Below, piece after piece: positions 1 through 64,000 of a stretch of DNA of 64,000 bases. Both the position numbers and the translations under genes were made by a program. The stretch covers positions 124,001-188,000 of the forward strand of contig NZ_JAHXBG010000004.1 in assembly GCF_020103725.1 (NCBI RefSeq), read 5' to 3'. A model generated the notes under the pieces. That model had not been told where the DNA came from, did no database searches, and saw nothing but the letters and a program-made list of their open reading frames with translations. The stretch's first letter is position 1. Each line of letters begins with the position of its first letter. Source of the DNA: Hyalangium gracile (lineage in GTDB: Bacteria > Myxococcota > Myxococcia > Myxococcales > Myxococcaceae).

Positions 1-30
1 GGGATGTGCTCCCCCTCACCTCGAGTCCGG

Positions 31-750
31 ATGCTTCGCGCCCTGGCGCTGGGGCTGCTGCTCATGGCGCTGCCGGCGGGGGCGGCGGAGCCTCCACGCG
101 TGTTCCTGTGGGCGTGGGAGCGCCCCGAGCAGCTCGACTTCATCGATCCCACTCGGGAGGGCGTCGCCTTTCATGCGGTGACGTTCCAGCTCTCCGGGGA
201 GGCGGTGGTGCCCTATCGCCGCCGGCAGCCGCTGGTGATGCCGGCGGGCACGTACCGGATGGCGGTGATGCGCATCGAGGTGGCTCGGGGAACGACGCTC
301 GGAGAGGCGCAGCGCGCGCGGCTGGTGCGGCTCATCACCGAGCAGGTGCGGCGGCAGTCGCCCGACGCGGTGCAGGTGGACTTCGACGCGCGCGCGTCCG
401 AGCGCCCGTTCTACCGCGCGCTGCTCCAGGAGCTCCGGGCCGCGCTGCCCGAGGGCATGCGCCTGTCGATGACGGCGCTGGCGTCGTGGTGCCTGGACGA
501 TGGCTGGCTGTCGGAGCTGCCGGTGGACGAGGTGGTGCCGATGGTGTTCCGCATGGGCGCGGACACGAAGCGGGTGCGCGCGGAGCTGGGGCGGCGCGGA
601 GACTTCACCGGAGCGCGATGTCATGACAGCGTGGGCTTCGTGACGGACGAGCCTCTGCCCTCGCTGCCTGGCGGGCGCCGCACGTACTGGTTCAACCCTC
701 GGTCCTGGAGCGCCCAGGAGCTGCAACACATTCGGGAGCAGTCGCCATGA
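31..750 (+). CDS. DUF3142-like secreted protein
   Basis: Predicted 239-residue exported protein. The chosen ATG puts a hydrophobic signal peptide (MLRALALGLLLMALPAGAAE) at the very N-terminus; an in-frame ATG at position 4 would add nine residues and cannot be excluded this close to the window edge. The mature part starts with FLWAWERPEQLDF and contains an acidic VQVDFDA strand and a WFNPRSW near the end, a pattern I associate with DUF3142, a family of unknown function with a probable TIM-barrel-like fold. Its stop overlaps the start of the next gene by 4 bp (ATGA), so the two are probably translated together. The exact function is unknown. Confidence 0.7.
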   Translation: MLRALALGLLLMALPAGAAEPPRVFLWAWERPEQLDFIDPTREGVAFHAVTFQLSGEAVVPYRRRQPLVMPAGTYRMAVMRIEVARGTTLGEAQRARLVRLITEQVRRQSPDAVQVDFDARASERPFYRALLQELRAALPEGMRLSMTALASWCLDDGWLSELPVDEVVPMVFRMGADTKRVRAELGRRGDFTGARCHDSVGFVTDEPLPSLPGGRRTYWFNPRSWSAQELQHIREQSP

Positions 751-2822
751 GGTTCCTCATCCAGCGGGCGGTTCTCGCCGTCGCCCTGGCCGTATCCCTG
801 CTGCTCGCCACGCCGAGCGAGGCCTGCGGTCCTGACTGCGGGGCGGAGGAGTCATCGAGTTGGAGAGAGAACCTCACCCCTTGCGTGGAGGGACGTTGGG
901 GGAATCTGGCGTCCGAGGGGCCCGGGTGCCGGGTGCTGGGCTTCCTCTGGATGCGTGGGATGACGCCCGCGGATCAGCAGCTCATCGCCAGCTCGATCAT
1001 CCCCAACGAGCCTTATCCCTCCGCGGACACCACGGCGTGGACGGAGGCTCGCACCTCCGTGGCGGTGCCCGCCGCCGAGGTGACCTCCACGGAGGCCTCG
1101 ATCGGCGACATCTACTTCGCCAACTGCCTGACCGGCGCTTTCCAGCAGGCGGCGAAGACCCTGAACGAGCGCATCGCGAAGTTCGGCGCGGAGAGTCCCG
1201 AGGTGGCCGATTGGACGAGGGCCCAGGACGCGGTGTTCGCGCACTGCGCCGACCCCAGCGCGGCGATGCCCGAGCCGGCCTCCTCCAGTGCTCCGCCGCT
1301 CATTCGAGCCGACCGCGCCTACCAGCTGGCGGCGGCCCTCTTCTACTCGGGGAAGTTCGATGAGGCGATCCAGGAGCTGGACCGGATCGCCACGGACGCG
1401 GCCTCGCCCTGGAAGGGCTGGGCGCGGCTGGTGGCGGTGCGAGCGGTCATCCGCAAGTCCACGTTGAGCGCCAGGAGCGAGGAGGAGAAGCGGGGGCTGC
1501 TGGAGAAAGCTCGCGAGCGGTGCGTGGCCATCGTGAAGGATGCGAGCCTGAAGGACCTCCACCGGCAGACGCGCCAGCTCACGTGGTTCATCGACTACCG
1601 GCTGCGCCCGGACAAGCAGCTCAGCCTGCTGGGCCGGGTGCTGCTGGAGAAGCCGGACGCCAACTTCGGCTATGCGCTGCGCGACTACCTCCAGCTCCGG
1701 AGGCAGGGACTGCCGGCGACGGATGAGCTGTCCACCTTCCTGGAGGTGTTCGAGAAGAAGGAGGACGCCTATCCTCGGGCCGTTGCGCAGTGGAAGAAGT
1801 CGCGCTCGCTGCCGTGGCTGGTGGCGGCGCTGAGCCTGGCGCGAGGCACGGAGCCGGAGCTGCCGGAGCTGCTGGCTCAGAGCGAGGCCGTTCCGAAGGC
1901 CTCGCCCGCATATGTCGCCGTGCATGCGCAGCGAGGGCGGCTGGCGCTCGCGGCGGGGAAATGGGACGCGGCCCGCGCGGAGGTCCTCCCCTTGCTGGCT
2001 GCCGGCGGGGATGCGCTGCCCTGGTCGACGGCTCAGCCGCTGTCGGACATCCTGCGTGAGTCGGCGCTGACGTTCGACGAATGGGCGAAGTACGCGCACC
2101 TCTCGGGGGCCATGGGAGGCTTCTTCAGCAGAGGAGTGCCGCTGGCCCGTTTCACGGATCCGAAGATGCTGGAGGCGCTGAATCCGCACTCTCGCGCGGC
2201 GGTGGTGCTGACAGGGTGGGTTCGCGCGGTGCTGCTGGATCGCTGGGACGAGGAGAAGGCGCTGGAACCTTTCGTGGAGAAGGCAGTGCCGGAGCTGGTG
2301 GCGGATCTGGCGAAGGTGAAGGCCCGGAAGGATCCGGACGAGCGGAAGATGGCGGCGGTGCTGCTGATGCTGAAGTCTCCAGGGCTGTCGGCGCCGGGGC
2401 TCTCCCGGACGGCGTATCTCCGAGAGTACGACTCGTGCGGAGGGAACGGCTGGTGCGCGGAGGAGGCCACCGACTTCTACCAGGGCTGCGACGCGTCGAA
2501 GGGCGCGTGCGGAACGCGCTACATCCCTCCAGCGGAGCGCCGGCAGGTGCTCGCCGAGCGCGAGGCGCTGGCGAAGCTGGGCAAGGCCCCGGAGCTGCTG
2601 ATCCGCTTCACGCTGGACTACGCGAAGCGGCATCCGAACGACGCGCTGGTGCCGGAGGCGCTGCACGAGTCGGTGCGGCAGACGCGCTTCGCGCGCAACT
2701 ACTGCGGCAATTCGGAGGAGGAGGACAAGGCGCGCACTGGCCTGTCGAAGCAGGCCTTCCAGCTCTTGCAGCGCAAGTACGCGAAGACGGAGTGGGCGAA
2801 GAAGACGCCCTACCACTACTGA
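747..2822 (+). CDS. large secreted protein of unknown function
   Basis: 691 residues with a clear signal peptide (hydrophobic residues 6-22, then ATPSEAC). Just after the cleavage region is a Cys cluster (ACGPDCG), and another lies near residues 555-590 (DSCGGNGWC and GCDASKGACG), suggesting disulfides in the periplasm or outside the cell. The middle is helical and Ala/Leu-rich with TPR-like spacing (for example AYQLAAALFYSGKFDEAIQELDRIA near residue 192 onward), so a repeat solenoid is likely, but I cannot assign a family. Translationally coupled to the upstream DUF3142-like gene by a 4-bp overlap, which suggests the two exported proteins act together. It converges on the VOC gene with six bases between the stops. 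Confidence 0.75.
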   Translation: MRFLIQRAVLAVALAVSLLLATPSEACGPDCGAEESSSWRENLTPCVEGRWGNLASEGPGCRVLGFLWMRGMTPADQQLIASSIIPNEPYPSADTTAWTEARTSVAVPAAEVTSTEASIGDIYFANCLTGAFQQAAKTLNERIAKFGAESPEVADWTRAQDAVFAHCADPSAAMPEPASSSAPPLIRADRAYQLAAALFYSGKFDEAIQELDRIATDAASPWKGWARLVAVRAVIRKSTLSARSEEEKRGLLEKARERCVAIVKDASLKDLHRQTRQLTWFIDYRLRPDKQLSLLGRVLLEKPDANFGYALRDYLQLRRQGLPATDELSTFLEVFEKKEDAYPRAVAQWKKSRSLPWLVAALSLARGTEPELPELLAQSEAVPKASPAYVAVHAQRGRLALAAGKWDAARAEVLPLLAAGGDALPWSTAQPLSDILRESALTFDEWAKYAHLSGAMGGFFSRGVPLARFTDPKMLEALNPHSRAAVVLTGWVRAVLLDRWDEEKALEPFVEKAVPELVADLAKVKARKDPDERKMAAVLLMLKSPGLSAPGLSRTAYLREYDSCGGNGWCAEEATDFYQGCDASKGACGTRYIPPAERRQVLAEREALAKLGKAPELLIRFTLDYAKRHPNDALVPEALHESVRQTRFARNYCGNSEEEDKARTGLSKQAFQLLQRKYAKTEWAKKTPYHY

Positions 2823-2828
2823 GGCGCG

Positions 2829-3239
2829 TCAGCTCCCGGCGAGCTCGTCATAGCCACGGCCCTTGAACTCGAGGAGGCAGAGGCCGTGGCCGAAGGGGTC
2901 GGCCAGCAGGGCGATGCGGCCCCACTCCTGCTCCTTGATGCCTTGCTCCACGGTGGCGCCGTGCGCCTGGGCTCGCTGGACCGCGGCGTCGAGCCCGGTG
3001 ACGACGAAGTCCAGGTGGACCGGCGTCCAGTGCCGACGATAGTCCCGGGGGGAGGGTGCGGCTGCGGTGGCCTGGCTCCCCGCGGGCTTGGCGAGGATGT
3101 CGATGGGAGAGGTGGCGCCGAGCAGCTCCGCCGCCTTGTCTCCGAAGCGGCGCCCGAGCTTCAGCCCGAGTCCCTGCGTGTAGAACGCGATCCCCTTCTC
3201 CAGGTCATCGACATCGATACAGACGCGCAGCTCGAGCAT
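2829..3239 (-). CDS. VOC (glyoxalase/bleomycin-resistance) family protein
   Basis: 136 residues, the usual size of a single-module VOC protein made of two beta-alpha-beta-beta-beta units. It opens with RVCIDVDDLEKGIAFYTQGLGL, typical of VOC unit 1, and the second unit has HLDFVVTGLDAAVQRAQAHGA followed by LADPFGHGLCLLEF. Metal ligands would be expected near His102-type positions (HLDF), in the GHGLCL strand and at the final Glu, so a metal-dependent lyase, dioxygenase or binding protein are all possible. It lies just downstream of the NtrC-type regulator on the same strand (13-bp gap) and may be co-transcribed with it. The substrate is unknown. Confidence 0.85.
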   Translation of the reverse strand: MLELRVCIDVDDLEKGIAFYTQGLGLKLGRRFGDKAAELLGATSPIDILAKPAGSQATAAAPSPRDYRRHWTPVHLDFVVTGLDAAVQRAQAHGATVEQGIKEQEWGRIALLADPFGHGLCLLEFKGRGYDELAGS

Positions 3240-3252
3240 GGCCTCGAGCGTG

Positions 3253-4647
3253 TCACACCAGCCCGTGCTCTTCGAGCTTGTTGTAGAGGGTGCGGCGGCT
3301 GATGCCGAGCAGCCGCGCCGCGAGCGTCCGGTTGTCGCCGGCCCGCTTCAGGGCATCCAACAGGGCCTGCCGCTCGGTGTCCCGGCGTTGAGACTCCAGC
3401 GTCTTGGGCTCGCTGCCCGAAGAGGAGGCCACCGGAGCCGAGGCACTCGGAGGCGCCGCCTGCGTGGCGGTGGGCATCAACCCGGGCTGCCGTGCCAGCT
3501 CGCGTGCCACGTCCTCCCCCGTGAGGGTTGGACCGTCCGAGAGCACCACCAGCCGCTCCATGAAGTTCTGGAGCTGGCGCACGTTGCCCGGCCAGGGCTG
3601 GGCCTGCAGCGCCTGGAGCGCATCGGCTGAGAGGGTGAAGGGCTGCCGCCCGTTGGCCTTGGCGTGCACCTCCAGGAAGTGTCGGGCCAGGGGCTCGGTG
3701 TCCTCCGGGCGGGCCCTCAGCGGCGGCAGCCACACCGGCACCACGTTGAGCCGGTAGAAGAGGTCCTCTCGGAACTCTCCCTTCTTCACCATCTCCTCGA
3801 GCGGCCGGTGCGTGGCCGCCACGAAGCGCACGTCCACCTTCAGCGTCTGCGTGCCGCCTAGCCGCTCGAACTCCTTCTCCTGTATCAGCCGCAGCAGCTT
3901 CACCTGCACGTGCGGGGTGATGTCGCCAATCTCGTCCAGGAAGAGCGTGCCGCCGTTCGCCAGCTCCACCCGGCCCGGCTTGCGCGTGGCCGCTCCGGTG
4001 AAGGCGCCCTTCTCGTAGCCGAACAGCTCGCTCTCCAGCAGCGTCTCCGGCAGCGCCGCGCAGTGCAGCTTCACGAAGGGGCCGCTCCGGCGCGGGCTCG
4101 CGTCGTGCACCACCTTGGCGGCCAGCTCCTTGCCCGTGCCGGACTCGCCGCGCAGCAGCACCGTGGCCGTGCCCGCCGCCGCGCGCGTCAGCAGCGCCTC
4201 CACCTCCGCCATCGCGGTGCCGCGGCCCACGAAGGCGCTCGTCTTCAGCGGCGAGCGCTCCGCGTCTCCCTGCGCGCGCAGGAGCGCCTTGCGGATGGTG
4301 AAGAGGATCTCCTCGCGGTCGAACGGCTTGAGGATGAAGTCCGCCGCGCCCGCCTTCATGGCCTCCACGGCCATGGGCACCGTGCCGTGCGCGGTGATGA
4401 GCACCACCGGCACGTCCGCGTACGCGCGCGTCACCTCGGCCAGCAATTCCAGGCCGCTCATGCCGGGCATCCGCACGTCGCTCACCACCACGTCGATGGG
4501 CTTCTGCCCCAGCACGGCGAGCGCCTCCGCCCCGCTCTTCGTGGTGTGCACCGTGAGCCCCGCCTGCGCCAGCAACGCGCCGAGCACCTTGGCCACGGCG
4601 GGGTCATCGTCCACCAGCAACACGCTTCCCTTCAGCGGCTCGGCCAC
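3253..4647 (-). CDS. NtrC-family sigma-54-dependent response regulator
   Basis: 464 residues in the classical three-domain order. A receiver domain (about 1-125) has the acidic pocket DDD at 13-15, phospho-acceptor Asp57 in VVSDVRMPG, Thr in LITAHG and Lys in LKPF. The AAA+ domain (about 140-370) carries Walker A GESGTGKE, the sigma-54 contact loop GAFTGA, Walker B GGTLFLDEIGD and the arginine-finger region FREDLFYRLNV. A Fis-type helix-turn-helix ends the protein (NRTLAARLLGISRRTLYNKL). It therefore activates sigma-54 promoters on phosphorylation. Its start overlaps the 3' end of the kinase gene by 16 bp, so the two form a translationally coupled two-component operon. Target promoters are not identifiable here. 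Confidence 0.95.
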   Translation of the reverse strand: MAEPLKGSVLLVDDDPAVAKVLGALLAQAGLTVHTTKSGAEALAVLGQKPIDVVVSDVRMPGMSGLELLAEVTRAYADVPVVLITAHGTVPMAVEAMKAGAADFILKPFDREEILFTIRKALLRAQGDAERSPLKTSAFVGRGTAMAEVEALLTRAAAGTATVLLRGESGTGKELAAKVVHDASPRRSGPFVKLHCAALPETLLESELFGYEKGAFTGAATRKPGRVELANGGTLFLDEIGDITPHVQVKLLRLIQEKEFERLGGTQTLKVDVRFVAATHRPLEEMVKKGEFREDLFYRLNVVPVWLPPLRARPEDTEPLARHFLEVHAKANGRQPFTLSADALQALQAQPWPGNVRQLQNFMERLVVLSDGPTLTGEDVARELARQPGLMPTATQAAPPSASAPVASSSGSEPKTLESQRRDTERQALLDALKRAGDNRTLAARLLGISRRTLYNKLEEHGLV

Positions 4648-6185
4648 GGTGCTCCTTCTCCTGGGGCGGGTGCGCCCTCGGGCGCCCCCGGGGCGGGCAG
4701 GCGCAGGCTCACGATGGTACCCCGGCCCTCCCGGCTCGTCAGCGACACCTCGCCGCCGTGCGCCTCCACCACCCGTCGCACGAACGCCAGCCCCAGCCCG
4801 CTGCCCGAGGCCTTCGTCGTGAAGAACTCGTCGAAGGCCCGCTCGCGCGTGCGAGCGTCCATGCCCTCGCCCGTGTCCTCCACCCGCACCAGCACCCCGG
4901 CTCCCTCCTGGGCTTCACGCTGGGTGCGCACCGTCACCGTGCCGCCCTGAGGCATGGCCTCGCAGGCGTTGCGCACCAGGTTCTCCAGGGCGTTGGCCAG
5001 CAAGTCATAGTCTCCGGCGCACCGGGGCAGCGGCTCCTCCAGCGCGCGCTCGAACTTCACGTTGGCGTACCCGGCGAAGGCCTGGAGCGACAGCACGTCC
5101 TCCACCAGCCGGTTCATGTCCAGGGGGCGGGGCAGGGGCTCCACCCGCCCCAGGCGCTGGTAGGTGCTCACCACCCGGTCCAGTCGCTCCACCTGCTCCA
5201 GCAGCAGGTCCAGGAACTCGCCCTTGTCGTCCCAGGGGCGCTTCTGCGCGTGCTCCTCCTTGAGGAACTGCGCGGCGCCCTTGAGCGCGGCGATGGGGTT
5301 CTTCAAGTCATGCGCCATCTGCGCCGAGAAGCGGCCCAGGGTGGCCAGGCGCTCCAGGCGCTCGCGCTGGGTGACGAAGGCGCTCACGCCTCGGCGCGCG
5401 GCGGCCAGCAGGGCGAAGGTGATGGCGGCGGTGCCCACCACGAGCGCGCCCTGCTCGGCGGCGAAGAGGCGGAAGACGACGAGGTAGGCCAGCACGCCCA
5501 CCACCGTCAGCGTCACCGCGTACAGCGCCGAGCCGCTGGACAGGTCCTTGCCGAAGAGGTGGAAGCGCAGGGCCACGGTGGCCATCACCGGCAGCCCGAG
5601 CAGGGTGCCCAGGGTGCCCAGCCGGGGCGCGTTGAGGCCCAGGTCGGCCATCAGGTCCGTGCCGGGCAGCGCCACCAGGAGCACCAGGCCCAGCAGGAGC
5701 AGGGCCGTGCGGATGCGCTCCTCGAGCCGGAGCGCGCGGCGCAGGTGCAGCAGCAGCAGCCCCCATCCCACGCCCAGCAGCAGGGTGACGAGCGCCAGCG
5801 TGAGCCGAGCAAACGTGAGCGAGGTGGCGCGCACCGCCATCCACGGAGAGCCCAGCGCGGACAGGGCCACGGCGGCGAACAGGCCGAAGATGCCGTAGGT
5901 GGCGTAGATGACCACGGCGAAGCGGCGGCGCTGCCCGGTGAAGGCGAGGATGAAGTGGAGCGCGCACGGCGCCGTCATCACCGTGGTGCTGAGGGCGACG
6001 AGCCGCCAGCCCTCCTCGCCGGAGACGCCGTAGGCGAAGTGGGCGAAGTTCCACGTGGACAGCGCGATGGACAGCAGGGACAGGGGCAGGGCCAGGGGGC
6101 TCCTGCCCACGCGCGCCAGCGCCAGCCCCGCCAGCGCGAGCTGCCCCGCGCAGGCGGCGAGGCTCAGCCAGGCCAGCTCACTCAT
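4632..6185 (-). CDS. membrane sensor histidine kinase
   Basis: 517 residues from the chosen ATG (MSELAWL), which starts directly at the membrane domain and has a purine-rich GCAGGAG upstream; a longer open frame to 6401 runs through the repeat element and is not believed. Residues 1-265 hold about seven to nine hydrophobic helices, an integral-membrane sensor like those of 7TM/MASE-type kinases. HisKA follows with His292 in MAHDLKNPIAAL, then HATPase_c with N box (ENLVRNACEAM), G1 box (DTGEGMD) and G2 (GSGLGLAFV). The downstream gene is its cognate NtrC-type regulator, overlapping by 16 bp. The signal is unknown. Confidence 0.92.
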   Translation of the reverse strand: MSELAWLSLAACAGQLALAGLALARVGRSPLALPLSLLSIALSTWNFAHFAYGVSGEEGWRLVALSTTVMTAPCALHFILAFTGQRRRFAVVIYATYGIFGLFAAVALSALGSPWMAVRATSLTFARLTLALVTLLLGVGWGLLLLHLRRALRLEERIRTALLLLGLVLLVALPGTDLMADLGLNAPRLGTLGTLLGLPVMATVALRFHLFGKDLSSGSALYAVTLTVVGVLAYLVVFRLFAAEQGALVVGTAAITFALLAAARRGVSAFVTQRERLERLATLGRFSAQMAHDLKNPIAALKGAAQFLKEEHAQKRPWDDKGEFLDLLLEQVERLDRVVSTYQRLGRVEPLPRPLDMNRLVEDVLSLQAFAGYANVKFERALEEPLPRCAGDYDLLANALENLVRNACEAMPQGGTVTVRTQREAQEGAGVLVRVEDTGEGMDARTRERAFDEFFTTKASGSGLGLAFVRRVVEAHGGEVSLTSREGRGTIVSLRLPAPGAPEGAPAPGEGAPWPSR

Positions 6186-6311
6186 CTCCTGCTCCTGCGG
6201 TTGGCGGACAAGCCCTGCTCCCTTCCGCGCCATCCTAATAGGAAACGGTCGTGGCTCTTTGCCCAGGGCTGCCGCGGTCGCCGCCGCGCCCACCTCGGCC
6301 CCGGTGGCGGC

Positions 6312-6452
6312 GGCGCCTGCGCCAGGGGAACGGCCTGGCAAGGGAGGCGCCCTGTGCGCGGACCGGTAGCGAACTGGTATGACAAGCAGACCAGTTCGCA
6401 CAGACTGCGCCCGGCAGGAGGGCGGACCGGACTCGGGCCTCTGCCCGGTTCA
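6312..6452 (+). repeat. dispersed ~140-bp palindromic element, copy 1
   Basis: Copy 1 of three in the window. It lies in the divergent gap between the histidine-kinase gene and the truncated AraC-like gene. The core is a perfect inverted repeat with 10-bp arms, GCGAACTGGT (6369-6378) and ACCAGTTCGC (6390-6399), around the spacer ATGACAAGCAG. Similarity to copy 2 reaches well beyond the palindrome: upstream, GCCAGGGG...GCCTGGC...AGGGAGG.GCCCTGTGCG; downstream, CCGGC.GGAGGGCGG. The arms contain AACTGGT and ACCAGTT, the half-sites of FadR/GntR-type operators. It could be a mobile REP/MITE-like repeat, an operator array or both. Confidence 0.8.
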
Positions 6453-6478
6453 CGCCGATGGTAGAGTCTCGACCCGGG

Positions 6479-7210
6479 ATGTCCGGGACACGCTTGCACT
6501 CCCAAGGAAGTGCAAGCGAGCTTCGGCCCGGCGAGGACTGGGTCGACGTCTCCCGCGACTCGGCCACGGGCATCGAGACCATCCGCGCCCACTTCACCGG
6601 CCATGCGTACGATCCCCACTTCCATGACGCGTCCCTCGTCGGAGTGACGGAGCAGGGGCTCCAGGAGTTCTCCTGCCGCCGGGCGCTCCATCGCAGCACA
6701 CCCGGGCGGGTCATCCTCATCGAGCCGGGAGAGACCCACGACGGCAACGCCCCGGACGAGGCGGGCTTCACGTACTTGATGCTCTACCTGGATGCCTCCT
6801 GGCTCGCTAAGGCCTGCACCCGGGCGGCGGACGGTGCCTTCCCACACCACCAGGCAGGCTTCCGTGCCACGCTCAACGATGAGCCTCGGCTGGCCGCCGT
6901 CATCCGCCGGGCCTTCTCGAGGCTCCACGCGCCGGAGTCCCGCCTCGCGCGAGATGAGGCCCTGGACTCCCTGGCCGCGGCGCTCAATCCGCACCTCGGC
7001 GCGTCCGTCGTGGCCAGGGTGGGAGCTCTGTGGAGGAGACCGGGAGAACCGGGCGAGCCCGGAAATACTTCGTCACAATCACGAAACAAGCGTGTCACGA
7101 CTCCCAGGCAGGGTGTCCCCTCGCAGCACCAGCGTCGGCAGGGAGCCGACCGGGTCCGAGGGCCGCATTGCCCTTCAGGGAGAGTCGTATGCACGGAGTT
7201 TCGCGACTGA
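6479..7210 (+). pseudogene. truncated AraC-family regulator (N-terminal domain only)
   Basis: The first ~180 codons match the cupin-like AraC_binding domain: a HFHD motif (PHFHDASLVGVTEQG), then GRVILIEPGETHDG and a YLMLYLD strand. A complete AraC protein would continue with about 100 residues carrying two helix-turn-helix motifs, but after ...LAAALNPHLGA the frame runs into Arg/Pro/Gly-rich sequence with no HTH and overlaps the start of the cotH gene. I read it as a regulator that lost its DNA-binding domain; the conserved part ends near 7020. A second ATG at 6458 is possible. It points toward the CotH operon, so the intact ancestor may have regulated that operon. Confidence 0.65.
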
Positions 7211-8913
7211 GCGCGCTGGCCGCGCTCGTGTGCCTCACTGCCGCCTGCGGTGATGGTCGGCCAGAGGGTTGGACTGACGAGACGCACGGCAAGAAAGCCA
7301 AGCCTGCCTACGACGTCGTCTTTCCTTCGGAGCAGGTCCAGCGGCTCGACATCGCCATCTCCGCCGAGGACTGGCAGGCGATGCAGGACGACATGACGGA
7401 CATGCTGGGCGCGTTCGGCGTGGGCGGAGGCCCCGGCGGTGGCGGCCCTGGCGGCGGTGGGGGTGGCGGTCCGCTCCCGCCCGAGCTGGCAGCGGCCTGC
7501 CAGGACAAGGCGGAGGGTGCCACCTGCAGCGCCACCTTCAACGGAAACACCTTCACCTCCACTTGCGGCAAGTCCCCGGATGGGGCGGCGCTCGTGTGCA
7601 CTCCTCGCGGCGGAGGAGGTGGTGGCGGTGGTGGTGGGGGTCCGCTCCCGCCAGAGCTGACAGCGGTCTGCCAGGACAAGGCGGAGGGCGCCACCTGCAG
7701 CGCCACGTTGAACGGCAACACCTTCAGCTCCACCTGCACCAGGTCCCCGGATGGGGCGGCGCTCCTGTGCGCGCCTCAGGGGGGCGCCATCGGCGGTGGC
7801 GGCGGCGGCGGTGGCGTGGACCTCGTGCCTCGCACCCCCGTGTATGTGCGCTCGACGGTGCGGTTCAACGGCAAGACGTGGTGGCACGTGGGCGTCCGCT
7901 ACAAGGGCAACTCCACGCTGTCGAGCGGCTGGCGCTCCGGCGTGGGCAAGCTGCCCTTCCGGCTCAACTTCGACAAGTTCGAGGACGAGCACCCCGAGAT
8001 CGACGGCCAGCACTTCCACGGCTTCAGCAAGCTGTCCCTCTCCAGCAACCAGGGGGATGCCTCGTACATCCGGGACCACGTGGCCTCGAGCACCTTCCGC
8101 GCGGCCGGAGTGCCGGCGGCGCACACGGGCTTCATGGCCGTGTACGTGGACCACGGCAACGGGCCCGAGTACTTCGGCCTCTACACGGTCGCCGAGGATC
8201 CCCAGGACTCGCTGCTCGACACCCACTTCGGCAACCACGATGGCGCGCTCTACGAGGCGGACGGCGTCGGCGCCCGGTTCAAGACGTTCGACCAGGCCTC
8301 CTTCGAGGCGCAGTCGGATGCCGCCGAGCTGGGCTGGGAGAGCGTGGAGGCCGCCATCGCCGCGCTGAACGCCGACCGCGGCGACGCGGCGGCCTGGCGC
8401 GCGGGCCTCGAGGCCCGCATGGACGTGGACGGCTTCCTCCAATGGCTCGCCATCAACACGGTGCTGGCCAACTGGGACAGCTACGGCTCCATGCCGCACA
8501 ACTACTACCTCTACGCGAACCCCGAGAACGGGAACCGGCTGCACTGGATCACCTGGGACCACAACCTGTCCCTGTCGGCCGGCCGGACGAGCTCGCTGAC
8601 GCACTCCAATGTGACGGCGGACTGGCCGCTCATCCGCTACCTCCTGGACGATCCGACGTACCGGGCCAGGTACGAGCAGTTCGCGCGCGAGTCGATCACC
8701 GGCCCCCTCTCGGCGGCGGCGATGCAGGAGCGCATGCGGCAGGCGCATGAGCTCATCGCCCCCTGGGTGGCGGGAGAGAACGCCGAGGTGCAGGGCTTCA
8801 CCTATACCAGCGCGCAGCAGTTCCAGGACTCCCTCACCGGCACGTCGGGCCTGCTCCAGTTCGCCGAGCAGCGCGAGGCGGCGGTGCGCACCACCTTCGG
8901 CACCGCCCCATGA
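7189..8913 (+). CDS. CotH-kinase family lipoprotein with duplicated Cys modules
   Basis: 574 residues. The ATG at 7189 follows a GGGAGAG ribosome-binding site and gives a lipoprotein signal with lipobox LTAAC, so it should be anchored in a membrane. The CotH core (from ~residue 215) shows YKGNSTL, RLNFDKFED, KLSLSSNQGD.SYIRDH, YFGLYTVAEDP, GALYEADG and WDHNLS, the pattern of CotH protein kinases, which are atypical kinases that phosphorylate spore-coat proteins in Bacillus. Between the first strand and this core sit Gly-rich linkers and two near-identical ~50-residue four-Cys modules (PLPPEL..CQDKAEGATCSAT...STC..SPDGAALLC). It heads an operon; the next gene overlaps by 4 bp. Confidence 0.9.
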   Translation: MHGVSRLSALAALVCLTAACGDGRPEGWTDETHGKKAKPAYDVVFPSEQVQRLDIAISAEDWQAMQDDMTDMLGAFGVGGGPGGGGPGGGGGGGPLPPELAAACQDKAEGATCSATFNGNTFTSTCGKSPDGAALVCTPRGGGGGGGGGGGPLPPELTAVCQDKAEGATCSATLNGNTFSSTCTRSPDGAALLCAPQGGAIGGGGGGGGVDLVPRTPVYVRSTVRFNGKTWWHVGVRYKGNSTLSSGWRSGVGKLPFRLNFDKFEDEHPEIDGQHFHGFSKLSLSSNQGDASYIRDHVASSTFRAAGVPAAHTGFMAVYVDHGNGPEYFGLYTVAEDPQDSLLDTHFGNHDGALYEADGVGARFKTFDQASFEAQSDAAELGWESVEAAIAALNADRGDAAAWRAGLEARMDVDGFLQWLAINTVLANWDSYGSMPHNYYLYANPENGNRLHWITWDHNLSLSAGRTSSLTHSNVTADWPLIRYLLDDPTYRARYEQFARESITGPLSAAAMQERMRQAHELIAPWVAGENAEVQGFTYTSAQQFQDSLTGTSGLLQFAEQREAAVRTTFGTAP

Positions 8914-9677
8914 GCGCCCTGGCTCGGATGGATTCCCCGATGGAGTGCCAGTCACCGGTGCTGGATCACGAGAGGCGCTTCCAGCCTCCTCGCGAGGCGG
9001 CGGAGGCCTTCCTGCGAGCCACGGGGCCCTTCACCGAGCCCCGCCTGTACGCGAGCGACTATCCGTATGCCTTCACGCGCACGACGTACTTCGATACCCA
9101 GGAGCTGGCCCTGCTCCACTCCCGGGGCTCGGGCCGCGCGCAGCGCCTGCGGCTGCGCGAGTACGCCGGAGCCGCGGAGCTCGGTCAGGCTCCCGTCCTC
9201 ACCGGCCTGCGGTTCCTCGAGCTGAAGGTGACCTCCGGGGAGCGGCGGATGAAGTCCCGCTGTCCGGTGTCGGCCGAGGAGGCGGAGGCCCTGCTGTCGG
9301 GCGCGCCGCTCTCCGAGGCGAGCGCCGCGGGCGCGCTGCTCGGCCAGTTCGTCCAGGCGCCGGTGAAGCCGTGGGTGACGGCCTGGTATCGGCGCACGAC
9401 GCACGAGACCTCCGATGGCCGGGTCCGCATCACCCTCGACGAGGAGCTCACCTTCGCGCTGCCGCCCATGCCGGGAAGCCCCGCGGCGCCGACGCGGCTG
9501 CTCCAGCGCGCTCCTTCGGCCCTGCTCGAAGTGAAGTGGCATGGACGCTCGCCGTTCTGGCTGGAGCACGCGCTCCGGCGGCTGGAGCCCTCCGAGACCC
9601 AGGGCTCGAAGTTCGAGCAGGGGATGCGCGCGCTCTTCGGAGGCGTGCTCCCCGTGCCTCTGTCCCGAGCACGCTGA
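8910..9677 (+). CDS. VTC-domain polyphosphate-polymerase-like protein
   Basis: 255 residues, the size of a stand-alone VTC domain. This is the triphosphate-tunnel metalloenzyme fold, whose eukaryotic member Vtc4 makes polyphosphate from ATP. Tunnel residues are visible in order: HERRFQPP, TTYFDT, QRLRLREY, LELKVTSGERRMKSR, WYRRTTHE, VRITLDEEL and LLEVKWHG, giving the alternating basic and acidic strands expected for triphosphate and metal binding. No signal peptide or membrane helix, so it should be cytoplasmic. Its start overlaps the cotH stop (ATGA). VTC, DUF4956 and CotH genes are often found together in bacteria, and a DUF4956 gene closes this operon. Polymerase activity is inferred, not shown. 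Confidence 0.85.
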   Translation: MSALARMDSPMECQSPVLDHERRFQPPREAAEAFLRATGPFTEPRLYASDYPYAFTRTTYFDTQELALLHSRGSGRAQRLRLREYAGAAELGQAPVLTGLRFLELKVTSGERRMKSRCPVSAEEAEALLSGAPLSEASAAGALLGQFVQAPVKPWVTAWYRRTTHETSDGRVRITLDEELTFALPPMPGSPAAPTRLLQRAPSALLEVKWHGRSPFWLEHALRRLEPSETQGSKFEQGMRALFGGVLPVPLSRAR

Positions 9678-9722
9678 TCCGCCGCGACGCTCCTCGCGCG
9701 GCCTCATCAAGGACTCCGCATC

Positions 9723-10922
9723 GTGCCTGACTGTTCCTTTGTGTCCCCCCACCGTGAGCCTCCGCGGACGCTGGCGAGCGGGTGCCTGCTCCTGGTCGCG
9801 TTGCTCCTCGTGGGCCGCTCCGCCTCCGCCCAGGCTCCGGCCCCCGAGCCGTCCGCGGCGTCAGCGCCCGCGAGCACGCCCGAGGCCTCGACCGACTCCG
9901 ACGACTCCTCCTCGTCCGACGCGGGCGGGGAGGCGATCGTGATCGCCACTCCGGCCGGTACGGTGGTGGTGGGAGGCCGTCTCGATGTGCGGGAGAACCT
10001 CGAGCACCCCGAGGACGGCATCTGGGCGGGGGAGCTCACCGTCCCCACCTCGCGCGTCGAGGTCACCTACCGCTGGAAGAAGCGCCTGCGCGCCGTGGTG
10101 GAGTTCGATGTCCGAGCCGAGCTGAAGGATGTCTTCGTCTGGCTGAAGATCGCCAACGGCTTCTCCACTCGGGCCGGGCGCTTCAAGATGCCCCTCTCGC
10201 TGGTGGAGCTCGAGTCGGCCACGCGGCTCCCGGTCGTCCGGCGCGGACTGGTCCGCGACGTGCTGGATGACGCCCTGGGGCTCAGCGGCCGCAGCCCAGG
10301 AGCCCAGCTCGAGTGGAAGTGCGCGCGCTGCACGCACGAGCTGCGGTTCCAGGCGGGGGTGTGGCAGACGCGGGAGCCGGACGGCAAGGTCGCGCTCGAG
10401 CGAGGACTCGGGCTGATGCCGGCGCTCCGGGGCACGTGGGAGCTCGGTCCCGTGGTGGTGGGGGCCTCCGCGCTGTTTCAGCCCCAGGGTGCCAGCTCCG
10501 GAGGAGACCAGAGCAGCTGGCTCGCCGCGCTGGACGTGAGGCACTCGCTCGCGCTGGCCTCGGGCGGGCTGCGCACCTGGGCCGAGGTGATCACGGGGCG
10601 TGCGCCTCTCACGGGCGGAACCGGGAACCTGCTTACGGGCAGGGTGGTGAGCGCGTGGCGCCTGGGTGGAACGGAGGCGGGCGGGATGTACCTCGAGCCC
10701 TTCGTGATGCTCTCGGCGATGGATCCGGACCGGGACCAGGACGCGGACCTGATGTGGGAGAGCGCGCTGGGCCTCAACGTCGGGCAGTGGCAGCGGTGGC
10801 GCCTGCAGACGCAGTTCGAGGTTCGCAAGGTGGGCACGGGTGTCTCCGCGGCGCTCGAGTCCCTGGAAGACAGTCTCGCCTCGCGGCGGGCCCTGTTGGT
10901 GCAGCTGGAGGTGGGCTTCTGA
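9723..10922 (+). CDS. OprO/OprP-like outer-membrane porin
   Basis: 399 residues from a GTG start. An N-terminal export signal (hydrophobic SGCLLLVALLLVGRSASAQA) is followed by a Ser/Pro/Asp-rich linker, then alternating amphipathic strands to a terminal phenylalanine (LVQLEVGF), the usual outer-membrane beta-barrel ending. The segment FSTRAGRFKMPLSLVELES resembles the conserved region of phosphate-selective porins O/P, which take up phosphate or pyrophosphate. Cys pair WKCARCTHEL is unusual for a porin. The stop codon shares one base with the next ATG (TGATG), so it is coupled to the kinase-like gene. In this operon a phosphate or polyphosphate role is attractive but inferred. Confidence 0.75.
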   Translation: MPDCSFVSPHREPPRTLASGCLLLVALLLVGRSASAQAPAPEPSAASAPASTPEASTDSDDSSSSDAGGEAIVIATPAGTVVVGGRLDVRENLEHPEDGIWAGELTVPTSRVEVTYRWKKRLRAVVEFDVRAELKDVFVWLKIANGFSTRAGRFKMPLSLVELESATRLPVVRRGLVRDVLDDALGLSGRSPGAQLEWKCARCTHELRFQAGVWQTREPDGKVALERGLGLMPALRGTWELGPVVVGASALFQPQGASSGGDQSSWLAALDVRHSLALASGGLRTWAEVITGRAPLTGGTGNLLTGRVVSAWRLGGTEAGGMYLEPFVMLSAMDPDRDQDADLMWESALGLNVGQWQRWRLQTQFEVRKVGTGVSAALESLEDSLASRRALLVQLEVGF

Positions 10923-12601
10923 TGTTGATCGTTTTCGAAGGAATCGATGGCTCGGGCAAGACGACGCTCTCCAACCGGGTGGCCCAGGAGCTGCGTCAGG
11001 CGGGCCTCCGGGTCCGCCACGTCCGCGAGGGTGGGACGCTCGCTTCCCCCGTCTCGGAGGGGCTGCGGCGCTTCACGAGGGATCCCGCCAACCTGGCGCT
11101 CACGCCCACGGCGGAGCTGCTGCTCTATGCCGCGCGTGAGGCCCAGCTCCTGGAAGAGGTGACGCGCCCGGCCCTGGCGGAGTTCGAGGTCGTCATCACC
11201 GATCGCTTCTTCTACACCGCCGAGGTGCTCGCGCGGTGGGGCCGAGGCCTGTCCGAGCAGGTGGTGCGCCCGGTGCTCGACGCATGCGCGCGCGGCCTGG
11301 TCCCTGACCGTGTGTTCCTCATGGATGTGGATCCGGCGCTGGCTCGGGCTCGCCGCCGCATCTCGAAGATTCTCACGCCGAAGACCGGCTCACCCTCGCG
11401 GAAGGGGCTGGCGGGAGCAGGGCTGCAGGTGCGGCTGCGCTCGGGCTATCGGGCGCTGGCCGCCGAGTCCCCCGAGCGGTGGCGCCTCCTGGAGAACTCC
11501 GGAGTCCCCCTGGAGACGCTCGTCCGCCAGGTGACCCAGGAGATCCTCCAGGCCCAGGCGGGAGCCGCGCTCTCGGTCCAGACTGCGCGTCCCGCTCCGC
11601 CGCCCGCGCGGTCCGTGGGAGAAGCCCGCGCCAGCTTCCTTCGCCAGATCGATCTCTGGAGGGAGGAGGAGCCCACGCTGGCCGCGTACTTCCTGTCGGG
11701 GATGGAGGGGGGGGACATGGCGGAGCGTAGGAAGGCCCTCGCCCCGCGCTGCCCGGAGCTGGCGGCGTACAGCCTCGCCAGCCTCGCGGATGCGGCCTCC
11801 TGGGAGCTCCGGCGGCAGCTCGCGGATGGGGCCCCGAGCCATGTCCTGGGCTCCCTGCGGAACGCGGCGGCGGACACGCCTGAGGCATGGGAGCTGCGAG
11901 AGCGGCTGATCGCCCAGGCCCCCAAGGCCGTCGCCGAGTCCCTGGAGCTGTTGGACTCGGAGCAGGCGTGGCGGATGCGCGAGCGCCTCTACTTCGCCGC
12001 CTCGGAGAGCGTGATTGCCTCCCTGACAGGGATCGACAGTGAGCGCGCCTGGACCGAGCGATGGCGCTGGCTCACGGACGCCGGAGGAGAAGAGGCGCTG
12101 GGCCTGGAGCCGGTGGCGCGCACGGCCTGCCGCTCCATCCGCGGGCTCGACAGCGAGCAGGCCTGGGCGTGGCGTCAGCGGGCGTGGGCCATCGCTCCGG
12201 ACGCGGTGCTCCGCTCGGTGGCGGGGCTCACGAGCCCCCGGGCCTGGGAGCTTCGCGAGCAGCATGTGGCACGCGCTCCCCGGGCCGTCCTGAGCACCCT
12301 CGATGGGCTGGACGAGCCCCGGGCCTGGGCACTGCGCGAGTCCTTCGGCGCGCAGTGCGAGGAGGTGCTGGACTCCATGTGGGGCCTGGAGGGAGCCGCC
12401 GCGTGGGGGCTGCGCACGGCACTGGCGGACTCCTGGCCCTCGGCCACCGTGAGGAGCCTGGGCCCGCTGCTCCAGACGCCTCGCGGGCGCGCCCTGGCCG
12501 AGCGGCTGCTGGCGAGCCACCCTCGAGACTTCGCCCTGCTGCGCCAGGCGGCGCGCGGCGCACCCGATACCTCCCGAGGAGCCCTCCATGCCACCGCTTG
12601 A
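10922..12601 (+). CDS. thymidylate-kinase-like protein fused to 27-residue repeats
   Basis: 559 residues. Residues 1-210 are a dTMP-kinase-like P-loop domain: MLIVFEGIDGSGKTT (Walker A GIDGSGKT), the DR motif in VVITDRFFYTAE, and FLMDVDPALARAR. Normal dTMP kinases end here. This protein continues with about ten tandem repeats of ~27 residues (residues ~230-550), consensus AWxLRExLxxxAPxAVxxSLxGLDS, likely an alpha-helical solenoid for protein binding. The fusion and its phosphate-related neighbours suggest a specialised NMP or phosphate kinase rather than the housekeeping enzyme. The start overlaps the porin stop by one base, and the end overlaps the DUF4956 start by 14 bp. Confidence 0.85.
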   Translation: MLIVFEGIDGSGKTTLSNRVAQELRQAGLRVRHVREGGTLASPVSEGLRRFTRDPANLALTPTAELLLYAAREAQLLEEVTRPALAEFEVVITDRFFYTAEVLARWGRGLSEQVVRPVLDACARGLVPDRVFLMDVDPALARARRRISKILTPKTGSPSRKGLAGAGLQVRLRSGYRALAAESPERWRLLENSGVPLETLVRQVTQEILQAQAGAALSVQTARPAPPPARSVGEARASFLRQIDLWREEEPTLAAYFLSGMEGGDMAERRKALAPRCPELAAYSLASLADAASWELRRQLADGAPSHVLGSLRNAAADTPEAWELRERLIAQAPKAVAESLELLDSEQAWRMRERLYFAASESVIASLTGIDSERAWTERWRWLTDAGGEEALGLEPVARTACRSIRGLDSEQAWAWRQRAWAIAPDAVLRSVAGLTSPRAWELREQHVARAPRAVLSTLDGLDEPRAWALRESFGAQCEEVLDSMWGLEGAAAWGLRTALADSWPSATVRSLGPLLQTPRGRALAERLLASHPRDFALLRQAARGAPDTSRGALHATA

Positions 12602-13256
12602 GTCCGTGCTGCAGGACCTCAATGTCGGCGACTCCAGGCTCGACGTCGTGTCGCTCCTGATGCGCTTCACCCTGGCCCTGGTGCTCGGAGCAATCCTGGC
12701 CTACCGCCCGTGGCGCAAGCTGATGCCCAACGCTCCGCCGCTCATCTCCGAGACGGCCCAGACGCAGGTGCTGGTCGCCGTGGCCGGGGCGCTGATGACG
12801 ACGGTCATCGGCGACAGCGTGTCCCGCGCCTTCAGCCTGGTGGGGCTTGGAGGCTTCATCCGCTTCCGCTCGGGCATCAAGGACCCGCGAGACGCGGCGG
12901 CCATGTTCGTGATGATCGGCGTGGGGATGGGTTGCGGGCTGGGAGCCGCCTCCGTGGCGCTGTGCGCGGCCGCGTTCTTCGGCTGCGTGCTGCTGGTGCT
13001 GGACGCGACCAGCAAGGGGCGCATGGAGGTGGTGAGGCTGTCGCTGGGGCTCGAGAACCTGAGCGCGGCCCTGGCTCCCTTGAAGGCGCTGCACCCGGCG
13101 GCCCGCTTCGTCTCGCTGGAGCAGTCCTCGGACTCATCCGGAGGTACGGCGGTGGTGGAGCTCGCGGTGCCGGCCCGGACGGACGGATTGGCGTTGCTGG
13201 AGGGGCTGCGCTCCCACCTCCCGGGAGTCCAGCGCGCCTCCATCGACCCGGATTGA
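12588..13256 (+). CDS. DUF4956 membrane protein
   Basis: 222 residues. Hydrophobic helices lie at about 22-40, 62-80, 105-125 and 120-140, followed by a soluble ~75-residue C-terminal domain. The signature region GFIRFRSGIKDPRDAAAMFVMIGVGMGCGLG is typical of DUF4956, which is distantly like MgtC/SapB proteins. DUF4956 genes commonly sit beside VTC genes, and a membrane role in polyphosphate synthesis or movement has been suggested from that pairing; I treat this as inference. The start lies inside the end of the kinase-fusion gene (14-bp overlap), so it is the last gene of the 7.2-13.3 kb operon. 57 bp separate it from the converging kinase gene. Confidence 0.85.
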   Translation: MPPLESVLQDLNVGDSRLDVVSLLMRFTLALVLGAILAYRPWRKLMPNAPPLISETAQTQVLVAVAGALMTTVIGDSVSRAFSLVGLGGFIRFRSGIKDPRDAAAMFVMIGVGMGCGLGAASVALCAAAFFGCVLLVLDATSKGRMEVVRLSLGLENLSAALAPLKALHPAARFVSLEQSSDSSGGTAVVELAVPARTDGLALLEGLRSHLPGVQRASIDPD

Positions 13257-13313
13257 CGGTGTCTTCCATCGCGCTGGCAGAGGCGCTCAGGAGGTTGGCG
13301 TGCGACACCAGGT

Positions 13314-14537
13314 TCATCGCGGCTCCTCCGAAGCGGGTGCGCGAGGGTTGGTGAACGAAGGGACGACACACTTGCCGTCGTACTCGTAGCCAGACGCATC
13401 GCACGGGGGCTTCTTGGCGAGCACGGCCCAACAGGCCCCGTGCACAGCCACCTCGGACGTGAGGTCACAAGGAGGTTTCCTCTGCCCGGGGCGCGGGGTC
13501 CTGGGCACGGCAAGCCCGATAGCGGACACCGGCATGCCGATGTGCGGCACGTCTACCGCGGATGCCAGTGCCTCCTCTCCCACGCCTGCGTCAGGAGCCT
13601 CGGGAGATGGAGACTCACGAACATGCTCCGTGAGGAGAGGAGGGCTCTCCGGGGAGACCGCAGGGCCTGGCGTCCCGTCCCAGAGCTTCGATGCGGCCAC
13701 CACCAGCAGTCCACCCACCACGACCGTAGCGGACGCAGAGAGCCAACCGGGGACTTCCCGCCAACGAGGAGGGCCTGGGTTGCGAGCCTTCTCCGTGGGT
13801 GCGGCGGCTGGCGACGGGGTGATGAGCTTCGTTGCCGCGGGCTCCTCGGCAGCGGCGGAGAGTGCATGGGCCAGTGAAGCGGCGGGGGGACGCTCCGCTG
13901 GAACTTCGCTGAGCATGGTCATCAGAAGTTGCTCGAGCCCCGGGGAAACCGTTGCGAGATCGCTTGGCGGGAGGACCCGACGCGAAGGTCCACTGTTCTC
14001 CGTGGGCTGTGGCGGATAGGTTCTGGTGCTCAGCCTGTAGGCGGTCACTCCAAGGGCGTAGATGTCGTCGGCAGGTCTTGCTTCATAGGTGGCGCCGTCC
14101 CTTCGGTGAGCCCATGCCCACCGCAGGGCTTCTGGGCTGCGGTAGATTGAAGTGCCAGGAGGAAGGGCGCTGTCGGTGAGCGTCCTGGCACCTGGATAGG
14201 TGCAGCAGCCCAGATCGAGAAGGGTTGCGTTGCCCTGCGCCCCCACCAACACATTGTCCCCCTTCACGTCCCGGTGGAGTGCTCCGTGCCTGTGAAGCTC
14301 AGCCAGCGCCAGGGCAAGCTGAGCCAGCACGTTCAGCACCTGGCAGGAGTTGGGCGTGTGCCTGCGCGCCCACTCGTAGATCAGGGCGCAGTCGCCACTG
14401 CGGTGAGGCTCGGCCGCGAGGACACTGCGGAAGACGGTGCCAAAGGAGCCGCTCGCGGCTGTCTCCAGCACTCTCCATGGGCCAATCAGCGCGCCATGGG
14501 CAGGGGAGTGAGGGGCTGACGAAGTGCGAGGCAGCAT
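13314..14537 (-). pseudogene. Ser/Thr protein kinase with deleted N-lobe
   Basis: 407 residues; the start has a perfect AGGAGG. The Gly-rich loop is present (ASGSFGTVF, ~28-35), as are the catalytic loop HRDVKGDN (88-95), DLG (108-110) and the kinase C-lobe. But only ~53 residues separate the Gly loop from HRD, about half the normal distance. The text jumps from GDCAL straight into IYEWARRH, so the beta-3 Lys, helix C Glu and hinge-leading strands are missing in frame. A membrane helix (~268-290) and a Cys-rich outer tail (PPCDLTSEV...CW...PPCDASGYEYDGKC) follow, typical of myxobacterial receptor kinases. It is either a decayed gene or an expressed pseudokinase; the intact frame leaves both open. 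Confidence 0.8.
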
Positions 14538-14645
14538 GGCGGACCTCCTGACGAGTAGGGCGAGGAGCACCCTACTTCGCGCGGTGGGTGTCCTGCCACC
14601 GTGGGGCTGTTGGCTGCTCTGCCTGCGAGCTACGTCTTCATGCGC

Positions 14646-15119
14646 TCAGTGGAGAGGAAACAGCTTCGGGAAATTGGCTAAAGGTGAAGGCTTCAACCTC
14701 CGTGGCGAGGTCCGTCTGCCGCCATCCAGTTCGCAGAAGCGATGCGACGACCATTCTGCGTCGCTCCCGCTGCTCAGTTGTCGGTTCGTACGAAGGAGAG
14801 CCCAGGTCGACCGCCCTTCCGAGCATTCAACTCTCTCCGTGATAAAAGTCTCAAGCCTGCCATGGACCTCTGCGAGAAGCGATTGACCGGCTGAGAGCAC
14901 ACGCTCGCACGCTTGCGTCAAGATATGTCCATAGGCGGGTTGCTGCGCATCGAGGTATCGCTTCTTGATGTCTGCAATGGCGCGCAGGCGCCTGCGCTTG
15001 AGGGCAACGTCATGCCCAATGAGCCACCCCAGGATAGCCGCGGTGGCCCCTACAACCGGATTGACCAAGAACCCAATCAGGCCCCCCAGAGCCCTTCCAC
15101 AGGAGCCTGCCGGACCTCT
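14646..15119 (-). pseudogene. remnant of a membrane-associated protein
   Basis: The open frame encodes GGLIGFLVNPVVGATAAILGWLIG, a Gly-rich hydrophobic hairpin, then DVALKRRRLRAIADIKKRYLDAQQPAYGHILTQACERVL, a basic amphipathic helix region. No credible start is visible: the frame upstream runs antisense into the RsbQ gene and lacks a ribosome-binding site. The C-terminal 60 residues look like random out-of-frame sequence. It resembles the C-terminal end of a larger protein with a membrane hairpin, such as dynamin-like or GTPase-associated proteins, but this is a weak resemblance. The rest of the 14.54-15.22 kb gap holds nothing recognisable. Confidence 0.35.
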
Positions 15120-15217
15120 CTTGCTCCTTCCGCAGCCCGAACTTTCGCAAGCGGGGTAGGTGGCTGGGCGGCGTGTGGGAGGTCGTGGTAGCTTCCAAGC
15201 CTCTGGGGGCGCGCTCC

Positions 15218-16021
15218 GTGTCCAAGGCGGCAATCCAACGCAACAACGTCCAGGTGCTGGGGCGCGGCCAGGACGTTCTCGTGTTCGCCCATGGCTTCGG
15301 GACCGACCAGACCGCTTGGAAGCATCAGGTCCGGGCCTTCGAGGAGACCCATCGCATCGTCCTGTTCGACCATGTGGGCGCCGGCGGCTCCGACATCCGC
15401 GCGTATAGCTCCTACCGCTACTCGGGCATGGAGAGCTACGCGTCGGATCTGCTCGAGGTGCTCGACGCGGTGAACGCCCGGGACATCTTCTACGTCGGGC
15501 ACTCCATGGGCTGCATGGTGGGCCTGCTCGCGGGGCTGGCTCGCCCCTCGCTGTTCCGCGCCATGGTCTTCATCGGCGCCTCCCCGTGCTACTTCAACTC
15601 TCCGGGCTACGTCGGCGGGTTCGAGCGCGCGGACATCGACGCCCTCTATGAGGCCATGGAGAGTCACTTCGAGGTCTGGGCCAGCGGCTTCTCTCGCATG
15701 GTCGCCGGCCCCTCGGCCCTGCCCGAGGTGGCCGAGACATTCGCTCGAGGGCTCCTGTCGCTCCGTCCCGACATCGCCATCGGCATAGCCCGCCTCGCCT
15801 TCGAGACGGACCTGCGCGCCCAGGTGCCCCGGCTCTCGCTGCCCACCTGGGTGCTCCAGCCCCAGAATGACTTCGCCGTCCCTGTCGCCGTGGGGCACTA
15901 CCTCGCCGAGCACCTGCCCCGAGGCCACCTCGAGCTCGTGCCCAACCAGGGGCACCTGCCTCACATGAGCGCTCCCGGCGAGATCAACGCCCTCCTCGCC
16001 GCCGTCCTGGCCGCCGTATGA
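15218..16021 (+). CDS. rsbQ: RsbQ-type alpha/beta hydrolase
   Basis: 267 residues from the GTG at 15218 (SKAAIQRNNVQVLG), chosen because RsbQ proteins begin this way; a GTG at 15173 would add 15 residues. The triad falls at Ser96 (GHSMG), Asp218 (QPQND) and His246 (NQGH), almost identical numbering to Bacillus RsbQ (Ser96, Asp219, His247). The family segment SPGYVGGFERADIDALYEAMES is intact. In Bacillus, RsbQ is needed for the PAS-domain phosphatase RsbP to respond to energy stress, presumably by making a small ligand; plant D14/KAI2 hormone receptors are homologues. Here its stop overlaps the start of a PAS-containing hybrid kinase by 4 bp, so that kinase is the likely partner. Confidence 0.92.
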   Translation: MSKAAIQRNNVQVLGRGQDVLVFAHGFGTDQTAWKHQVRAFEETHRIVLFDHVGAGGSDIRAYSSYRYSGMESYASDLLEVLDAVNARDIFYVGHSMGCMVGLLAGLARPSLFRAMVFIGASPCYFNSPGYVGGFERADIDALYEAMESHFEVWASGFSRMVAGPSALPEVAETFARGLLSLRPDIAIGIARLAFETDLRAQVPRLSLPTWVLQPQNDFAVPVAVGHYLAEHLPRGHLELVPNQGHLPHMSAPGEINALLAAVLAAV

Positions 16022-18519
16022 GACCCAAACCTCCCGCGCTCCCGGTCGTGGACGCGAGCCTGGGCTCGCTGCCGCCCGCCTCGTCCGTGGGTGACGTGAT
16101 GGTGGCCGCCGTGGCGGCCCTGGCGCCCCGCGATGGCAAGCACCTGGAGCGGCTCCTCGAGGTGGCCCGAGGCGTCTGCGGCGCGGACATGGTCCTGGCC
16201 TTGCGCCGCATCGATGCCGTCACCGTCTTCGAGCTCGCGGGCACTCCCCATCCGCGCCTGCCTGCCCTGGACGAGTCCATCTTCCGCGGCACGCTGGGCG
16301 CCACCGGCTGCTTCTTCTTCGAGCCCGGGCAGACGGCCGAGAGCGTCCCCGAGGCCCTCCAGGGCGCCACCGCCCTCGTGCCCTGGGAGTCAGTGGAAGC
16401 CCGGCAGGGGGCCATCCTCATCGTCCGCGCGGGCACCCGGGCCTTCTCCGCTTCGGAGCGACAGGTCCTCGAGGCCCTGGCGGCGCTGCTCAGCACCGTG
16501 GCCCGCGAGTGTGACCTGGAGCGCGCGACGGCCACGCTGCGCGTCCGCGTGGATGCCATCACCCATGCGCTGCCCTGCGGGCTCATCTTCCTGGACCAGA
16601 ACCACGCCGAGGCCTGGATCAACGGCCTGGCCGCGGCGCTGCTCGGCCTCTCCGAGGGACAGGTGCCTCCCCACGAGGTGGCCCTCTCCATGGCCGCGCT
16701 CCGCGAGCGCACCTCGAACCGCGAGGAGATCGACGCGCAGCTGGCTCAGCTGTTCCGTGGCGGCCAGCAGGAAATACGGGACATCCTCTGGCGCTTCCCG
16801 TCTCCCGGCCGTGTCTTCTCCGTCTCGTGCGTGCGCGCGAACCTGGGGCCGGCGCGGGGGCGGCTCTGGGTCTTCCTGGACGTCACCGAGTCCCAGCACA
16901 TGCTCGCCTCGCTGGCGGAGAAGAACCTGGCCCTCGAGGCGGCCCGCAGCGAGGCGGATGCGGCCAACACGGCCAAGTCCCAGTTCCTGGCCAACATGAG
17001 CCATGAGATACGCACGCCCATGAATGGCGTGCTCGGCGCCGCCCGGCTGCTGAAGGAGACTCCCCTGACGGAGCACCAGCGGGAGTACGCGGAGCTGATC
17101 CACACCAGCGGCGACTCGCTCCTGACGATCATCAACGACATCCTCGACTTCTCGAAGATCGAGGCCGGGGCGCTGGAGCTCGAGGTCCACCCGTTCTCCC
17201 TGCACCAGCTCGTCGACGAGTGCGTCAGCCTCCTGGCCCTCCAGGCCTCGGAGAAGGGGCTGTCCCTGCGTCACGAGGTGGATCCCCGCGTCCCCTCATC
17301 CCTCATGGGAGACAAGGCGCGGCTGCGGCAGATCCTCGTCAACCTGCTGGGCAACGCCGTCAAGTTCACCCAGAGCGGTGGCGTCGACGTCCAGATTTCC
17401 CGCGTGGACGAAGGCGGTGGGGAGTCGCCCTCCGCCGTGCGCCTGCGCATCACCGTGCGGGACACGGGCATCGGCATCTCCCCCGAGCGCATGGACCGGC
17501 TCTTCCGCTCGTTCAGCCAGGTGGACGCCTCCACGAGCCGCCACTACGGCGGCACGGGCCTGGGGCTCGCCATCAGCCAGCGGCTCGCCGGGTTGATGGG
17601 CGGCTCCATCCGCGTGGAGAGCACCGTGGGCAAGGGCTCGACGTTCACGCTCGATGTCTCACTGGAGCGCAGCGAGGAGGCCGCCGTCGAGGCGCATGAG
17701 GCGCTGGACTCCTCCCTGGGCGTCCGCAACCCCCTGCGCGTCCTGCTGGCGGAGGACAATCCCATCAACCAGAAGGTCACCCAGCACCTGTTCCAGCGCC
17801 TCGGCTACGAGGCCCAGGTGGTGGGCAGCGGGCAGGAGGCGCTCGCGGCGCTGGAGGCCGCCGCGTACGACGTCGTCTTCATGGACCTGCACATGCCTCA
17901 CATGGATGGGCTGAAGGCCTCGGAGTTGGTGCGCGCCGATCCACGGCGCTACGGGCGACCGCGCATCATCGCCATGACGGCGAGCGCCCTGCGCGGTGAT
18001 AGGGAGCGCTGCATCCGGGCGGGGATGGATGACTACCTGACCAAGCCCGTGGAGCCGGTGCGGCTCGTCGCGGCCCTGGAGAAGGCTCATGCCGCCAAGG
18101 TGGGCGGTCCTTCCGAGCCGATGGCGGAGTCGGAGCCCCTGGCAGAGGAGCGCCCTCGAGACGCGGCCGCTCTCCCTGCCTTCGAGGCGGTGGCCCTCCA
18201 GCGGTTGGGGCAGCTGGTCAGCGATGACCGGGCCAAGCTCGGCATGCTGGTCGGCTCCTTCCTGAGCAACTCCCTCCGCCACGTGGAGGCGATGCGCCAG
18301 GCCCTCTCGGAAGGGGCCCTGCAGACGTTGGCGGAGCACGCCCACAGCCTTCGCTCGAGCTCGGCGCTCTTTGGCGCCCGTCGGCTGTCGTTCCTGTGCG
18401 AGGAGCTGGAGCGGCTGGCTCCCCTGGGAGTGTCGGAACAGGTGACGCACCTGCAGGAGTCCGCGGAGCGGGCGTATGCCGAGGCCCGCCAGGCTCTCGA
18501 GGCCGCCATCTCCGCCTGA
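16018..18519 (+). CDS. PAS hybrid histidine kinase with receiver and HPt
   Basis: 833 residues, no membrane helix, so cytoplasmic. In order: a GAF-like domain (~40-175), PAS-like domain (~180-295; LPCGLIFLDQNHAEAWINGLA), HisKA with His329 in MSHEIRTPMNG, HATPase_c (NLLGNAVKF, DTGIGIS, GGTGLGLAIS), a receiver with Asp623 in VFMDLHMP, and a C-terminal HPt with His776 in HSLRSSSALFGA. A full internal phosphorelay is present, so the final receiver must be a separate protein not seen nearby. It is coupled (ATGA overlap) to RsbQ, suggesting the hydrolase makes or destroys a ligand sensed by the PAS domain. Confidence 0.93.
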   Translation: MRPKPPALPVVDASLGSLPPASSVGDVMVAAVAALAPRDGKHLERLLEVARGVCGADMVLALRRIDAVTVFELAGTPHPRLPALDESIFRGTLGATGCFFFEPGQTAESVPEALQGATALVPWESVEARQGAILIVRAGTRAFSASERQVLEALAALLSTVARECDLERATATLRVRVDAITHALPCGLIFLDQNHAEAWINGLAAALLGLSEGQVPPHEVALSMAALRERTSNREEIDAQLAQLFRGGQQEIRDILWRFPSPGRVFSVSCVRANLGPARGRLWVFLDVTESQHMLASLAEKNLALEAARSEADAANTAKSQFLANMSHEIRTPMNGVLGAARLLKETPLTEHQREYAELIHTSGDSLLTIINDILDFSKIEAGALELEVHPFSLHQLVDECVSLLALQASEKGLSLRHEVDPRVPSSLMGDKARLRQILVNLLGNAVKFTQSGGVDVQISRVDEGGGESPSAVRLRITVRDTGIGISPERMDRLFRSFSQVDASTSRHYGGTGLGLAISQRLAGLMGGSIRVESTVGKGSTFTLDVSLERSEEAAVEAHEALDSSLGVRNPLRVLLAEDNPINQKVTQHLFQRLGYEAQVVGSGQEALAALEAAAYDVVFMDLHMPHMDGLKASELVRADPRRYGRPRIIAMTASALRGDRERCIRAGMDDYLTKPVEPVRLVAALEKAHAAKVGGPSEPMAESEPLAEERPRDAAALPAFEAVALQRLGQLVSDDRAKLGMLVGSFLSNSLRHVEAMRQALSEGALQTLAEHAHSLRSSSALFGARRLSFLCEELERLAPLGVSEQVTHLQESAERAYAEARQALEAAISA

Positions 18520-18550
18520 GTCATTCCGAGGAGGCTCTTGCACCCTGGAG

Positions 18551-18710
18551 GCAGGCGCCCGTGCCAGGGGGACTGCCTGGCCAGGGAGGTGCCCTGTGCG
18601 GCGGAGCGGAGCCGAACTGGTATGACAGGCAGACCAGTTCGGCCAGTGTCCGGCGGGAGGGCGGGCCGGGCGCGGGTACGGACCCGGGCCCTGGGCCCGT
18701 TTCAGGTGGC
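18551..18710 (+). repeat. dispersed palindromic element, copy 2
   Basis: Copy 2 of the three-copy element, lying between the converging hybrid-kinase and MshEN genes; it fills most of that 243-bp gap. The palindrome has 11-bp perfect arms, GCCGAACTGGT (18611-18621) and ACCAGTTCGGC (18633-18643), with spacer ATGACAGGCAG. Compared with copy 1, each arm has gained one C or G in matching places, so the two sides co-vary. Flanking similarity to copy 1 spans roughly 140 bp. The position between convergent genes would also suit a transcription terminator, but no T-run follows either arm. Confidence 0.8.
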
Positions 18711-18762
18711 GAAGCCTCTTCGCGAGTCGTGAAACGCCTTCTTCGGACCTACCCGTCGCACG

Positions 18763-21663
18763 TCAGAGTGCGCCGAGCCTGCGAGCCCGGGCCGGATCCA
18801 CGGCGGCGGCTTCCCAGCGGCGCACGGCGGCCTCGCGCTCGGCCTCGGCCGCATCCGCGTAGTAGCCCAGGGTGTCGTTGAGGGCGCGGCTGAGCTCCTC
18901 GATGGCCGCCAGGCGCACGTCCAGCTCCTTGTGCCGCAGCGCCGCCACGAGCCAGTCCGCCCGCCGGCGCGTGCGGTTCTCCGCCCACCACGCCGTCCAC
19001 TGGCGCGGCTGCAGGCCGAAGGTGGCGCGGGTGATCTCCCGCAGCGCCTCGGCCGCGGCCTGGGCGCACATCTCGTCGTCGCTGCCGGTCAGGTTGATGA
19101 GGCCCTCGATGGCCTCCCGGTCATGCAGCGCGCCCAGCGCACGCGCCGCCAGCGAGCGCCGCAGCGGGTCGCGGTTGGCCAGCTCCTGGCGCAAGTCGCG
19201 CATCGCCGCGTCGAAGCGGGGCAGGTGCTTGAGCGCCGAGGCCGTCACGCGCGCCGCGCTGGAGATGTCCGGCTCGAGATCGAACAGGCCGCGCAGCACC
19301 CCGTCCACCAGCTCCACGTAGGGCAGGTTGCCGGCGGTCAGCAGCGCGAAGTAGCGCGTGTCCGGATCGCCCGAGTCCAGCAGGGGCGCCAGCATCTGCG
19401 CCGCGGGACGACCCAGCCGGGACAGCGCCGCGGGGATGGGACCCAGCTCGTCCGCCTCGGGCAGCTCCACCACGGGCAGGCGGCTCCAGGCCGTGGGGCC
19501 GGGGAAGTTCGCGGCGAGCACTCGCGCGCTGGCCTCGGGCGTGCGGGCCAGCTCCGCCATCGCGCTGGCGCGCTGGGCGGCGTCCGGGCCCGTGAGGCGC
19601 TTGATGAGCGGCGCGAAGTCCGGAGGCGGGCGCTCCTCGCTCATCACCTGCGGCGGCATCGTCGCGGCGCGGCCCAGCGTGCCACTGGCGCGGCCGAAGA
19701 ACGGGCTCCACCCCAGGCCCGCCACCGCCGCGGGCGAGGGCACCGCCGTGCCGAACGTGGGCGTGGCCTCGGGGGGCTCCGTGGTGCCGCGCAGCTCCGT
19801 CACGCGCTGCTTGCGGAAGAGGATGAGCTCCTGGAAGGCGCTCGGCAGGTCCTGGCAGAAGAGGATGAAGTCCGACAGGCGGCGCTGGCTGATGGGCTTC
19901 TGGCCGCAGTCGCCGTACACCAGCGCCACGAGCCGGCCGCGCACCTCCACCGGGTAGAGGAAGACGGTGCGCGGCACCTGCCGGCCGAACAGCTCCACGT
20001 AGTGCTTGCTGAGCGCGTCCGGCGGCAGCGGACCGGCATAGCTGCCACGGGTGACGGCCACGGTGCGGAAGACGCTGCTGGCGTCGAGCGGGATGGACAC
20101 CTGCGAGAGCGGCTCGCCCGTCATGCCATCGCCGCGCGCCTCCCAGCCTCCCGCCGCGCCGCGGAGGATGGCGAACGCGGCCACATAGTCGAACGTGCGG
20201 CGGCCGAAGCGCAGGGCCACGTCGATGAGGCGATCCCTGTCCCGGGTCGCGTCCTTCAGCGCGGCGCGCGCCTGGGCCAGCGTCCAGTCCGGCACGTCCT
20301 GGCCAGGGGCCGGCGCGGCGGGCTTCGGAGGCTGAGCCTGAGGCGCCCCGGGAGCCAGCGAGGTGATGGGGACGGGCGTGGCCACCGGAGGCCCACCCGC
20401 CGGTGCCGCTGGAGCCGAGGGAGCCGTGGGAGTCCCCGCGCGAGCCTGGGCCGCGGCGGGCCTGGGCCCTTGCGCCGCGGAGGCCGTGGGCGCCGTCGGA
20501 GCGGGGAGGGGGAAGTCCGGCTGGGTCGGCGTCCGGCGCGCGGGAGGAACGGCCGGCGCGGGATTGCTGAAGACGAGGAACTGCGGCTCCTTGGGAATGA
20601 CGGGAGCGGGCGCGGGCGTGGGCGCGGAGCGCTGCGGCGGATTCGAGGCGCCGGGTTGCACCGGGGGCGTGGGCGGCGTGGCGGCCCCGGCGGGCGGAGC
20701 CGGAGGCCGCTGAGCGACCGGAGCCTGGGGGGCCGGCATGTTGAGGCGCAGCGGCTCCCGTGTGTAGGCCGGAGGCGGTACGGAGGCGGCAGCAGGGGGC
20801 TGCGCGGCCGGGCGCGTGTTCGCCTGCGCCTGCGAAGGAGCCTGTGGAGCCTTGGCCTGGGCGGGAGCCTGAGGCGGGGCGGGAGCCTGGGGCGCGGCGC
20901 TCGCCGGGGCACTGGCCGGCATGTTGAGGCGCAGCGGCGCCCGGGTATAGGCCGGGGGCGGAACCGAGCTGGCCGCGGGCGGCGCGGGCGCAGGCGCGGC
21001 GGCGGCCGGGGCGCTCTCGTTCTTCTTCCCATCGATGGGAAGCGGCTCCGCGGCCACCGAGCGCGCCAGCCTCTCCACCATGGCGGGCGTGAGCGAGCCT
21101 TCGTCGTCCTCCAGGGCCTCGGGCGGAGGCGGTGGAGGACCCGAGGGCGCGGCCGCCGCGGCGGGTGCGGGCGCTGGAGCCGGCGCCGCGGGCTTTCCGT
21201 TGAGGATGGCGATGAGGTTGGCGAAGCGCTCGGGCAGCGGCTGCTTGTAGACGGCGGCCACCCACTCGCGGACTCGCGCCTCGGTGGCCACCCAGAGCTC
21301 CAGGGGCTTTCCGAGGAGGAACCCCACCTCGTCCAGCTCCTTGCGCGGCACCGGGAAGCCGCACGCCACATGGAGCGTGTTGCCGTCGAGCGACAGCGGC
21401 ACCACGCACAGCCGCTCGGCGATCTTCGGAGGGATGAAGGTGGCGACCTCGGCGTTGGGCTCGAAGTCCGCCAGGTTCACCGGACGGAAGCCGGAGGCCT
21501 CGCCCAGCAGCGCGAGCAGGTCGGCCTCATGCAGCTTCCCCGTCTCCAGCAGCGCGGTGTCGATCAGCCCGCCGCGCGCCTGCTGCTGGCGCAAGGCGGC
21601 ATCCACCGTCTCCTGGGGGAGGAGGCCGCGCGCAACCAGGAGCTGGGCGAGTCGGGCAGGCAT
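18763..21663 (-). CDS. MshEN-GAF-HEAT repeat protein
   Basis: 966 residues. Residues 1-160 match the MshEN/GspE N-terminal domain (LLVARGLLPQETVDAALRQQ...LIDTALLE...LLGEASGFRPVNL), a fold that in some family members binds c-di-GMP and is usually joined to type II/IV secretion ATPases. About 310 residues of Ala/Pro-rich linker follow, containing a repeated PPPAYTR-PLRLNMPA motif. A GAF-like domain (~475-640) has HYVELFGRQVPRTVFLYPVEVRGRLVALVYGDCG. The last ~250 residues are HEAT-like repeats. There is no ATPase domain, so this is not GspE itself. It may be a regulatory or scaffold protein in surface motility or secretion; that is inference. Confidence 0.75.
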   Translation of the reverse strand: MPARLAQLLVARGLLPQETVDAALRQQQARGGLIDTALLETGKLHEADLLALLGEASGFRPVNLADFEPNAEVATFIPPKIAERLCVVPLSLDGNTLHVACGFPVPRKELDEVGFLLGKPLELWVATEARVREWVAAVYKQPLPERFANLIAILNGKPAAPAPAPAPAAAAAPSGPPPPPPEALEDDEGSLTPAMVERLARSVAAEPLPIDGKKNESAPAAAAPAPAPPAASSVPPPAYTRAPLRLNMPASAPASAAPQAPAPPQAPAQAKAPQAPSQAQANTRPAAQPPAAASVPPPAYTREPLRLNMPAPQAPVAQRPPAPPAGAATPPTPPVQPGASNPPQRSAPTPAPAPVIPKEPQFLVFSNPAPAVPPARRTPTQPDFPLPAPTAPTASAAQGPRPAAAQARAGTPTAPSAPAAPAGGPPVATPVPITSLAPGAPQAQPPKPAAPAPGQDVPDWTLAQARAALKDATRDRDRLIDVALRFGRRTFDYVAAFAILRGAAGGWEARGDGMTGEPLSQVSIPLDASSVFRTVAVTRGSYAGPLPPDALSKHYVELFGRQVPRTVFLYPVEVRGRLVALVYGDCGQKPISQRRLSDFILFCQDLPSAFQELILFRKQRVTELRGTTEPPEATPTFGTAVPSPAAVAGLGWSPFFGRASGTLGRAATMPPQVMSEERPPPDFAPLIKRLTGPDAAQRASAMAELARTPEASARVLAANFPGPTAWSRLPVVELPEADELGPIPAALSRLGRPAAQMLAPLLDSGDPDTRYFALLTAGNLPYVELVDGVLRGLFDLEPDISSAARVTASALKHLPRFDAAMRDLRQELANRDPLRRSLAARALGALHDREAIEGLINLTGSDDEMCAQAAAEALREITRATFGLQPRQWTAWWAENRTRRRADWLVAALRHKELDVRLAAIEELSRALNDTLGYYADAAEAEREAAVRRWEAAAVDPARARRLGAL

Positions 21664-21715
21664 GGGAGCCGCGGCATCTTACGGCCACGGCCGCAAGGCA
21701 CAATGACGGTGTGGA

Positions 21716-23023
21716 TCAGCTCGGTTGAATGACGAAGGTGGACGTCAGCTTGTCATGAAGCGTCTGGCCGCGCCTGTCGAACAGCGCCATCCAGAACCCC
21801 CCCAGGAACAGCCCGAAGGAGAGGACGGAGAGCAGCGCCCGGATGATGGCGCGTGTAGGCGCGGGAGCCACGCCGTGGGTGTCCACGAGCCGCAGCCCCA
21901 GCAGGAGCCGGCCGAGCGTCCGTCCGTTCCACAGAAAGGCCGCCACGGCGCAATACACCGTCGCCAGCACCAGCAACAGGATGATACCGGGCAGCAGCAC
22001 CGACTTCAGCGCGTGCAGCCACGCGGCCACCGAGTCCAGCTCGGTGAGCCCCTGGGAGGACGGGGCCTTCACCCCCGCGATGGACGAGGCCAGGGTGATG
22101 TAGAGGAAGGCCACGCCCACCAGGGCGGCCGTGTCGATGGTGAAGGAGAGCAGCCGGCGCCAGAGCGAGGCCGGGCGCGCGTGGAGCTCCTGCACTCCCG
22201 AGTCGGCCTTGGCCACGCCGCTGGTCCGGGCGCGCGGCTGCGCCTCCGGAGCGACGGTGGGGTGGGGAAGGCGCGGCGTCAGCTGCTCGTCTCCGGAGAG
22301 CGCTCCCGGAGCGGGAGGCACGGGCAGCCGCGAGGGCGGCGAGAACGTCACCACCGAGACGGGAGCGGGGTGCTGACGGGAGCCCGTGCCGGGCTCGGCC
22401 GCCAGGGGTGGAGCGTGCGAGGGCTCGGAGGGCGTGGGCAGCTCCGCCCGCTGCGCCGGGCTCGCCATGGCCGAGCGGGACTCCGAGGCCGGCGGGGGCG
22501 CGAAGGGCGGATGCCCGGGAGCGGTCGAATCCGGATCATCGGACACCGGCTGCGCCGGGGGCGCCGAGGCCTGGACTCCGGGGCGCGGCACGGGTGGCGG
22601 GGCCGCGGCGGCCTGAGGCGCCGGGGAAGGCACGGGGAGCCGCTGCGGCGGAGGCATGGCCTGGGCCGCCGGCATCGGCGGTGGCACCGGGAGCCGCTGG
22701 GCGGGAGGCTGCGGCGCCACCTGGGCCTGGGAGCCGAGCGGCGGCGTCTGGGTGCGAGGCGCCGGAGCCGCGGCGGGACGGGCGGGTGTCATCCCCGGGG
22801 GCGTCATCGGGCCGCGCGCCAGGTCCGCGAAGCTGGGGACGGCGGGCTCGGTGACGGCCGGGGTGCGCTCCGGAGTCTTCCGCCTGTCGATGTGGATGTC
22901 CTTGTCGAGCAGGCTGGGCACGGCGGTATGGCCCGGCAGCGTGTCGGCGGCGGCAGCGGCGGCGCAAGCGGGGCACTCGCCCACGGGCGGCAGGGCGGCT
23001 CCGCATTTCAGGCACTTGGACAA
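21716..23023 (-). CDS. zinc-ribbon RDD-family membrane protein
   Basis: 435 residues. The N-terminus is a four-Cys zinc ribbon (MSKCLKCGAALPPVGECPAC). Then comes ~260 residues of Pro/Ala-rich disordered linker, and finally an RDD domain: LWRRLLSFTIDTAALVGVAFL, a second helix pair around LLPGIILLLVLATVY, WNGRTLGRLLLGLRLVD and a closing FDRRGQTLHDKLTSTFVI. RDD proteins are small inner-membrane proteins, some of which act in ion transport. The tethered zinc ribbon facing the cytoplasm points to a regulatory or recruiting role. It lies 52 bp upstream of the MshEN protein gene on the same strand, so the two are probably co-transcribed. Confidence 0.88.
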   Translation of the reverse strand: MSKCLKCGAALPPVGECPACAAAAAADTLPGHTAVPSLLDKDIHIDRRKTPERTPAVTEPAVPSFADLARGPMTPPGMTPARPAAAPAPRTQTPPLGSQAQVAPQPPAQRLPVPPPMPAAQAMPPPQRLPVPSPAPQAAAAPPPVPRPGVQASAPPAQPVSDDPDSTAPGHPPFAPPPASESRSAMASPAQRAELPTPSEPSHAPPLAAEPGTGSRQHPAPVSVVTFSPPSRLPVPPAPGALSGDEQLTPRLPHPTVAPEAQPRARTSGVAKADSGVQELHARPASLWRRLLSFTIDTAALVGVAFLYITLASSIAGVKAPSSQGLTELDSVAAWLHALKSVLLPGIILLLVLATVYCAVAAFLWNGRTLGRLLLGLRLVDTHGVAPAPTRAIIRALLSVLSFGLFLGGFWMALFDRRGQTLHDKLTSTFVIQPS

Positions 23024-23091
23024 CGGTTCCTCCAGGCAGCGGCGGCAGGTGCTACATGAAAGGACGTCCCCGCGCCTGGGGCAAGAAAAGC

Positions 23092-23137
23092 GCGAGCCCC
23101 CGCCGGCTCCTTGGTTGAGGAACCGTCAGGGGCTCGC
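23092..23137 (-). terminator. rho-independent terminator after the GlsB/YeaQ gene
   Basis: A 9-bp stem, GCGAGCCCC (23092-23100) with GGGGCTCGC (23129-23137), encloses an inner GGTT/AACC hairpin. Read on the minus strand, the stem is followed at once by GCTTTTCTTG, giving the T-run needed. It lies 52 bp past the stop of the GlsB/YeaQ gene and before the RDD gene, so it should separate the two transcripts. Confidence 0.75.
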
Positions 23138-23189
23138 CCCCCTCCGTCACTCCGTTCGTTCGGGACACGACGTGTGGGGTACCTCACAC

Positions 23190-23456
23190 TCAGGCATGGA
23201 TGCGGCGTCGACCCGCGGCTCCCACCAACAGGAGCACGACGATGGAGCCCACCACGGACATCAGGATCCCGGTCGGGTGCAGATCGAAGAGGCGGCCATC
23301 CCGAGCGAAGAGCGAGCCGATGAGGCCGCCGACGAGCGAGCCGACCATGCCCATCAGGGTGGTGGCCAGCAGCCCCATGCTCTGACGACCCGGCAGGATG
23401 GCGCGAGCAATGAGACCCGCGATGAGACCAATGATGATGAACGCAATGATACCCAT
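23190..23456 (-). CDS. GlsB/YeaQ/YmgE family membrane protein
   Basis: 88 residues with three hydrophobic helices: MGIIAFIIIGLIAGLIARAIL, TTLMGMVGSLVGGLIGSLF and GILMSVVGSIVVLLLVGAA. The GLIAGLIAR...PG motif and length match the transglycosylase-associated / GlsB/YeaQ family, small inner-membrane proteins tied to general stress responses. An AGGAGAA site precedes the ATG. It stands alone between its own 110-bp upstream gap and a strong downstream terminator, so it is probably a single-gene transcript. The exact role of the family is unclear. Confidence 0.9.
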   Translation of the reverse strand: MGIIAFIIIGLIAGLIARAILPGRQSMGLLATTLMGMVGSLVGGLIGSLFARDGRLFDLHPTGILMSVVGSIVVLLLVGAAGRRRIHA

Positions 23457-23567
23457 GGAAAGGTTCTCCTGTTCGGTGGGGCCGTAGTGGCCCCGGACGC
23501 AGGAAACGTAGGAATGCCGAGATGGGGGCGGCAGCCGGGGTAGGACGAGCGCCTGCCTCCCTGGCTG

Positions 23568-24302
23568 CTACCCGAGTTCCCCATCCAGGTGGGCCATTAC
23601 CGCGAGTGCGGCCAGCGCCGCCGTCTCCGTGCGGAGGATGCGCGCGCCCAGGCTGACGCCTCGAGCTCCCAGCGCCACGAGCGCGGCCACCTCCTCCCGC
23701 GCGAGCCCTCCCTCCGGGCCGACCACCAGCGCCACCGGAGCTCCGGGCGCGCAGGCGCGGAAGGCCTCGCCGAGCGGCACTGCCGTCTCCTCCTCGTCCA
23801 GCACCAGCAGCGCCGTGCCGGGCGTGAGCGCTCGCGCGGCCTCCAGCAGCGGCTGGGGCGTGTGCACCCGGGGCACGTCGTTGCGCCGGCACTGGCGCGC
23901 CGCCTCCTCGACGATCTTCGTCCACCGAGCGGTGCGCTCCTCGGCGCGCCTGGGCTCCAGCTTCACCACGCTGCGGGCGGTGGCCACGGGGTAGAAGGCG
24001 GCGGCGCCGAGCTCGGTGCCCTTCTGGAGGACCCATTCGAGCTTGTCGCCCTTGGGCAGCCCCTGCACCACGCTCACCGCGCGGCGGGGCGGCGCGCTCC
24101 GGGTCGGCCCGAGCGAGAGGTGGACCTCCTGAGCGTCCACGCGGGTGACGCGCGCATCGAAGGCGCGGCCCGTGCCGTCGAACACCTCCAGCGTGGCGCC
24201 CTCGCCGAGCCGCAGGACATGGAGCAGGTAGTGGCGGCGATCGCCGGTGAGCACCAGCTCGGCGGGAGGTGTCTCCGGGACGGGGGCGAAGAGGCGGACC
24301 AC
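23568..24302 (-). CDS. rsmE: 16S rRNA m3U1498 methyltransferase RsmE
   Basis: 244 residues, the usual family length. The N-terminal PUA-like part (LTGDRRHYLLHVLRL) leads into a SPOUT methyltransferase domain with KGDKLEWVLQKGTELG, EEAARQC.RN.VP, GPEGGLAREEV and the trefoil-knot end LGARILRTETAALAALAV. RsmE methylates N3 of U1498 in 16S rRNA using S-adenosylmethionine. It lies directly downstream of the GntR-type gene on the same strand (43-bp gap), which may just be chance. No sign of damage. Confidence 0.95.
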   Translation of the reverse strand: MVRLFAPVPETPPAELVLTGDRRHYLLHVLRLGEGATLEVFDGTGRAFDARVTRVDAQEVHLSLGPTRSAPPRRAVSVVQGLPKGDKLEWVLQKGTELGAAAFYPVATARSVVKLEPRRAEERTARWTKIVEEAARQCRRNDVPRVHTPQPLLEAARALTPGTALLVLDEEETAVPLGEAFRACAPGAPVALVVGPEGGLAREEVAALVALGARGVSLGARILRTETAALAALAVMAHLDGELG

Positions 24303-24345
24303 GCGAGGGTTCCTTCCATGGGAGTGGGCGGGCTGCCACCGGAGT

Positions 24346-25503
24346 TCAGCAGGAAGCCACCGCTCCCACCAGCATCTCCGCCTCCGCTTCCACGGAGGCA
24401 GAAGCTTGTGGCCTCGGGGCAGGTGGGTCTGCGACGTCCACGTCCGGGAACTCCGAGGAGGAAGGATGCGGCCAGGCCAGCATCAGGGTGGGCGGATAAC
24501 AGGGCCTGCCAGGATCCGTTCTGGAGGAGCGCGGGGCGGGTGGGCCCGCCGTGGGGCAGGGGCCGCAAGAATCTCCCTGCCACTCGCCAGCGGAGAGCGG
24601 AGCGGGTGGGGCCGAGGGTGCGTTCCGGCTCGAAGTGGCACACGCGCTGGCGCTCACCTCCGCCTGGACCGGGCCCGCCCCTGCCGGCCGGACTTGTTGC
24701 GAACTGGTATGACAAGCATACCAGTTGCTGGCGTTCTCGCCCGACACGGGCACCTCCCCGGCAGGCGGTGGGGGCTTGGGCGCGGTATGTGTGTCGCGCA
24801 CCGGGGCCAGCCGGTCGAGCAACGGCTCGTCAGCGGCCTTCAGCAGCGCCGGCAGCTGTTGGCGAAGGGCCTGAGCGTCACGGTCGGCCAAGGCGTTGAA
24901 CACGCACTGGGCCCACTGCTGGAAGGCCTCGGAGTGCAGCGCGGGGAGTAGCGCGTCTGCCAGCCCTCGGAAGGCCTTCTCCAACGACATCAGGAGCAGC
25001 AGGTGGCCGGGACGGTCCGCGCCTTGGGCCGCCAGCCGCAGCAAGTCGAACTCTCGCTCCACCCACCGGCTGCGCTTCTCCTGCCAGCGGGCCTCATCTC
25101 TCAACGCGAAGCTGGCATTGAGCAGCTGCTCCACAGCGGGCTGGCTGGCGTGCTCGCAGCAGGCGGCCAGTAGCTCCACCGTCACCTCCCGCTTGAGGGC
25201 GAAGTACCCCTCGAGCAGCGGCCGGCGGTCCATGTCTTGGCGGCCCTCGGGCAGCAGCAGCTTCAGGCTCTCCAGCGACAGCGCTTCACCGAGGGGCACC
25301 GTGCGGCTCTGTCTCCCGGGGTGTTGACGGATGAGTCCTCTGGCGGCCAGCCCCTGGAGGGCTCCTCGGATGGTGGTGCGCGACACCCCATAGCGCTGGG
25401 CCATCTGCCGCTCTGAAGGCAGCCTGCCTTTGGGCCACTGCCCCAGGGCAATCGTTCGCTCCAACTGCTCCGCCACTCTCGACACCAGCCCCTTGTGTTC
25501 CAT
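24346..25503 (-). CDS. GntR/FadR-type transcriptional regulator with long C-terminal tail
   Basis: 385 residues from the ATG at 25503, with AAGGG eight bases upstream. Residues 1-72 form a GntR winged helix (GRLPSERQMAQRYGVSRTTIRGALQGLAARGLI). Residues ~80-235 are all-helical and resemble the FCD/FadR_C effector domain, though His metal ligands are not obvious. The last ~150 residues are Pro/Ala/Ser-rich low complexity and unlike GntR proteins; part of them (GENASNWYACHTSSQQVRPAGAG) is translated from copy 3 of the dispersed palindromic element. So the gene has either run on into an inserted element or carries it as a tail. The ligand is unknown; a role in binding the element's FadR-like half-sites is a hypothesis. 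Confidence 0.85.
   Translation of the reverse strand: MEHKGLVSRVAEQLERTIALGQWPKGRLPSERQMAQRYGVSRTTIRGALQGLAARGLIRQHPGRQSRTVPLGEALSLESLKLLLPEGRQDMDRRPLLEGYFALKREVTVELLAACCEHASQPAVEQLLNASFALRDEARWQEKRSRWVEREFDLLRLAAQGADRPGHLLLLMSLEKAFRGLADALLPALHSEAFQQWAQCVFNALADRDAQALRQQLPALLKAADEPLLDRLAPVRDTHTAPKPPPPAGEVPVSGENASNWYACHTSSQQVRPAGAGPVQAEVSASACATSSRNAPSAPPAPLSAGEWQGDSCGPCPTAGPPAPRSSRTDPGRPCYPPTLMLAWPHPSSSEFPDVDVADPPAPRPQASASVEAEAEMLVGAVASC
24655..24785 (-). repeat. dispersed palindromic element, copy 3 (inside the GntR gene)
   Basis: Copy 3 is in reverse orientation to copies 1 and 2 and lies wholly within the 3' coding part of the GntR-type gene. The core has 9-bp arms AACTGGTAT (24702-24710) and ATACCAGTT (24718-24726) with spacer GACAAGC. 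On the minus strand the flanks match the other copies: GGGGAGGTGCCCGTGTCGG on one side and GTCCGGCCGGCAGGGGCGGG on the other. Here the symmetrical changes have moved inward (GGTAT/ATACC instead of GGT/ACC), so pairing is kept while the sequence differs. Confidence 0.75.
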
Positions 25504-25598
25504 CCCCGCCACCCTTCGTGTTGCAAGCCGCTCCCATCCAAGCAGAGGCCTCTGACAACGGGACTGCGTTCATCTCAGGGAGCAGCAACGAAAAGGCC

Positions 25599-25618
25599 AA
25601 GGCGGAGTGCCGCCTTTT
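25599..25618 (+). terminator. hairpin with T-run upstream of asparaginase
   Basis: AAGGCGG (25599-25605), loop AGTG, CCGCCTT (25610-25616), then TT. This looks like a short rho-independent terminator, 60 bp upstream of the asparaginase ATG, with no plus-strand gene before it. It could be an attenuator in the asparaginase leader or chance in a GC-rich gap; the T-run is only four bases. Confidence 0.35.
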
Positions 25619-25678
25619 CCTTCCTACACGCTCGTGCTTTACCGGGCTGCCGTGAACCAGGTTGAAGCCCTGCGCGCC

Positions 25679-26686
25679 ATGGCCCCGCTCACCATCGAAT
25701 CCACCCGCTCCGGTCTCGTCGAGTCCGTCCACCGCGTCTCGGTGGCCGTGGTGGATGCGACGGGGCGGCTGGTGGCCTCCTCCGGGGATCCAGGCCTCGT
25801 CACCTTCTGGCGCTCGGCGGCCAAGCCCTTCCAGGCGCTGCCGCTGGTGCTGGACGGAGCGGCGGACCGCTGGGGCTTCGGCCCCCAGGAACTGGCCCTG
25901 GCATGCGCGTCCCACTCGAGCGAGCCCGTCCACCGCGAGCGGGTGGAGGCCATGCTGCGCGCCTGCGGATGCCAGGAGGAGCAACTCGCTTGCGGGCCAC
26001 ACCCCCCGATCAGCGCGGCCGTGGCGGAGGAGGCGGCGCGCGGCGGGGTGAAGCTGACGCCGAAGTGGAGCAATTGCTCGGGCAAGCACACGGGGATGCT
26101 TGCGCTGGCGCGGCACCACGGCTGGCCCACGGAGGGCTATGCGCGCGCGGGCCACCCCGTGCAGGAGCGCCTCCTCCAGGAAGTGAGCCGGTGGACGGGC
26201 CTGCCGCGAGACGAGGTGCTCCTGGGCGTGGACGGGTGCACGGCGGTGTGCTTCGCCCTGCCGCTCGGAGCCATGGCCCGGGCGTACGCGTTGCTGGGCT
26301 GCTCGCCAGAGGCCGCGCCGAAGCGGCTGCGCGAGGCCATGTGGGCGCACCCGGAGCTGGTGGCGGGCACCGGCCGGCTGTGCACGGAGCTGATGACGGC
26401 GTGCCGGGGCTCGGTGCTGGCCAAGGTGGGCGCTGAGGGCGTCTACAGCGCAGCCCTCCCCGGCCTGGGCATGGGCGTGACGCTCAAGGTGGAGGATGGC
26501 GACGGACGCTGCTCGCCCCCCGCGCTGCTGGCGGTGCTACGGCAGGTGGTCGCGCGCCTGGGGCCGCAGGTGGGGCTGACGCTGCCGCTGGAGCAGCTCT
26601 CGCACCATGTGGAGCCGGTGCTCCGCAACACCCGAGGCGAAGCCATTGGCTCCCTGCGCGCCACGGGCGCGCTGGAGTTCCACTGA
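25679..26686 (+). CDS. L-asparaginase II family protein
   Basis: 335 residues from the ATG at 25679 (MAPLTIESTRSGLVESVHR); upstream in-frame GTG codons are possible starts. The family (pfam06089) is recognised from RSGLVESVHR, RSAAKPFQALPLV, LACASHSSEPVH, NCSGKHTGMLALARH and VDGCTAVCFALPL.AMARA, with a final GTGRLCTELM and GAEGVYSAALPG. Members such as Rhizobium etli AnsA hydrolyse L-asparagine to aspartate and ammonia and are unrelated to the Escherichia coli type II enzyme. No signal peptide, so cytoplasmic. It is divergent from the GntR-type gene, the common arrangement of a regulator and its target, with a 175-bp shared gap. Confidence 0.9.
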   Translation: MAPLTIESTRSGLVESVHRVSVAVVDATGRLVASSGDPGLVTFWRSAAKPFQALPLVLDGAADRWGFGPQELALACASHSSEPVHRERVEAMLRACGCQEEQLACGPHPPISAAVAEEAARGGVKLTPKWSNCSGKHTGMLALARHHGWPTEGYARAGHPVQERLLQEVSRWTGLPRDEVLLGVDGCTAVCFALPLGAMARAYALLGCSPEAAPKRLREAMWAHPELVAGTGRLCTELMTACRGSVLAKVGAEGVYSAALPGLGMGVTLKVEDGDGRCSPPALLAVLRQVVARLGPQVGLTLPLEQLSHHVEPVLRNTRGEAIGSLRATGALEFH

Positions 26687-26735
26687 AGTGAAGCAGGCGG
26701 GAGCGAGACGATGACCCACCGCATGCGGTGGAGCT

Positions 26736-27287
26736 CTACTCGCTGAAGGGCCGGGACGCGGCGCCCGCCGCGGTGTTCCCCGTGGGGCGCACGGGCACCT
26801 GAGCCAGGCCCACCTCGCGCAGCAGCTCTCTCTTGAGGCCCATGGCGAACAGCCCCAGGGTGAACAGGTAGACGGGCTCGACGAAAAAGAGGATGGGGCC
26901 GCCCAGGGACAGGCCATGCGTCTTCTTCTCGAAGAGGACATGGCCGCCGACGACGATGGCGAAGCGGAAGGCCATGACGCCGAAGGCCACCCCGAGCGCG
27001 GTGCCGGTGGGCAGGCGCGAGACGGCCTCCGCGGCGGCGAGCGTGGGCACGAGCAGCAGCGAGGCCAGCAGCCCGGCCGTCCACTCCAGGGTGAGGCAGT
27101 AGACGGCGACGGCGAGCACCAGGGCATGGGCTCCGGTGAGCGACAGGCCTCCCGCATCGAGCCTCGCCCACGACAGGGGCACGAGCAGGGAGAAGGTGAA
27201 GAGGTAGCCGCCGAGGAGGTGGACGGCGCGGCTGACGCCGTTCTCGTGGAGCGGCATCCAGGCGCGCAGCTTGTGGGCGAAGCTCAT
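26736..27287 (-). CDS. Mpo1-like (DUF962) membrane protein, divergent copy
   Basis: 183 residues with about five membrane helices. It keeps the Mpo1 pattern of two His-bearing regions: PLHENGVSRAVHLLGG near the N-terminus and VVGGHVLFEKKTHGLSLGGPILFFVEPVYLFTL toward the C-terminus. Yeast Mpo1 is an Fe2+-dependent dioxygenase that shortens 2-hydroxy fatty acids by one carbon. The N-terminal motif is less canonical than in the neighbour (ENG.SRA.H rather than HP.N...H). It is 22 bp downstream of a second Mpo1-like gene on the same strand, so they form a paralogous pair in one transcript. Confidence 0.75.
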   Translation of the reverse strand: MSFAHKLRAWMPLHENGVSRAVHLLGGYLFTFSLLVPLSWARLDAGGLSLTGAHALVLAVAVYCLTLEWTAGLLASLLLVPTLAAAEAVSRLPTGTALGVAFGVMAFRFAIVVGGHVLFEKKTHGLSLGGPILFFVEPVYLFTLGLFAMGLKRELLREVGLAQVPVRPTGNTAAGAASRPFSE

Positions 27288-27309
27288 GGGCGAGGTTCCG
27301 AGCCGCGGC

Positions 27310-27801
27310 TCACGCGCGCGACGCGGAGGAGGCGTCCACCGGCGTGGACTTCATGGAGTAGTCGCCGGTGAGCATGGCGACGAAGAACATGGGCCCCACG
27401 AGCGCGTGGACCAGGTTGGTGAAGAAGGAGGGAGACTTCTTCTCCCAGACGGCGTGGCCGGCCAGCTGGATCAGCCAGCCGAAGACGGCGATGGCGATGA
27501 CGGCCCAGACGGGCAGCAGGCGGCCCAGGGGGAAGCACAGGGCCATGCCGGCCGAGACGATGAGGCCCAGCTTCACGTCCGCGCGCAGGTACCACAGCGT
27601 GGCGAGCGCCCAGGCCACCATGCCCAGGGTGAGCACTCCGCCGGGCAGGACGGGAATGGCCACCAGCTTCACCCAGTCCAGCATCGCCACGATGTGCAGG
27701 ACGATGACCGGGATGGCGATCTTGTGGGTGAGGCGGTTGGTGGGGTGCTGGTGCGAGGAGGCGTAGTCGTCGAACAGGGCGACAATACGGGCATTGAGCA
27801 T
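27310..27801 (-). CDS. Mpo1-like (DUF962) membrane protein
   Basis: 163 residues, four to five helices, start preceded by GGAGG. The two motifs are clear: YASSHQHPTNRLTHKIAIPVIV and LIQLAGHAVWEKKSPSFFTNLVHALVGPMFFVAML, matching the HPxN...H and GHxxFEKxxP regions of the Mpo1/DUF962 family. The conserved His residues would bind iron for alpha-oxidation of 2-hydroxy fatty acids; activity in bacteria is inferred from homology. First of two tandem Mpo1-like genes, lying 99 bp downstream of an AraC regulator on the same strand that may control both. Confidence 0.85.
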   Translation of the reverse strand: MLNARIVALFDDYASSHQHPTNRLTHKIAIPVIVLHIVAMLDWVKLVAIPVLPGGVLTLGMVAWALATLWYLRADVKLGLIVSAGMALCFPLGRLLPVWAVIAIAVFGWLIQLAGHAVWEKKSPSFFTNLVHALVGPMFFVAMLTGDYSMKSTPVDASSASRA

Positions 27802-27900
27802 GGCGGGAGTCCTCCGAGGGTAGGGCTATGTGGAAGGTAGGGTATTCCTCGCGGGATGTCCTGGCCGGATGCGCCAATTTCCTGGCGGAAGGCGCCAGCC

Positions 27901-28920
27901 TCAGCCGCGGAACTCGCGCGGAGTCATCCCCGTCCACCGCTTGAAGGCCCGGTCGAAGGTGCTCAGGTCCGAGTAGCCCAGGCGGAAGGCCACCTCGCTG
28001 ACCCCCAGGTGCGGATCCTTGAGGTACTGGCGGGCCAGCTCGCTACGCACCGCGTCAGCGGCATCCTGGAAGGTGGTGTGGTGCTCGGCGAGGCGGCGCT
28101 GGAGGGTGCGCGCGCTGACGTGGAGCTGCCTGGCGACGGTCTCCATCTTGGGCGCGCCGTCGCGCAGCGTGGCCCGGATGGCCTCGTGCACCCGCTGGAC
28201 GAAGTCGGGCGGAGCGGCCTCCCGGGGCGGTGGGGTACCGGCGGCGCGCTCGAGGACGGAGAGCAGGACAGGGTCCGCGGAGACGACGGGCAGGTCCAGC
28301 GTGGTGGCGGCCAGCGTGAGGACGTTCATCCCCCCCCCGAAGGAGGGCACGACGCCAAAGTGGGCGGTGAGGGGCGAGAAGTCCCGCGGCGCCGGGTGGG
28401 CGAAGGTGACGGCGAGCGGGCTCCACGGCTGCCCGGCGAGCTGGCGGCCCACGTGGACGAAGAGGGCCAGGCCGAACTCGTTGGCATGGCGGCCGTAGGA
28501 GAGGGGCTCGCCCGGGACGCCATAGGTGAAGGTGCCGGCGGCGGCGTCCTCCTCGAAGGAGGCGACCATCCGGTCATTGAGGAGCGCCATGTACCGGGCG
28601 AGCCGGCGGAAGGTGTCCCGGAGGGTGGGCGCCGCCCGGGCGATGTACTCGACGAGGCCGTAGGTGCCGCGCTTGAAGGCCTGGGCGACATGGAGGCCGA
28701 TGAACGCGTCCCCCGAGCGCTGCTCCGTGGCCTCCAGGAAGGCTCGCAGGGTGGACAGCGGGAGGCTGATCTCCGGGACGGACTCCGCGTCGGCGGGCAG
28801 CTGGAAGTCCTGGACGAGCGCCCGCGGCTCCTGGCCATGCGCGCGCAGCCAGGCGAGGAACGGGCCCACGAGCTGGGTCCGCACGGCCTGGGAGGACTGT
28901 CCACCGCTCTGGGAAATCAT
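27901..28920 (-). CDS. AraC-family regulator (Arabinose_bd type)
   Basis: 339 residues from the ATG at 28920; a TTG nine bases upstream is an alternative. The N-terminal ~200 residues match the Arabinose_bd regulator domain (LPLSTLRAFLEATEQRSGDAFIGLHVAQAF, GLVEYIARAAPTLRDTFRRLARYM). The C-terminal double HTH is complete (METVARQLHVSARTLQRRLAEHHTTF...DLSTFDRAFKRWTGMTPREFRG). In this subfamily the inducer is often a fatty acid, alcohol or amino acid derivative. With two Mpo1-like fatty-acid enzymes directly downstream on the same strand, a lipid-related ligand is plausible but inferred. Confidence 0.9.
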   Translation of the reverse strand: MISQSGGQSSQAVRTQLVGPFLAWLRAHGQEPRALVQDFQLPADAESVPEISLPLSTLRAFLEATEQRSGDAFIGLHVAQAFKRGTYGLVEYIARAAPTLRDTFRRLARYMALLNDRMVASFEEDAAAGTFTYGVPGEPLSYGRHANEFGLALFVHVGRQLAGQPWSPLAVTFAHPAPRDFSPLTAHFGVVPSFGGGMNVLTLAATTLDLPVVSADPVLLSVLERAAGTPPPREAAPPDFVQRVHEAIRATLRDGAPKMETVARQLHVSARTLQRRLAEHHTTFQDAADAVRSELARQYLKDPHLGVSEVAFRLGYSDLSTFDRAFKRWTGMTPREFRG

Positions 28921-28957
28921 CGGCGCCAAGCGAGGGGCAGACGCTAGCGCCTTCCGC

Positions 28958-29824
28958 TCAGCGGTGGAAATCGAGCCGCACCCACTCGCCCTGCGCCGCG
29001 CCCGCCTCGGGGATGAGCCCCTGGGCGCGATAGGCCGCCTCCACCTCCGCCTTCTGGTGCGCGAGCACTCCGGCCAGCACCAGCCGCTCCTTCACCTTGG
29101 GGGCAATCAGCGGCGCCAGGGCGATGAGCGTGTTGGCCAGGATGTTGGCCACCACCAGGTCGAACGTGCCCTGCACCTGGGTCAGCTCCTTGCCGGACAG
29201 CTCCAGCTCCGGGGTGCCGTTCACCGAGGCGTTCTCGTGGGCCAGCTCCACGGACATGGGGTCGTTGTCGGTGCCCACCACTCGGCCGGCGCCCAGCTTC
29301 CTCGCTGCGATGGCGAGCACCCCCGTCCCCGTGCCCACGTCCAGCACGCTCGCGCCGGGGTGCGAGGCCATGTACGCGTCGATGGCGGCCAGGCACAGGG
29401 ACGTCGTGGGGTGGTCCCCCGTGCCGAACGCCATCTTCGGCTCGATGACGATGCGCACCTTGTCCTTGGGCGCGGCGTCCGCCTCCCACGGTGGCCCCAC
29501 CCACAGCCCGCCCACCTGCACGGACTTGATGAGCGCCTTCCACTCGTTGCTCCAGTCCTGCTGGGGCTTCTCCTCCAGCAGCACGCGGGCGCCCGGGAAG
29601 TCCTCCGCCACCTGGGCCCGAGCGGCCTCGGCGGTGTCCGTGTCCTCGAAGTAGGCGATGACGATGGCCTCGCCCGGGTTGGGGCCTCGCACGCCCGGCA
29701 TGGGCGGAGCCTCCCGGTCTCGCACCTCGAGGCCCATGGCACCCGACTCGTGGAGCACGTCCTGTACGGCCTCCGACTGATCCTCCGGCAACTCCACGGT
29801 GAGCGACAGATAGGTCTGGGACAT
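28958..29824 (-). CDS. prmA: ribosomal protein L11 methyltransferase PrmA
   Basis: 288 residues, normal length. The N-terminal substrate-recognition domain (MSQTYLSLTVELPEDQSEAVQDVL) is joined by a linker to a Rossmann methyltransferase domain with FGTGDHPTTSLCL, motif I VLDVGTGTGVLAIAA, GTDNDPMSVELA and the catalytic-loop motif VVANILANTLI. PrmA trimethylates several amino groups on ribosomal protein L11. Transcribed toward the AraC gene with a 37-bp gap, and divergent from a small lipoprotein gene 40 bp away. Confidence 0.95.
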   Translation of the reverse strand: MSQTYLSLTVELPEDQSEAVQDVLHESGAMGLEVRDREAPPMPGVRGPNPGEAIVIAYFEDTDTAEAARAQVAEDFPGARVLLEEKPQQDWSNEWKALIKSVQVGGLWVGPPWEADAAPKDKVRIVIEPKMAFGTGDHPTTSLCLAAIDAYMASHPGASVLDVGTGTGVLAIAARKLGAGRVVGTDNDPMSVELAHENASVNGTPELELSGKELTQVQGTFDLVVANILANTLIALAPLIAPKVKERLVLAGVLAHQKAEVEAAYRAQGLIPEAGAAQGEWVRLDFHR

Positions 29825-29864
29825 GCGCGCCCTTTAACCCCGGTATGGCTATGGTGGAAGGGCC

Positions 29865-30230
29865 ATGAGACTCCTTGCCCTCGGGCCCCTGGCCCTGGTG
29901 TTGGCCTGCTCGGGCCCTCCCGCTCCGGACGCGGCGCTCTGTCAGGACGTCATCACCCGCATGTGCCTGGCTCGGACGTGTACGGGGGTGAACGAACAGC
30001 TCGCCCTCGAGAACCAGGACTGCCAGGCCACCCTGCTGGAGCGCACCGGCTGTGGCGCCGAGGAGTTCGCCTTCTCCTCGCCCTCGCGCGAGCGCATCCT
30101 GAGCTGCCGCCTGCCGCTGGTGCGCAAGAGCACCGACCTGAACAGGGCGCCCGCGTGCGAGGACGTGGCGGAGGTGCTCCAGAACTGCTCGGACGTCATC
30201 GTCGTCTTCCTCGGAGGACGCCAGCCATGA
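29865..30230 (+). CDS. small Cys-rich lipoprotein
   Basis: 121 residues. A short signal peptide ends in a lipobox (LVLACSG), so the mature N-terminal Cys is lipidated. Eight further Cys follow (for example LCQDVITRMCLARTCTG, DCQATLLERTGCG, LSCRL, ACEDV, NCSD), enough for four disulfides in a compact domain. No family recognised; such small lipoproteins are frequent in myxobacteria. The stop overlaps the ATG of the next lipoprotein gene (ATGA), so they are coupled. Confidence 0.8.
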   Translation: MRLLALGPLALVLACSGPPAPDAALCQDVITRMCLARTCTGVNEQLALENQDCQATLLERTGCGAEEFAFSSPSRERILSCRLPLVRKSTDLNRAPACEDVAEVLQNCSDVIVVFLGGRQP

Positions 30231-31492
30231 GGTGGAAGCGACTGGTCGCCGGAGCGCTGGCGCTCACCGTGGGGTGTGCGCCCATGCAGTCGGAGCAGCG
30301 CGTGGAGCGAGGCCCGCTGCTGCGCACCTACGCCAAGGAGGTGACGCTCGGGGCGCGGACGCTGACCGCGGACGTGGAGGCGCGCTGGCCGGCGCTGCGG
30401 GTGCGCTTTGCTACTTCAGAGGTGTGCCGCACCGAGCAGCACGAGGAGTACGTGGAGAACGTCATCACCGAGCGCTACGAGCCCTCGGCCGGGCCGGCGA
30501 TCAGCATGGGCGCGGCGAACACGGCCGTGGGCGCGGGCCTGCTGCTGGCCCGTCCGCTCTTCTCGGGAGAGCCCAGGCGCGACGTCATCGACCGGGAGGG
30601 CCGCTACGGCGCGTCCTCCCGGAACATCGCGACGGTGTGGGGCACGGTGCTGCTGTCGCTGGGCGCTCCGGCGCTCGTCACGGGCATCATCCAGACGCTG
30701 CGCGCGGGCGAGGAGACCAAGACGCGCAAGGCGGACGCCGTGGTGAGCCTGCGCGAGGAGCCGTGCCGGCCCCAGCCGGCGAGCGGCACGGTGGAGTTCG
30801 CCGGAGGCCCCGGCACACCGCCCGAGCCCCGGCCGCTGACGGACGGCACGCTGGAGCTCACCGCGGACGAGCTGCGAGGCATGAGCTTCGCGGGCTTCCT
30901 CGTGGGCGGCGAGCCGGCGGCGATCAGCGAGGAGGACCAGGAGCTGCTGGCCACGTTCCGCATCTGCAGCCGGACGCTGACGGAGCTGATGGACCCGGCC
31001 GCGCTCGCTCAGGAGGAGGCCGAGCACCTCCAGGTGCTGCGCAGGCGGGTGGCGGGGTGCCAGGCCATTCCAGGCGCGCCCGTGGAGGAGCGGCTGAAGG
31101 CGGTGGACCAGGCGCTGGCCGCGAAGGGCGCGAAGGCGGAGCCCGCGGACGCCCCGAGCGTGAGCTCGTTCGAGGAGGCGCTGGCGGCCCACCCACCGGC
31201 GCTGACGCTCACGGCGGAGAGCACGGACCTGGACAAGCTGCAGGAGCCGGCGCTGGTGGGCCAGTCCGTGCTGCTGCGCGGAGTGCTGGAGCGGCGGGAG
31301 GAGCAGAACATCGCCGTGGTGCAGGTGGGCGGCACGCGGGTGCTGGTGTTCGTCGCGCCAGACAAGCTGTGGGCCCAGGACTTCCCGAAGGGCTCGCGGG
31401 TGGAGCTGGTGGGCGTGGTGATGGGCCGGCAGCGGCTGGGCGCTCTGGAGGCCCCGCTGGTGCGCGCCGTGTGGATGCGCACCGCGCTCTGA
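30227..31492 (+). CDS. lipoprotein of unknown function
   Basis: 421 residues from the ATG that overlaps the stop of the preceding lipoprotein gene. The signal ends in ALTVGCAP, a lipobox. Two hydrophobic stretches (GPAISMGAANTAVGAGLLLARPLF, ~residues 84-107, and NIATVWGTVLLSLGAPALVTGIIQTL, ~125-150) could be membrane-inserted. The C-terminal ~85 residues (LVGQSVLLRGVLERREEQNIAVVQVGGTRVLVFV...GSRVELVGVVMGRQRL) look like an OB-fold-type small beta-barrel. I do not recognise the family as a whole. Transcribed with the small Cys-rich lipoprotein. Confidence 0.75.
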   Translation: MRWKRLVAGALALTVGCAPMQSEQRVERGPLLRTYAKEVTLGARTLTADVEARWPALRVRFATSEVCRTEQHEEYVENVITERYEPSAGPAISMGAANTAVGAGLLLARPLFSGEPRRDVIDREGRYGASSRNIATVWGTVLLSLGAPALVTGIIQTLRAGEETKTRKADAVVSLREEPCRPQPASGTVEFAGGPGTPPEPRPLTDGTLELTADELRGMSFAGFLVGGEPAAISEEDQELLATFRICSRTLTELMDPAALAQEEAEHLQVLRRRVAGCQAIPGAPVEERLKAVDQALAAKGAKAEPADAPSVSSFEEALAAHPPALTLTAESTDLDKLQEPALVGQSVLLRGVLERREEQNIAVVQVGGTRVLVFVAPDKLWAQDFPKGSRVELVGVVMGRQRLGALEAPLVRAVWMRTAL

Positions 31493-31522
31493 GCGCCTCG
31501 GCACCCCACCGCGACGAGGCGC
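31493..31522 (+). terminator. possible terminator hairpin
   Basis: GCGCCTCG (31493-31500) pairs with CGAGGCGC (31515-31522) across a 14-base loop directly after the lipoprotein stop. The 8-bp GC stem is convincing, but there is no T-run, so it may be a rho-assisted or partial terminator. Confidence 0.4.
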
Positions 31523-31612
31523 GGTGGCTCGTCCGCCGACATTGTAGGTGGCTCGCCCTGCGGGAACATTGCACTGTCAGCGCGCCAACACCCTGAGCAA
31601 TCTCAAGGGTTT

Positions 31613-31639
31613 AAGAAATTTCTTGGTTTCCTAGGAAAC
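31613..31639. promoter_or_regulatory. two adjacent perfect palindromes upstream of the CXXCH gene
   Basis: AAGAAATTTCTT (31613-31624) and GTTTCCTAGGAAAC (31626-31639) are perfect palindromes with centres 14 bp apart, in an AT-rich patch unusual for this genome. They end 43 bp before the start of the CXXCH-containing gene, a good position for an operator or promoter of the 31.7-35.8 kb operon. No known regulator consensus is matched. Confidence 0.5.
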
Positions 31640-31682
31640 TCCTGGAGAGTCCACCCGAAAACTCCGAGTCCGGAGGATCAGG

Positions 31683-34052
31683 GTGGAAGCGTTCCGACAC
31701 CATCGATTGCACCTGCTCGTGGCGGCGCTCGCCGCGAGCGCCATGGGTTGCTACGGCGAGGCCAGCCTGGAGGTTCCCTCCATTGGCGGGCGGCCGGATT
31801 ACGACAACCCCAACCCGCCGCCGCCGCCCGTGGACCCCTCGGGCACGCTGTCCTGCCAGCTCTCGAGCGTGCCAGCCAGCGTGACGCTGGCGACCATCTC
31901 CGAGGACTTCGGTGAGGTGGTGTACCCGGCGATGATGCGCCAGGACTCGGGCTGCGTCTCGTGCCACAGCACCACCAGCGGCCGGCTCTTCAAGGTGAGC
32001 GCGAACGCCACGGAGACGTTCTACGCGGCGCGCGCCGCGGGCTTCCTCAGCACGCAGTCGGGCTCCCTGCTGTCGCGCCTGGTCACCACGGACGAGAGCG
32101 CGCGCATGCCGCGCGGGCAGCCCTCGTGGAGCGCGCAGGAGATCGCCGCGATGGCCAGCCTCACCTGCCAGCTGGCGGCGGTGGAGCTTCGCTCGCCGCA
32201 GACGCCTCCGGACGAGGAGTTCCCCCCGGCGCTGCTGCAGCCGTACTCGGGCCCGCAGGTGGCCACCTACGACAACCCCTTCCTCAGCTACGTGCAGCTG
32301 AAGGGCAAGGTGAAGCAGGTGTTCAACGACGACTGGGTCCGCGGCGGGGTGGACAGGTTCGCCCAGCACGTGGGCCTGTTCGGCGGCGTGGACTACGTGC
32401 AGTACTTCGTCGAGGCGCGCGTGGCGTCTCCGGACTTCCTGCTGGGCCTGGATGCTCTGGCGGCGGACGTCTGCCTGCAGGCGGCGCGCAACAAGACGGG
32501 CCCCTTCGCGGGCCTGGACACCTCGGCGCCCATCATCGACACGCCTCCGGCGGCCACCCGGCAGTACGAGGCGGAGACGACCACGGACCTGACGGCCAGC
32601 ACCGGGGCGCGCACCTCCACGGGGTGGAACCTCTACACCAACGGCACCCTCTCCTCGACGCAGCCCTACAACTTCCCCGTCACCGGCACCTACCGGCTGA
32701 CGGCGCGCGCCTACGGCAGCCAGTGCGGCCCGGCCGCGCCCTCCATGGATCTGCGCGTGGACGGCACCACCGTCTCCACGGCCGCCGTCACGGCCACCGC
32801 CTACACGGAGTACACGCACACCCTCACGGTGACGGCGGGCACGCACACCGTCTCGGTGGCCTTCACCAACGACTACAGCGAGGCCAACGTCTGCGACCGC
32901 AACCTGTACGTGGACTGGGTGAAGGTGAACGGCCCCACGGAGGCCTCCACGGGCACCACGCGCGCGGACGCGGCCAAGGCGAAGGTGGACTCGCTCTACC
33001 GCCGGATGCTGTTCCGCCCGTCCAGCACGCAGGAGAAGAACGACGGCTACGCGCTGGTGAAGGACCTGGCCAGCTACGAGGCGGACCTGCCCAAGGCGTG
33101 GAGCGGGGTGTGCGAGGGGCTGATGCGCGCGCCGGACTTCCTCTTCACCCTGCCGCCCTCCTACGAGGCTCGCACGGGCGTGGACCGCGAGCGGCTGCTG
33201 CTGGTGAAGCTGGCGCAGGACCTGGTGGGCCGGCCGCCCAACGCCACGGAGCTGTCGGACTACGAGAGCGGCCGCAAGAGCTGGGAGCAGATGGTGGACC
33301 AGTACCTGGCCTCCCAGGACTTCCGCTCGTACTACTTCCACAAGATGCGCATCCGCACCGAGAGCGAGGGCACGGCGGACACGGACGAGCCCGCGCGGCT
33401 GTGGACGTACCTGGCCACCACGGGCACGCCCTTCCAGGAACTGCTCACGGGGGACTACTCGGTGTCGGCGAGCTTCTCCAAGGTGTCGCGCCCGGCCCAG
33501 CACGGCAACACGGGCGTGCTGACCATGAAGGGCTTCATCAAGAACAAGCCCGGCCTGCCGCACTACAACTACGCGGCGCGCGTCATGACGGACTTCATGG
33601 GCTCCATCTTCGAGATTCCCTCGGAGGTGTTCGACATGCGCGGGGCGGCGACGGCGGCCTCCACGGTGGACCCCACCAGCCTCTGCTTCTCGTGCCACCA
33701 GACGCTCACGCCGCTGGCGCACCAGCGGCTGCGCTGGGACGACGACGGCAACTACCGCACCACGGACGAGCAGGGCCGAGCGCTGGACGACAGCGATCGC
33801 GGGCTGGTGGGCAGCTACGCCTTCAAGGGCCAGGGCCTGCAGGCCTTCGCGTCGCAGGCGGTGAAGAAGGAGGCCTTCATCCGCCGCACGCTCAACGCGC
33901 AGTACATGCTCTTCTTCGGACGGGAGATGCGGCACACCCAGGACGAGCGCGTGATGTACAAGCGCCTGTGGGACGTGGCGCACGACAACGACAGCAACCT
34001 GAAGTCGGTGTTGAAGACGATCGCCCTCTCACCCGAGTACACCCACCGCTGA
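31683..34052 (+). CDS. secreted DUF1592-type protein with CXXCH motifs and carbohydrate-binding module
   Basis: 789 residues from a GTG with GGAGG upstream. The signal ends in a lipobox-like SAMGCYGE. Two haem-type motifs are present, CVSCHST (~residue 97) and CFSCHQT (~665). From ~295 to ~415 lies a module, YEAETTTDL...YVDWVKV, that resembles a Ca-dependent CBM36/60 carbohydrate-binding domain. The C-terminal half contains DUF1592/DUF1588/DUF1585-like stretches (LYRRMLFRPSS, LARDLVGRPP-like segment LAQDLVGRPPNATEL, VKKEAFIRRTLNAQYMLFFGREM). Such proteins are best known from Planctomycetes, where they pair with DUF1501/1552 proteins; here a DUF1501-like gene follows after 21 bp. Role unknown; a redox step on surface polysaccharide is a guess. 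Confidence 0.75.
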   Translation: MEAFRHHRLHLLVAALAASAMGCYGEASLEVPSIGGRPDYDNPNPPPPPVDPSGTLSCQLSSVPASVTLATISEDFGEVVYPAMMRQDSGCVSCHSTTSGRLFKVSANATETFYAARAAGFLSTQSGSLLSRLVTTDESARMPRGQPSWSAQEIAAMASLTCQLAAVELRSPQTPPDEEFPPALLQPYSGPQVATYDNPFLSYVQLKGKVKQVFNDDWVRGGVDRFAQHVGLFGGVDYVQYFVEARVASPDFLLGLDALAADVCLQAARNKTGPFAGLDTSAPIIDTPPAATRQYEAETTTDLTASTGARTSTGWNLYTNGTLSSTQPYNFPVTGTYRLTARAYGSQCGPAAPSMDLRVDGTTVSTAAVTATAYTEYTHTLTVTAGTHTVSVAFTNDYSEANVCDRNLYVDWVKVNGPTEASTGTTRADAAKAKVDSLYRRMLFRPSSTQEKNDGYALVKDLASYEADLPKAWSGVCEGLMRAPDFLFTLPPSYEARTGVDRERLLLVKLAQDLVGRPPNATELSDYESGRKSWEQMVDQYLASQDFRSYYFHKMRIRTESEGTADTDEPARLWTYLATTGTPFQELLTGDYSVSASFSKVSRPAQHGNTGVLTMKGFIKNKPGLPHYNYAARVMTDFMGSIFEIPSEVFDMRGAATAASTVDPTSLCFSCHQTLTPLAHQRLRWDDDGNYRTTDEQGRALDDSDRGLVGSYAFKGQGLQAFASQAVKKEAFIRRTLNAQYMLFFGREMRHTQDERVMYKRLWDVAHDNDSNLKSVLKTIALSPEYTHR

Positions 34053-34073
34053 GGCCTCACAGGGAAGCGCACC

Positions 34074-35750
34074 ATGAAACGCCGCCAATTCCTCGCCGGC
34101 GCGCTCGCCGGCACCGCCATCAGCACCTTGGACTGGCTCCGCTTCTTCCGCAGCTTCGGCGTGCCGGGCACGGCGAAGGAGCTGGGCATCGCCGAGGCCG
34201 CTGCCGCCGAGCTCGCCGCCGAGCCTCGCTTCCTCATCTACTGGTTCCAGGAGGGAGGCTGGGACGGGTACTCGATGTTCAACCCGGCCCACACGCCCAA
34301 TGACGCCACGCGCGTCATCCCCGCGGGCACGCTGAACCCCACGCCCACGTGGAGCCAGCACCGCTACCGGCCGAAGAACTACGGCACCAGCCCGCTCAAC
34401 CCGCCGCGCACCTCGGGCAACATCCAGTACGGCTACCTGGCCGAGGACGGGGTGCCGCTGTTCCCGAACATGGCGGTGGTGTCCAGCCACAACGGCAACA
34501 CGTTCCACTCGGGCGGCCGGTGGGAGTACCACTACGGCCGCTACAGCGCGTCGCTGTCCGGCTACCGCCAGCCGACCGAGCGCACGGTGCTGCAGGCCTT
34601 CTGCGAGGCGTACGGCAACGGCTACCTGCTGCCGCACATCAGCTGGCACCGCTGGCTGTCGGACGGCGAGCTGTCCATCCCCTCGTACCCGGAGGGCACG
34701 GGCTACTACGAGAAGCTGGGGCCGGTGCACGCGCACACGCTGTACGGCAAGACGCCGGCGGACATGCGCAACCGGCTCATGTCGCTGGGCAGCGTGTCCC
34801 AGGGGCAGCGCAACCAGCGCATCCGCCAGTTCACCGACAACCTGCAGGCGAACCTGCTCGCCGAGAAGAACGGCGAGTCGGTGCGCGCCTTCTCCTCCGC
34901 GCTCACCATCCACAAGGCGCTCACCGGGGGCAACACCGTCAACATCAACCCGCAGACGATGTTCTCGGACTCGGCGCTGCGCGCGGAGTTCAACGTCGCC
35001 GCGGCGGACGAGACGACGGAGGCCTCGTCCATCAACGGCAACCCCGCCCGCTCCAAGGAGACGCCGCACACCAACGTGCAGGCGATGATGACGTACGAGA
35101 TGATGACGAAGGGGCTGTCGATCGGCTTCTTCATCGAGAACCGCGGGCTGCGGCTGTTCGACTCGCACCGGGATCGTCGCTCGATCATGAGCAACCAGGG
35201 GCAGACGGACCAGACGAACAACATGCGGCGCAACCTGTGGAACCCGCTCAAGACGCTGGTGGCGAAGCTGAAGGCCACGCCGTACGGGAACACGGGCAAG
35301 AGCTACTTCGACTACACGACCATCGTCCTGGCCTCGGAGATGGGGCGGACGATCAGCGGGGACGTGGCGGCCATCCTGGCGAACTCGGGGCTGACGGACA
35401 CGGCGAAGTACGACGAGATCATGAACCAGGACTGCTGCCAGCACTGGCGGGTGAGCAGCGTGGCGTTCCTGGGTGGCACGGTGAAGGGGAACACGCAGTT
35501 CGGGCGGGTGGGCAGCGTGTCGCTGGAGGGCATCCCGATGATGCCGGATGGCTCGTTGGATCCGGCGTACGATCCGGACACGGGCCTGCTGATCTCCGGG
35601 CGGACGAAGAGCCCGAACAGCTTCGTCTCGGACGCGGGGCACGTGTACTCGACGGCCCTGCACCTGACGGGGCTGGATCCGGTGGCGCTGCGCGCGGCGG
35701 GCAAGGGCAAGAACGACCGGCCGCCGATGACGTTCATCAAGAAGCCCTGA
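34074..35750 (+). CDS. DUF1501/DUF1552-like Tat-type secreted protein
   Basis: 558 residues. The N-terminus MKRRQFLAGALAGTA is a twin-arginine-like signal (RRQFL). The mature part starts with FLIYWFQEGGWDGYSMF and contains NMAVVSSHNGNTFHSGG, a long internal helical region, FDYTTIVLASEMGRT and a terminal VYSTALHLTGLDPVALR, the pattern of DUF1501/DUF1552 proteins, which are distantly related to alkaline phosphatases/sulfatases. It is the usual partner of DUF1592-type proteins and follows one here by 21 bp. Metal ligands typical of sulfatases are not obvious, so enzymatic activity is uncertain. Confidence 0.8.
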   Translation: MKRRQFLAGALAGTAISTLDWLRFFRSFGVPGTAKELGIAEAAAAELAAEPRFLIYWFQEGGWDGYSMFNPAHTPNDATRVIPAGTLNPTPTWSQHRYRPKNYGTSPLNPPRTSGNIQYGYLAEDGVPLFPNMAVVSSHNGNTFHSGGRWEYHYGRYSASLSGYRQPTERTVLQAFCEAYGNGYLLPHISWHRWLSDGELSIPSYPEGTGYYEKLGPVHAHTLYGKTPADMRNRLMSLGSVSQGQRNQRIRQFTDNLQANLLAEKNGESVRAFSSALTIHKALTGGNTVNINPQTMFSDSALRAEFNVAAADETTEASSINGNPARSKETPHTNVQAMMTYEMMTKGLSIGFFIENRGLRLFDSHRDRRSIMSNQGQTDQTNNMRRNLWNPLKTLVAKLKATPYGNTGKSYFDYTTIVLASEMGRTISGDVAAILANSGLTDTAKYDEIMNQDCCQHWRVSSVAFLGGTVKGNTQFGRVGSVSLEGIPMMPDGSLDPAYDPDTGLLISGRTKSPNSFVSDAGHVYSTALHLTGLDPVALRAAGKGKNDRPPMTFIKKP

Positions 35751-35777
35751 GCCGGGGCCCTGCCCGCTGCACGGCAC

Positions 35778-35796
35778 GCCATACCAGTGGTATGGC
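35778..35796. promoter_or_regulatory. 19-bp perfect palindrome before the ATPase gene
   Basis: GCCATACCA-G-TGGTATGGC, two 9-bp arms around a single base. It ends 11 bp before the ATPase start and 27 bp after the DUF1501 stop. A one-base loop cannot form an RNA hairpin cleanly, so a dimeric-repressor operator is more likely. The half-site TGGTATG is shared with the three dispersed palindromic elements, arranged here in the opposite order. Confidence 0.5.
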
Positions 35797-35807
35797 TGCC
35801 GGCGGCG

Positions 35808-36572
35808 ATGGCACGCAAGAGACAGTCAGCAGAGGGTGGCTTCACGGGCGGGATGGATACGTTCCTGCGCTCGGTGACGTTCCTGCGAGAGGACGTGCCG
35901 GAGCTGGGGAAGTACCCGTTCAGCATCCCGGCGGTGCGGAGCCTGGAGACGCTGGAGCTGCACCCGCGGGTGACGTTCTTCGTGGGGGAGAACGGGAGCG
36001 GGAAGTCCACGCTGGTGGAAGGCATCGCGGTGGCGGCGGGCTTCAACGCGGAGGGCGGGAGCCGGAACTTCAACTTCGCCACGCGGCGCTCGGAGTCCGA
36101 GCTGCACAAGTACCTGCGGCTCTCGCGAGGCACGCGCCGGCCGAAGACGGGGTACTTCCTGCGGGCGGAGAGCTTCTTCAACGTCGCGACGGAGATCGAG
36201 AACAACCCGGACGCGATGCTGAGCCACGGAGGCATCCACCACCACGAGGTGTCGCACGGCGAGGCGTTCCTGGCGCTGGTGCAGAATCGCTTCTGGGCGG
36301 AGGGGCTCTACATCCTGGACGAGCCGGAGGCGGCGCTCTCGCCGCAGCGTCAGCTGGCGCTGCTGCGATCGATTCATGAGCTGGTGGGGAGTTCGTGCCA
36401 GTTCCTGATTTCGACGCACTCGCCGCTGCTGCTGGCGTACCCGAACGCGCGCATCTACCACCTGTCGGAGCAGGGGCTGGCGGAGGTGGCCTACGAGCAG
36501 ACGGAGCACTACTCGCTCACGCGGGACTTCCTGCTGAACCGGGAGGCGTACCTGCGGCGGTTGCTGGAGTGA
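35808..36572 (+). CDS. AAA-family ATPase (SbcC/RecF-like P-loop)
   Basis: 254 residues from the ATG at 35808; an in-frame GTG at 35787 lies inside the palindrome and is less likely. Walker A FVGENGSGKST (~65), the ABC-like signature region HGEAFLALVQNRF, Walker B GLYILDEPEAALSP and the H-loop LISTHSPLLLAYP are all present. This is the small cytosolic ABC/SMC-like ATPase family (AAA_23/AAA_21) with no transmembrane part. Members occur singly, in defence systems, or as predicted DNA-related ATPases. No partner gene is attached here: it follows the DUF1501 gene and converges on the immunity gene, so its process is unknown. Confidence 0.85.
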   Translation: MARKRQSAEGGFTGGMDTFLRSVTFLREDVPELGKYPFSIPAVRSLETLELHPRVTFFVGENGSGKSTLVEGIAVAAGFNAEGGSRNFNFATRRSESELHKYLRLSRGTRRPKTGYFLRAESFFNVATEIENNPDAMLSHGGIHHHEVSHGEAFLALVQNRFWAEGLYILDEPEAALSPQRQLALLRSIHELVGSSCQFLISTHSPLLLAYPNARIYHLSEQGLAEVAYEQTEHYSLTRDFLLNREAYLRRLLE

Positions 36573-36596
36573 GCCGAGGCAGGAGCAGGCCAGCCC

Positions 36597-37517
36597 TTAC
36601 TGGCAGAGCCGCCGCATCCAGCGCCGCAGGTTGCCCTTGTCCAGGGAGAACCACCCGGTGCGCTCCTCATAGAGGAAGGGCTCGAGCAGATGCGCCAGCG
36701 CGCGGTAGTGGGGGACCAAGGGCGCCTTCTGTGTGTCGATGACGTCCGGCCACTCGCCCAGGGTGAGCAGCAATCGCTCCGCCTCCATCGGTTGGTGAGA
36801 CACCTCCGGGAAGGAGAGCTTGTCGCGCAGTGCCTCGATGCCTCCCAGTTGTCCCAGCAGCGGCTGGCCCAGGAAGGTGAGCCAGTAGGCGCCTCGCGCG
36901 TGGGTGCCAATGACCCGGCTTGTCTCATCGAGCCGATAGAGATCCAAGCCCAGGTAGCGAGACAGTGGCGCGATGAGCTCGTGGCGAGCCGCGTACCAGA
37001 ATCCTCGAGGTGAGACGAAGGCGAGGCTGGCATAGCCGAAGCTGAAGGGCAGCTCGCGAGCGAGCTCGAGGGCCAGCGCGCGCAGATGGGCCGGGCCGTG
37101 CTCCAAGAGGTACTCGGTGGGAAAGGAGAAGGCCACCCCGCTGGTGGCGTCCTCATCGTGAGCGAACAGAGGGGCATCGAGCCGCCGGCCCCGGTATTCG
37201 AAGTTGTAGCCTCCTGCTTCGCTCGCGCCCTCCTCCAAGTCGACATTGCAGGCGTTTGCCGAGGGGCGATCGAGAATCTTCTGGCGGATGTGCTCCCAGC
37301 CCTTGTCATCGAGCGGGAGGGTGTCTCCGTCCGGACTGCCGTACCAGCCCAGCGCCTCGGGAGGAATGGCACGGCGATAGGTCTCCAGGGCCCGCCACAC
37401 GGCAGGGGCCACCTCTCCATGAGAGCGGCGCATGAAGAAGCAGACAACGATGCCGTCGCGCGCCAGCAGAACGCCCCATTTGTTCCGGAGGCGGAGGACA
37501 GGAATGTTCTCCCTCAC
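36597..37517 (-). CDS. DUF3396 / type VI immunity-family protein
   Basis: 306 residues, no signal peptide. It matches the DUF3396 family, annotated as type VI secretion immunity proteins: SFPTEYLLEHGPAHLRALALELARELPFSFGYASLAFVSP, LGLDLYRLDETSRVIGTHARGAYWLTFLGQPLLGQLGG, LTLGEWPDVIDT and the terminal LRRWMRRLCQ. The start overlaps the stop of the upstream lipoprotein gene (ATGA), a toxin-immunity arrangement. Many paralogues are known in myxobacteria. A truncated copy of the same gene lies at 38.54-38.62 kb. That it neutralises the adjacent protein is inferred from the coupling. Confidence 0.8.
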   Translation of the reverse strand: MRENIPVLRLRNKWGVLLARDGIVVCFFMRRSHGEVAPAVWRALETYRRAIPPEALGWYGSPDGDTLPLDDKGWEHIRQKILDRPSANACNVDLEEGASEAGGYNFEYRGRRLDAPLFAHDEDATSGVAFSFPTEYLLEHGPAHLRALALELARELPFSFGYASLAFVSPRGFWYAARHELIAPLSRYLGLDLYRLDETSRVIGTHARGAYWLTFLGQPLLGQLGGIEALRDKLSFPEVSHQPMEAERLLLTLGEWPDVIDTQKAPLVPHYRALAHLLEPFLYEERTGWFSLDKGNLRRWMRRLCQ

Positions 37518-38335
37518 GGAACCAACCCCATCCGTGGAGAGACGATCAGGGCCTCTCCCCCCAACGCTTCCTTGTAGATGTCACCCTGATTGGAATTTGC
37601 ATAGGCGCTGTTCTCTCCGTATTCCCTCCAGCGCGGCGTGTTGGTGTCGGGGCAGGGGAACTTCAACTCCAGGATGAGCGCGGCCTTCATCAGGTTGCGA
37701 TCAGCGTGCAGCACGATGTCGGGCTTGATGGTGCGCCACAGCTCTCGGGTGCAGCCCTGAGCGATCAGCCGCGCCTCCTCCTGGCGGCTGACGGTCTCGA
37801 CGAAGCGGGCGTTCGGATAGTAGCGGTAGCGCTGCTCGAGGCTGAACGGCGAGGGCCACAACTCCTCGAGCACCTGGTGCACGCACTCCAAGGCAAGCGC
37901 GTGTTTCTGCTGGCCCAGTAGCATGGCCCGGGTGATGGGCTCCGCGCAGCCGTCCACCTCCACCTCCTGGCCACACTCTTCGCGGGTCGGCGAGCGGTGT
38001 CCGAACAATGGAAAGTTCACTTGTCGCTCTGCCTGTCGGGCGCACTCCACCAGCCGCTCCTCGAGCTCCCCCACGGCGTTGTCGCTCTCCAGCAACGTCA
38101 GCAGCGCAGGGGCGGCCTCAGCGAGGTAGGAGGCCACGGGCCGAGTGACAGCGGGCGCCAGCGTACTCGTACCCTCCCCCGCGGCGGCCGCATGCCGGAA
38201 GCGGCTCATCGTCTCCGTATCGAGGCGCAAGTCCCTGCCTCCCGTTGGCCGAGGGCCGCTGGCACACGCCACCAGCAGCGCACTGGCCAGCATCAGGTGG
38301 GAGCACTTGCAGCGTACGGCTCGGTGAGCGGGCAT
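37514..38335 (-). CDS. lipoprotein, candidate PD-(D/E)XK nuclease toxin
   Basis: 273 residues; the ATG at 38335 is six bases after GGGAG. The signal ends in LLVACASG, a lipobox. Residues ~60-200 are helical with four Cys. The C-terminus, KPDIVLHADRNLMKAALILELKFPCP, has an Asp then a Glu-x-Lys on adjacent strands, the arrangement of a PD-(D/E)XK nuclease core, and ends with YKEALGGEALIVSPR. Coupled to a DUF3396 immunity gene by a 4-bp overlap. Toxin function is inferred; a surface lipoprotein passed to kin by outer-membrane exchange, as known for the SitA toxins of Myxococcus, would fit a lipidated nuclease. Confidence 0.65.
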   Translation of the reverse strand: MPAHRAVRCKCSHLMLASALLVACASGPRPTGGRDLRLDTETMSRFRHAAAAGEGTSTLAPAVTRPVASYLAEAAPALLTLLESDNAVGELEERLVECARQAERQVNFPLFGHRSPTREECGQEVEVDGCAEPITRAMLLGQQKHALALECVHQVLEELWPSPFSLEQRYRYYPNARFVETVSRQEEARLIAQGCTRELWRTIKPDIVLHADRNLMKAALILELKFPCPDTNTPRWREYGENSAYANSNQGDIYKEALGGEALIVSPRMGLVP

Positions 38336-38415
38336 CGTCATCTCCCAGGGAAGCGTGGGCGAGAAACCTGGAGGAGGTGCGCAGAGGAGCACAGCTTCGA
38401 GCGGAGGCGCTCCTT

Positions 38416-38500
38416 GGAGGCAGAGGCCTCATATCAAGGAGAAGTGGCTGGGGGAGGGGTCCACTGCCGACTGGTTGGCAGTCGAGGGGGGAGGAGCCCG
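38416..38500. repeat. direct repeat A upstream of the toxin gene
   Basis: About 85 bp, closely similar to 38751-38834. Shared text includes GCAGAGGCCT.ATATCAAGG and an identical 25-mer at 38465-38489 and 38802-38826 (TGCCGACTGGTTGGCA then GTCGAGGGG). It contains a small hairpin TGCC...GGCA. It forms the 5' region of the lipoprotein toxin gene (start at 38335). Confidence 0.75.
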
Positions 38501-38543
38501 CTGTAGGGGTGAACGGGGGGGTGGAGCTTCTCCACGCCCTGGC

Positions 38544-38624
38544 TCACTGGCTGAGCCGCCGCATCCAGCGCCGCAGGTTGTCCTTGTCCAGGATCTTCTG
38601 TCGGATGTGTTCCCAGCCTTTGTC
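38544..38624 (-). pseudogene. remnant of a second DUF3396 immunity gene
   Basis: On the minus strand this reads DKGWEHIRQKILDK followed directly by DNLRRWMRRLSQ and a stop. The first part matches residues ~69-82 of the intact immunity protein and the second matches its last dozen residues, so ~210 codons have been deleted in frame. There is no start. It lies between the two direct repeats A and B. The rest of the 38.34-38.89 kb gap holds only these repeats; no other gene is seen. Confidence 0.8.
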
Positions 38625-38750
38625 ACTGTGGGACGGAGGGTGTGCGCAGAAGGTGTAGGTTCTATCTGTAGCGCTCACAAAGTCCTTCCTGGTACCTGAT
38701 ACACACACTCAACCGCACATCGCTCCCCCTCCGTGGGGAGGACAGCCGTA

Positions 38751-38834
38751 GGAGCAGAGGCCTGATATCAAGGGGTTAGCGGGCAAGGGGGGGAGGCCCA
38801 GTGCCGACTGGTTGGCAGTCGAGGGGAGGGGGCC
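38751..38834. repeat. direct repeat B near the kinase stop
   Basis: Second copy of the ~85-bp repeat, followed at 38837-38860 by a further partial unit, TGCCAACTGGTTGGCA then CCGAGAGG. On the minus strand B precedes the immunity remnant just as A precedes the intact toxin gene, which suggests B was the leader of a lost toxin copy. Confidence 0.7.
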
Positions 38835-38885
38835 ACTGCCAACTGGTTGGCACCGAGAGGTGGGCGTCCAGCAACCAAACTCCGT

Positions 38886-40682
38886 TTACGGCCACCATTC
38901 GACGGACATGGCGCTCCACACCCGGGGAAGGCGGGCCTGGCCAGGCGTGGAGCCCGGATCCTTGATGGTGAGCCCGGTTGAGTCCCCCAGCACGAAGCAG
39001 ATGGGAACGCGGCGTCCATCCGGAAGCAGGGCTTCGGTGTAGCGGCCCAGGACCGCCTCCCGTCCGCGCTTGATGAGCCCCTCCGTCCAGAGCTGACCGT
39101 AGAGCAGGGTACCGTCGGGCAGTGGGCTCTTGCCCCAGGCCGTCTCCACCCGGCTGATGATCTTCCCCTCGTGGTAGACGCCCTGATCGTATTGGGTACC
39201 GGGCTGATTGATGTCGATGACGATCCGATAGTCCTGCCTGAGAAGCCCCAAATCCTCCATGCTCTGGACCGCCTCCTGGGGGCAGTCCCCAGGCAGGGGC
39301 CGAACCTGGGCCGCAGTGCATCCGACGCCGAAGGCGGTGCACAGCCAGGCGGCAGCGGTCCTGACAGGCCGAGAGTTGCTGAAGGTGGACACGAGCGAAC
39401 GTCCTTTCTCGGATGAAGCGGGGGAAGTCGGAGCGGGAGCCAGCCACACCTGCCATGCCACCAGGAGGCCCATCATCAGCAGGAGCCCCCCGCTGACCAG
39501 GGCGATTCTCCGCCATCTCTTCCGGCGGCGAGCGGCTTTCTCATCGAGGATGCGGAGCTCTTCCTCCATCTCCTGGATGGCGGTGGTGAACTGCTTCAGG
39601 GCCTCTTCCTGCGAGAGCTTCTCCGACTGCTGTTTGCGAGCCTCCCGGGATCGGCGCTCCGCTTCCAGCTGGTGGAGACGACGCTCCTCCACTTCGTCCT
39701 GGCTCATGGGGGCCGCGCCTCCGGGAGGCAGTCTCGGCGACACCTTCCAGGCCCTCGAGGAGCGCTCCTTGTTGGCATCCCATAGGGCCTGGAGCAGCGC
39801 CTTGGCGCTCTCGTACCGGTCTTCTGGCCGCTTCTCGAGCAGCCGCATGACGATGCGACTGAGCGACTCGGGAACGTCCGGATTGAGGCGGTGGGGCGCC
39901 CGAGGGACGACGCTCTGAATGGCCGTGAGCAGCTCCTCCTGCGTCATTCGAGCATCGAAGGGCCAGCAGTCCGAGAGCGCCTCGTACATGAAGACGCCCA
40001 ACTGATAGAGGTCCCCTGCCGCGGTCGCGTCGAAGCGGGTGCCCTGCTTCCACGTCCCTTCTCGCAGGAAGGTGATGCACTCGGGAGGCAGCGCATGGGG
40101 CGTGCCCGGGGCCAGCCCCACGGTGAGGGTGGAGCCGCCTGGCAACCACGCGCTGCCCAGGTCCACCAGCACCGGCTTGTGGTCCTTCGGCACGAGGACG
40201 TGCGCGCTCTTGAAGTCGCGAATGAGGATGCCACGGCCGTGCAGTCGGGCCACCACGCGCACCACCGCGATGAAGACGTCCACGAGCTGGGCGATGGTGG
40301 GCCGGGTGCGCTCACGCCAGTCATGGAACGGCTCGCCGGGCACGTAGTCGGTGACGATGAAGAGGTAGCCCTTCTTGGGATGCGGCCACCGGCCGATGGC
40401 CCGCACATGCGGCAGGCCGTCGCCGCTGGTGTTGGCCAGTAGGACGGCGCCTTCGTGGCGCATGCGTCCATCCACGTGCCCGTCCTCTCGGAGCTTCTCG
40501 GGCGCGCCCTCGGAGAGCTCGGGGGCGGGGCGCACGGCGATCTTCAACGTGAAGAATTCTCCCTCGCGCTCGGCCTTGAAGGCGTGGCCGAAGCTGCCGC
40601 TGCCCAGCGACTCGATGATGTGCCAGGGGCCTACGGTATCCCCGGGCTTGAGGTGGTCGGGGTGAATGGCATCCGTCGTCAT
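38886..40682 (-). CDS. receptor-type Ser/Thr protein kinase, atypical catalytic loop
   Basis: 598 residues. Kinase domain 18-310: Gly loop GSGSFGHAF, Lys47 in FTLKIAV, catalytic loop IRDFKSAH (Asp156; His161 where Asn is usual; no His before Arg) and DLG 174-176 in place of DFG. DLG is common in myxobacterial kinases, but the Asn-to-His change in the metal-binding position is unusual and may lower activity. Then a coiled coil (~335-390; EERRLHQLEAERRSREARKQ), one membrane helix (~402-425) and an outer domain of ~170 residues ending SAMSVEWWP. Twelve bases downstream of the DUF2381 gene, so co-transcribed with it. Confidence 0.9.
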   Translation of the reverse strand: MTTDAIHPDHLKPGDTVGPWHIIESLGSGSFGHAFKAEREGEFFTLKIAVRPAPELSEGAPEKLREDGHVDGRMRHEGAVLLANTSGDGLPHVRAIGRWPHPKKGYLFIVTDYVPGEPFHDWRERTRPTIAQLVDVFIAVVRVVARLHGRGILIRDFKSAHVLVPKDHKPVLVDLGSAWLPGGSTLTVGLAPGTPHALPPECITFLREGTWKQGTRFDATAAGDLYQLGVFMYEALSDCWPFDARMTQEELLTAIQSVVPRAPHRLNPDVPESLSRIVMRLLEKRPEDRYESAKALLQALWDANKERSSRAWKVSPRLPPGGAAPMSQDEVEERRLHQLEAERRSREARKQQSEKLSQEEALKQFTTAIQEMEEELRILDEKAARRRKRWRRIALVSGGLLLMMGLLVAWQVWLAPAPTSPASSEKGRSLVSTFSNSRPVRTAAAWLCTAFGVGCTAAQVRPLPGDCPQEAVQSMEDLGLLRQDYRIVIDINQPGTQYDQGVYHEGKIISRVETAWGKSPLPDGTLLYGQLWTEGLIKRGREAVLGRYTEALLPDGRRVPICFVLGDSTGLTIKDPGSTPGQARLPRVWSAMSVEWWP

Positions 40683-40694
40683 GGGGTGGGTTTC

Positions 40695-41576
40695 CTACCT
40701 GTCCATCAGATTGAGCAGGAGGCGCCGCTTGCCGCTGGCGTCCACGAGCTCCACGCTGAACGGCTTGCCGGGCTTCCAGGGGGTATCCTTCGTTTCCAGG
40801 ACGAGCAATCCCTCCTCCCCCGGAGCCAGGTGCTCGGGCTTCATCCGCATTGCGAGCACCTTCACCCGGGCACCGCCCGGTTCGAAGATGTGGGCCTGGG
40901 CTGGGAGCCACGGTGACTGACCGGCGAGATTGCGCAGCTGAATGGCCACCAGGGGCGAGAACGTGCCCGGGTAGCCGATGGCCTGAGTAGCGACCAGGCC
41001 GCTGGCATCCGGCGGAACCTGCGGCATCGAGAACTTGATGGGATTCATGTTGGCGGTGAGCCACTTCGAGAGGACGAGCCCCATAGGGCCATCGCCTGCG
41101 TACCGGGCCTTGAGCTCCTCCAACTCCGCCTCCTTCTGGGCGAGGGCCGCGAGCAGGGCTTCGGGGGAGTTCGCCCGCCGGTCCACCTCCAGCTTCCCGT
41201 CCATCACCTCCGCCTTGGTCAGGACGACAAGCACGGCCTTCGAGGGCAGGGCCTTGTCCTTGAAGCCGACCTGCAGGACGAGCCGCTCACCCGGCCCCAG
41301 GTTCGTGAAGGGCTCCAGGACGAGGATGTGGTCGCCGACGTCCACCCACTTGAAGCGGGTGCGGTCCAGCACGAGGCTGTCCCGGTCCAGCGGGCCGTTG
41401 AAGGCCACCGTGGTGAGGTTGCCCGCGGCCACGTACACCTCGGGGATGGGCTCGGCGGACGTGGTGGGCAGCGCGGCGCGCCGATCCTGGCGTTGCCGGG
41501 CGGGGGCTTGGGCGGCGGCGGTGCTCGCCACCAGCAGGCAGAGCGCGAGGGGCGGCCACTTCATGAGTAGTGCCAA
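40695..41576 (-). CDS. DUF2381 (TIGR02268) secreted protein
   Basis: 293 residues from a TTG ten bases after AGGAGG; an ATG four codons later is also possible. Signal peptide MKWPPLALCLLVASTAAAQA. The family pattern is clear: PEVYVAAGNLTTVAFNGPLDRDSLVLD, FKWVDVGDHILVLEPFTNLGPGERLVL, a central helical stretch ALAQKEAELEELKARY, then LVATQAIGYPGTFSPLVAIQLRNLAGQSPWLPAQA and VLAMRMKPEHLAPGEEGLLVLE. DUF2381/TIGR02268 is a myxobacterial paralogous family, usually next to receptor kinases as here. It is likely periplasmic and may bind the outer domain of the kinase; this is inferred from gene order. Confidence 0.9.
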   Translation of the reverse strand: MALLMKWPPLALCLLVASTAAAQAPARQRQDRRAALPTTSAEPIPEVYVAAGNLTTVAFNGPLDRDSLVLDRTRFKWVDVGDHILVLEPFTNLGPGERLVLQVGFKDKALPSKAVLVVLTKAEVMDGKLEVDRRANSPEALLAALAQKEAELEELKARYAGDGPMGLVLSKWLTANMNPIKFSMPQVPPDASGLVATQAIGYPGTFSPLVAIQLRNLAGQSPWLPAQAHIFEPGGARVKVLAMRMKPEHLAPGEEGLLVLETKDTPWKPGKPFSVELVDASGKRRLLLNLMDR

Positions 41577-41803
41577 GAAGGCGGAACCTCCTGGGTTGGA
41601 AACCTAGCAGAAGGACGCGCTCGGGCGTGAGGAGGAGGGGCAGGCGGGCGAAGAGGCGTCACGCCGCCAGTCCGGATGCCCCAATGTGGACTGGTCCCGC
41701 TCTGCTTCCGCTCCTGTCACTTCCTCGGCCTCGCTTGGGGGCACCGGAAAGAGACGAGATCGAGCCTTGCAAACGGGCCCGGTGTGGGCATGGATCCACC
41801 GCC

Positions 41804-42973
41804 ATGGAGTCCATCGAGCTATTCACGGGAGCGGGCGGACTGGCGCTCGGGACGCATGTGGCGGGCTTCCACCACCGCGCCCTGGTCGAATTGGATCACG
41901 ACGCCTGCGAGACCCTCCGCCGGAACTCCCAGGAGCGCGCCCTCCCAGGTATCGAGAGCTGGAAGGTCCACGAGACCGACGTGCGCCTGCTGTCCTTCGA
42001 CATCTTCGGCCCGGTGGACCTGGTCGCGGGAGGTGCGCCGTGCCAGCCCTTCAGCCTGGGGGGAAAGCACAAGGGCATGGAGGACCCCCGCAACATGGTC
42101 CCCGAGTTCGTGCGGGCGGTGCGGGAACTCCAGCCACGTGCCTTCATCCTGGAGAACGTGAAGGGGCTGCTGCGGCAGAGCTTCAGCAGCTACTTCTCGT
42201 ACATCTTCCTGCAGTTGAACTACCCCACCGTCACGCGGGTGCGCAGGGAGGACTGGACCGAGCACCTGAGGCGCTTGGAGGACATCCACACCAAGGGGCG
42301 CTTCCGAGGGCTCAAGTACAACGTGATCTTCCAGCTCCTGAACGCCGCGGACTATGGCGTGCCGCAGTGCCGCGAGCGGGTCTTCATCGTGGGCTTCCGG
42401 GAGGACACCGAGCTGGATTGGCACTTCCCCGAGCCAACCCACTCCGAGGAGGCACTGCTGCGCGACCAGTGGGTGACCCGCGACTATTGGAAGCGGCACG
42501 GCATTCGAGTTCCCAAGCAGCGACCGAGTTTTTCCTCCGAGAGGCTCCAGCAACTCGAGCGGGACGAGGTACTCAAGACCGCGCCTTGGAGGACCATTCG
42601 GGACGCGCTCCGTGGTCTTCCCGAGCCCCGGGTTGATCGCGCGCCCGCGCACATCTTCAACCACCGGCTGAATCCCGGTGCTCGTGTCTACCCGGGCCAT
42701 ACCGGGAGCCCGCTGGACCTCCCGTCGAAGACGCTCAAGGCCGGAGTCCACGGAGTGCCCGGCGGTGAGAACATGATCGCCTTTCCCGATGGCTCGGTGC
42801 GCTACCTCACCGTTCGTGAGGCGGCCCGTGTCCAGACCTTCCCGGATACGTGGAGGTTCGAGGGGGCCTGGTCGGAGGCGATGCGCCAGCTTGGGAATGC
42901 GGTACCGATGGAACTCGCCGCCGTGGTCGCGCGGAGCGTCGCGGAGAAGCTGAGCCAGGCCGATGCCAGGTAA
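41804..42973 (+). CDS. DNA cytosine-5 methyltransferase of an Eco29kI-type system (M1)
   Basis: 389 residues. m5C methyltransferase motifs in order: I ELFTGAGGLALGTH (residues 5-18), IV with catalytic Cys80 in GAPCQPFS, VI FILENVKGLL, VIII-like CRERVFIVGF, and IX/X ending in QLGNAVPMELAAVVARS. The start at 41804 places motif I at the N-terminus as usual. The 3' end overlaps the endonuclease gene R1 by 11 bp, so modification and restriction are coupled. Eco29kI recognises CCGCGG; site specificity here is inferred from the linked nuclease family. Very similar to M2 in this island. Confidence 0.93.
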   Translation: MESIELFTGAGGLALGTHVAGFHHRALVELDHDACETLRRNSQERALPGIESWKVHETDVRLLSFDIFGPVDLVAGGAPCQPFSLGGKHKGMEDPRNMVPEFVRAVRELQPRAFILENVKGLLRQSFSSYFSYIFLQLNYPTVTRVRREDWTEHLRRLEDIHTKGRFRGLKYNVIFQLLNAADYGVPQCRERVFIVGFREDTELDWHFPEPTHSEEALLRDQWVTRDYWKRHGIRVPKQRPSFSSERLQQLERDEVLKTAPWRTIRDALRGLPEPRVDRAPAHIFNHRLNPGARVYPGHTGSPLDLPSKTLKAGVHGVPGGENMIAFPDGSVRYLTVREAARVQTFPDTWRFEGAWSEAMRQLGNAVPMELAAVVARSVAEKLSQADAR

Positions 42974-43643
42974 GACCATCGTCATCAAGGAGTACAACCC
43001 CCTCGACTACGCCAACCTCACCAGGAACTGCGTCGAGGAACTGATGCGTCAGGGGCCTTACCGCCTGGAGTTCAACAAGCCGTTCGCGGGAGCTGGGGTC
43101 TATGCCCTGTTCTATGTGGGGCCTCGACCCGAGTACCGCCCCATCAAGTCACGGGACGCGACCTGGCCCATCTACGTTGGAAAGGCCGTGCCTCCGGGGG
43201 CACGGAAGGGCGGAAAGAGCGGCCAGACGTCGAGAGCGCTGTATATCCGACTTCGGCAGCACCTCGAATCCATCAACCAGACCCGGAATCTCGAGCCGCA
43301 TCACTTCCGCTGTAGGTTCCTGGTCGTGACGCCGCTTTGGATCACGATGGCTGAGCGGTTCCTGATCGAGAAGTTCCAGCCGGCGTGGAACGTCTGTATC
43401 GAAGGCTTTGGTAACCACCACCCTGGCAAGGGGCGAGCGAAGACCCAACGGAGTTTGTGGGACATCCTTCATCCTGGCCGTGACTGGGCCGAGAAGCTCC
43501 TGACAACGCGCACTACAAAGGGAGTGAAGGCTCGTCTCCGTGCCTATCTGAAGACGCACTACGCGGGGGCGGAACTGCCGCCCCTCATCGCGGATGCCGA
43601 CCGCTACATGGAGGACGAGACGGGGGACGATTCCGAGGATTAG
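42963..43643 (+). CDS. Eco29kI-family GIY-YIG restriction endonuclease (R1)
   Basis: 226 residues, the usual Eco29kI length. GIY-YIG hallmarks are GVYALFYVG and PIYVGKAVPPG, the catalytic Arg in LYIRLRQHLESI, and a Glu in TMAERFLIEKFQPAWN. The family tail GFGNHHPGKGRAKTQRSLWDILHPGRDWA is complete. It cuts DNA, probably at CCGCGG, unless methylated by the partner enzyme. Overlaps M1 by 11 bp. Its stop overlaps the stop of the convergent M2 gene by 4 bp, so the two restriction units are packed end to end. Confidence 0.93.
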   Translation: MPGKTIVIKEYNPLDYANLTRNCVEELMRQGPYRLEFNKPFAGAGVYALFYVGPRPEYRPIKSRDATWPIYVGKAVPPGARKGGKSGQTSRALYIRLRQHLESINQTRNLEPHHFRCRFLVVTPLWITMAERFLIEKFQPAWNVCIEGFGNHHPGKGRAKTQRSLWDILHPGRDWAEKLLTTRTTKGVKARLRAYLKTHYAGAELPPLIADADRYMEDETGDDSED

Positions 43644-44803
43644 CGGGGGCGCTCCTTCAGCTTCCTGGAAACGCTCCTGGCCACAACCGCCGCGAGGTCC
43701 ATGGGAACAGCGTTTCCCAACTGGCGCATGGCCTCGCCCCATGAGCCCGCGAACCGCCAGCGATCCGGGAAGGTCTGTATCCGCGCCGCCTCACGCACCG
43801 TGAGATAGCGCAGGGTGCCATCGGCGAAGGCGATCATGTTCTCTCCGCCAGGCACGCCATGCACTCCCGCCTTCAGCGTCTTGGAAGGCAGGTCGTAGTT
43901 GCTCCCCGTGTGGCCTGGGTAGGCTCTCGCTCCTGGATTCAATCGGTGGTTGAAGACGTCGGAGGGCTCGGCATCGGCGCGTGGCTCGGGGAGATCCTGA
44001 ATGGCGTCGCGAATGGTGCGCCAAGGTTTGGTCGCGTCGAACAACTCCTCAGTGCGGCCGAGGAATGGCGCGGCGTGCGCGGGAGGTACCTTCGGTCGGC
44101 GCACCCCGTGTCGTTCCCAGTAGCTGCCCGTGACCCACTGCTCCCGCATCAAGGCTTCGAAGGAGTGCGTCGGCTTCGGAAAGTGCCAGGGATGCCCCAC
44201 GTCGGAGCGGAAGCCGACGATGAACACGCGCTCGCGGGTTTGCGGGATGCCGTAGTTCGCGGCATTCAGGAGTTGGAAGATGACGTTGTACTGAAGGTCG
44301 GCGTAGCGCCCCTGCGTGCGGACGTCCTCCAGGCGGCGCAGGTGGCCTTCCCAGCTTTCACCCTTCTTGCGGTGCAGATCCGGGTAGCTCAACTGCAAGA
44401 AGATGTACGAGAAGTAGTTGCGGAAGGTCTGGCGCAACAGCCCCTTGACGTTCTCGATGATGAACGCCTTCGGCCGTAGATCCCGCACGGCTCGGACGAA
44501 GTCAGGGAACATGTCGCGCTCGTCGTTCATGCCCTTGTGCTTGCCGCCGAGACTGAACGGCTGACAGGGCACGCCCCCCGCGACCAGGTCCACCGGCCCG
44601 AACTGGTTGAAGTCGAGCGCATGGATGTCGGCCTGAACCACGTTCCATCTGTCGACGCCCGGCAATGCGCCCTCTCGGCTGTTGCGCCTCAGCGTGTCGC
44701 AGGCGTCCTTGTTCCACTCCACCAGGGCGACATGCTCGAAGCCCGAGAGGTGCGTTCCCAGCGCGAGGCCACCGGCCCCAGTGAACAGCTCGAGGGACTT
44801 CAT
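43640..44803 (-). CDS. DNA cytosine-5 methyltransferase of a second Eco29kI-type system (M2)
   Basis: 387 residues; ATG at 44803 with GGAGGGC upstream. All motifs are present (ELFTGAGGLALGTH, Cys80 in GVPCQPFSLGGKHKG, ENVKGLLRQ, TRERVFIVGF, QLGNAVPMDLAAVVARS). It is co-linear with M1 over its whole length and clearly more than half identical, so they are recent paralogues or two imported relatives, probably with the same or overlapping specificity. Its start overlaps the vsr stop (ATGA). Transcribed with vsr, opposite to M1-R1. Confidence 0.93.
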   Translation of the reverse strand: MKSLELFTGAGGLALGTHLSGFEHVALVEWNKDACDTLRRNSREGALPGVDRWNVVQADIHALDFNQFGPVDLVAGGVPCQPFSLGGKHKGMNDERDMFPDFVRAVRDLRPKAFIIENVKGLLRQTFRNYFSYIFLQLSYPDLHRKKGESWEGHLRRLEDVRTQGRYADLQYNVIFQLLNAANYGIPQTRERVFIVGFRSDVGHPWHFPKPTHSFEALMREQWVTGSYWERHGVRRPKVPPAHAAPFLGRTEELFDATKPWRTIRDAIQDLPEPRADAEPSDVFNHRLNPGARAYPGHTGSNYDLPSKTLKAGVHGVPGGENMIAFADGTLRYLTVREAARIQTFPDRWRFAGSWGEAMRQLGNAVPMDLAAVVARSVSRKLKERPR

Positions 44804-45219
44804 GGACTGCCCTCCAGAAACCCGCGAAGCCTCCGCCCCAATGCCGGCAGCTTCCGAACCTGACACTCCCACACCACCATCACCGACCATCCCATCCTCC
44901 GTATCTTTCGCTGCTGAACTACATCACGCCGCCGGTTCGCTTCCAGCTTGGGGAGCCAGAAGTCCAGCCTGGACTTCGGCAGTCGCGCGAGCGCGCAGGT
45001 CTTCGCTGGATGCCGATGCCAGAAGCAGCCGTGCACGAAGATCACCTTCTTCAAGCCCGGGAAGACGAGATCGGGCCGCCCAGGAAGCAGCTTGGAGTGC
45101 AGCCTGAATCGGTAACCCATGCTGAAGACGAGGCGGCGCACCGCGAGCTCGGGCTTGGTGTCCTTGTACCGGACGCGGCTCATTCGCGCGCTGCGCTCGC
45201 TCGGCGTCAGGGTGTCCAC
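44800..45219 (-). CDS. vsr: very short patch repair endonuclease Vsr
   Basis: 139 residues, normal Vsr length. Opens with SERSARMSRVRYKDTKPELAVRRLVFSMGYRFRLH and has the core LPGRPDLVFPGLKKVIFVHGCFWHRHPAKTCALARLPKSRLDFWLPKL, with the catalytic Asp in RPDLVF and the zinc-site CFWHRH/C. Vsr nicks beside T in T:G mismatches made by deamination of 5-methylcytosine and so protects methylated sites. It is coupled to M2 by a 4-bp overlap. One Vsr presumably serves both methyltransferases. Confidence 0.95.
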   Translation of the reverse strand: MDTLTPSERSARMSRVRYKDTKPELAVRRLVFSMGYRFRLHSKLLPGRPDLVFPGLKKVIFVHGCFWHRHPAKTCALARLPKSRLDFWLPKLEANRRRDVVQQRKIRRMGWSVMVVWECQVRKLPALGRRLRGFLEGSP

Positions 45220-45321
45220 GGTGGGGAACCATACCTGAACGAGCGTCTAGCACATCGCCCTGACATGAGGTGGAGCCTGAAAAGTTGTCCACTCGGCGTG
45301 ACGTGAAAGCATCGCGACGGA

Positions 45322-46143
45322 ATGGCCGCCAAGCTCGACATCAATGCGCTCCTGGAGCACCTCGCTACCCTCCAGAAACTGGTGCCCGCAGGAGACGTCG
45401 ATTTGCCCCCGCTGTCCAGCGCCAAGGTGAAGCGCCTGCGCGATGAGCTGAAGACCAGCGTCGATCGCCTGGAGGGGCTCGACTACCTGCTCAACCCGCT
45501 CAAGATGCCGAAGACGGTTTTTGATCCCAGTGACCCCCATGTGGTGGGACGGTTGATCGGGGATACGCTGCTCCAACAGGAGCGAGTGTCGCTTGAGTCC
45601 GTGGACAAGTTCTACGGGTCGGGGGTCTACGCGATCTACTACCTGGGCTCTTTCGATGCGTACGAGCCCATCTCCAGGACCGATACCCCCATCTACGTTG
45701 GCAAGGCTGATCCCGCGGACCGCTACGCCCAGGATGTTCGAGAGCAGGGCGAGCGTCTCTCGAGTCGGCTCAAGGACCACAGGAGGAGCATCACGTGGGC
45801 CGAGAACCTGGATATCCGCGACTTCGACTGCCGCTTCCTGGTGGTGAAGACCGCCTGGGAGTCCACGGCCGAGGACTACCTCATCAACCGCTTCCGGCCT
45901 GTCTGGAACAGTGAGATGAAGGTCTGCTTCGGGTTCGGAAAACACGGCGACTCCGCGAAGGTCCGGGGCAACACGCGATCTCCGTGGGACACCCTTCATC
46001 CGGGTCGTCCATGGGCGGACGAGGAGGGGAACAAGCCCAACCCCCTGGGGATTGACGGCATCAAGAAGCAGATCGCGGCCCACTTCGAGAAGAATCCGCC
46101 CTTGTACCCGGAGAAAAGCTACTCCCCTCGTCCGCCAGGGTAG
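45322..46143 (+). CDS. Eco29kI-family restriction endonuclease (R2)
   Basis: 273 residues, longer than R1 because of an N-terminal helical extension of ~85 residues (LLEHLATLQKLVPAGDVDLPPLS...LRDELKTSVDRLEGLDYLLNPL). The GIY-YIG core follows: GSGVYAIYYLG, PIYVGKADPADR, LSSRLKDHRRSI, STAEDYLINRFRPVWN and the family tail GFGKHGDSAKVRGNTRSPWDTLHPGRPWA. It is divergent from vsr-M2 across a 102-bp gap that must hold both promoters. R1 and R2 are much less alike than M1 and M2. Probable partner of M2. Confidence 0.92.
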   Translation: MAAKLDINALLEHLATLQKLVPAGDVDLPPLSSAKVKRLRDELKTSVDRLEGLDYLLNPLKMPKTVFDPSDPHVVGRLIGDTLLQQERVSLESVDKFYGSGVYAIYYLGSFDAYEPISRTDTPIYVGKADPADRYAQDVREQGERLSSRLKDHRRSITWAENLDIRDFDCRFLVVKTAWESTAEDYLINRFRPVWNSEMKVCFGFGKHGDSAKVRGNTRSPWDTLHPGRPWADEEGNKPNPLGIDGIKKQIAAHFEKNPPLYPEKSYSPRPPG

Positions 46144-46152
46144 TTCTCCGAG

Positions 46153-46912
46153 GCTAAGTCTTTTGCAGGGGTGGCAACTACGCAACCTGCTTCGTCGTGA
46201 TCGCACCAGTAGGCTGGGCAGCAGGTGCGGAATCGCTCCATTCACGAGAGAGTTCATCCAGCCTGGCCCAAGGGTCTATCTTCCGGAGGCTGATGACGTG
46301 CTCACGGTACTCGCCGAGCACTCGCATCCATCGCTTGAACGTCGCCTCGAAGGCAGCCTTGAGCATGCTGTCGTCGCCAACCTTGAACATCGCAGCTATC
46401 GCTACGTCATCAAGGTAGTTCAGCAGAGTGCCGAAGTGATGCACCATGACGGGGTCAGTTCCCTGACGACTCGCATCCACTTCCTTCTTGAATTCGGCAT
46501 CGATCTCTGCACGCGGGATAGCCTCATTGTTCTGGTAGCGCTCGCTCCACCGCCTCATGATGGCAGAGCGGGCGTGCATGGTCCGCTCGTCCCAGCGGCT
46601 AATAAGTTCGGCTGCGTATAGCCTGCGCTGGTAGTCGTGGTCATCACGGAGTGCTTGCTGTGCAACCACCACAGCCTTCTCGGACTGCTTCGCACTCTTG
46701 ACGGCAACAACAGATGCGACGACAGCCACAACCGCAGCAAACGCGGTTGCTACTGCGGAGACCATATTCCAGTCCATAAGGGCATTTCCCTCCAGAGCAA
46801 GAGCCGTCAAGAGGATAGTCGGGAAGACGTCTTGAGGACGTAAGTTCTTTCAGCGGAGGTCGCCACCAAGCCGAGAAACCGGGCTTCCGCAAAGCCCCTG
46901 AAAAGACTTAGC
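46153..46912. mobile_element. inverted-repeat-bounded cassette, possible non-autonomous element
   Basis: GCTAAGTCTTTT (46153-46164) and its exact reverse complement AAAAGACTTAGC (46901-46912) bound a 760-bp segment. Similarity continues inward for six more bases after a one-base gap (CAGGGG / CCCCTG). TCCGA occurs just outside each end (one extra G on the left), like a short target duplication. The segment holds one membrane-protein gene and no transposase, and its base composition is visibly less GC-rich than the neighbourhood. It may be a MITE-like cassette or a defence-island module moved by a related transposase elsewhere. Confidence 0.4.
46178..46777 (-). CDS. DUF4760-like membrane-anchored protein
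   Basis: 199 residues from the ATG at 46777. One N-terminal membrane helix (MVSAVATAFAAVVAVVASVVAV, then KSAKQSEKAV) is followed by a cytoplasmic helical domain with RRLYAAELISRWDERTMHARSAIMRRWSE and FGTLLNYLDDVAIAAMFKVGDDSML. The layout resembles DUF4760-type proteins, small single-helix proteins common near mobile and defence genes. Function unknown. It is the only gene inside the inverted-repeat-bounded segment, directly beside the restriction island, and its codon use is less GC-biased than its neighbours, which suggests import. Confidence 0.6.
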   Translation of the reverse strand: MDWNMVSAVATAFAAVVAVVASVVAVKSAKQSEKAVVVAQQALRDDHDYQRRLYAAELISRWDERTMHARSAIMRRWSERYQNNEAIPRAEIDAEFKKEVDASRQGTDPVMVHHFGTLLNYLDDVAIAAMFKVGDDSMLKAAFEATFKRWMRVLGEYREHVISLRKIDPWARLDELSREWSDSAPAAQPTGAITTKQVA

Positions 46913-46956
46913 TCCGATGACTTAGACGGAAGCCGCATCTTCAGTGAAGGAGTCGA

Positions 46957-47309
46957 GTGTTTCGCTTCAGATGCGAATGGGCCGATGGCCACGATGCAAT
47001 GACGCTAACGGGCTTCGACCTGGGCCACATGACCTTCGCGGGCGAGAAAGGGATCTGCTCCTCGCGAGGGAAGAAGCCGGATCAGGCGATGATGCTAGTC
47101 ATCGCCATCAAGGAACTGCTCGATGCTTGGAGCGGTTCCTGAAAGAAGGGCAATCCAAGTACACCTTCATTAGCGTGTCCATGTGCAGAGCCATCTTGTC
47201 GGGCGTCGAGTCGTTTCTGGGTCAACCCGCTAATCAGCTCCCTGTCGATGATCCAACTCGGGAAGATCTGCTCACATCCATTGAGGAGTTTGTGTGCCTT
47301 CGCACGTGA
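46957..47309 (+). pseudogene. frameshifted small gene of unknown function
   Basis: A GTG at 46957 with AAGGAG seven bases before starts MFRFRCEWADGHDAMTLTGF, continuing to ...VIAIKELLDA, then stops at 47142 in that frame. The frame shifted by one base continues sensibly as LERFLKEGQSKYTFISV and on to ...SIEEFVCLRT, ending at 47309. One missing base near 47126 would join the halves into a ~118-residue protein. It is either a pseudogene or a sequencing error. Family not recognised; the FxxxDLGHM and SSRGKKPDQAMM segments look like conserved motifs. Confidence 0.5.
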
Positions 47310-47393
47310 ATGGTCAGCGGATATCCAGCGACAGTCTGAGCAGTTGGAAATCCTCGAAGGACTGCTGAAGAGAGCCCCATGGAGCGGCCCGAC

Positions 47394-47624
47394 ATGAGCT
47401 TCGACCTCTACGTGCGAGACCTGAGCGTCCTGCTCAAGGAGAAGGCACTGGAAGCCAGGGAGGAGAGCAGAACCGCATCAGCGGGCGACCGTGCGTATGC
47501 GCTCGGACGGTTGATGGCGTTTCACGACGTCATCTCCCTCATGCAGCAACAGGCTCAGGCCTTCGGGATCCCTCTGGCGGAGATAGGCCTGGACGACATT
47601 CAGCCAGAGAAGGATCTCGTGTGA
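47394..47624 (+). CDS. small hypothetical protein
   Basis: 76 residues from the ATG at 47394, with GGAG eight bases upstream; an in-frame ATG at 47379 would add five. MSFDLYVRDLSVLLKEKALEAREE is followed by AYALGRLMAFHDVISLMQQQAQAFGIPL, two helices with no membrane character. The pattern AxGRLMAFHDVISLMQQQA is seen in small proteins of unknown function near mobile regions. No function can be given. It ends 21 bp before the converging M16 protease gene, at the edge of the AT-richer region. Confidence 0.6.
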   Translation: MSFDLYVRDLSVLLKEKALEAREESRTASAGDRAYALGRLMAFHDVISLMQQQAQAFGIPLAEIGLDDIQPEKDLV

Positions 47625-47645
47625 GACCTCTTGGAGGAGTTCACC

Positions 47646-50243
47646 TCACGGCCCGACGATGGCCAGCACGCCGCGGTTGAAGTCGATCACCTGGCGCGCC
47701 ACCTCGCGCACATCGTCCGCCGTCACCGCGGCGATGTTGTCCGAGTAGTGCAGGAAGTTCTCCAGCTTCATCCCGTAGCACGTGTCCAGCGCCAGCAGCC
47801 CCGCGCGCGAGGCGTTGCGCTGCAGGCCGATCTCGTTCGTCCCAATCAAATGCAACCGCGCCCGCGCCAATTCCACCTCGGGCACGCGCTCCTCGCACAC
47901 CCGCGTCAGCTCCTTCTGGATGGCCTCCACCGCGTCGCTCACCTTCTCCGGGCTCGTGCCGATGTAGGCCGCGAAGTAGCCCGGATCCAGCCCCTCCACC
48001 GTGAAGCTGCTCACGCTGTAGGCCATGGAGCGCTTGTCCCTCAGCTCCACGAAGAGCCGCCCGCCCTGCCCGGACAGCAGCATCGAGAGCACCTCCAGCG
48101 CATGCCGCCGCGGATCATTCAGCCGCATCCCCATGAAGCCGTACACCACGTGCGCCTGGGCCCGCGCCAGCACCCGCTTCTCCTGGCGCGGCCCCTCCGG
48201 TGGCGCGTCCACCGGCACCACCGGCGCCGGCTTCGCCCCGCCCCGAGGCTTGCCGAAGTACTCCCGCGCCAGCGCCATCACCTCCTCCACCTTCACGTCT
48301 CCCACCACGCTCAGCGTCAGCTGTGACGGATCCATGTACGCCGCGTGGTAGGCGCGCAGCGCCTCGGGCCCCATCGCCTCCACCGGCCCGTGCTCACCCA
48401 GCGCGTGCAGCCGGTACGGGTGCGAGCGGTACAGCGTCTTGTTGAAGAGATCGAACGCCAGCCCCGACGGCTTGTCCTCCCGCGTGAGGATGTCCTGCAG
48501 CAGCAGCCGGCGCTCCCGCGCCACCTCGGCCTCGGGGAAGGTGGGCTCCGTCACGCACTCGGCGAACAGCCGGAAGGCCTGCTCGAAGTGCTTCGAGAGG
48601 AAGTCCCCGCGCATCCCCACCGAGTTGCGCCCCCCCAGCCCGCCCAGCGAGCCCGCGAAGGCGTCCACCAGCTGGGTAACCTCCTCCGCGTCCCGGGTGC
48701 GCGTGCCCCGCGTCAGGCTGCGCCCCAGCAGCGTCGACAGCCCGTTGTTCGCCGGCGTCTCGTAGCGCAGCCCGCCGAGGAACGCCGCCCGCATCGCGAA
48801 CAGCGGCACGCCGTGCTCCTCGCGCACCACGATGCGCGCGCCCGACGGCAGCGTCTCCTGGACGATCTCCCCCGTGCTCGAGCGCGAAGGAACCACCCGC
48901 AGGGCCGCACCCTTCGCGGGCCGGCGCACCTTGCGGTCCGGCCGCACCGTGGGCGCCTCGTGCGCCACCGCGTCCAGGAGCTCCTCCGCCTGGGCCGCGC
49001 TGAAGTCCGTGCCCGGCGGCAGCAGCCCCGTCACCACCGCCCGGTCGAAGCGCAGGTAGCGCTCGGCCACCTCCCGCACGTCCTCGACGGTGAGCCGCGC
49101 CACCGCCTCGTAGTAGCGCTCCTCCGCCTCCAGCCCGCCCATCGCGGACTGGTAGTAGCCCATCTTCCGCGCCATGCCCTGCACCGTCTCGCGCTGGTAC
49201 ACGGCCTCCGCCTCGAGGATGGCCTTCACCGTGTCCAGCTCGTCCGCGGACACCGGCTGGGCGCGCAGCTCGGCCAGCGCCCGCGTCGTCTCCTCCAGCG
49301 CCCGGCGCGCGTTCGCCGCCGGCAGCGTCAGCGAGGCGCTGAACAGCCCCGGATCCCTCGGCGTGTACGCCGAGGCATGAATCTCGTTGACCAGGTTGAG
49401 CTTGCGCTTCACCTCCACCGCCAGCCGGGACGCCTCGCCCTGGCCCGCCAGCATCGCCAGCACGTCCAGCGCCGGCACGTCCGGGTGGTCCGCCCGGGGG
49501 ATGCCGAAGCTCAGGTGGAGGTGCGCCTCCTTCACGTCATCCTCTCGCAGCAGCAGCCGGCGCTGGGTGGCCGCGGGCTCGCTGGGGCGCGGCGCCAGGC
49601 CCTCGAAGGGCCGGCCCCAGTCCCCCCCGAAGATTTCCTCCACCCACCCGCGCAGCTCCGCCTCGCGCACGTCTCCCACCACCGAGAGCACCAGGTTCCT
49701 GGGCGAGTAGTACCGGTGGTAGAACTCCAGCACCTTCTCCCGCGAGAAGCTCCGGACGCTCTCCTCCGTGCCGATGACGGGCCGCCGGTACGGGTGCACC
49801 TGGTAGGCCGTGGCGAACAAGTCCCTCGAGGCCCGCCGGGACGGGGTGTCCTGGCTTCGTTTGATCTCCTCGCACACCACCTCGATTTCCCGCGCCAGCT
49901 CCTCCCGGTCGAACGCCGAGTGCCGCACCGCGTCGCCCAGGATGTCCAGCCCCATCCGGGCAAACTGGCTGGCGATGACGATGTGGTAGACCGTCTGGTC
50001 GAAGGACGTCCAGGCGTTGATCTCCCCGCCGTGCGCCTCCACGTCCCGGGCAATCTCCCCGGGGCCCCGGCGCTCGGTGCCCTTGAAGAGCATGTGCTCG
50101 TGGAGGTGGGCCAGGCCCGCCTGGTCGGGCCGCTCGTCGGCGCTGCCGGCCTTCACCCAGACCTGGAAGGCGGCGACCTTGGCGGCGTGCTGTTCCTCGA
50201 AGACGACGGTGAGCCCGTTGGAGAGCGCGTAGCGGAGGGGCAT
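47646..50243 (-). CDS. M16-family zinc protease, double domain
   Basis: 865 residues from ATG at 50243 (MPLRYALSNGLTVVFEEQHAAKV), the natural start of M16 proteins; the open frame continuing upstream is not coding. The first half has the inverted zinc motif HLHEH (residues 47-51) and the distal Glu region AREIEVVCEEIKRSQD, so it is catalytic. The second half repeats the fold (VQETLPSGARIVVREEHGVPLFAMRAAFLGGLRYE) without the zinc motif, and ends with the R/Y-type SMAYSVSSF. This is the normal active/inactive domain pair of insulinase-type proteases. No signal peptide, so cytoplasmic or leaderless. The substrate is unknown. Confidence 0.93.
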   Translation of the reverse strand: MPLRYALSNGLTVVFEEQHAAKVAAFQVWVKAGSADERPDQAGLAHLHEHMLFKGTERRGPGEIARDVEAHGGEINAWTSFDQTVYHIVIASQFARMGLDILGDAVRHSAFDREELAREIEVVCEEIKRSQDTPSRRASRDLFATAYQVHPYRRPVIGTEESVRSFSREKVLEFYHRYYSPRNLVLSVVGDVREAELRGWVEEIFGGDWGRPFEGLAPRPSEPAATQRRLLLREDDVKEAHLHLSFGIPRADHPDVPALDVLAMLAGQGEASRLAVEVKRKLNLVNEIHASAYTPRDPGLFSASLTLPAANARRALEETTRALAELRAQPVSADELDTVKAILEAEAVYQRETVQGMARKMGYYQSAMGGLEAEERYYEAVARLTVEDVREVAERYLRFDRAVVTGLLPPGTDFSAAQAEELLDAVAHEAPTVRPDRKVRRPAKGAALRVVPSRSSTGEIVQETLPSGARIVVREEHGVPLFAMRAAFLGGLRYETPANNGLSTLLGRSLTRGTRTRDAEEVTQLVDAFAGSLGGLGGRNSVGMRGDFLSKHFEQAFRLFAECVTEPTFPEAEVARERRLLLQDILTREDKPSGLAFDLFNKTLYRSHPYRLHALGEHGPVEAMGPEALRAYHAAYMDPSQLTLSVVGDVKVEEVMALAREYFGKPRGGAKPAPVVPVDAPPEGPRQEKRVLARAQAHVVYGFMGMRLNDPRRHALEVLSMLLSGQGGRLFVELRDKRSMAYSVSSFTVEGLDPGYFAAYIGTSPEKVSDAVEAIQKELTRVCEERVPEVELARARLHLIGTNEIGLQRNASRAGLLALDTCYGMKLENFLHYSDNIAAVTADDVREVARQVIDFNRGVLAIVGP

Positions 50244-50433
50244 AGGAGGCGTCCGAAGCTGGCACCAGCCCTGCACGGAAGCAAGGCGCGGAGTGAGGTT
50301 TCCCTCACTCCCTAACGTCCCCGGCGCCCCCGGGCGACCCGGACGCACGCCCGAGCCCCGGGCGGAGGGGCGGGCGGGAATCCGCGCGTGTGTATTGGAG
50401 AACAGCCCCAACGGGCGATAACCTGCGCCCGTC

Positions 50434-52815
50434 ATGGCACCGCCCCTGGAAGAGCTGGATCCGCTCGCGGACCTGCGTGAGAGCTTGGACGACGGTGCCC
50501 CCACGGCCGCACCCTCGGTGAGCAAGCCCGCGCCCGCGGTCGCACCACCTCCGCTGCCGCCTCGCAAGAACGCCACGGCTCCGGCCCCCATCCCCACCGG
50601 CAGCCAGTCCGGCATCGCCTCGCCCCTGGCCAGGAGCAAGCCGCAGGCCCCCATCCCCACCGGGAGCCAGTCCGGCGTCGCCTCGCCCCTGGCCAAGAGC
50701 CCCCGCCCCCTGGGCGGGGAGGATCCGTTCGGCGAGCCCGCCGAGCCCCGCATGCCCATGGGGGCCGCCCCGGAGGAGAAGCTCGAGTTCTTCCGCCAGG
50801 TGCTCAAGCAGAAGACGGAGACGCTGGCCCGGGCGCGCTCGCTGTACTCGGAGAAGGACTCGGAGCTGACCGGGCTGCGCCAGTCGGTGGCGCAGCTCAC
50901 CCAGGAGCTCACCACCGCGAAGAAGGAGCTCACCGACGCCCGCGGGCAGCTGGGCGGGCTGAAGGAGCTGCCCCAGAAGCTGGCCCAGGCGACGGAGGCC
51001 CAGGCCCGCCAGGAGAAGCGCGCGGCCACCGCCGAGGCGAAGCTGGCCGAGGCGGAGGGAGAGCTCCAGGCCGTCGAGGCCGACCGCAAGGACTTGTCCC
51101 GCGCGCTGGCGGACGTGGAGGCGGAGATTCCCCGCCTCACCGAGGACCTTCGGGCGGAGCGGGAGGCGCGCGCGGCGCTGGCCGAGGAGCTCATCGGCGC
51201 CAAGGAGGCCCTCTCGCTGGCGCAGGACCGCGTGGCGGACCTGGCCGCGGAGAAGTCCGAGGCCCAGGGCACGATGGAGGCCGTCCAGGAGCAGTTCCAG
51301 GCCGCGCTCGCGGACGTGGAGCGGCTCACCGGTGAGCTCGAGACGGCCACCACCGAGCGCGACGCGCTGAGCACCGAGCGCGAGGAGCTGTCGCTGCGCG
51401 CCAGCCAGCTCGAGGCGGCCCTGGCCGAGGCCAACGGCAACCTGAGCGCGCTGGAGAGCGAGAGCGAGTGGTCCCGGAGCTCGCTCGAGGAGGCCCAGTC
51501 CCGCGCCCAGCTGATGGAGGCGGAGCGGGACGAGGCCCGCTCGGAGACCGCCACCGCGCGGCAGCAGGTGGAGGCGCTCCAGAAGGAGAAGGCCGCGCTC
51601 GAGAAGGACAAGGCCACCCTCAAGACGCGCCTCTCCGAGCTCGAGCGCAACCTGGCCCTCAAGGACGCGGACCTCGTGGGCGTGCGCGCGGCGCTGTCTG
51701 CCCGCACGTCCGAGGCGGGGGCGCTCATTGGCCGCGCGGAGGTGGCCGAGGGCAAGGTGGCCACGCTCACCGACCGCGTGCAGCTGCTGGAGGCGGAGGT
51801 GGCCGCGGCCACCGAGCGCGCCCAGGCCGCCGAGGTGGAGGTGGCCTCGCTCCGGGGCGCCCTGGAGGCCAGCGAGGCCGAGCAGGTGTCGCTGAGGGAC
51901 CGCATCGAGGCGGACGCGGCGGCGCTGTCGGAGACGGCTCGCACCGCCGAGGCCCAGGTGGAGGAGCTCAACTCGCTGCTGTCCACGGCGCGGGCCGAGC
52001 GGGACGAGGTGGTCGGCGAGCTCGACTCGGTGAAGGCGACGCTCCACTCCGTGCAGGCGACGCTGCAGTCCACGCAGGCGGCGCTCCAGTCCACGCAGTC
52101 CACGCTGCAGACGGTGCAGGCGGAGAAGGCCAGCCTGGCGGCGCGGGCCTCCTCGCTGGAGAAGGGCGGGGCGCAGCGGGACACGCAGGTGGCGGAGCTC
52201 AACGCGAAGCTGGAGGCGGCCCGCGCGGAGGCGGAGGACAAGACAACCCGGCTCTCCCAGCGCGTGAAGATGCTGGAGGGCGCGCTGGAGACGGCGCGCA
52301 ACGAGGCCGCGGCTGCGGCGAAGAAGTCCGCCGCCGAGCTGGCCACCGCCGAGACGAACCTGCGCACGCTCCGCGGCAAGGAGGCCGAGGCCACCCGGGC
52401 CACCAAGGCCCTCGAGCAGAAGGTGGCGCAGGCGGAGGCGGCCCTCAAGACGGAGAAGGGGAGCCAGGGCTCGCTCGGGCAGAAGCTGGCGCAGGTGGAG
52501 GCCACGCTGGAGGCCGAGCAGGCCGAGCGCGCCAGCCTGGAGCAGCGGCTGGCCGAGTTGGAGTCGGCGCTCCAGGCCGAGCAGGCCCAGCGGGCGAACC
52601 TGGAGCAGGAGCTGGAGCAGGCGCGTGCCGCTCCGGCGGCTCCGGCGGGGGGCGAGGCTCCGGCGGAGCTCATCGCCGAGCGCGACAAGCTCAAGGCGGA
52701 CATCACCGCCATGAAGAAGAAGCTGGTGCAGGCCGAGTCCGCCATCGAGGCGGCGGCTACCTACAAGGCGAAATTGGCGCGGCTGGAGGCGCAGTTGAAG
52801 GGTGGCAAGAAGTAA
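50434..52815 (+). CDS. large coiled-coil protein
   Basis: 793 residues. The first ~120 are Pro/Ala-rich with a tandem duplication (PIPTGSQSGIASPLARS, then PIPTGSQSGVASPLAKS). From ~125 to ~785 it is almost unbroken coiled coil with Glu/Lys/Ala heptads (KLEFFRQVLKQKTETLARARSL...), including a short 7-residue tandem repeat HSVQATLQSTQAALQSTQST. There is no ATPase head, so it is not SMC/Rad50. Myxobacteria have such proteins in gliding motility and polarity (for example AglZ, FrzS), but the receiver domain of those is absent here. It lies 7 bp upstream of hemW. Role: structural or scaffolding, inferred. Confidence 0.8.
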   Translation: MAPPLEELDPLADLRESLDDGAPTAAPSVSKPAPAVAPPPLPPRKNATAPAPIPTGSQSGIASPLARSKPQAPIPTGSQSGVASPLAKSPRPLGGEDPFGEPAEPRMPMGAAPEEKLEFFRQVLKQKTETLARARSLYSEKDSELTGLRQSVAQLTQELTTAKKELTDARGQLGGLKELPQKLAQATEAQARQEKRAATAEAKLAEAEGELQAVEADRKDLSRALADVEAEIPRLTEDLRAEREARAALAEELIGAKEALSLAQDRVADLAAEKSEAQGTMEAVQEQFQAALADVERLTGELETATTERDALSTEREELSLRASQLEAALAEANGNLSALESESEWSRSSLEEAQSRAQLMEAERDEARSETATARQQVEALQKEKAALEKDKATLKTRLSELERNLALKDADLVGVRAALSARTSEAGALIGRAEVAEGKVATLTDRVQLLEAEVAAATERAQAAEVEVASLRGALEASEAEQVSLRDRIEADAAALSETARTAEAQVEELNSLLSTARAERDEVVGELDSVKATLHSVQATLQSTQAALQSTQSTLQTVQAEKASLAARASSLEKGGAQRDTQVAELNAKLEAARAEAEDKTTRLSQRVKMLEGALETARNEAAAAAKKSAAELATAETNLRTLRGKEAEATRATKALEQKVAQAEAALKTEKGSQGSLGQKLAQVEATLEAEQAERASLEQRLAELESALQAEQAQRANLEQELEQARAAPAAPAGGEAPAELIAERDKLKADITAMKKKLVQAESAIEAAATYKAKLARLEAQLKGGKK

Positions 52816-52822
52816 CCACCCC

Positions 52823-54028
52823 ATGTCGTTCTCCGCCCCCATCGATGCCTGGACCGGGATGCCGGCGGCCCGCTTCGGGCTGTACCTTCACTTCCCGTAC
52901 TGCCTGGCGAAGTGCCCCTACTGCGACTTCGCCGTGGCCGTGGCGCGCCAGGTGCCGGAGGAGCGCTACGCCCACGCGGTGCTGAGGGAGCTGGACGCTC
53001 GGCTGGCCGCCATGCCGGAGCTCCGCAAGCGGCCGCTGGAGTCCATCTTCCTGGGAGGCGGCACGCCCTCGCTGTGGCACCCGAAGTGGGTGGCGCACGT
53101 GCTGGAGGGCATCGCGGCCCGGCTGCCGGTGGCGCCCGGGGCGGAGGTGTCCCTGGAGGCGAACCCGGAGGTGGCGGACACGGAGCGCTACGCCGGCTTC
53201 CAGGCGGCGGGGGTGAACCGGCTCTCGCTGGGCGTGCAGTCCTTCCAGCCGGAGACGCTGAAGGCGCTCGGGCGGGCGCACGACGCGCGGGGGGCGGAGG
53301 AGGCGTTCCGCATGGCGCGGCGCGCGCGCTTCGAGGTGGTGTCCATGGACTTCATCTATGGAGTGCATGGGCAGACGCGAGCGCAGGTGGAGGCGGACGC
53401 GCGGAAGGCCGCGGCGCTGGAGCCGGAGCACCTGTCCACCTACGCGCTGACCCTGGAGCGCGAGGTGCTGGCGGAGGACACGCCGCTGGCCAAGCGCCTG
53501 GCCCGGGGAGAGGTGGCGCTGCCCCAGGACGAGGAGGTGGTGGCCATGGCCGACACGCTGCGCGAGGTGTACGCCGCGCACGGCCTGCGCCGCTATGAAA
53601 TCTCCAACCACGCGCGGGAGGGCTACAGCTCCAGGCACAACGCGCTGTACTGGACGGGGGGCGAGTACCTGGCGCTCGGAGTGGGCGCCACGGGCATGCT
53701 GCACACGCCTTCACCCCACCGGTACGTGAACCTGCGCGGCGCGGAGGCCTGGCTGAAGGCGGTGGAGCAGGGCGCGCTGCCCGAGGCGAGCCGCGAGGCG
53801 CTCGGCCCGGAGGAGCTCTTCGAGGAGCGGCTGGCGATGGGGCTGCGGCTGCGCTCGGGGGTGGACTGGGAGGCGGTGTGCGCCGCGTACGGCCAGGAGC
53901 CGGAGCCCCGGCGGGCGGAGGTGGCGCGGCTGGTGGCGCACGGCCTGGCGACGCTGAGCGGCCGGCGCCTGGTGCTGACGGACGCGGGGGCGGATCTGCA
54001 CAGCGCCATCTGCGCGAGGCTGATTTAA
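52823..54028 (+). CDS. hemW: radical SAM haem chaperone HemW
   Basis: 401 residues from ATG at 52823. The 4Fe-4S cluster motif is CxxxCxxC at Cys27, Cys31, Cys34 (CLAKCPYC) after GLYLHFPY, plus the GGGTPS SAM motif, and VNRLSLGVQSF and LEREVLAEDTPLAKR. The HNALYWTGGEYLALGVGA region and HemN_C-type tail (FEERLAMGLRLRSGVDW) match HemW rather than the oxygen-independent coproporphyrinogen oxidase HemN. HemW binds haem and passes it to haem proteins. It is followed 37 bp later by a TPR membrane protein on the same strand. Confidence 0.92.
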   Translation: MSFSAPIDAWTGMPAARFGLYLHFPYCLAKCPYCDFAVAVARQVPEERYAHAVLRELDARLAAMPELRKRPLESIFLGGGTPSLWHPKWVAHVLEGIAARLPVAPGAEVSLEANPEVADTERYAGFQAAGVNRLSLGVQSFQPETLKALGRAHDARGAEEAFRMARRARFEVVSMDFIYGVHGQTRAQVEADARKAAALEPEHLSTYALTLEREVLAEDTPLAKRLARGEVALPQDEEVVAMADTLREVYAAHGLRRYEISNHAREGYSSRHNALYWTGGEYLALGVGATGMLHTPSPHRYVNLRGAEAWLKAVEQGALPEASREALGPEELFEERLAMGLRLRSGVDWEAVCAAYGQEPEPRRAEVARLVAHGLATLSGRRLVLTDAGADLHSAICARLI

Positions 54029-54064
54029 GGTGAGTGCTTCGGTGACAGCTCGGGAATCGCGAAC

Positions 54065-54859
54065 ATGAGCACGTGGATGTTGTGGATGATCGCCTCGCTC
54101 CTCACGGGGCGGCCGCTGCTGTCGCTGGTGCTGGTGTTCGGGCTGCTGTGGCTGATGGACCGCTACACCCTGCAGGTGCTGCCGCGTCCGCTGCGCTTCA
54201 TCCACCGCTGGCGGCGCGCGGGGCAGCTCGAGCGCACGCTGCTGGCCAACACCCACGATCGGCGGGCGCGCTTCGAATTGGCGGAGCTGCGCGTGGGGCA
54301 GGGCAAGTACGCGGCGGCCGTGGAGCTGCTCAAGCCCAACCTGGAGGCGGGGGACGAGGACGTGGACACGCTCTTCCTGCTCGGGGTGGCGTACCTGGGC
54401 GCGGGCGAGGCGGCCAAGGGCGAGCTGCTGCTGAGCGAGGCGGAGAAGCTGAGCCCGGACTTCCGCCAGGGCTCCATCGACCTGGAGCGGGGCCGGCTGC
54501 GGCTGGCGGGCGGGGACGTGAAGGGCGCGGTGGAGGCGCTGGAGCGCTTCGTGAAGGGCCGGCACGGGACGGTGGAGGGGCGGGTGCTGCTGGCCAAGGC
54601 CCTGGACAAGGCGGGGCGGGACGCGGACGCGGCGCTCATGCGCGACGAGGCCTGGAAGGAGTACCTGGCCGCCCCGGGCTTCCACCGTCGCCGGGAGCGG
54701 ATGTGGGCCTGGCGTGCACGTCCCAGCCGCCCCCTCACCTACGCGGCCCTGGTGCTGGTGGTGCTGGCGCTGGGCTACCGGGTGCTGAGCCAGGTCCAGC
54801 CCCCCAGGGAGACCTACTCGGATCCCTACGCCGTGGGGGCGGACGAGGATGAGGAGTGA
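54065..54859 (+). CDS. TPR membrane protein
   Basis: 264 residues. An N-terminal membrane segment (LLSLVLVFGLLWLMDRYTLQV, ~18-38) and a C-terminal one (LTYAALVLVVLALGYRVLS, ~225-243) flank four TPR-like helix pairs, for example FELAELRVGQGKYAAAVELLKPNLEA and LFLLGVAYLGAGEAAKGELLLSEAEK. The domain should sit in one compartment with both ends anchored in the inner membrane; an adaptor role is likely. The partner is not identifiable. Likely co-transcribed with hemW. Confidence 0.8.
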   Translation: MSTWMLWMIASLLTGRPLLSLVLVFGLLWLMDRYTLQVLPRPLRFIHRWRRAGQLERTLLANTHDRRARFELAELRVGQGKYAAAVELLKPNLEAGDEDVDTLFLLGVAYLGAGEAAKGELLLSEAEKLSPDFRQGSIDLERGRLRLAGGDVKGAVEALERFVKGRHGTVEGRVLLAKALDKAGRDADAALMRDEAWKEYLAAPGFHRRRERMWAWRARPSRPLTYAALVLVVLALGYRVLSQVQPPRETYSDPYAVGADEDEE

Positions 54860-54963
54860 GGAGCCTGCTCCCCCTGTATTTTCCCGTCCATCCGGGCTTC
54901 AATGGTGGTGTCGCTACTCGTGGTTTCCGTAGACTTCCGGACGACACCTGCGAGAGGTAGCCG

Positions 54964-56493
54964 ATGTTCCCCGCCCCATCCCATGTGCTCCGACAGCGAG
55001 AGGGGACGCTCGCGGAGGTGCCGCTGCCGTTGCTGCTGCACGCGCTGGCCATGGAGGAGCGCACGTGCACGCTGGAGCTGAAGGCGCGCCAGCGGGAGAA
55101 GCGCATCACGTTCGAGGAGGGCGCGCCCGTGGCGTGTGTCTCGAACCTGCTGCACGAGACGCTGGGCAAGTTCCTGGTGGAGAAGGGGAAGCTGAGCGAG
55201 GCGGACTACCAGAAGACGCTCTCGGAGAGCATCCAGACGGGGCAGGAGATCGGCACGCTGCTGGTGCAGAAGGGGCTGATCAGCCCGTTCGACTTGTACA
55301 AGCAGCTGCAGGCGAACCTGGGGCTGAGCCTGCTGGACTGCTTCCGGTGGACGGACGCGCGCTACAAGCTGATCGCGGACGTGGAGCCGCCGGGCACGAG
55401 CGTGCGGACGAACACGGCGCAGCTCATCCTCACGGGCGTGGCGAACATGATGCCGTTCGACGCGGTGGCCACGCACTTCACCTTCACGGATGACCGGCGC
55501 TTCGCGCAGGTGCCGGGCGTGGAGGGGCCGAAGCTGTCGGCGAAGGACGCGCGGCTGTTCCAGGCGCTGCGGCTGCGGCCCACCTTCTCGGAGATGCTGG
55601 AGCGCACGGGCTACGACACGGAGTCGGCGCTGCGGCGGCTGTACGCGCTGTGCATCGTGGGGGTGGCGGACTTCGCGGACGCGGTGGACGAGCGGGCGGC
55701 CTCGGCGCCTCCGCCGCCGGTCGCGGTGGTGGAGCCAGAGCCGGTGGCTCCGGCGGTGCCCTCGGGGACGCCGTTCTCGGACGAGGACGAGGCGGCGCGC
55801 AACGAGCTGATGAGCGCCTTCATGTCTCACCGGAGCCAGGATCCGTTCGCGCTGCTGGGGGTGGCGGAGGACGTGCAGCCGCTGGCGCTGCGCAAGGCGT
55901 TCCTGAACGCGGCGGACAAGTTCAGCCCGCTGCGCTTCAACACGGCGGACTTGAAGGAGAAGGCGGAGGTGCTGCTGGCGGCGTACGCCCGGGCCTTCGG
56001 GGTGCTGATGGAGCCGGACCTGGCGGCGCTGTGGCGCAAGCGTCGGGCGGCGGCGCGGGAGAAGGAGCGGGGGGCGACGGGGCGGCCGTCGACGCAGGAG
56101 CAGTTCCGCATCAAGACGGAGCTGCTGGACGGGCGCACGCAGTTCGAGCAGGGGAAGAAGCGGCTGGAGGGGCGCAACTTCGCGGGGGCGTTCGAGTACT
56201 TCGAGTACGCGTGCGACATCGAGCCGCGGCCGATGCACCTGGCCTACCGGGCGTGGGCGCGCTACCTGATGAAGCCGGAGTCCCACGGCAAGCTGGCGCT
56301 GCAGGAGCTGAGCGACGTACTGCGCCAGGAGCCGCAGCTGGAGGAGGGCTGGTTCTTCTACGGCGAGGTGAGCCGTGGGGAGAGCCAGTGGGCCCAGGCC
56401 GAGGACGCGTACCGCCGGGCCTTCAAGCTCAACCCGAAGAACCGGCGCTACGTGGACCTCATCCAGGAGACCATCAAGAACGCCAGGCGCTGA
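54964..56493 (+). CDS. DUF4388 / J-like / TPR protein
   Basis: 509 residues, cytoplasmic. Residues ~15-150 match the DUF4388 pattern ([39 protein letters not shown]), common in delta-proteobacterial signalling proteins. A Pro/Val/Ala linker follows at ~245-270. Residues ~285-345 look like a J-domain ([33 protein letters not shown]) but the HPD tripeptide that activates Hsp70 is replaced, so it is a J-like module. TPR helices end the protein ([27 protein letters not shown] and [15 protein letters not shown]). Probably a scaffold in signalling. The next gene is a Ser/Thr kinase 82 bp downstream. Confidence 0.8.
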
Positions 56494-56575
56494 GCCGCTC
56501 CCCTCCGGCATGGCCGAGGGTACGCTCGTCGGACCGGAGCGCGGGCGTTATCCTCTTGGGTGGAGGAGCCGCGCC

Positions 56576-57694
56576 ATGCCTCAGCTCGGCAGGTATCAAC
56601 TGATAAAGAAGCTCGCCACCGGAGGCATGGCCGAGGTGTTCCTCGCCAAGGCCCAGGGCCCCATGGGCTTCGAGAAAACGCTGGTACTCAAACGGATCCT
56701 TCCCTACATGGCGGAGGACCCCACCTTCGTGGAGATGTTCCTGGCGGAGGCGAAGCTGGCTGCCCAGCTCAACCACCCCCACCTGGTGCAGATCTTCGAC
56801 TTCGGCGAGGCCGACGGCCAGTACTTCCTGGCCATGGAGTACATCGACGGCGTCAACCTGCGCACCCTGCTGGTGCGAGCGGCCCAGCAGGGAATGGCGC
56901 TGGCCCCCGAGCTGTGCGCCCAGCTCGTCGCCTCCGCGTGCGAGGGTCTGGCCTTCGCTCATGACTTCCGGGACCCGGAGACCGGCGTTCCGCTGGGGCT
57001 CATCCATCGCGACATCAGCCCGGACAACATCCTCGTGTCGCGTCACGGCGCCGTGAAGGTGGTGGACTTCGGCATCGCCAAGGTCGCTGGCCAGCCCGAC
57101 AGGACGCAGGAGGGCGTCGTCAAGGGCAAGCTGGCCTACATGCCGCCCGAGCAGATCCGCGCCGAGCCGCTGGATCGCCGGGTGGATGTGTATGCGCTCG
57201 GGGTGGTGCTCTACGAGCTGCTCACCGCCCACAAGCCGTTCCAGGGCCCCACGGACGCCAGCACGATGGAGTCCATCCTCTTCAGGCCGATGGTGCCGCC
57301 CTCGCAGTACCGGTCGGACGTGCCCGACTCGCTGCTCCTCATCCTTGAGCGCGCCCTCGCGGGGAAGCCCGAGCACCGCCAATCGGATTGCCTGTCGCTC
57401 GCGGCGGAGCTCGAGGACTTCATCCTCTCGGTGGGCAAGCCGGTGACGGCGCAGCAGCTCGCCCTGCTCGTCGCGATGGTCGTCCCCGAGCAGCCCCCCT
57501 CGGGCCCCATGCCCGCGCGGGCCCCGGCGCCAGCCGCTGGCGAAGCGCCTGGGAACCCGCGCCCCTCGCAGCTCGGGCTGGATACCACCTTCCTCGCGTA
57601 CTCGCCCGGTGACACCCTGGAGATCGATCCAGCCTTGGTGCGGTCCCTGGCGGAGGTCGAGGAGCTCACGGAGCCTGGAGAGCCCGAGGAGTGA
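56576..57694 (+). CDS. Ser/Thr protein kinase, cytoplasmic
   Basis: 372 residues; ATG with GGAGGAG upstream. Complete Hanks-type domain: Gly loop ATGGMAEVF, Lys39 in [16 protein letters not shown] (144-151), DFGIAK (164-169) and the activation segment end [20 protein letters not shown] is the form of Pkn kinases common in Myxococcus. After ~285 there is only a short Pro/Ala-rich tail with no membrane helix or sensor domain, so regulation is by protein partners. The DUF4388/TPR protein upstream on the same strand is a plausible partner. Confidence 0.93.
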
Positions 57695-57757
57695 GCGGCT
57701 CCGCGCGTTGAGGGCCGGGAGCTGCGTCCGAGCGTTGGAGCCGGCGGGCCCGCCGCC

Positions 57758-58963
57758 TCACGGCGTCACGGTGGCGACGAACTTCGTCTTCCCATCCTCC
57801 ACCTTGAGCACCACCGCCTGCTTCTCCGCGTCCCGCTTGGCGTTGATGGTGATCTTCCCCGCCACGCCCGGGAAGTCCTTCGTCGCGGCGATGGCATCGC
57901 GCAGCGCCTTGCCCGACAGGTCCGGTGCCCGCTTCATCGCGTCCGCCGCCAGCTTCGTCGCGTCATACGCCAGCGCCGCCACGCTGTCCGGCAGCGAGCC
58001 GTAGGCCTTCTGGTACTTCTCGCTGAACTCCTTGAGCAGCGGGTCCGGGTTGTCCAGCGCGTAGTGGTTGGAGAAGTAGCTCCCGTTGAGCGCCGAGCCG
58101 CCCAGCTCGAAGAGCTTCTCGGACTCCCAGCCATCCCCGCCCAGCAGCGGCACCTGCAGGCCCAGCTCCCGCGCCTGCCGCGCAATCAACCCCACGTCCG
58201 TGTAGTACCCCGGCACGAACACCGCCTCCGGCTTCGCCCGCTTGATGGCCGTGAGCTGCGCCCGGAAGTCCGTGTCCCCCTTCGAGTAGCTCTCGTTGGA
58301 GATGATCTTCCCGCCCATCTTCTGGAACTCCGCGATGAACACCTCGGCCAGCCCGATGGAGTACGCGGCCTTGTTGTCCGTGAGCACCGCCACCTGGCTC
58401 AGCTTCAGGTTCTCCCGCGCGAACTTCGCCATCACCAGCCCCTGGAACGGATCGATGAAGCACACCCGGAAGATGTAGTCGCCCTTCTGCGTCACCTCGG
58501 GGTTCGTCGAGGTGTACGTAATCTGCGGCACCCCGGCCGCCTGCGCCTTCTCCGCCATCGCCATGGACACCGACGAGGCCGCCTCGCCGATGATCACCGC
58601 CACCTTGTCCTGGGCGATGAGCCGGGTGGTGGCCTGCGCCGCCTCCTCGGGCCTGCCCTGGCTGTCGTACACCCGCACCGCCAGCTTCTTGCCCTTCACC
58701 CCGCCGGCGGCGTTCACCTCGTTGATGGCCATCTCGATGCCGTTGCGCGCCGAGATGCCGAAGGTGGCCTCGCTGCCCGTGAGGCTGCCCACCTCCCCAA
58801 TGAGGATGGTGTCCGACTCAGCGGGCGGGCTCGCCTTGGCCTCGCCCGCCGGCGCGCCCGTCGAGGGAGCAGGCGCGGGCTGCGACTTCTTCTCGCAGGC
58901 CACCAGGGCCAGGGTCAGCACGGAGAGCAACAGCGAGGCGGAACGGCGCACGGGCAGGTGCAT
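57758..58963 (-). CDS. LivK-type substrate-binding lipoprotein
   Basis: 401 residues from ATG at 58963, with GGAGGAAG upstream; the open frame reaching to 59062 has no good start. Signal ends in a lipobox (LALVACEK), then a Pro/Ala linker. The Peripla_BP_6 fold is clear: ILIGEVGSLTGSEATFGISARNGIEMAINEVNAAGGVKGKKL, TRLIAQDKVAVIIGEAASSVSMAMA, VPQITYTSTNPEVT, YIFRVCFIDPFQG and SVAALAYDATKLAADAMKRA. These bind branched-chain amino acids or other small amides for an ABC transporter; no LivHMGF genes are in view. The real ligand is unknown. Confidence 0.9.
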   Translation of the reverse strand: MHLPVRRSASLLLSVLTLALVACEKKSQPAPAPSTGAPAGEAKASPPAESDTILIGEVGSLTGSEATFGISARNGIEMAINEVNAAGGVKGKKLAVRVYDSQGRPEEAAQATTRLIAQDKVAVIIGEAASSVSMAMAEKAQAAGVPQITYTSTNPEVTQKGDYIFRVCFIDPFQGLVMAKFARENLKLSQVAVLTDNKAAYSIGLAEVFIAEFQKMGGKIISNESYSKGDTDFRAQLTAIKRAKPEAVFVPGYYTDVGLIARQARELGLQVPLLGGDGWESEKLFELGGSALNGSYFSNHYALDNPDPLLKEFSEKYQKAYGSLPDSVAALAYDATKLAADAMKRAPDLSGKALRDAIAATKDFPGVAGKITINAKRDAEKQAVVLKVEDGKTKFVATVTP

Positions 58964-59078
58964 GGGGCGGACTTCCTCCAGAGGGCCCCCTCTCTTCACA
59001 CGTCCCCTCGACGGCTTCAACCTCGAAGCCCCTTGCCCACCCCCCCGACGGCCCACCGGCACCCCCCCTCATTTTAAT

Positions 59079-59103
59079 GTGGACCGATTTAGTACGGTTT
59101 AAG
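59079..59103. promoter_or_regulatory. Rrf2/IscR-type operator upstream of sufR
   Basis: The stretch with GGACCGATTTAGTACGGT fits the type 1 IscR consensus (GAC-x-R-WWW-Y-AGT) at most central positions: GAC, then GATTTAGTA. Imperfect arms ACCG/CGGT flank the AT-rich middle. It lies 54 bp before the sufR ATG, in the only AT-rich patch of this gap, and probably overlaps the promoter. The Rrf2-type regulator encoded next could bind here to regulate the whole suf operon. Confidence 0.55.
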
Positions 59104-59156
59104 TAGAGAGGCGCCGCGAGCCCGCGGAGTGCCCCGCGCACAGGAGAGGAAACCGG

Positions 59157-59635
59157 ATGTTCCGGATGAGCAAGATGACCGACTACGGCCTGGTGCTGCT
59201 GACCGAGCTGGCTCGGGACGAGGGCGCCACGCGCACCGCCCGCGAGCTGGCGGAGGCCACCCGGGTTCCTCTGCCCTCGGTGAGCAAGGTCCTCAAGGGG
59301 CTGCAGGGCGCCGGGGTGCTGGTGTCGCACCGTGGCGCCACGGGCGGCTATGGGCTGGCCCGGCCGGCCGCCGCCATCCCGCTCACGCAGATCATCACCG
59401 CCCTGGAAGGGCCCGTGGCCATCACCGAGTGCGTGCAGCACACCGGCACCGAGCCGGCCTGCGAGCTGGAGTCCGTCTGCCGCGTCCGGGGCCACTGGCG
59501 CGTCATCAACCAGGCCATCCATGACGCGCTGGGCCGGCTGACGCTGGCCGACCTGTGCGCCCCCACCCCGCGTGTCGAGCGCCTCGTCGGGCTGAACCTG
59601 CCCACGCGCCCGACCACCACCGGAGGGCTCTCCTG

Positions 59636-59636
<1 letters not shown>
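59157..59636 (+). CDS. sufR: Rrf2-family SUF operon regulator
   Basis: 159 residues; ATG with AGGAGAGG upstream. An N-terminal winged helix ([49 protein letters not shown]) is followed by the Rrf2 wing [16 protein letters not shown]. Three Cys at 92, 102 and 108 ([19 protein letters not shown]) match the spacing that binds an Fe-S cluster in IscR-like proteins. It heads the suf operon: its stop and the sufB ATG share one base (TGATG). With cluster bound it most likely represses the operon, losing repression when clusters are scarce. An operator-like site lies upstream. Confidence 0.92.
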
Positions 59637-61072
<1,436 letters not shown>

Positions 61073-61074
61073 AC

Positions 61075-61851
61075 ATGCTGCTGAGCGTTCGCAATCTGCA
61101 CGCGCGCATCGGGGACAAGGAGATCCTCAAGGGCATCGACCTGGAGATCCAGCCGGGCGAGGTGCACGCCATCATGGGCCCGAACGGCTCGGGCAAGAGC
61201 ACGCTCTCCCAGGTGCTCGCCGGCCGCGAGACGTACAAAGTCACCCAGGGCGAGGTGCGCTTCGACGGGAAGGACCTGCTGGCCCTGTCGCCCGAGCAGC
61301 GCGCCACGGCGGGCGTGTTCCTCGCCTTCCAGTACCCGGTGGAGATTCCGGGCGTGGGCAACCTCCACTTCCTGCGCACGGCGCTCAACGCGCAGCGGCG
61401 CACCCAGGGGCTGGAGGAGCTGGACGCCATGGACTTCCTCTCGCTGGCCAAGGAGCGGATGAAGCTGGTGCAGATGGACCAGGGCTTCCTCAACCGCTCC
61501 GTCAACGAGGGCTTCTCCGGCGGCGAGAAGAAGCGCAACGAGGTGTTCCAGATGGCGGTGCTCCAGCCGCGCCTGGCCATCCTCGACGAGACGGACTCGG
61601 GCCTGGACATCGACGCGCTGCGCATCGTCGCGGGCGGAGTGAACGCGCTGCGCTCGAAGGACCGGGGCATGCTCGTCATCACCCACTACCAGCGGCTGCT
61701 GGACTACATCGTCCCGGACAAGGTGCACGTGATGGCGGCCGGGCGCATCGTCCTGTCCGGCGGCAAGGAGCTGGCGCTGGAGCTGGAGAAGAAGGGCTAC
61801 GCGTGGGTGGAGCGGCTGGCTCCGCAGGCGGGACGGGAGGCACGCCCGTGA
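61075..61851 (+). CDS. sufC: Fe-S assembly ATPase SufC
   Basis: 258 residues. Walker A GPNGSGKS at 35-42 (HAIMGPNGSGKSTL), Q-loop VFLAFQYPVEIPGV, signature FSGGEKKRNEV, Walker B LAILDETDSGLD and H-loop VITHYQRLLDYI. The DETDSGLD and VEIPGV variants are typical of SufC. It drives conformational changes of the SufBCD complex by ATP hydrolysis and has no membrane part. Its stop overlaps the GTG start of sufD by 4 bp. Confidence 0.97.
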   Translation: MLLSVRNLHARIGDKEILKGIDLEIQPGEVHAIMGPNGSGKSTLSQVLAGRETYKVTQGEVRFDGKDLLALSPEQRATAGVFLAFQYPVEIPGVGNLHFLRTALNAQRRTQGLEELDAMDFLSLAKERMKLVQMDQGFLNRSVNEGFSGGEKKRNEVFQMAVLQPRLAILDETDSGLDIDALRIVAGGVNALRSKDRGMLVITHYQRLLDYIVPDKVHVMAAGRIVLSGGKELALELEKKGYAWVERLAPQAGREARP

Positions 61852-63176
61852 GCGCGGGGCTCCAGCACTACCTCGACGTGGCCCAGCGCTTCCAGGCGGA
61901 GCAGGCCGCGAGCTCGCCCCTGTGGCTGCGCACGCTCCGGGAGCAGGGCCTCGAGCAGCTTTCGCGCCAGGGCTTCCCCACGGCGCGGCACGAGGACTGG
62001 AAGTACACGGATGTGGCGCCCATCGTCTCGCGGCCCTTCGCGCCCCTGGCCGTGGGCTCGAAGGTGGAGCTCCAGGCGCGGGTGGCGCAGCTCGCGCTGC
62101 CGGGGCCCCGGCTCGTCTTCGTGGATGGCCGGCTCTCGCCGGAGCTGACCTCCCTGGAGGGGCTGGCCGCCGGGGTGACGGTGAAGCCGCTGCGTCAGGC
62201 CATCCGGGAGGACGCGGAGGCGCTGGAGGCGGTGCTCGGCCGGAGGGCTCGCGCCGAGGCGCACCCCTTCGTCGCGCTCAACCTGGCGCTCCTGGACGAG
62301 GGGGCCTTCGTGCACGTGCGGCCGGGCGCCGTGGCCCCGGGCCCCGTGCAGCTCGTCTTCCTGGCCTCCGGCGCGGACGCGACGCCGGTGCTCTCCAGCC
62401 CGCGCGTGGTGGTGGTGGCGGGCGCCAACAGCGAGGCCTCGCTGGTGGAGCTGTACGCCGGAGCGGAGGGCAGCGCCTCGTTCACCAACGCGGTGACGGA
62501 GGTGGTGCTCGGCGAGAACGCGCGGCTGCACCACTACAAGCTCCAGGTGGAGCCGGACGCGGCCTTCCACGTCGCGAGCCTCCACGCCGAGCAGGCGCGC
62601 GACAGCCGGCTGGCCTCCCACGCCTTCGCGCTGGGCGGGGCGCTGGCGCGCAACGAGGTGAGCTCGGTGTTCGCGGGCGAGGGCGGCGAGTGCGTGCTCA
62701 ACGGGCTCTATGTCGGGCGCGGCACGCAGCACCTGGACAACCGCACGGACCTGGACCACGCGATGCCTCGCTGCACCAGCCGCGAGCTGTACAAGGGCGT
62801 GCTGGATGGGCGCTCGCGAGGCACCTTCCACGGGCGCGTGCTGGTGCGCCCGGACGCGCAGCGCACGGACGCGAGCCAGACGAACCGCAACCTCCTGCTC
62901 TCGGAGGAGGCGCTGGTGGACACGCGCCCGCAGCTGGAGATTCTCGCGGATGACGTGAAGTGCGCGCACGGCGCGGCGGTGGGTCGGCTGGACGAGCAGG
63001 CTCTCTTCTACCTGCGGGCCCGGGGCATTCCCAAGGCCGAGGCGGAGCGGCTGCTCACCTACGCCTTCGCCAGCGAGGTGGTGGGCGCGGTGCGCCTGGA
63101 GCCTCTCCGGGCCCGGGTGGAGCAGATGCTGGCGGCGCGGTTGCCGGGCGGAGCCTGGCGGGAGGTGGTGGCATGA
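61848..63176 (+). CDS. sufD: Fe-S assembly protein SufD
   Basis: 442 residues from a GTG overlapping the sufC stop. The start HYLDVAQRFQAEQ and ARHEDWKYTDVAPI are typical of SufD. The beta-helix core and C-terminal region are complete: LNGLYVGRGTQHLDNRTDLDHAMPRCTSRELYKGVLDGRSRGTFHGRVLVRPDAQRTDASQTNRNLLLSEEALVDTRPQLEI, with KCAHGAAVGRLDEQALFYLRARGI. SufD pairs with SufB, and its conserved His (CAHG) is involved in iron entry. It has an ATGA overlap with sufS. Confidence 0.95.
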   Translation: MSAGLQHYLDVAQRFQAEQAASSPLWLRTLREQGLEQLSRQGFPTARHEDWKYTDVAPIVSRPFAPLAVGSKVELQARVAQLALPGPRLVFVDGRLSPELTSLEGLAAGVTVKPLRQAIREDAEALEAVLGRRARAEAHPFVALNLALLDEGAFVHVRPGAVAPGPVQLVFLASGADATPVLSSPRVVVVAGANSEASLVELYAGAEGSASFTNAVTEVVLGENARLHHYKLQVEPDAAFHVASLHAEQARDSRLASHAFALGGALARNEVSSVFAGEGGECVLNGLYVGRGTQHLDNRTDLDHAMPRCTSRELYKGVLDGRSRGTFHGRVLVRPDAQRTDASQTNRNLLLSEEALVDTRPQLEILADDVKCAHGAAVGRLDEQALFYLRARGIPKAEAERLLTYAFASEVVGAVRLEPLRARVEQMLAARLPGGAWREVVA

Positions 63177-64000
63177 GCGGGGCTCGACTCAACGTGGCGA
63201 AGGTGCGCGCGGACTTCCCCATCCTCCAGCAGGAGGTGCGGGGCCGGCCGCTGGTGTACCTGGACAGCGCCGCCTCCGCGCAGAAGCCGCGGGCGGTGAT
63301 TGACGCCATCACGAACTTCTACACGCACGACAACGCCAACGTGCACCGCGGGGTGCACTTCCTCTCCGAGCGCTCCACCGTCGCCTTCGAGGCCGCGCGC
63401 GAGAAGGTGGCCCGCTTCCTCCACGCGAAGGACTCCAAGGAGATCGTCTTCGTGCGCGGCACCACCGAGGCCATCAACCTGGTGGCGCAGACCTTCGGTC
63501 GCAAGAACATCGGCCCGGGCGACGAGGTGCTCATCACCGGCCTGGAGCACCACGCCAACATCGTCCCCTGGCAGATGCTCTGCGAGCAGCAGGGCGCGAA
63601 GCTCAAGAACATCCCGGTGAACGCGGACGGAGACCTGGCTCTGGACCGGTTGGACGAGCTGCTCACGCCGCGCACCCGCATCCTCGCGCTGACGCACGTC
63701 TCCAACGCGCTGGGCACGGTGGTGCCGGTGAAGGAGCTCATCCGCCGGGCGCACGCCAAGGGCATCCCGGTGCTGGTGGACGGGGCGCAGGCGGTGACGC
63801 ACTTCCCCGTGGACGTGGTGGACCTGGACTGCGACTTCTACGCCTTCTCCGGGCACAAGCTCTTCGGGCCCATGGGCATCGGCGTCCTCTACGGCAAGAA
63901 GGAGCGCCTGGAGGCCATGCCTCCGTACCAGGGCGGCGGGGACATGATCCTCTCCGTGACGATGGAGAAGACCCTCTACAACCGAGTGCCCTACCGCTTC
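63173..64000 (+). CDS. sufS: cysteine desulfurase SufS (cut by window end)
   Basis: The first 276 codons are present; the gene continues past 64000. Class V aminotransferase fold: VRADFPILQQEVRGRPLVYLDSAASAQKP, NVHRGVHFLSERST, FVRGTTEAINLVAQ, LEHHANIVPWQ, the PLP-phosphate/ring contacts VDGAQAVTHFPVDV and PLP-binding Lys229 in FSGHKLFGP. The active-site Cys lies near residue 360 and is outside the window. SufS takes sulfur from L-cysteine and passes it to SufE or SufU; which partner is used here is not visible. Overlaps sufD by 4 bp, last visible gene of the operon. Confidence 0.95.
   Translation, partial: MSGARLNVAKVRADFPILQQEVRGRPLVYLDSAASAQKPRAVIDAITNFYTHDNANVHRGVHFLSERSTVAFEAAREKVARFLHAKDSKEIVFVRGTTEAINLVAQTFGRKNIGPGDEVLITGLEHHANIVPWQMLCEQQGAKLKNIPVNADGDLALDRLDELLTPRTRILALTHVSNALGTVVPVKELIRRAHAKGIPVLVDGAQAVTHFPVDVVDLDCDFYAFSGHKLFGPMGIGVLYGKKERLEAMPPYQGGGDMILSVTMEKTLYNRVPYRF

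What the first reader, a model, noticed from the sequence alone, without database searches (positions are those of the whole stretch)
7189..13256. CotH-VTC-porin-kinase-DUF4956 operon: candidate polyphosphate or surface-phosphorylation system
Five genes on one strand are nearly all coupled: cotH/VTC overlap 4 bp, porin/kinase share 1 bp, kinase/DUF4956 overlap 14 bp. They bring together an atypical secreted protein kinase (CotH lipoprotein), a cytoplasmic triphosphate-tunnel polymerase fold (VTC), a phosphate-porin-like barrel, a phosphate-transferring P-loop enzyme and a DUF4956 membrane protein. VTC and DUF4956 co-occurrence is known; the addition of the porin and the fused kinase is, to my knowledge, not described. 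Inferred model: polyphosphate is made at the inner membrane, moved out, and used or sensed at the surface.
Basis: partly seen in the sequence, partly recalled or inferred. Interest (0 to 1): 0.8.

Follow-up and report, generated by a model that had tools for sequence, protein, structure and literature searches.

The report
Polyphosphate-polymerase operon with exported kinase
A soil-bacterium operon joins a probable polyphosphate-making enzyme, a membrane protein, an outer-membrane pore, an exported protein kinase and an unusual nucleotide kinase with an arginine-studded tail; it recurs across related bacteria and suggests a test of what feeds kinases that work outside the cytoplasm, though no step of that has been shown.

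Summary
The full order recurs in 17 other genomes, and a second paralogous operon (porin-VTC-Tmk-DUF4956-lipoprotein-metallophosphatase) is in this genome and some 40 related loci. So it is a real, conserved module.

The core trio is not new. CotH, polyphosphate polymerase and DUF4956/MgtC-like genes were described as accessory genes of Gram-positive Pel clusters (PMC7112168, PMC12345266). The latter reports no such synteny outside Pel loci; here it is common in genomes without PelG.

New here:
2. All 94 VTC-bearing genomes of 195 in the phylum sample also carry CotH; one record outside it does not.
3. The 'kinase' is a thymidylate-kinase fold without the usual thymine-reading Gln, fused to an alpha-solenoid with an arginine at the same helix position in each of nine repeats.

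Best model: polyphosphate is made at the inner face, passed through DUF4956 and used by exported phosphotransferases. Synthesis is likely; export and use are inference. A published VTC deletion without phenotype counts against it.

The parts
7189..8913 (+). cotH: exported lipoprotein with CotH kinase domain (residues 236-563); two tandem Cys-containing modules separated by Gly runs precede it
   Evidence: PF08757 4.5e-57; PDB 5jd9 spore coat protein H E 1e-7; Asp 224 and Asp 247 of the 5jd9 chain align with D430 and D457; lipobox by eye
8910..9677 (+). VTC triphosphate-tunnel domain protein (255 aa), predicted polyphosphate polymerase; overlaps cotH by 4 bp; a later in-frame ATG at 8940 is possible
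   Evidence: PF09359 8.8e-22; profile finds Vtc4 structures E 3.5e-15; 13 invariant columns in 47 homologues
9150..9611 (+). span of the codons for the conserved tunnel residues R81 to K234 (Vtc4 R264 to K458)
   Evidence: residue map: R264>R81, R266>R83, E279>E104, K281>K106, K294>K115, R296>R117, R361>R162, R373>R173, E426>E207, K428>K209, K458>K234; Vtc4 K200 aligns with R23 just upstream
9723..10922 (+). outer-membrane beta-barrel porin, Porin_O_P-like, signal peptide, GTG start
   Evidence: PF07396 2.5e-5; conserved basic residues R86, R111, K155, R174, R190, R236 in 16 homologues
10922..12601 (+). Tmk-solenoid: thymidylate-kinase-like domain (residues 1-215) fused to an alpha-solenoid of about 27-residue two-helix repeats
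   Evidence: PF02223 6.5e-19; AF2 mean pLDDT 91.9; Tmk structures Z 25.4, rmsd 2.1, 205 residues aligned
11729..12415 (+). nine-rung arginine ladder: R270, R297, R326, R353, R380, R418, R445, R472, R498, one per repeat at the same helix position
   Evidence: R326 in 65, R270 in 67 and the other seven in 68 of 68 homologues; no Pfam or PDB sequence match for the solenoid
12588..13256 (+). DUF4956/MgtC-like inner-membrane protein: four to five membrane helices (residues 20-142) and a C-terminal ACT-like domain (146-219)
   Evidence: PF16316 3.2e-6 and PF02308 3.9e-5; AF2 pLDDT 86.9; ACT-like matches including the M. tuberculosis MgtC C-terminal domain 2lqj, Z 7.5

Best explanation
The operon encodes a polyphosphate-synthesis-and-delivery module serving phosphotransfer outside the cytoplasm. 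VTC, a cytoplasmic triphosphate-tunnel enzyme, makes polyphosphate from ATP at the inner membrane (inferred from complete conservation of the Vtc4 catalytic set). DUF4956, its constant partner, takes the membrane role that the transmembrane domains play in the yeast VTC complex and passes the chain or the signal across (inferred). The Tmk-solenoid binds the polyanion along its arginine ladder and couples it to nucleotide phosphorylation (inferred). The exported CotH kinase phosphorylates envelope or matrix targets, and the porin and, in relatives, phosphatase and Na/Pi cotransporter handle the phosphate released (inferred). Shown: gene content, conservation, co-occurrence, catalytic residues, folds at model level. 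Not shown: any activity, transport or substrate. Rough confidences: VTC makes polyphosphate 0.65; it is delivered across the membrane via DUF4956 0.4; it serves exported kinases 0.2.
For: VTC tunnel residues all kept; Vtc4 R264/R266 are essential for synthesis (PMC8749416) and K458 is called catalytic in Vtc4 (PMC4641920). E207-V-K209 is the Vtc4-type E-x-K and not the E-x-E of tripolyphosphatases described there. Complete five-gene order in 18 genomes; four-gene paralogue in about 40 loci; VTC-Tmk pairs also in Planctomycetota MAGs. All 94 VTC-bearing genomes of 195 carry CotH, against 16 of 101 without VTC; holds outside the family (23/0 against 12/64) and in two genome-size classes inside it. 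Neighbours in relatives: Na/Pi cotransporter between VTC and Tmk, purple-acid-phosphatase-like enzyme, exported PPDK_N-domain lipoprotein beside VTC. Arginine ladder. The genome has two PPK1 genes, so VTC is not its only predicted polyphosphate maker. The ATP source of spore-coat CotH is stated as unanswered (PMC7821199).
Against: In S. intermedius deletion of the VTC gene (SIR_1593) gave no reported change in Pel or aggregation, while DUF4956 and CotH deletions did, with opposite effects on Pel level (PMC12345266): not what a single VTC-to-CotH pathway predicts. MgtC proteins are known as regulators of ATP synthase and PhoR, not as channels (PMC6658541). No transport fold was matched for the membrane part of DUF4956. 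One VTC genome has no CotH match (G200) and the control Bacteroides ihuae has VTC without CotH. Six of the seven CotH genes of this genome are not near VTC. Genomes are related, so the p-values overstate independence. The arginine ladder may be structural, as HEAT repeats keep an Asp-Arg ladder (own knowledge).
Confidence: 0.38

Rival explanations
1. Phosphate-homeostasis and regulatory module: VTC makes polyphosphate as a cytoplasmic store, DUF4956 is an MgtC-like regulator sensing nucleotide or phosphate through its ACT-like domain, and CotH and the porin are co-regulated envelope proteins, with no export of polymer.
For: DUF4956 has the MgtC-like architecture of membrane helices plus ACT-like domain; MgtC promotes phosphate uptake through PhoR (PMC6658541); porin, Na/Pi cotransporter and phosphatase neighbours; independent phenotypes of the three S. 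intermedius genes.
Against: Two PPK1 genes already offer a store. It does not explain why VTC tracks CotH, an exported kinase, in 94 of 94 genomes.
Confidence: 0.27
2. Exopolysaccharide accessory module: the trio tunes or phosphorylates a secreted polysaccharide; Pel in Gram-positives, another matrix polymer in myxobacteria.
For: Known next to pelDEADAFG (PMC7112168); two Myxococcota MAGs have PelF and PelG directly before DUF4956 and Tmk-solenoid (L097 confirmed by Pfam; L135 by gene lengths); CotH and DUF4956 deletions alter Pel and aggregation in S. intermedius; PPDK_N lipoprotein nearby whose domain order resembles glucan water dikinase (motif read by eye).
Against: PelG is absent from the window genome and over the cut-off in only 3 of 96 family genomes, though 71 of 96 have VTC; no polysaccharide genes were recognised beside the window operon.
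Confidence: 0.2
3. The VTC domain is a triphosphate-binding enzyme with another product (for example a nucleotide or capped-phosphate transferase), and the Tmk-solenoid supplies its nucleotide substrate.
For: TTM folds carry very different reactions with similar residues (PMC4641920); the frequent Tmk partner suggests a nucleotide; the thymine-reading Gln is lost and the LID reads SRKGLxG in nearly all.
Against: The Vtc4 set, including the polymerase lysine K458 and E-x-K, is complete.
Confidence: 0.15

Closest known systems
CotH - polyphosphate polymerase - DUF4956 (- DUF4832) accessory genes of Gram-positive Pel clusters (PMC7112168; SIR_1591-1594 in PMC12345266)
   Same: Same three core families, adjacent; exported CotH, cytoplasmic VTC, MgtC/ACT membrane protein
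   Different: Not beside Pel here; lipoprotein CotH; adds an outer-membrane porin and a Tmk-solenoid; Gram-negative envelope; no DUF4832 glycosidase
Yeast VTC complex (Vtc4 polymerase with Vtc1/2/3)
   Same: VTC catalytic domain with all catalytic residues checked; a membrane partner is nearly constant
   Different: No SPX domain and no VTC-type membrane domain in the same protein; membrane partner is of MgtC/DUF4956 type; polymerisation and translocation untested
Bacillus CotH spore-coat kinase (5jd9)
   Same: CotH fold, both aligned acidic residues kept
   Different: Exported lipoprotein in a non-endospore-former, in an operon with VTC; substrate unknown
NELoc-2 of Clostridium perfringens (PMC2879425)
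   Same: VTC and CotH genes, with a HEAT-repeat protein nearby
   Different: Its 'tubulin/FtsZ' membrane genes were not compared here; includes a family-2 glycosyltransferase; no Tmk-solenoid reported
Thymidylate kinase (Tmk)
   Same: P-loop, DR motif and fold (Z 25.4)
   Different: Thymine-reading Gln absent, altered LID, C-terminal arginine-ladder solenoid; the genome has a separate canonical tmk

Membership tests
VTC polyphosphate polymerase (PF09359 / Vtc4-like) | Tunnel Arg/Lys and metal-binding Glu of Vtc4 | tested here: met
   all listed Vtc4 residues conserved
VTC polyphosphate polymerase (PF09359 / Vtc4-like) | Makes polyphosphate from ATP | not testable with these tools
   needs purified protein
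Eukaryotic VTC complex | SPX domain on the catalytic subunit | tested here: not met
   255 aa protein whose only family match over its cut-off is the VTC domain
CotH kinase (PF08757) | Domain match and the two acidic residues of the active site | tested here: met
   D430 and D457; that these are the catalytic pair is from memory of the CotH literature
Gram-positive Pel accessory group | CotH, VTC and DUF4956 adjacent | tested here: met
   here the porin and Tmk genes lie between VTC and DUF4956
Gram-positive Pel accessory group | Contiguous with pel genes | tested here: not met
   no PelG in the genome
Thymidylate kinase | P-loop, DR motif, Tmk fold | tested here: met
Thymidylate kinase | Gln of the AYQG segment that reads thymine | tested here: not met
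   position is S, A, T, G or C in the 68 sequences (window residue 104); role of the Gln from own knowledge
MgtC/SapB | MgtC membrane domain plus ACT-like C-terminal domain | tested here: inconclusive
   PF02308 24.4 bits, under the 31.4 cut-off; ACT-like domain in the model
Phosphate-selective porin OprO/P | Profile match; arginine-lined phosphate site | tested here: inconclusive
   24.1 against cut-off 20.9 bits over 101 residues; no PDB match; selectivity not testable

The most novel reading that the evidence does not exclude
Polyphosphate made by VTC and passed out through an MgtC-type membrane protein is the phosphoryl source for exported kinases (CotH, PPDK_N lipoproteins), and the Tmk-solenoid is a polyphosphate-gripping nucleotide kinase that links the polymer to the nucleotide pool. 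This would give extracytoplasmic phosphorylation an energy supply and MgtC-type proteins a biochemical role.
Probability: 0.13. Interest if true: 0.9.

Novelty: new variant of a known kind. Interest (0 to 1): 0.58.

Why it matters
The CotH-VTC-DUF4956 trio has been seen as a Pel accessory without a mechanism. Its spread in PelG-less myxobacteria, with a porin and an arginine-ladder kinase added, shows that it is a module of its own and provides hosts that form no endospores and are often culturable (a Myxococcus xanthus strain carries the paralogue, L115) in which to test it. It bears on two open questions: where exported kinases such as CotH get their phosphate (stated as unanswered for spores in PMC7821199), and what MgtC-type membrane proteins do biochemically.

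Tried and rejected
Pel-dedicated module: rejected for this genome (no PelG). VTC lacking the tunnel residues: rejected. Phosphate selectivity of the porin: cannot be claimed; weak profile match and no PDB sequence match. Fused kinase as the housekeeping dTMP kinase: rejected; a separate canonical tmk scores far higher and the Gln is missing. Known repeat family for the solenoid: no Pfam or PDB sequence match; structure searches were filled by the Tmk domain, so the fold of the solenoid was not compared on its own. DUF4956 membrane part against the PDB: only the ACT-like part matched. A few range or naming errors gave no result. The search for papers on polyphosphate as donor for secreted kinases found nothing relevant.

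Full report
OBSERVATION. The five genes are confirmed at the stated coordinates and overlaps, with the family assignments given under the observation check. The window lies in an 11.7 Mb genome.

CONSERVATION. Genes were called in the neighbourhoods of VTC and Tmk-solenoid matches and labelled with profiles built from the window proteins. Three arrangements occur in the family. Type A, the window's, is cotH-vtc-porin-tmk-duf4956; it is complete in 17 other genomes, counting H. versicolor, where tblastn recovers the DUF4956 gene my caller missed. Type B is porin-vtc-tmk-duf4956, typically followed by a lipoprotein and a gene of about 540 codons, which in this genome (L032) is a purple-acid-phosphatase-like enzyme (Metallophos 8e-20); type B is in some 40 loci. 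Type C (L033-L036) is vtc-duf4956 with HlyD and TolC-type genes and, in three of the four loci directly before VTC, a lipoprotein with a PPDK_N domain. In the Tmk tree types A and B fall into separate well-supported groups, so the duplication is old. Reduced operons exist: cotH-vtc only (L037), vtc-porin only (L048), porin-tmk-duf without vtc (L093). Polyangia-like genomes have porin-cotH-x-vtc-duf4956 without Tmk. Planctomycetota MAGs have vtc-tmk, in one case followed by duf4956 and four cotH genes (L128), and those genomes carry 6 to 32 CotH matches.

VTC. A profile of family VTCs finds yeast Vtc4 as its best solved match (E 3.5e-15). Across 47 sequences down to about 20% identity the invariant columns are Y60, D62, R81, Y85, E104, K106, R117, R162, R173, D177, E207, K209 and K234. 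Read through that alignment these include the counterparts of Vtc4 R264, E279, K281, R296, R361, R373, D377, E426, K428 and K458; R266 and K294 are also kept in the window protein. Vtc4 R264/R266 are essential for synthesis in vitro and in vivo (PMC8749416), and K458 is called catalytic (PMC4641920).

CotH LINK. Over 195 genomes of the phylum sample, VTC occurs in 94 and CotH in 110; every VTC genome has CotH (94/0), while 16 have CotH without VTC and 85 have neither. The pattern holds outside the family (23/0 against 12/64) and within the family in genomes up to 8 Mb (6/0 against 1/17) and above (65/0 against 3/4). The genomes are related, so the p-values are not literal. Exceptions exist: G200, reached through L130, has VTC and no CotH match, and the control Bacteroides ihuae has VTC without CotH. 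The other six CotH genes of this genome stand away from VTC, most with visible export signals. Adjacency is therefore not required; if VTC serves CotH, it must do so in trans.

TMK-SOLENOID. The domain is a clear thymidylate-kinase fold (Z 25.4, rmsd 2.1 over 205 residues) with P-loop and DR motif conserved, but the Gln of the AYQG segment is replaced by S, A, T, G or C in the 68 sequences and the LID carries a nearly invariant SRKGLxG. The genome has a separate canonical tmk. The C-terminal half is a confident solenoid (mean pLDDT 91.9 for the whole) in which the seventh residue, or close to it, of each long helix is arginine: R270, 297, 326, 353, 380, 418, 445, 472, 498, in 65 to 68 of 68 sequences, while the neighbouring Trp and Asp vary. 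I read this as a possible polyanion site.

DUF4956. The model (pLDDT 86.9) has membrane helices at 20-142 and a C-terminal ACT-like domain; the MgtC C-terminal domain 2lqj is among many tied ACT-like matches (Z 7.5). The conserved patch in the type A/B/C alignment is R94-S95-x2-K98-D99-x-R101-D102. The same MgtC/ACT description was given for SIR_1592 in S. intermedius (PMC12345266).

PRIOR WORK. PMC7112168 described cotH, a polyphosphate polymerase, DUF4956 and DUF4832 beside pelDEADAFG in streptococci and clostridia, with a variant in bifidobacteria. PMC12345266 deleted the genes in S. intermedius: DUF4956 and CotH mutants aggregate less and change Pel level in opposite directions, while no such change is reported for the VTC mutant. 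It states that the synteny was not found outside the Pel locus. That does not hold here: 71 of 96 family genomes have VTC and only 3 have PelG over the cut-off. Yet two Myxococcota MAGs do carry DUF4956 and Tmk-solenoid straight after PelF-PelG-like genes (L097 by Pfam; L135 by gene lengths), so the Pel link is real in some lineages.

MECHANISM. The model and its rivals are set out in their sections. The firm part ends at gene content, conservation, co-occurrence, residues and folds. The streptococcal VTC mutant without phenotype is the strongest published evidence against a simple VTC-to-CotH chain, though aggregation may not report on CotH activity.

VERDICT. A real, conserved module; a new variant of a known gene group; a testable and interesting mechanism with modest probability.

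Noticed in passing
window 11729-12415: Nine arginines, one per repeat at the same helix position, in a solenoid without Pfam or PDB sequence match, fused to a kinase.
   Followed up: partly
window 6479-7210: AraC-type ligand-binding domain without a detected helix-turn-helix, overlapping the cotH start by 22 bp; perhaps a truncated regulator.
   Followed up: partly
window 7400-7900: CotH carries two tandem Cys-containing modules separated by long Gly runs between lipid anchor and kinase domain.
   Followed up: no
window 41804-46143: Two C5-cytosine methyltransferases, two Eco29kI-type restriction endonucleases and a Vsr nuclease in a low-GC patch: apparently duplicated restriction-modification units.
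   Followed up: partly
L033:8820-10850, L040:508-2520, L176:1-1539, L213:1480-3477: Exported PPDK_N-domain lipoproteins, several beside VTC, with a histidine swivel-like motif before the ATP-binding domain, the order of glucan water dikinase (motif recognised by eye).
   Followed up: partly
L098, L130, L134: Genes with a Na/Pi-cotransporter domain (L098, L130 by Pfam; L134 by size and position) next to VTC, between VTC and Tmk-solenoid in L130 and L134.
   Followed up: partly
L103: Record named Comamonas sp. KCTC 72670 carries an ordinary Myxococcus-like type B operon with myxobacterial synteny; probably mislabelled.
   Followed up: no
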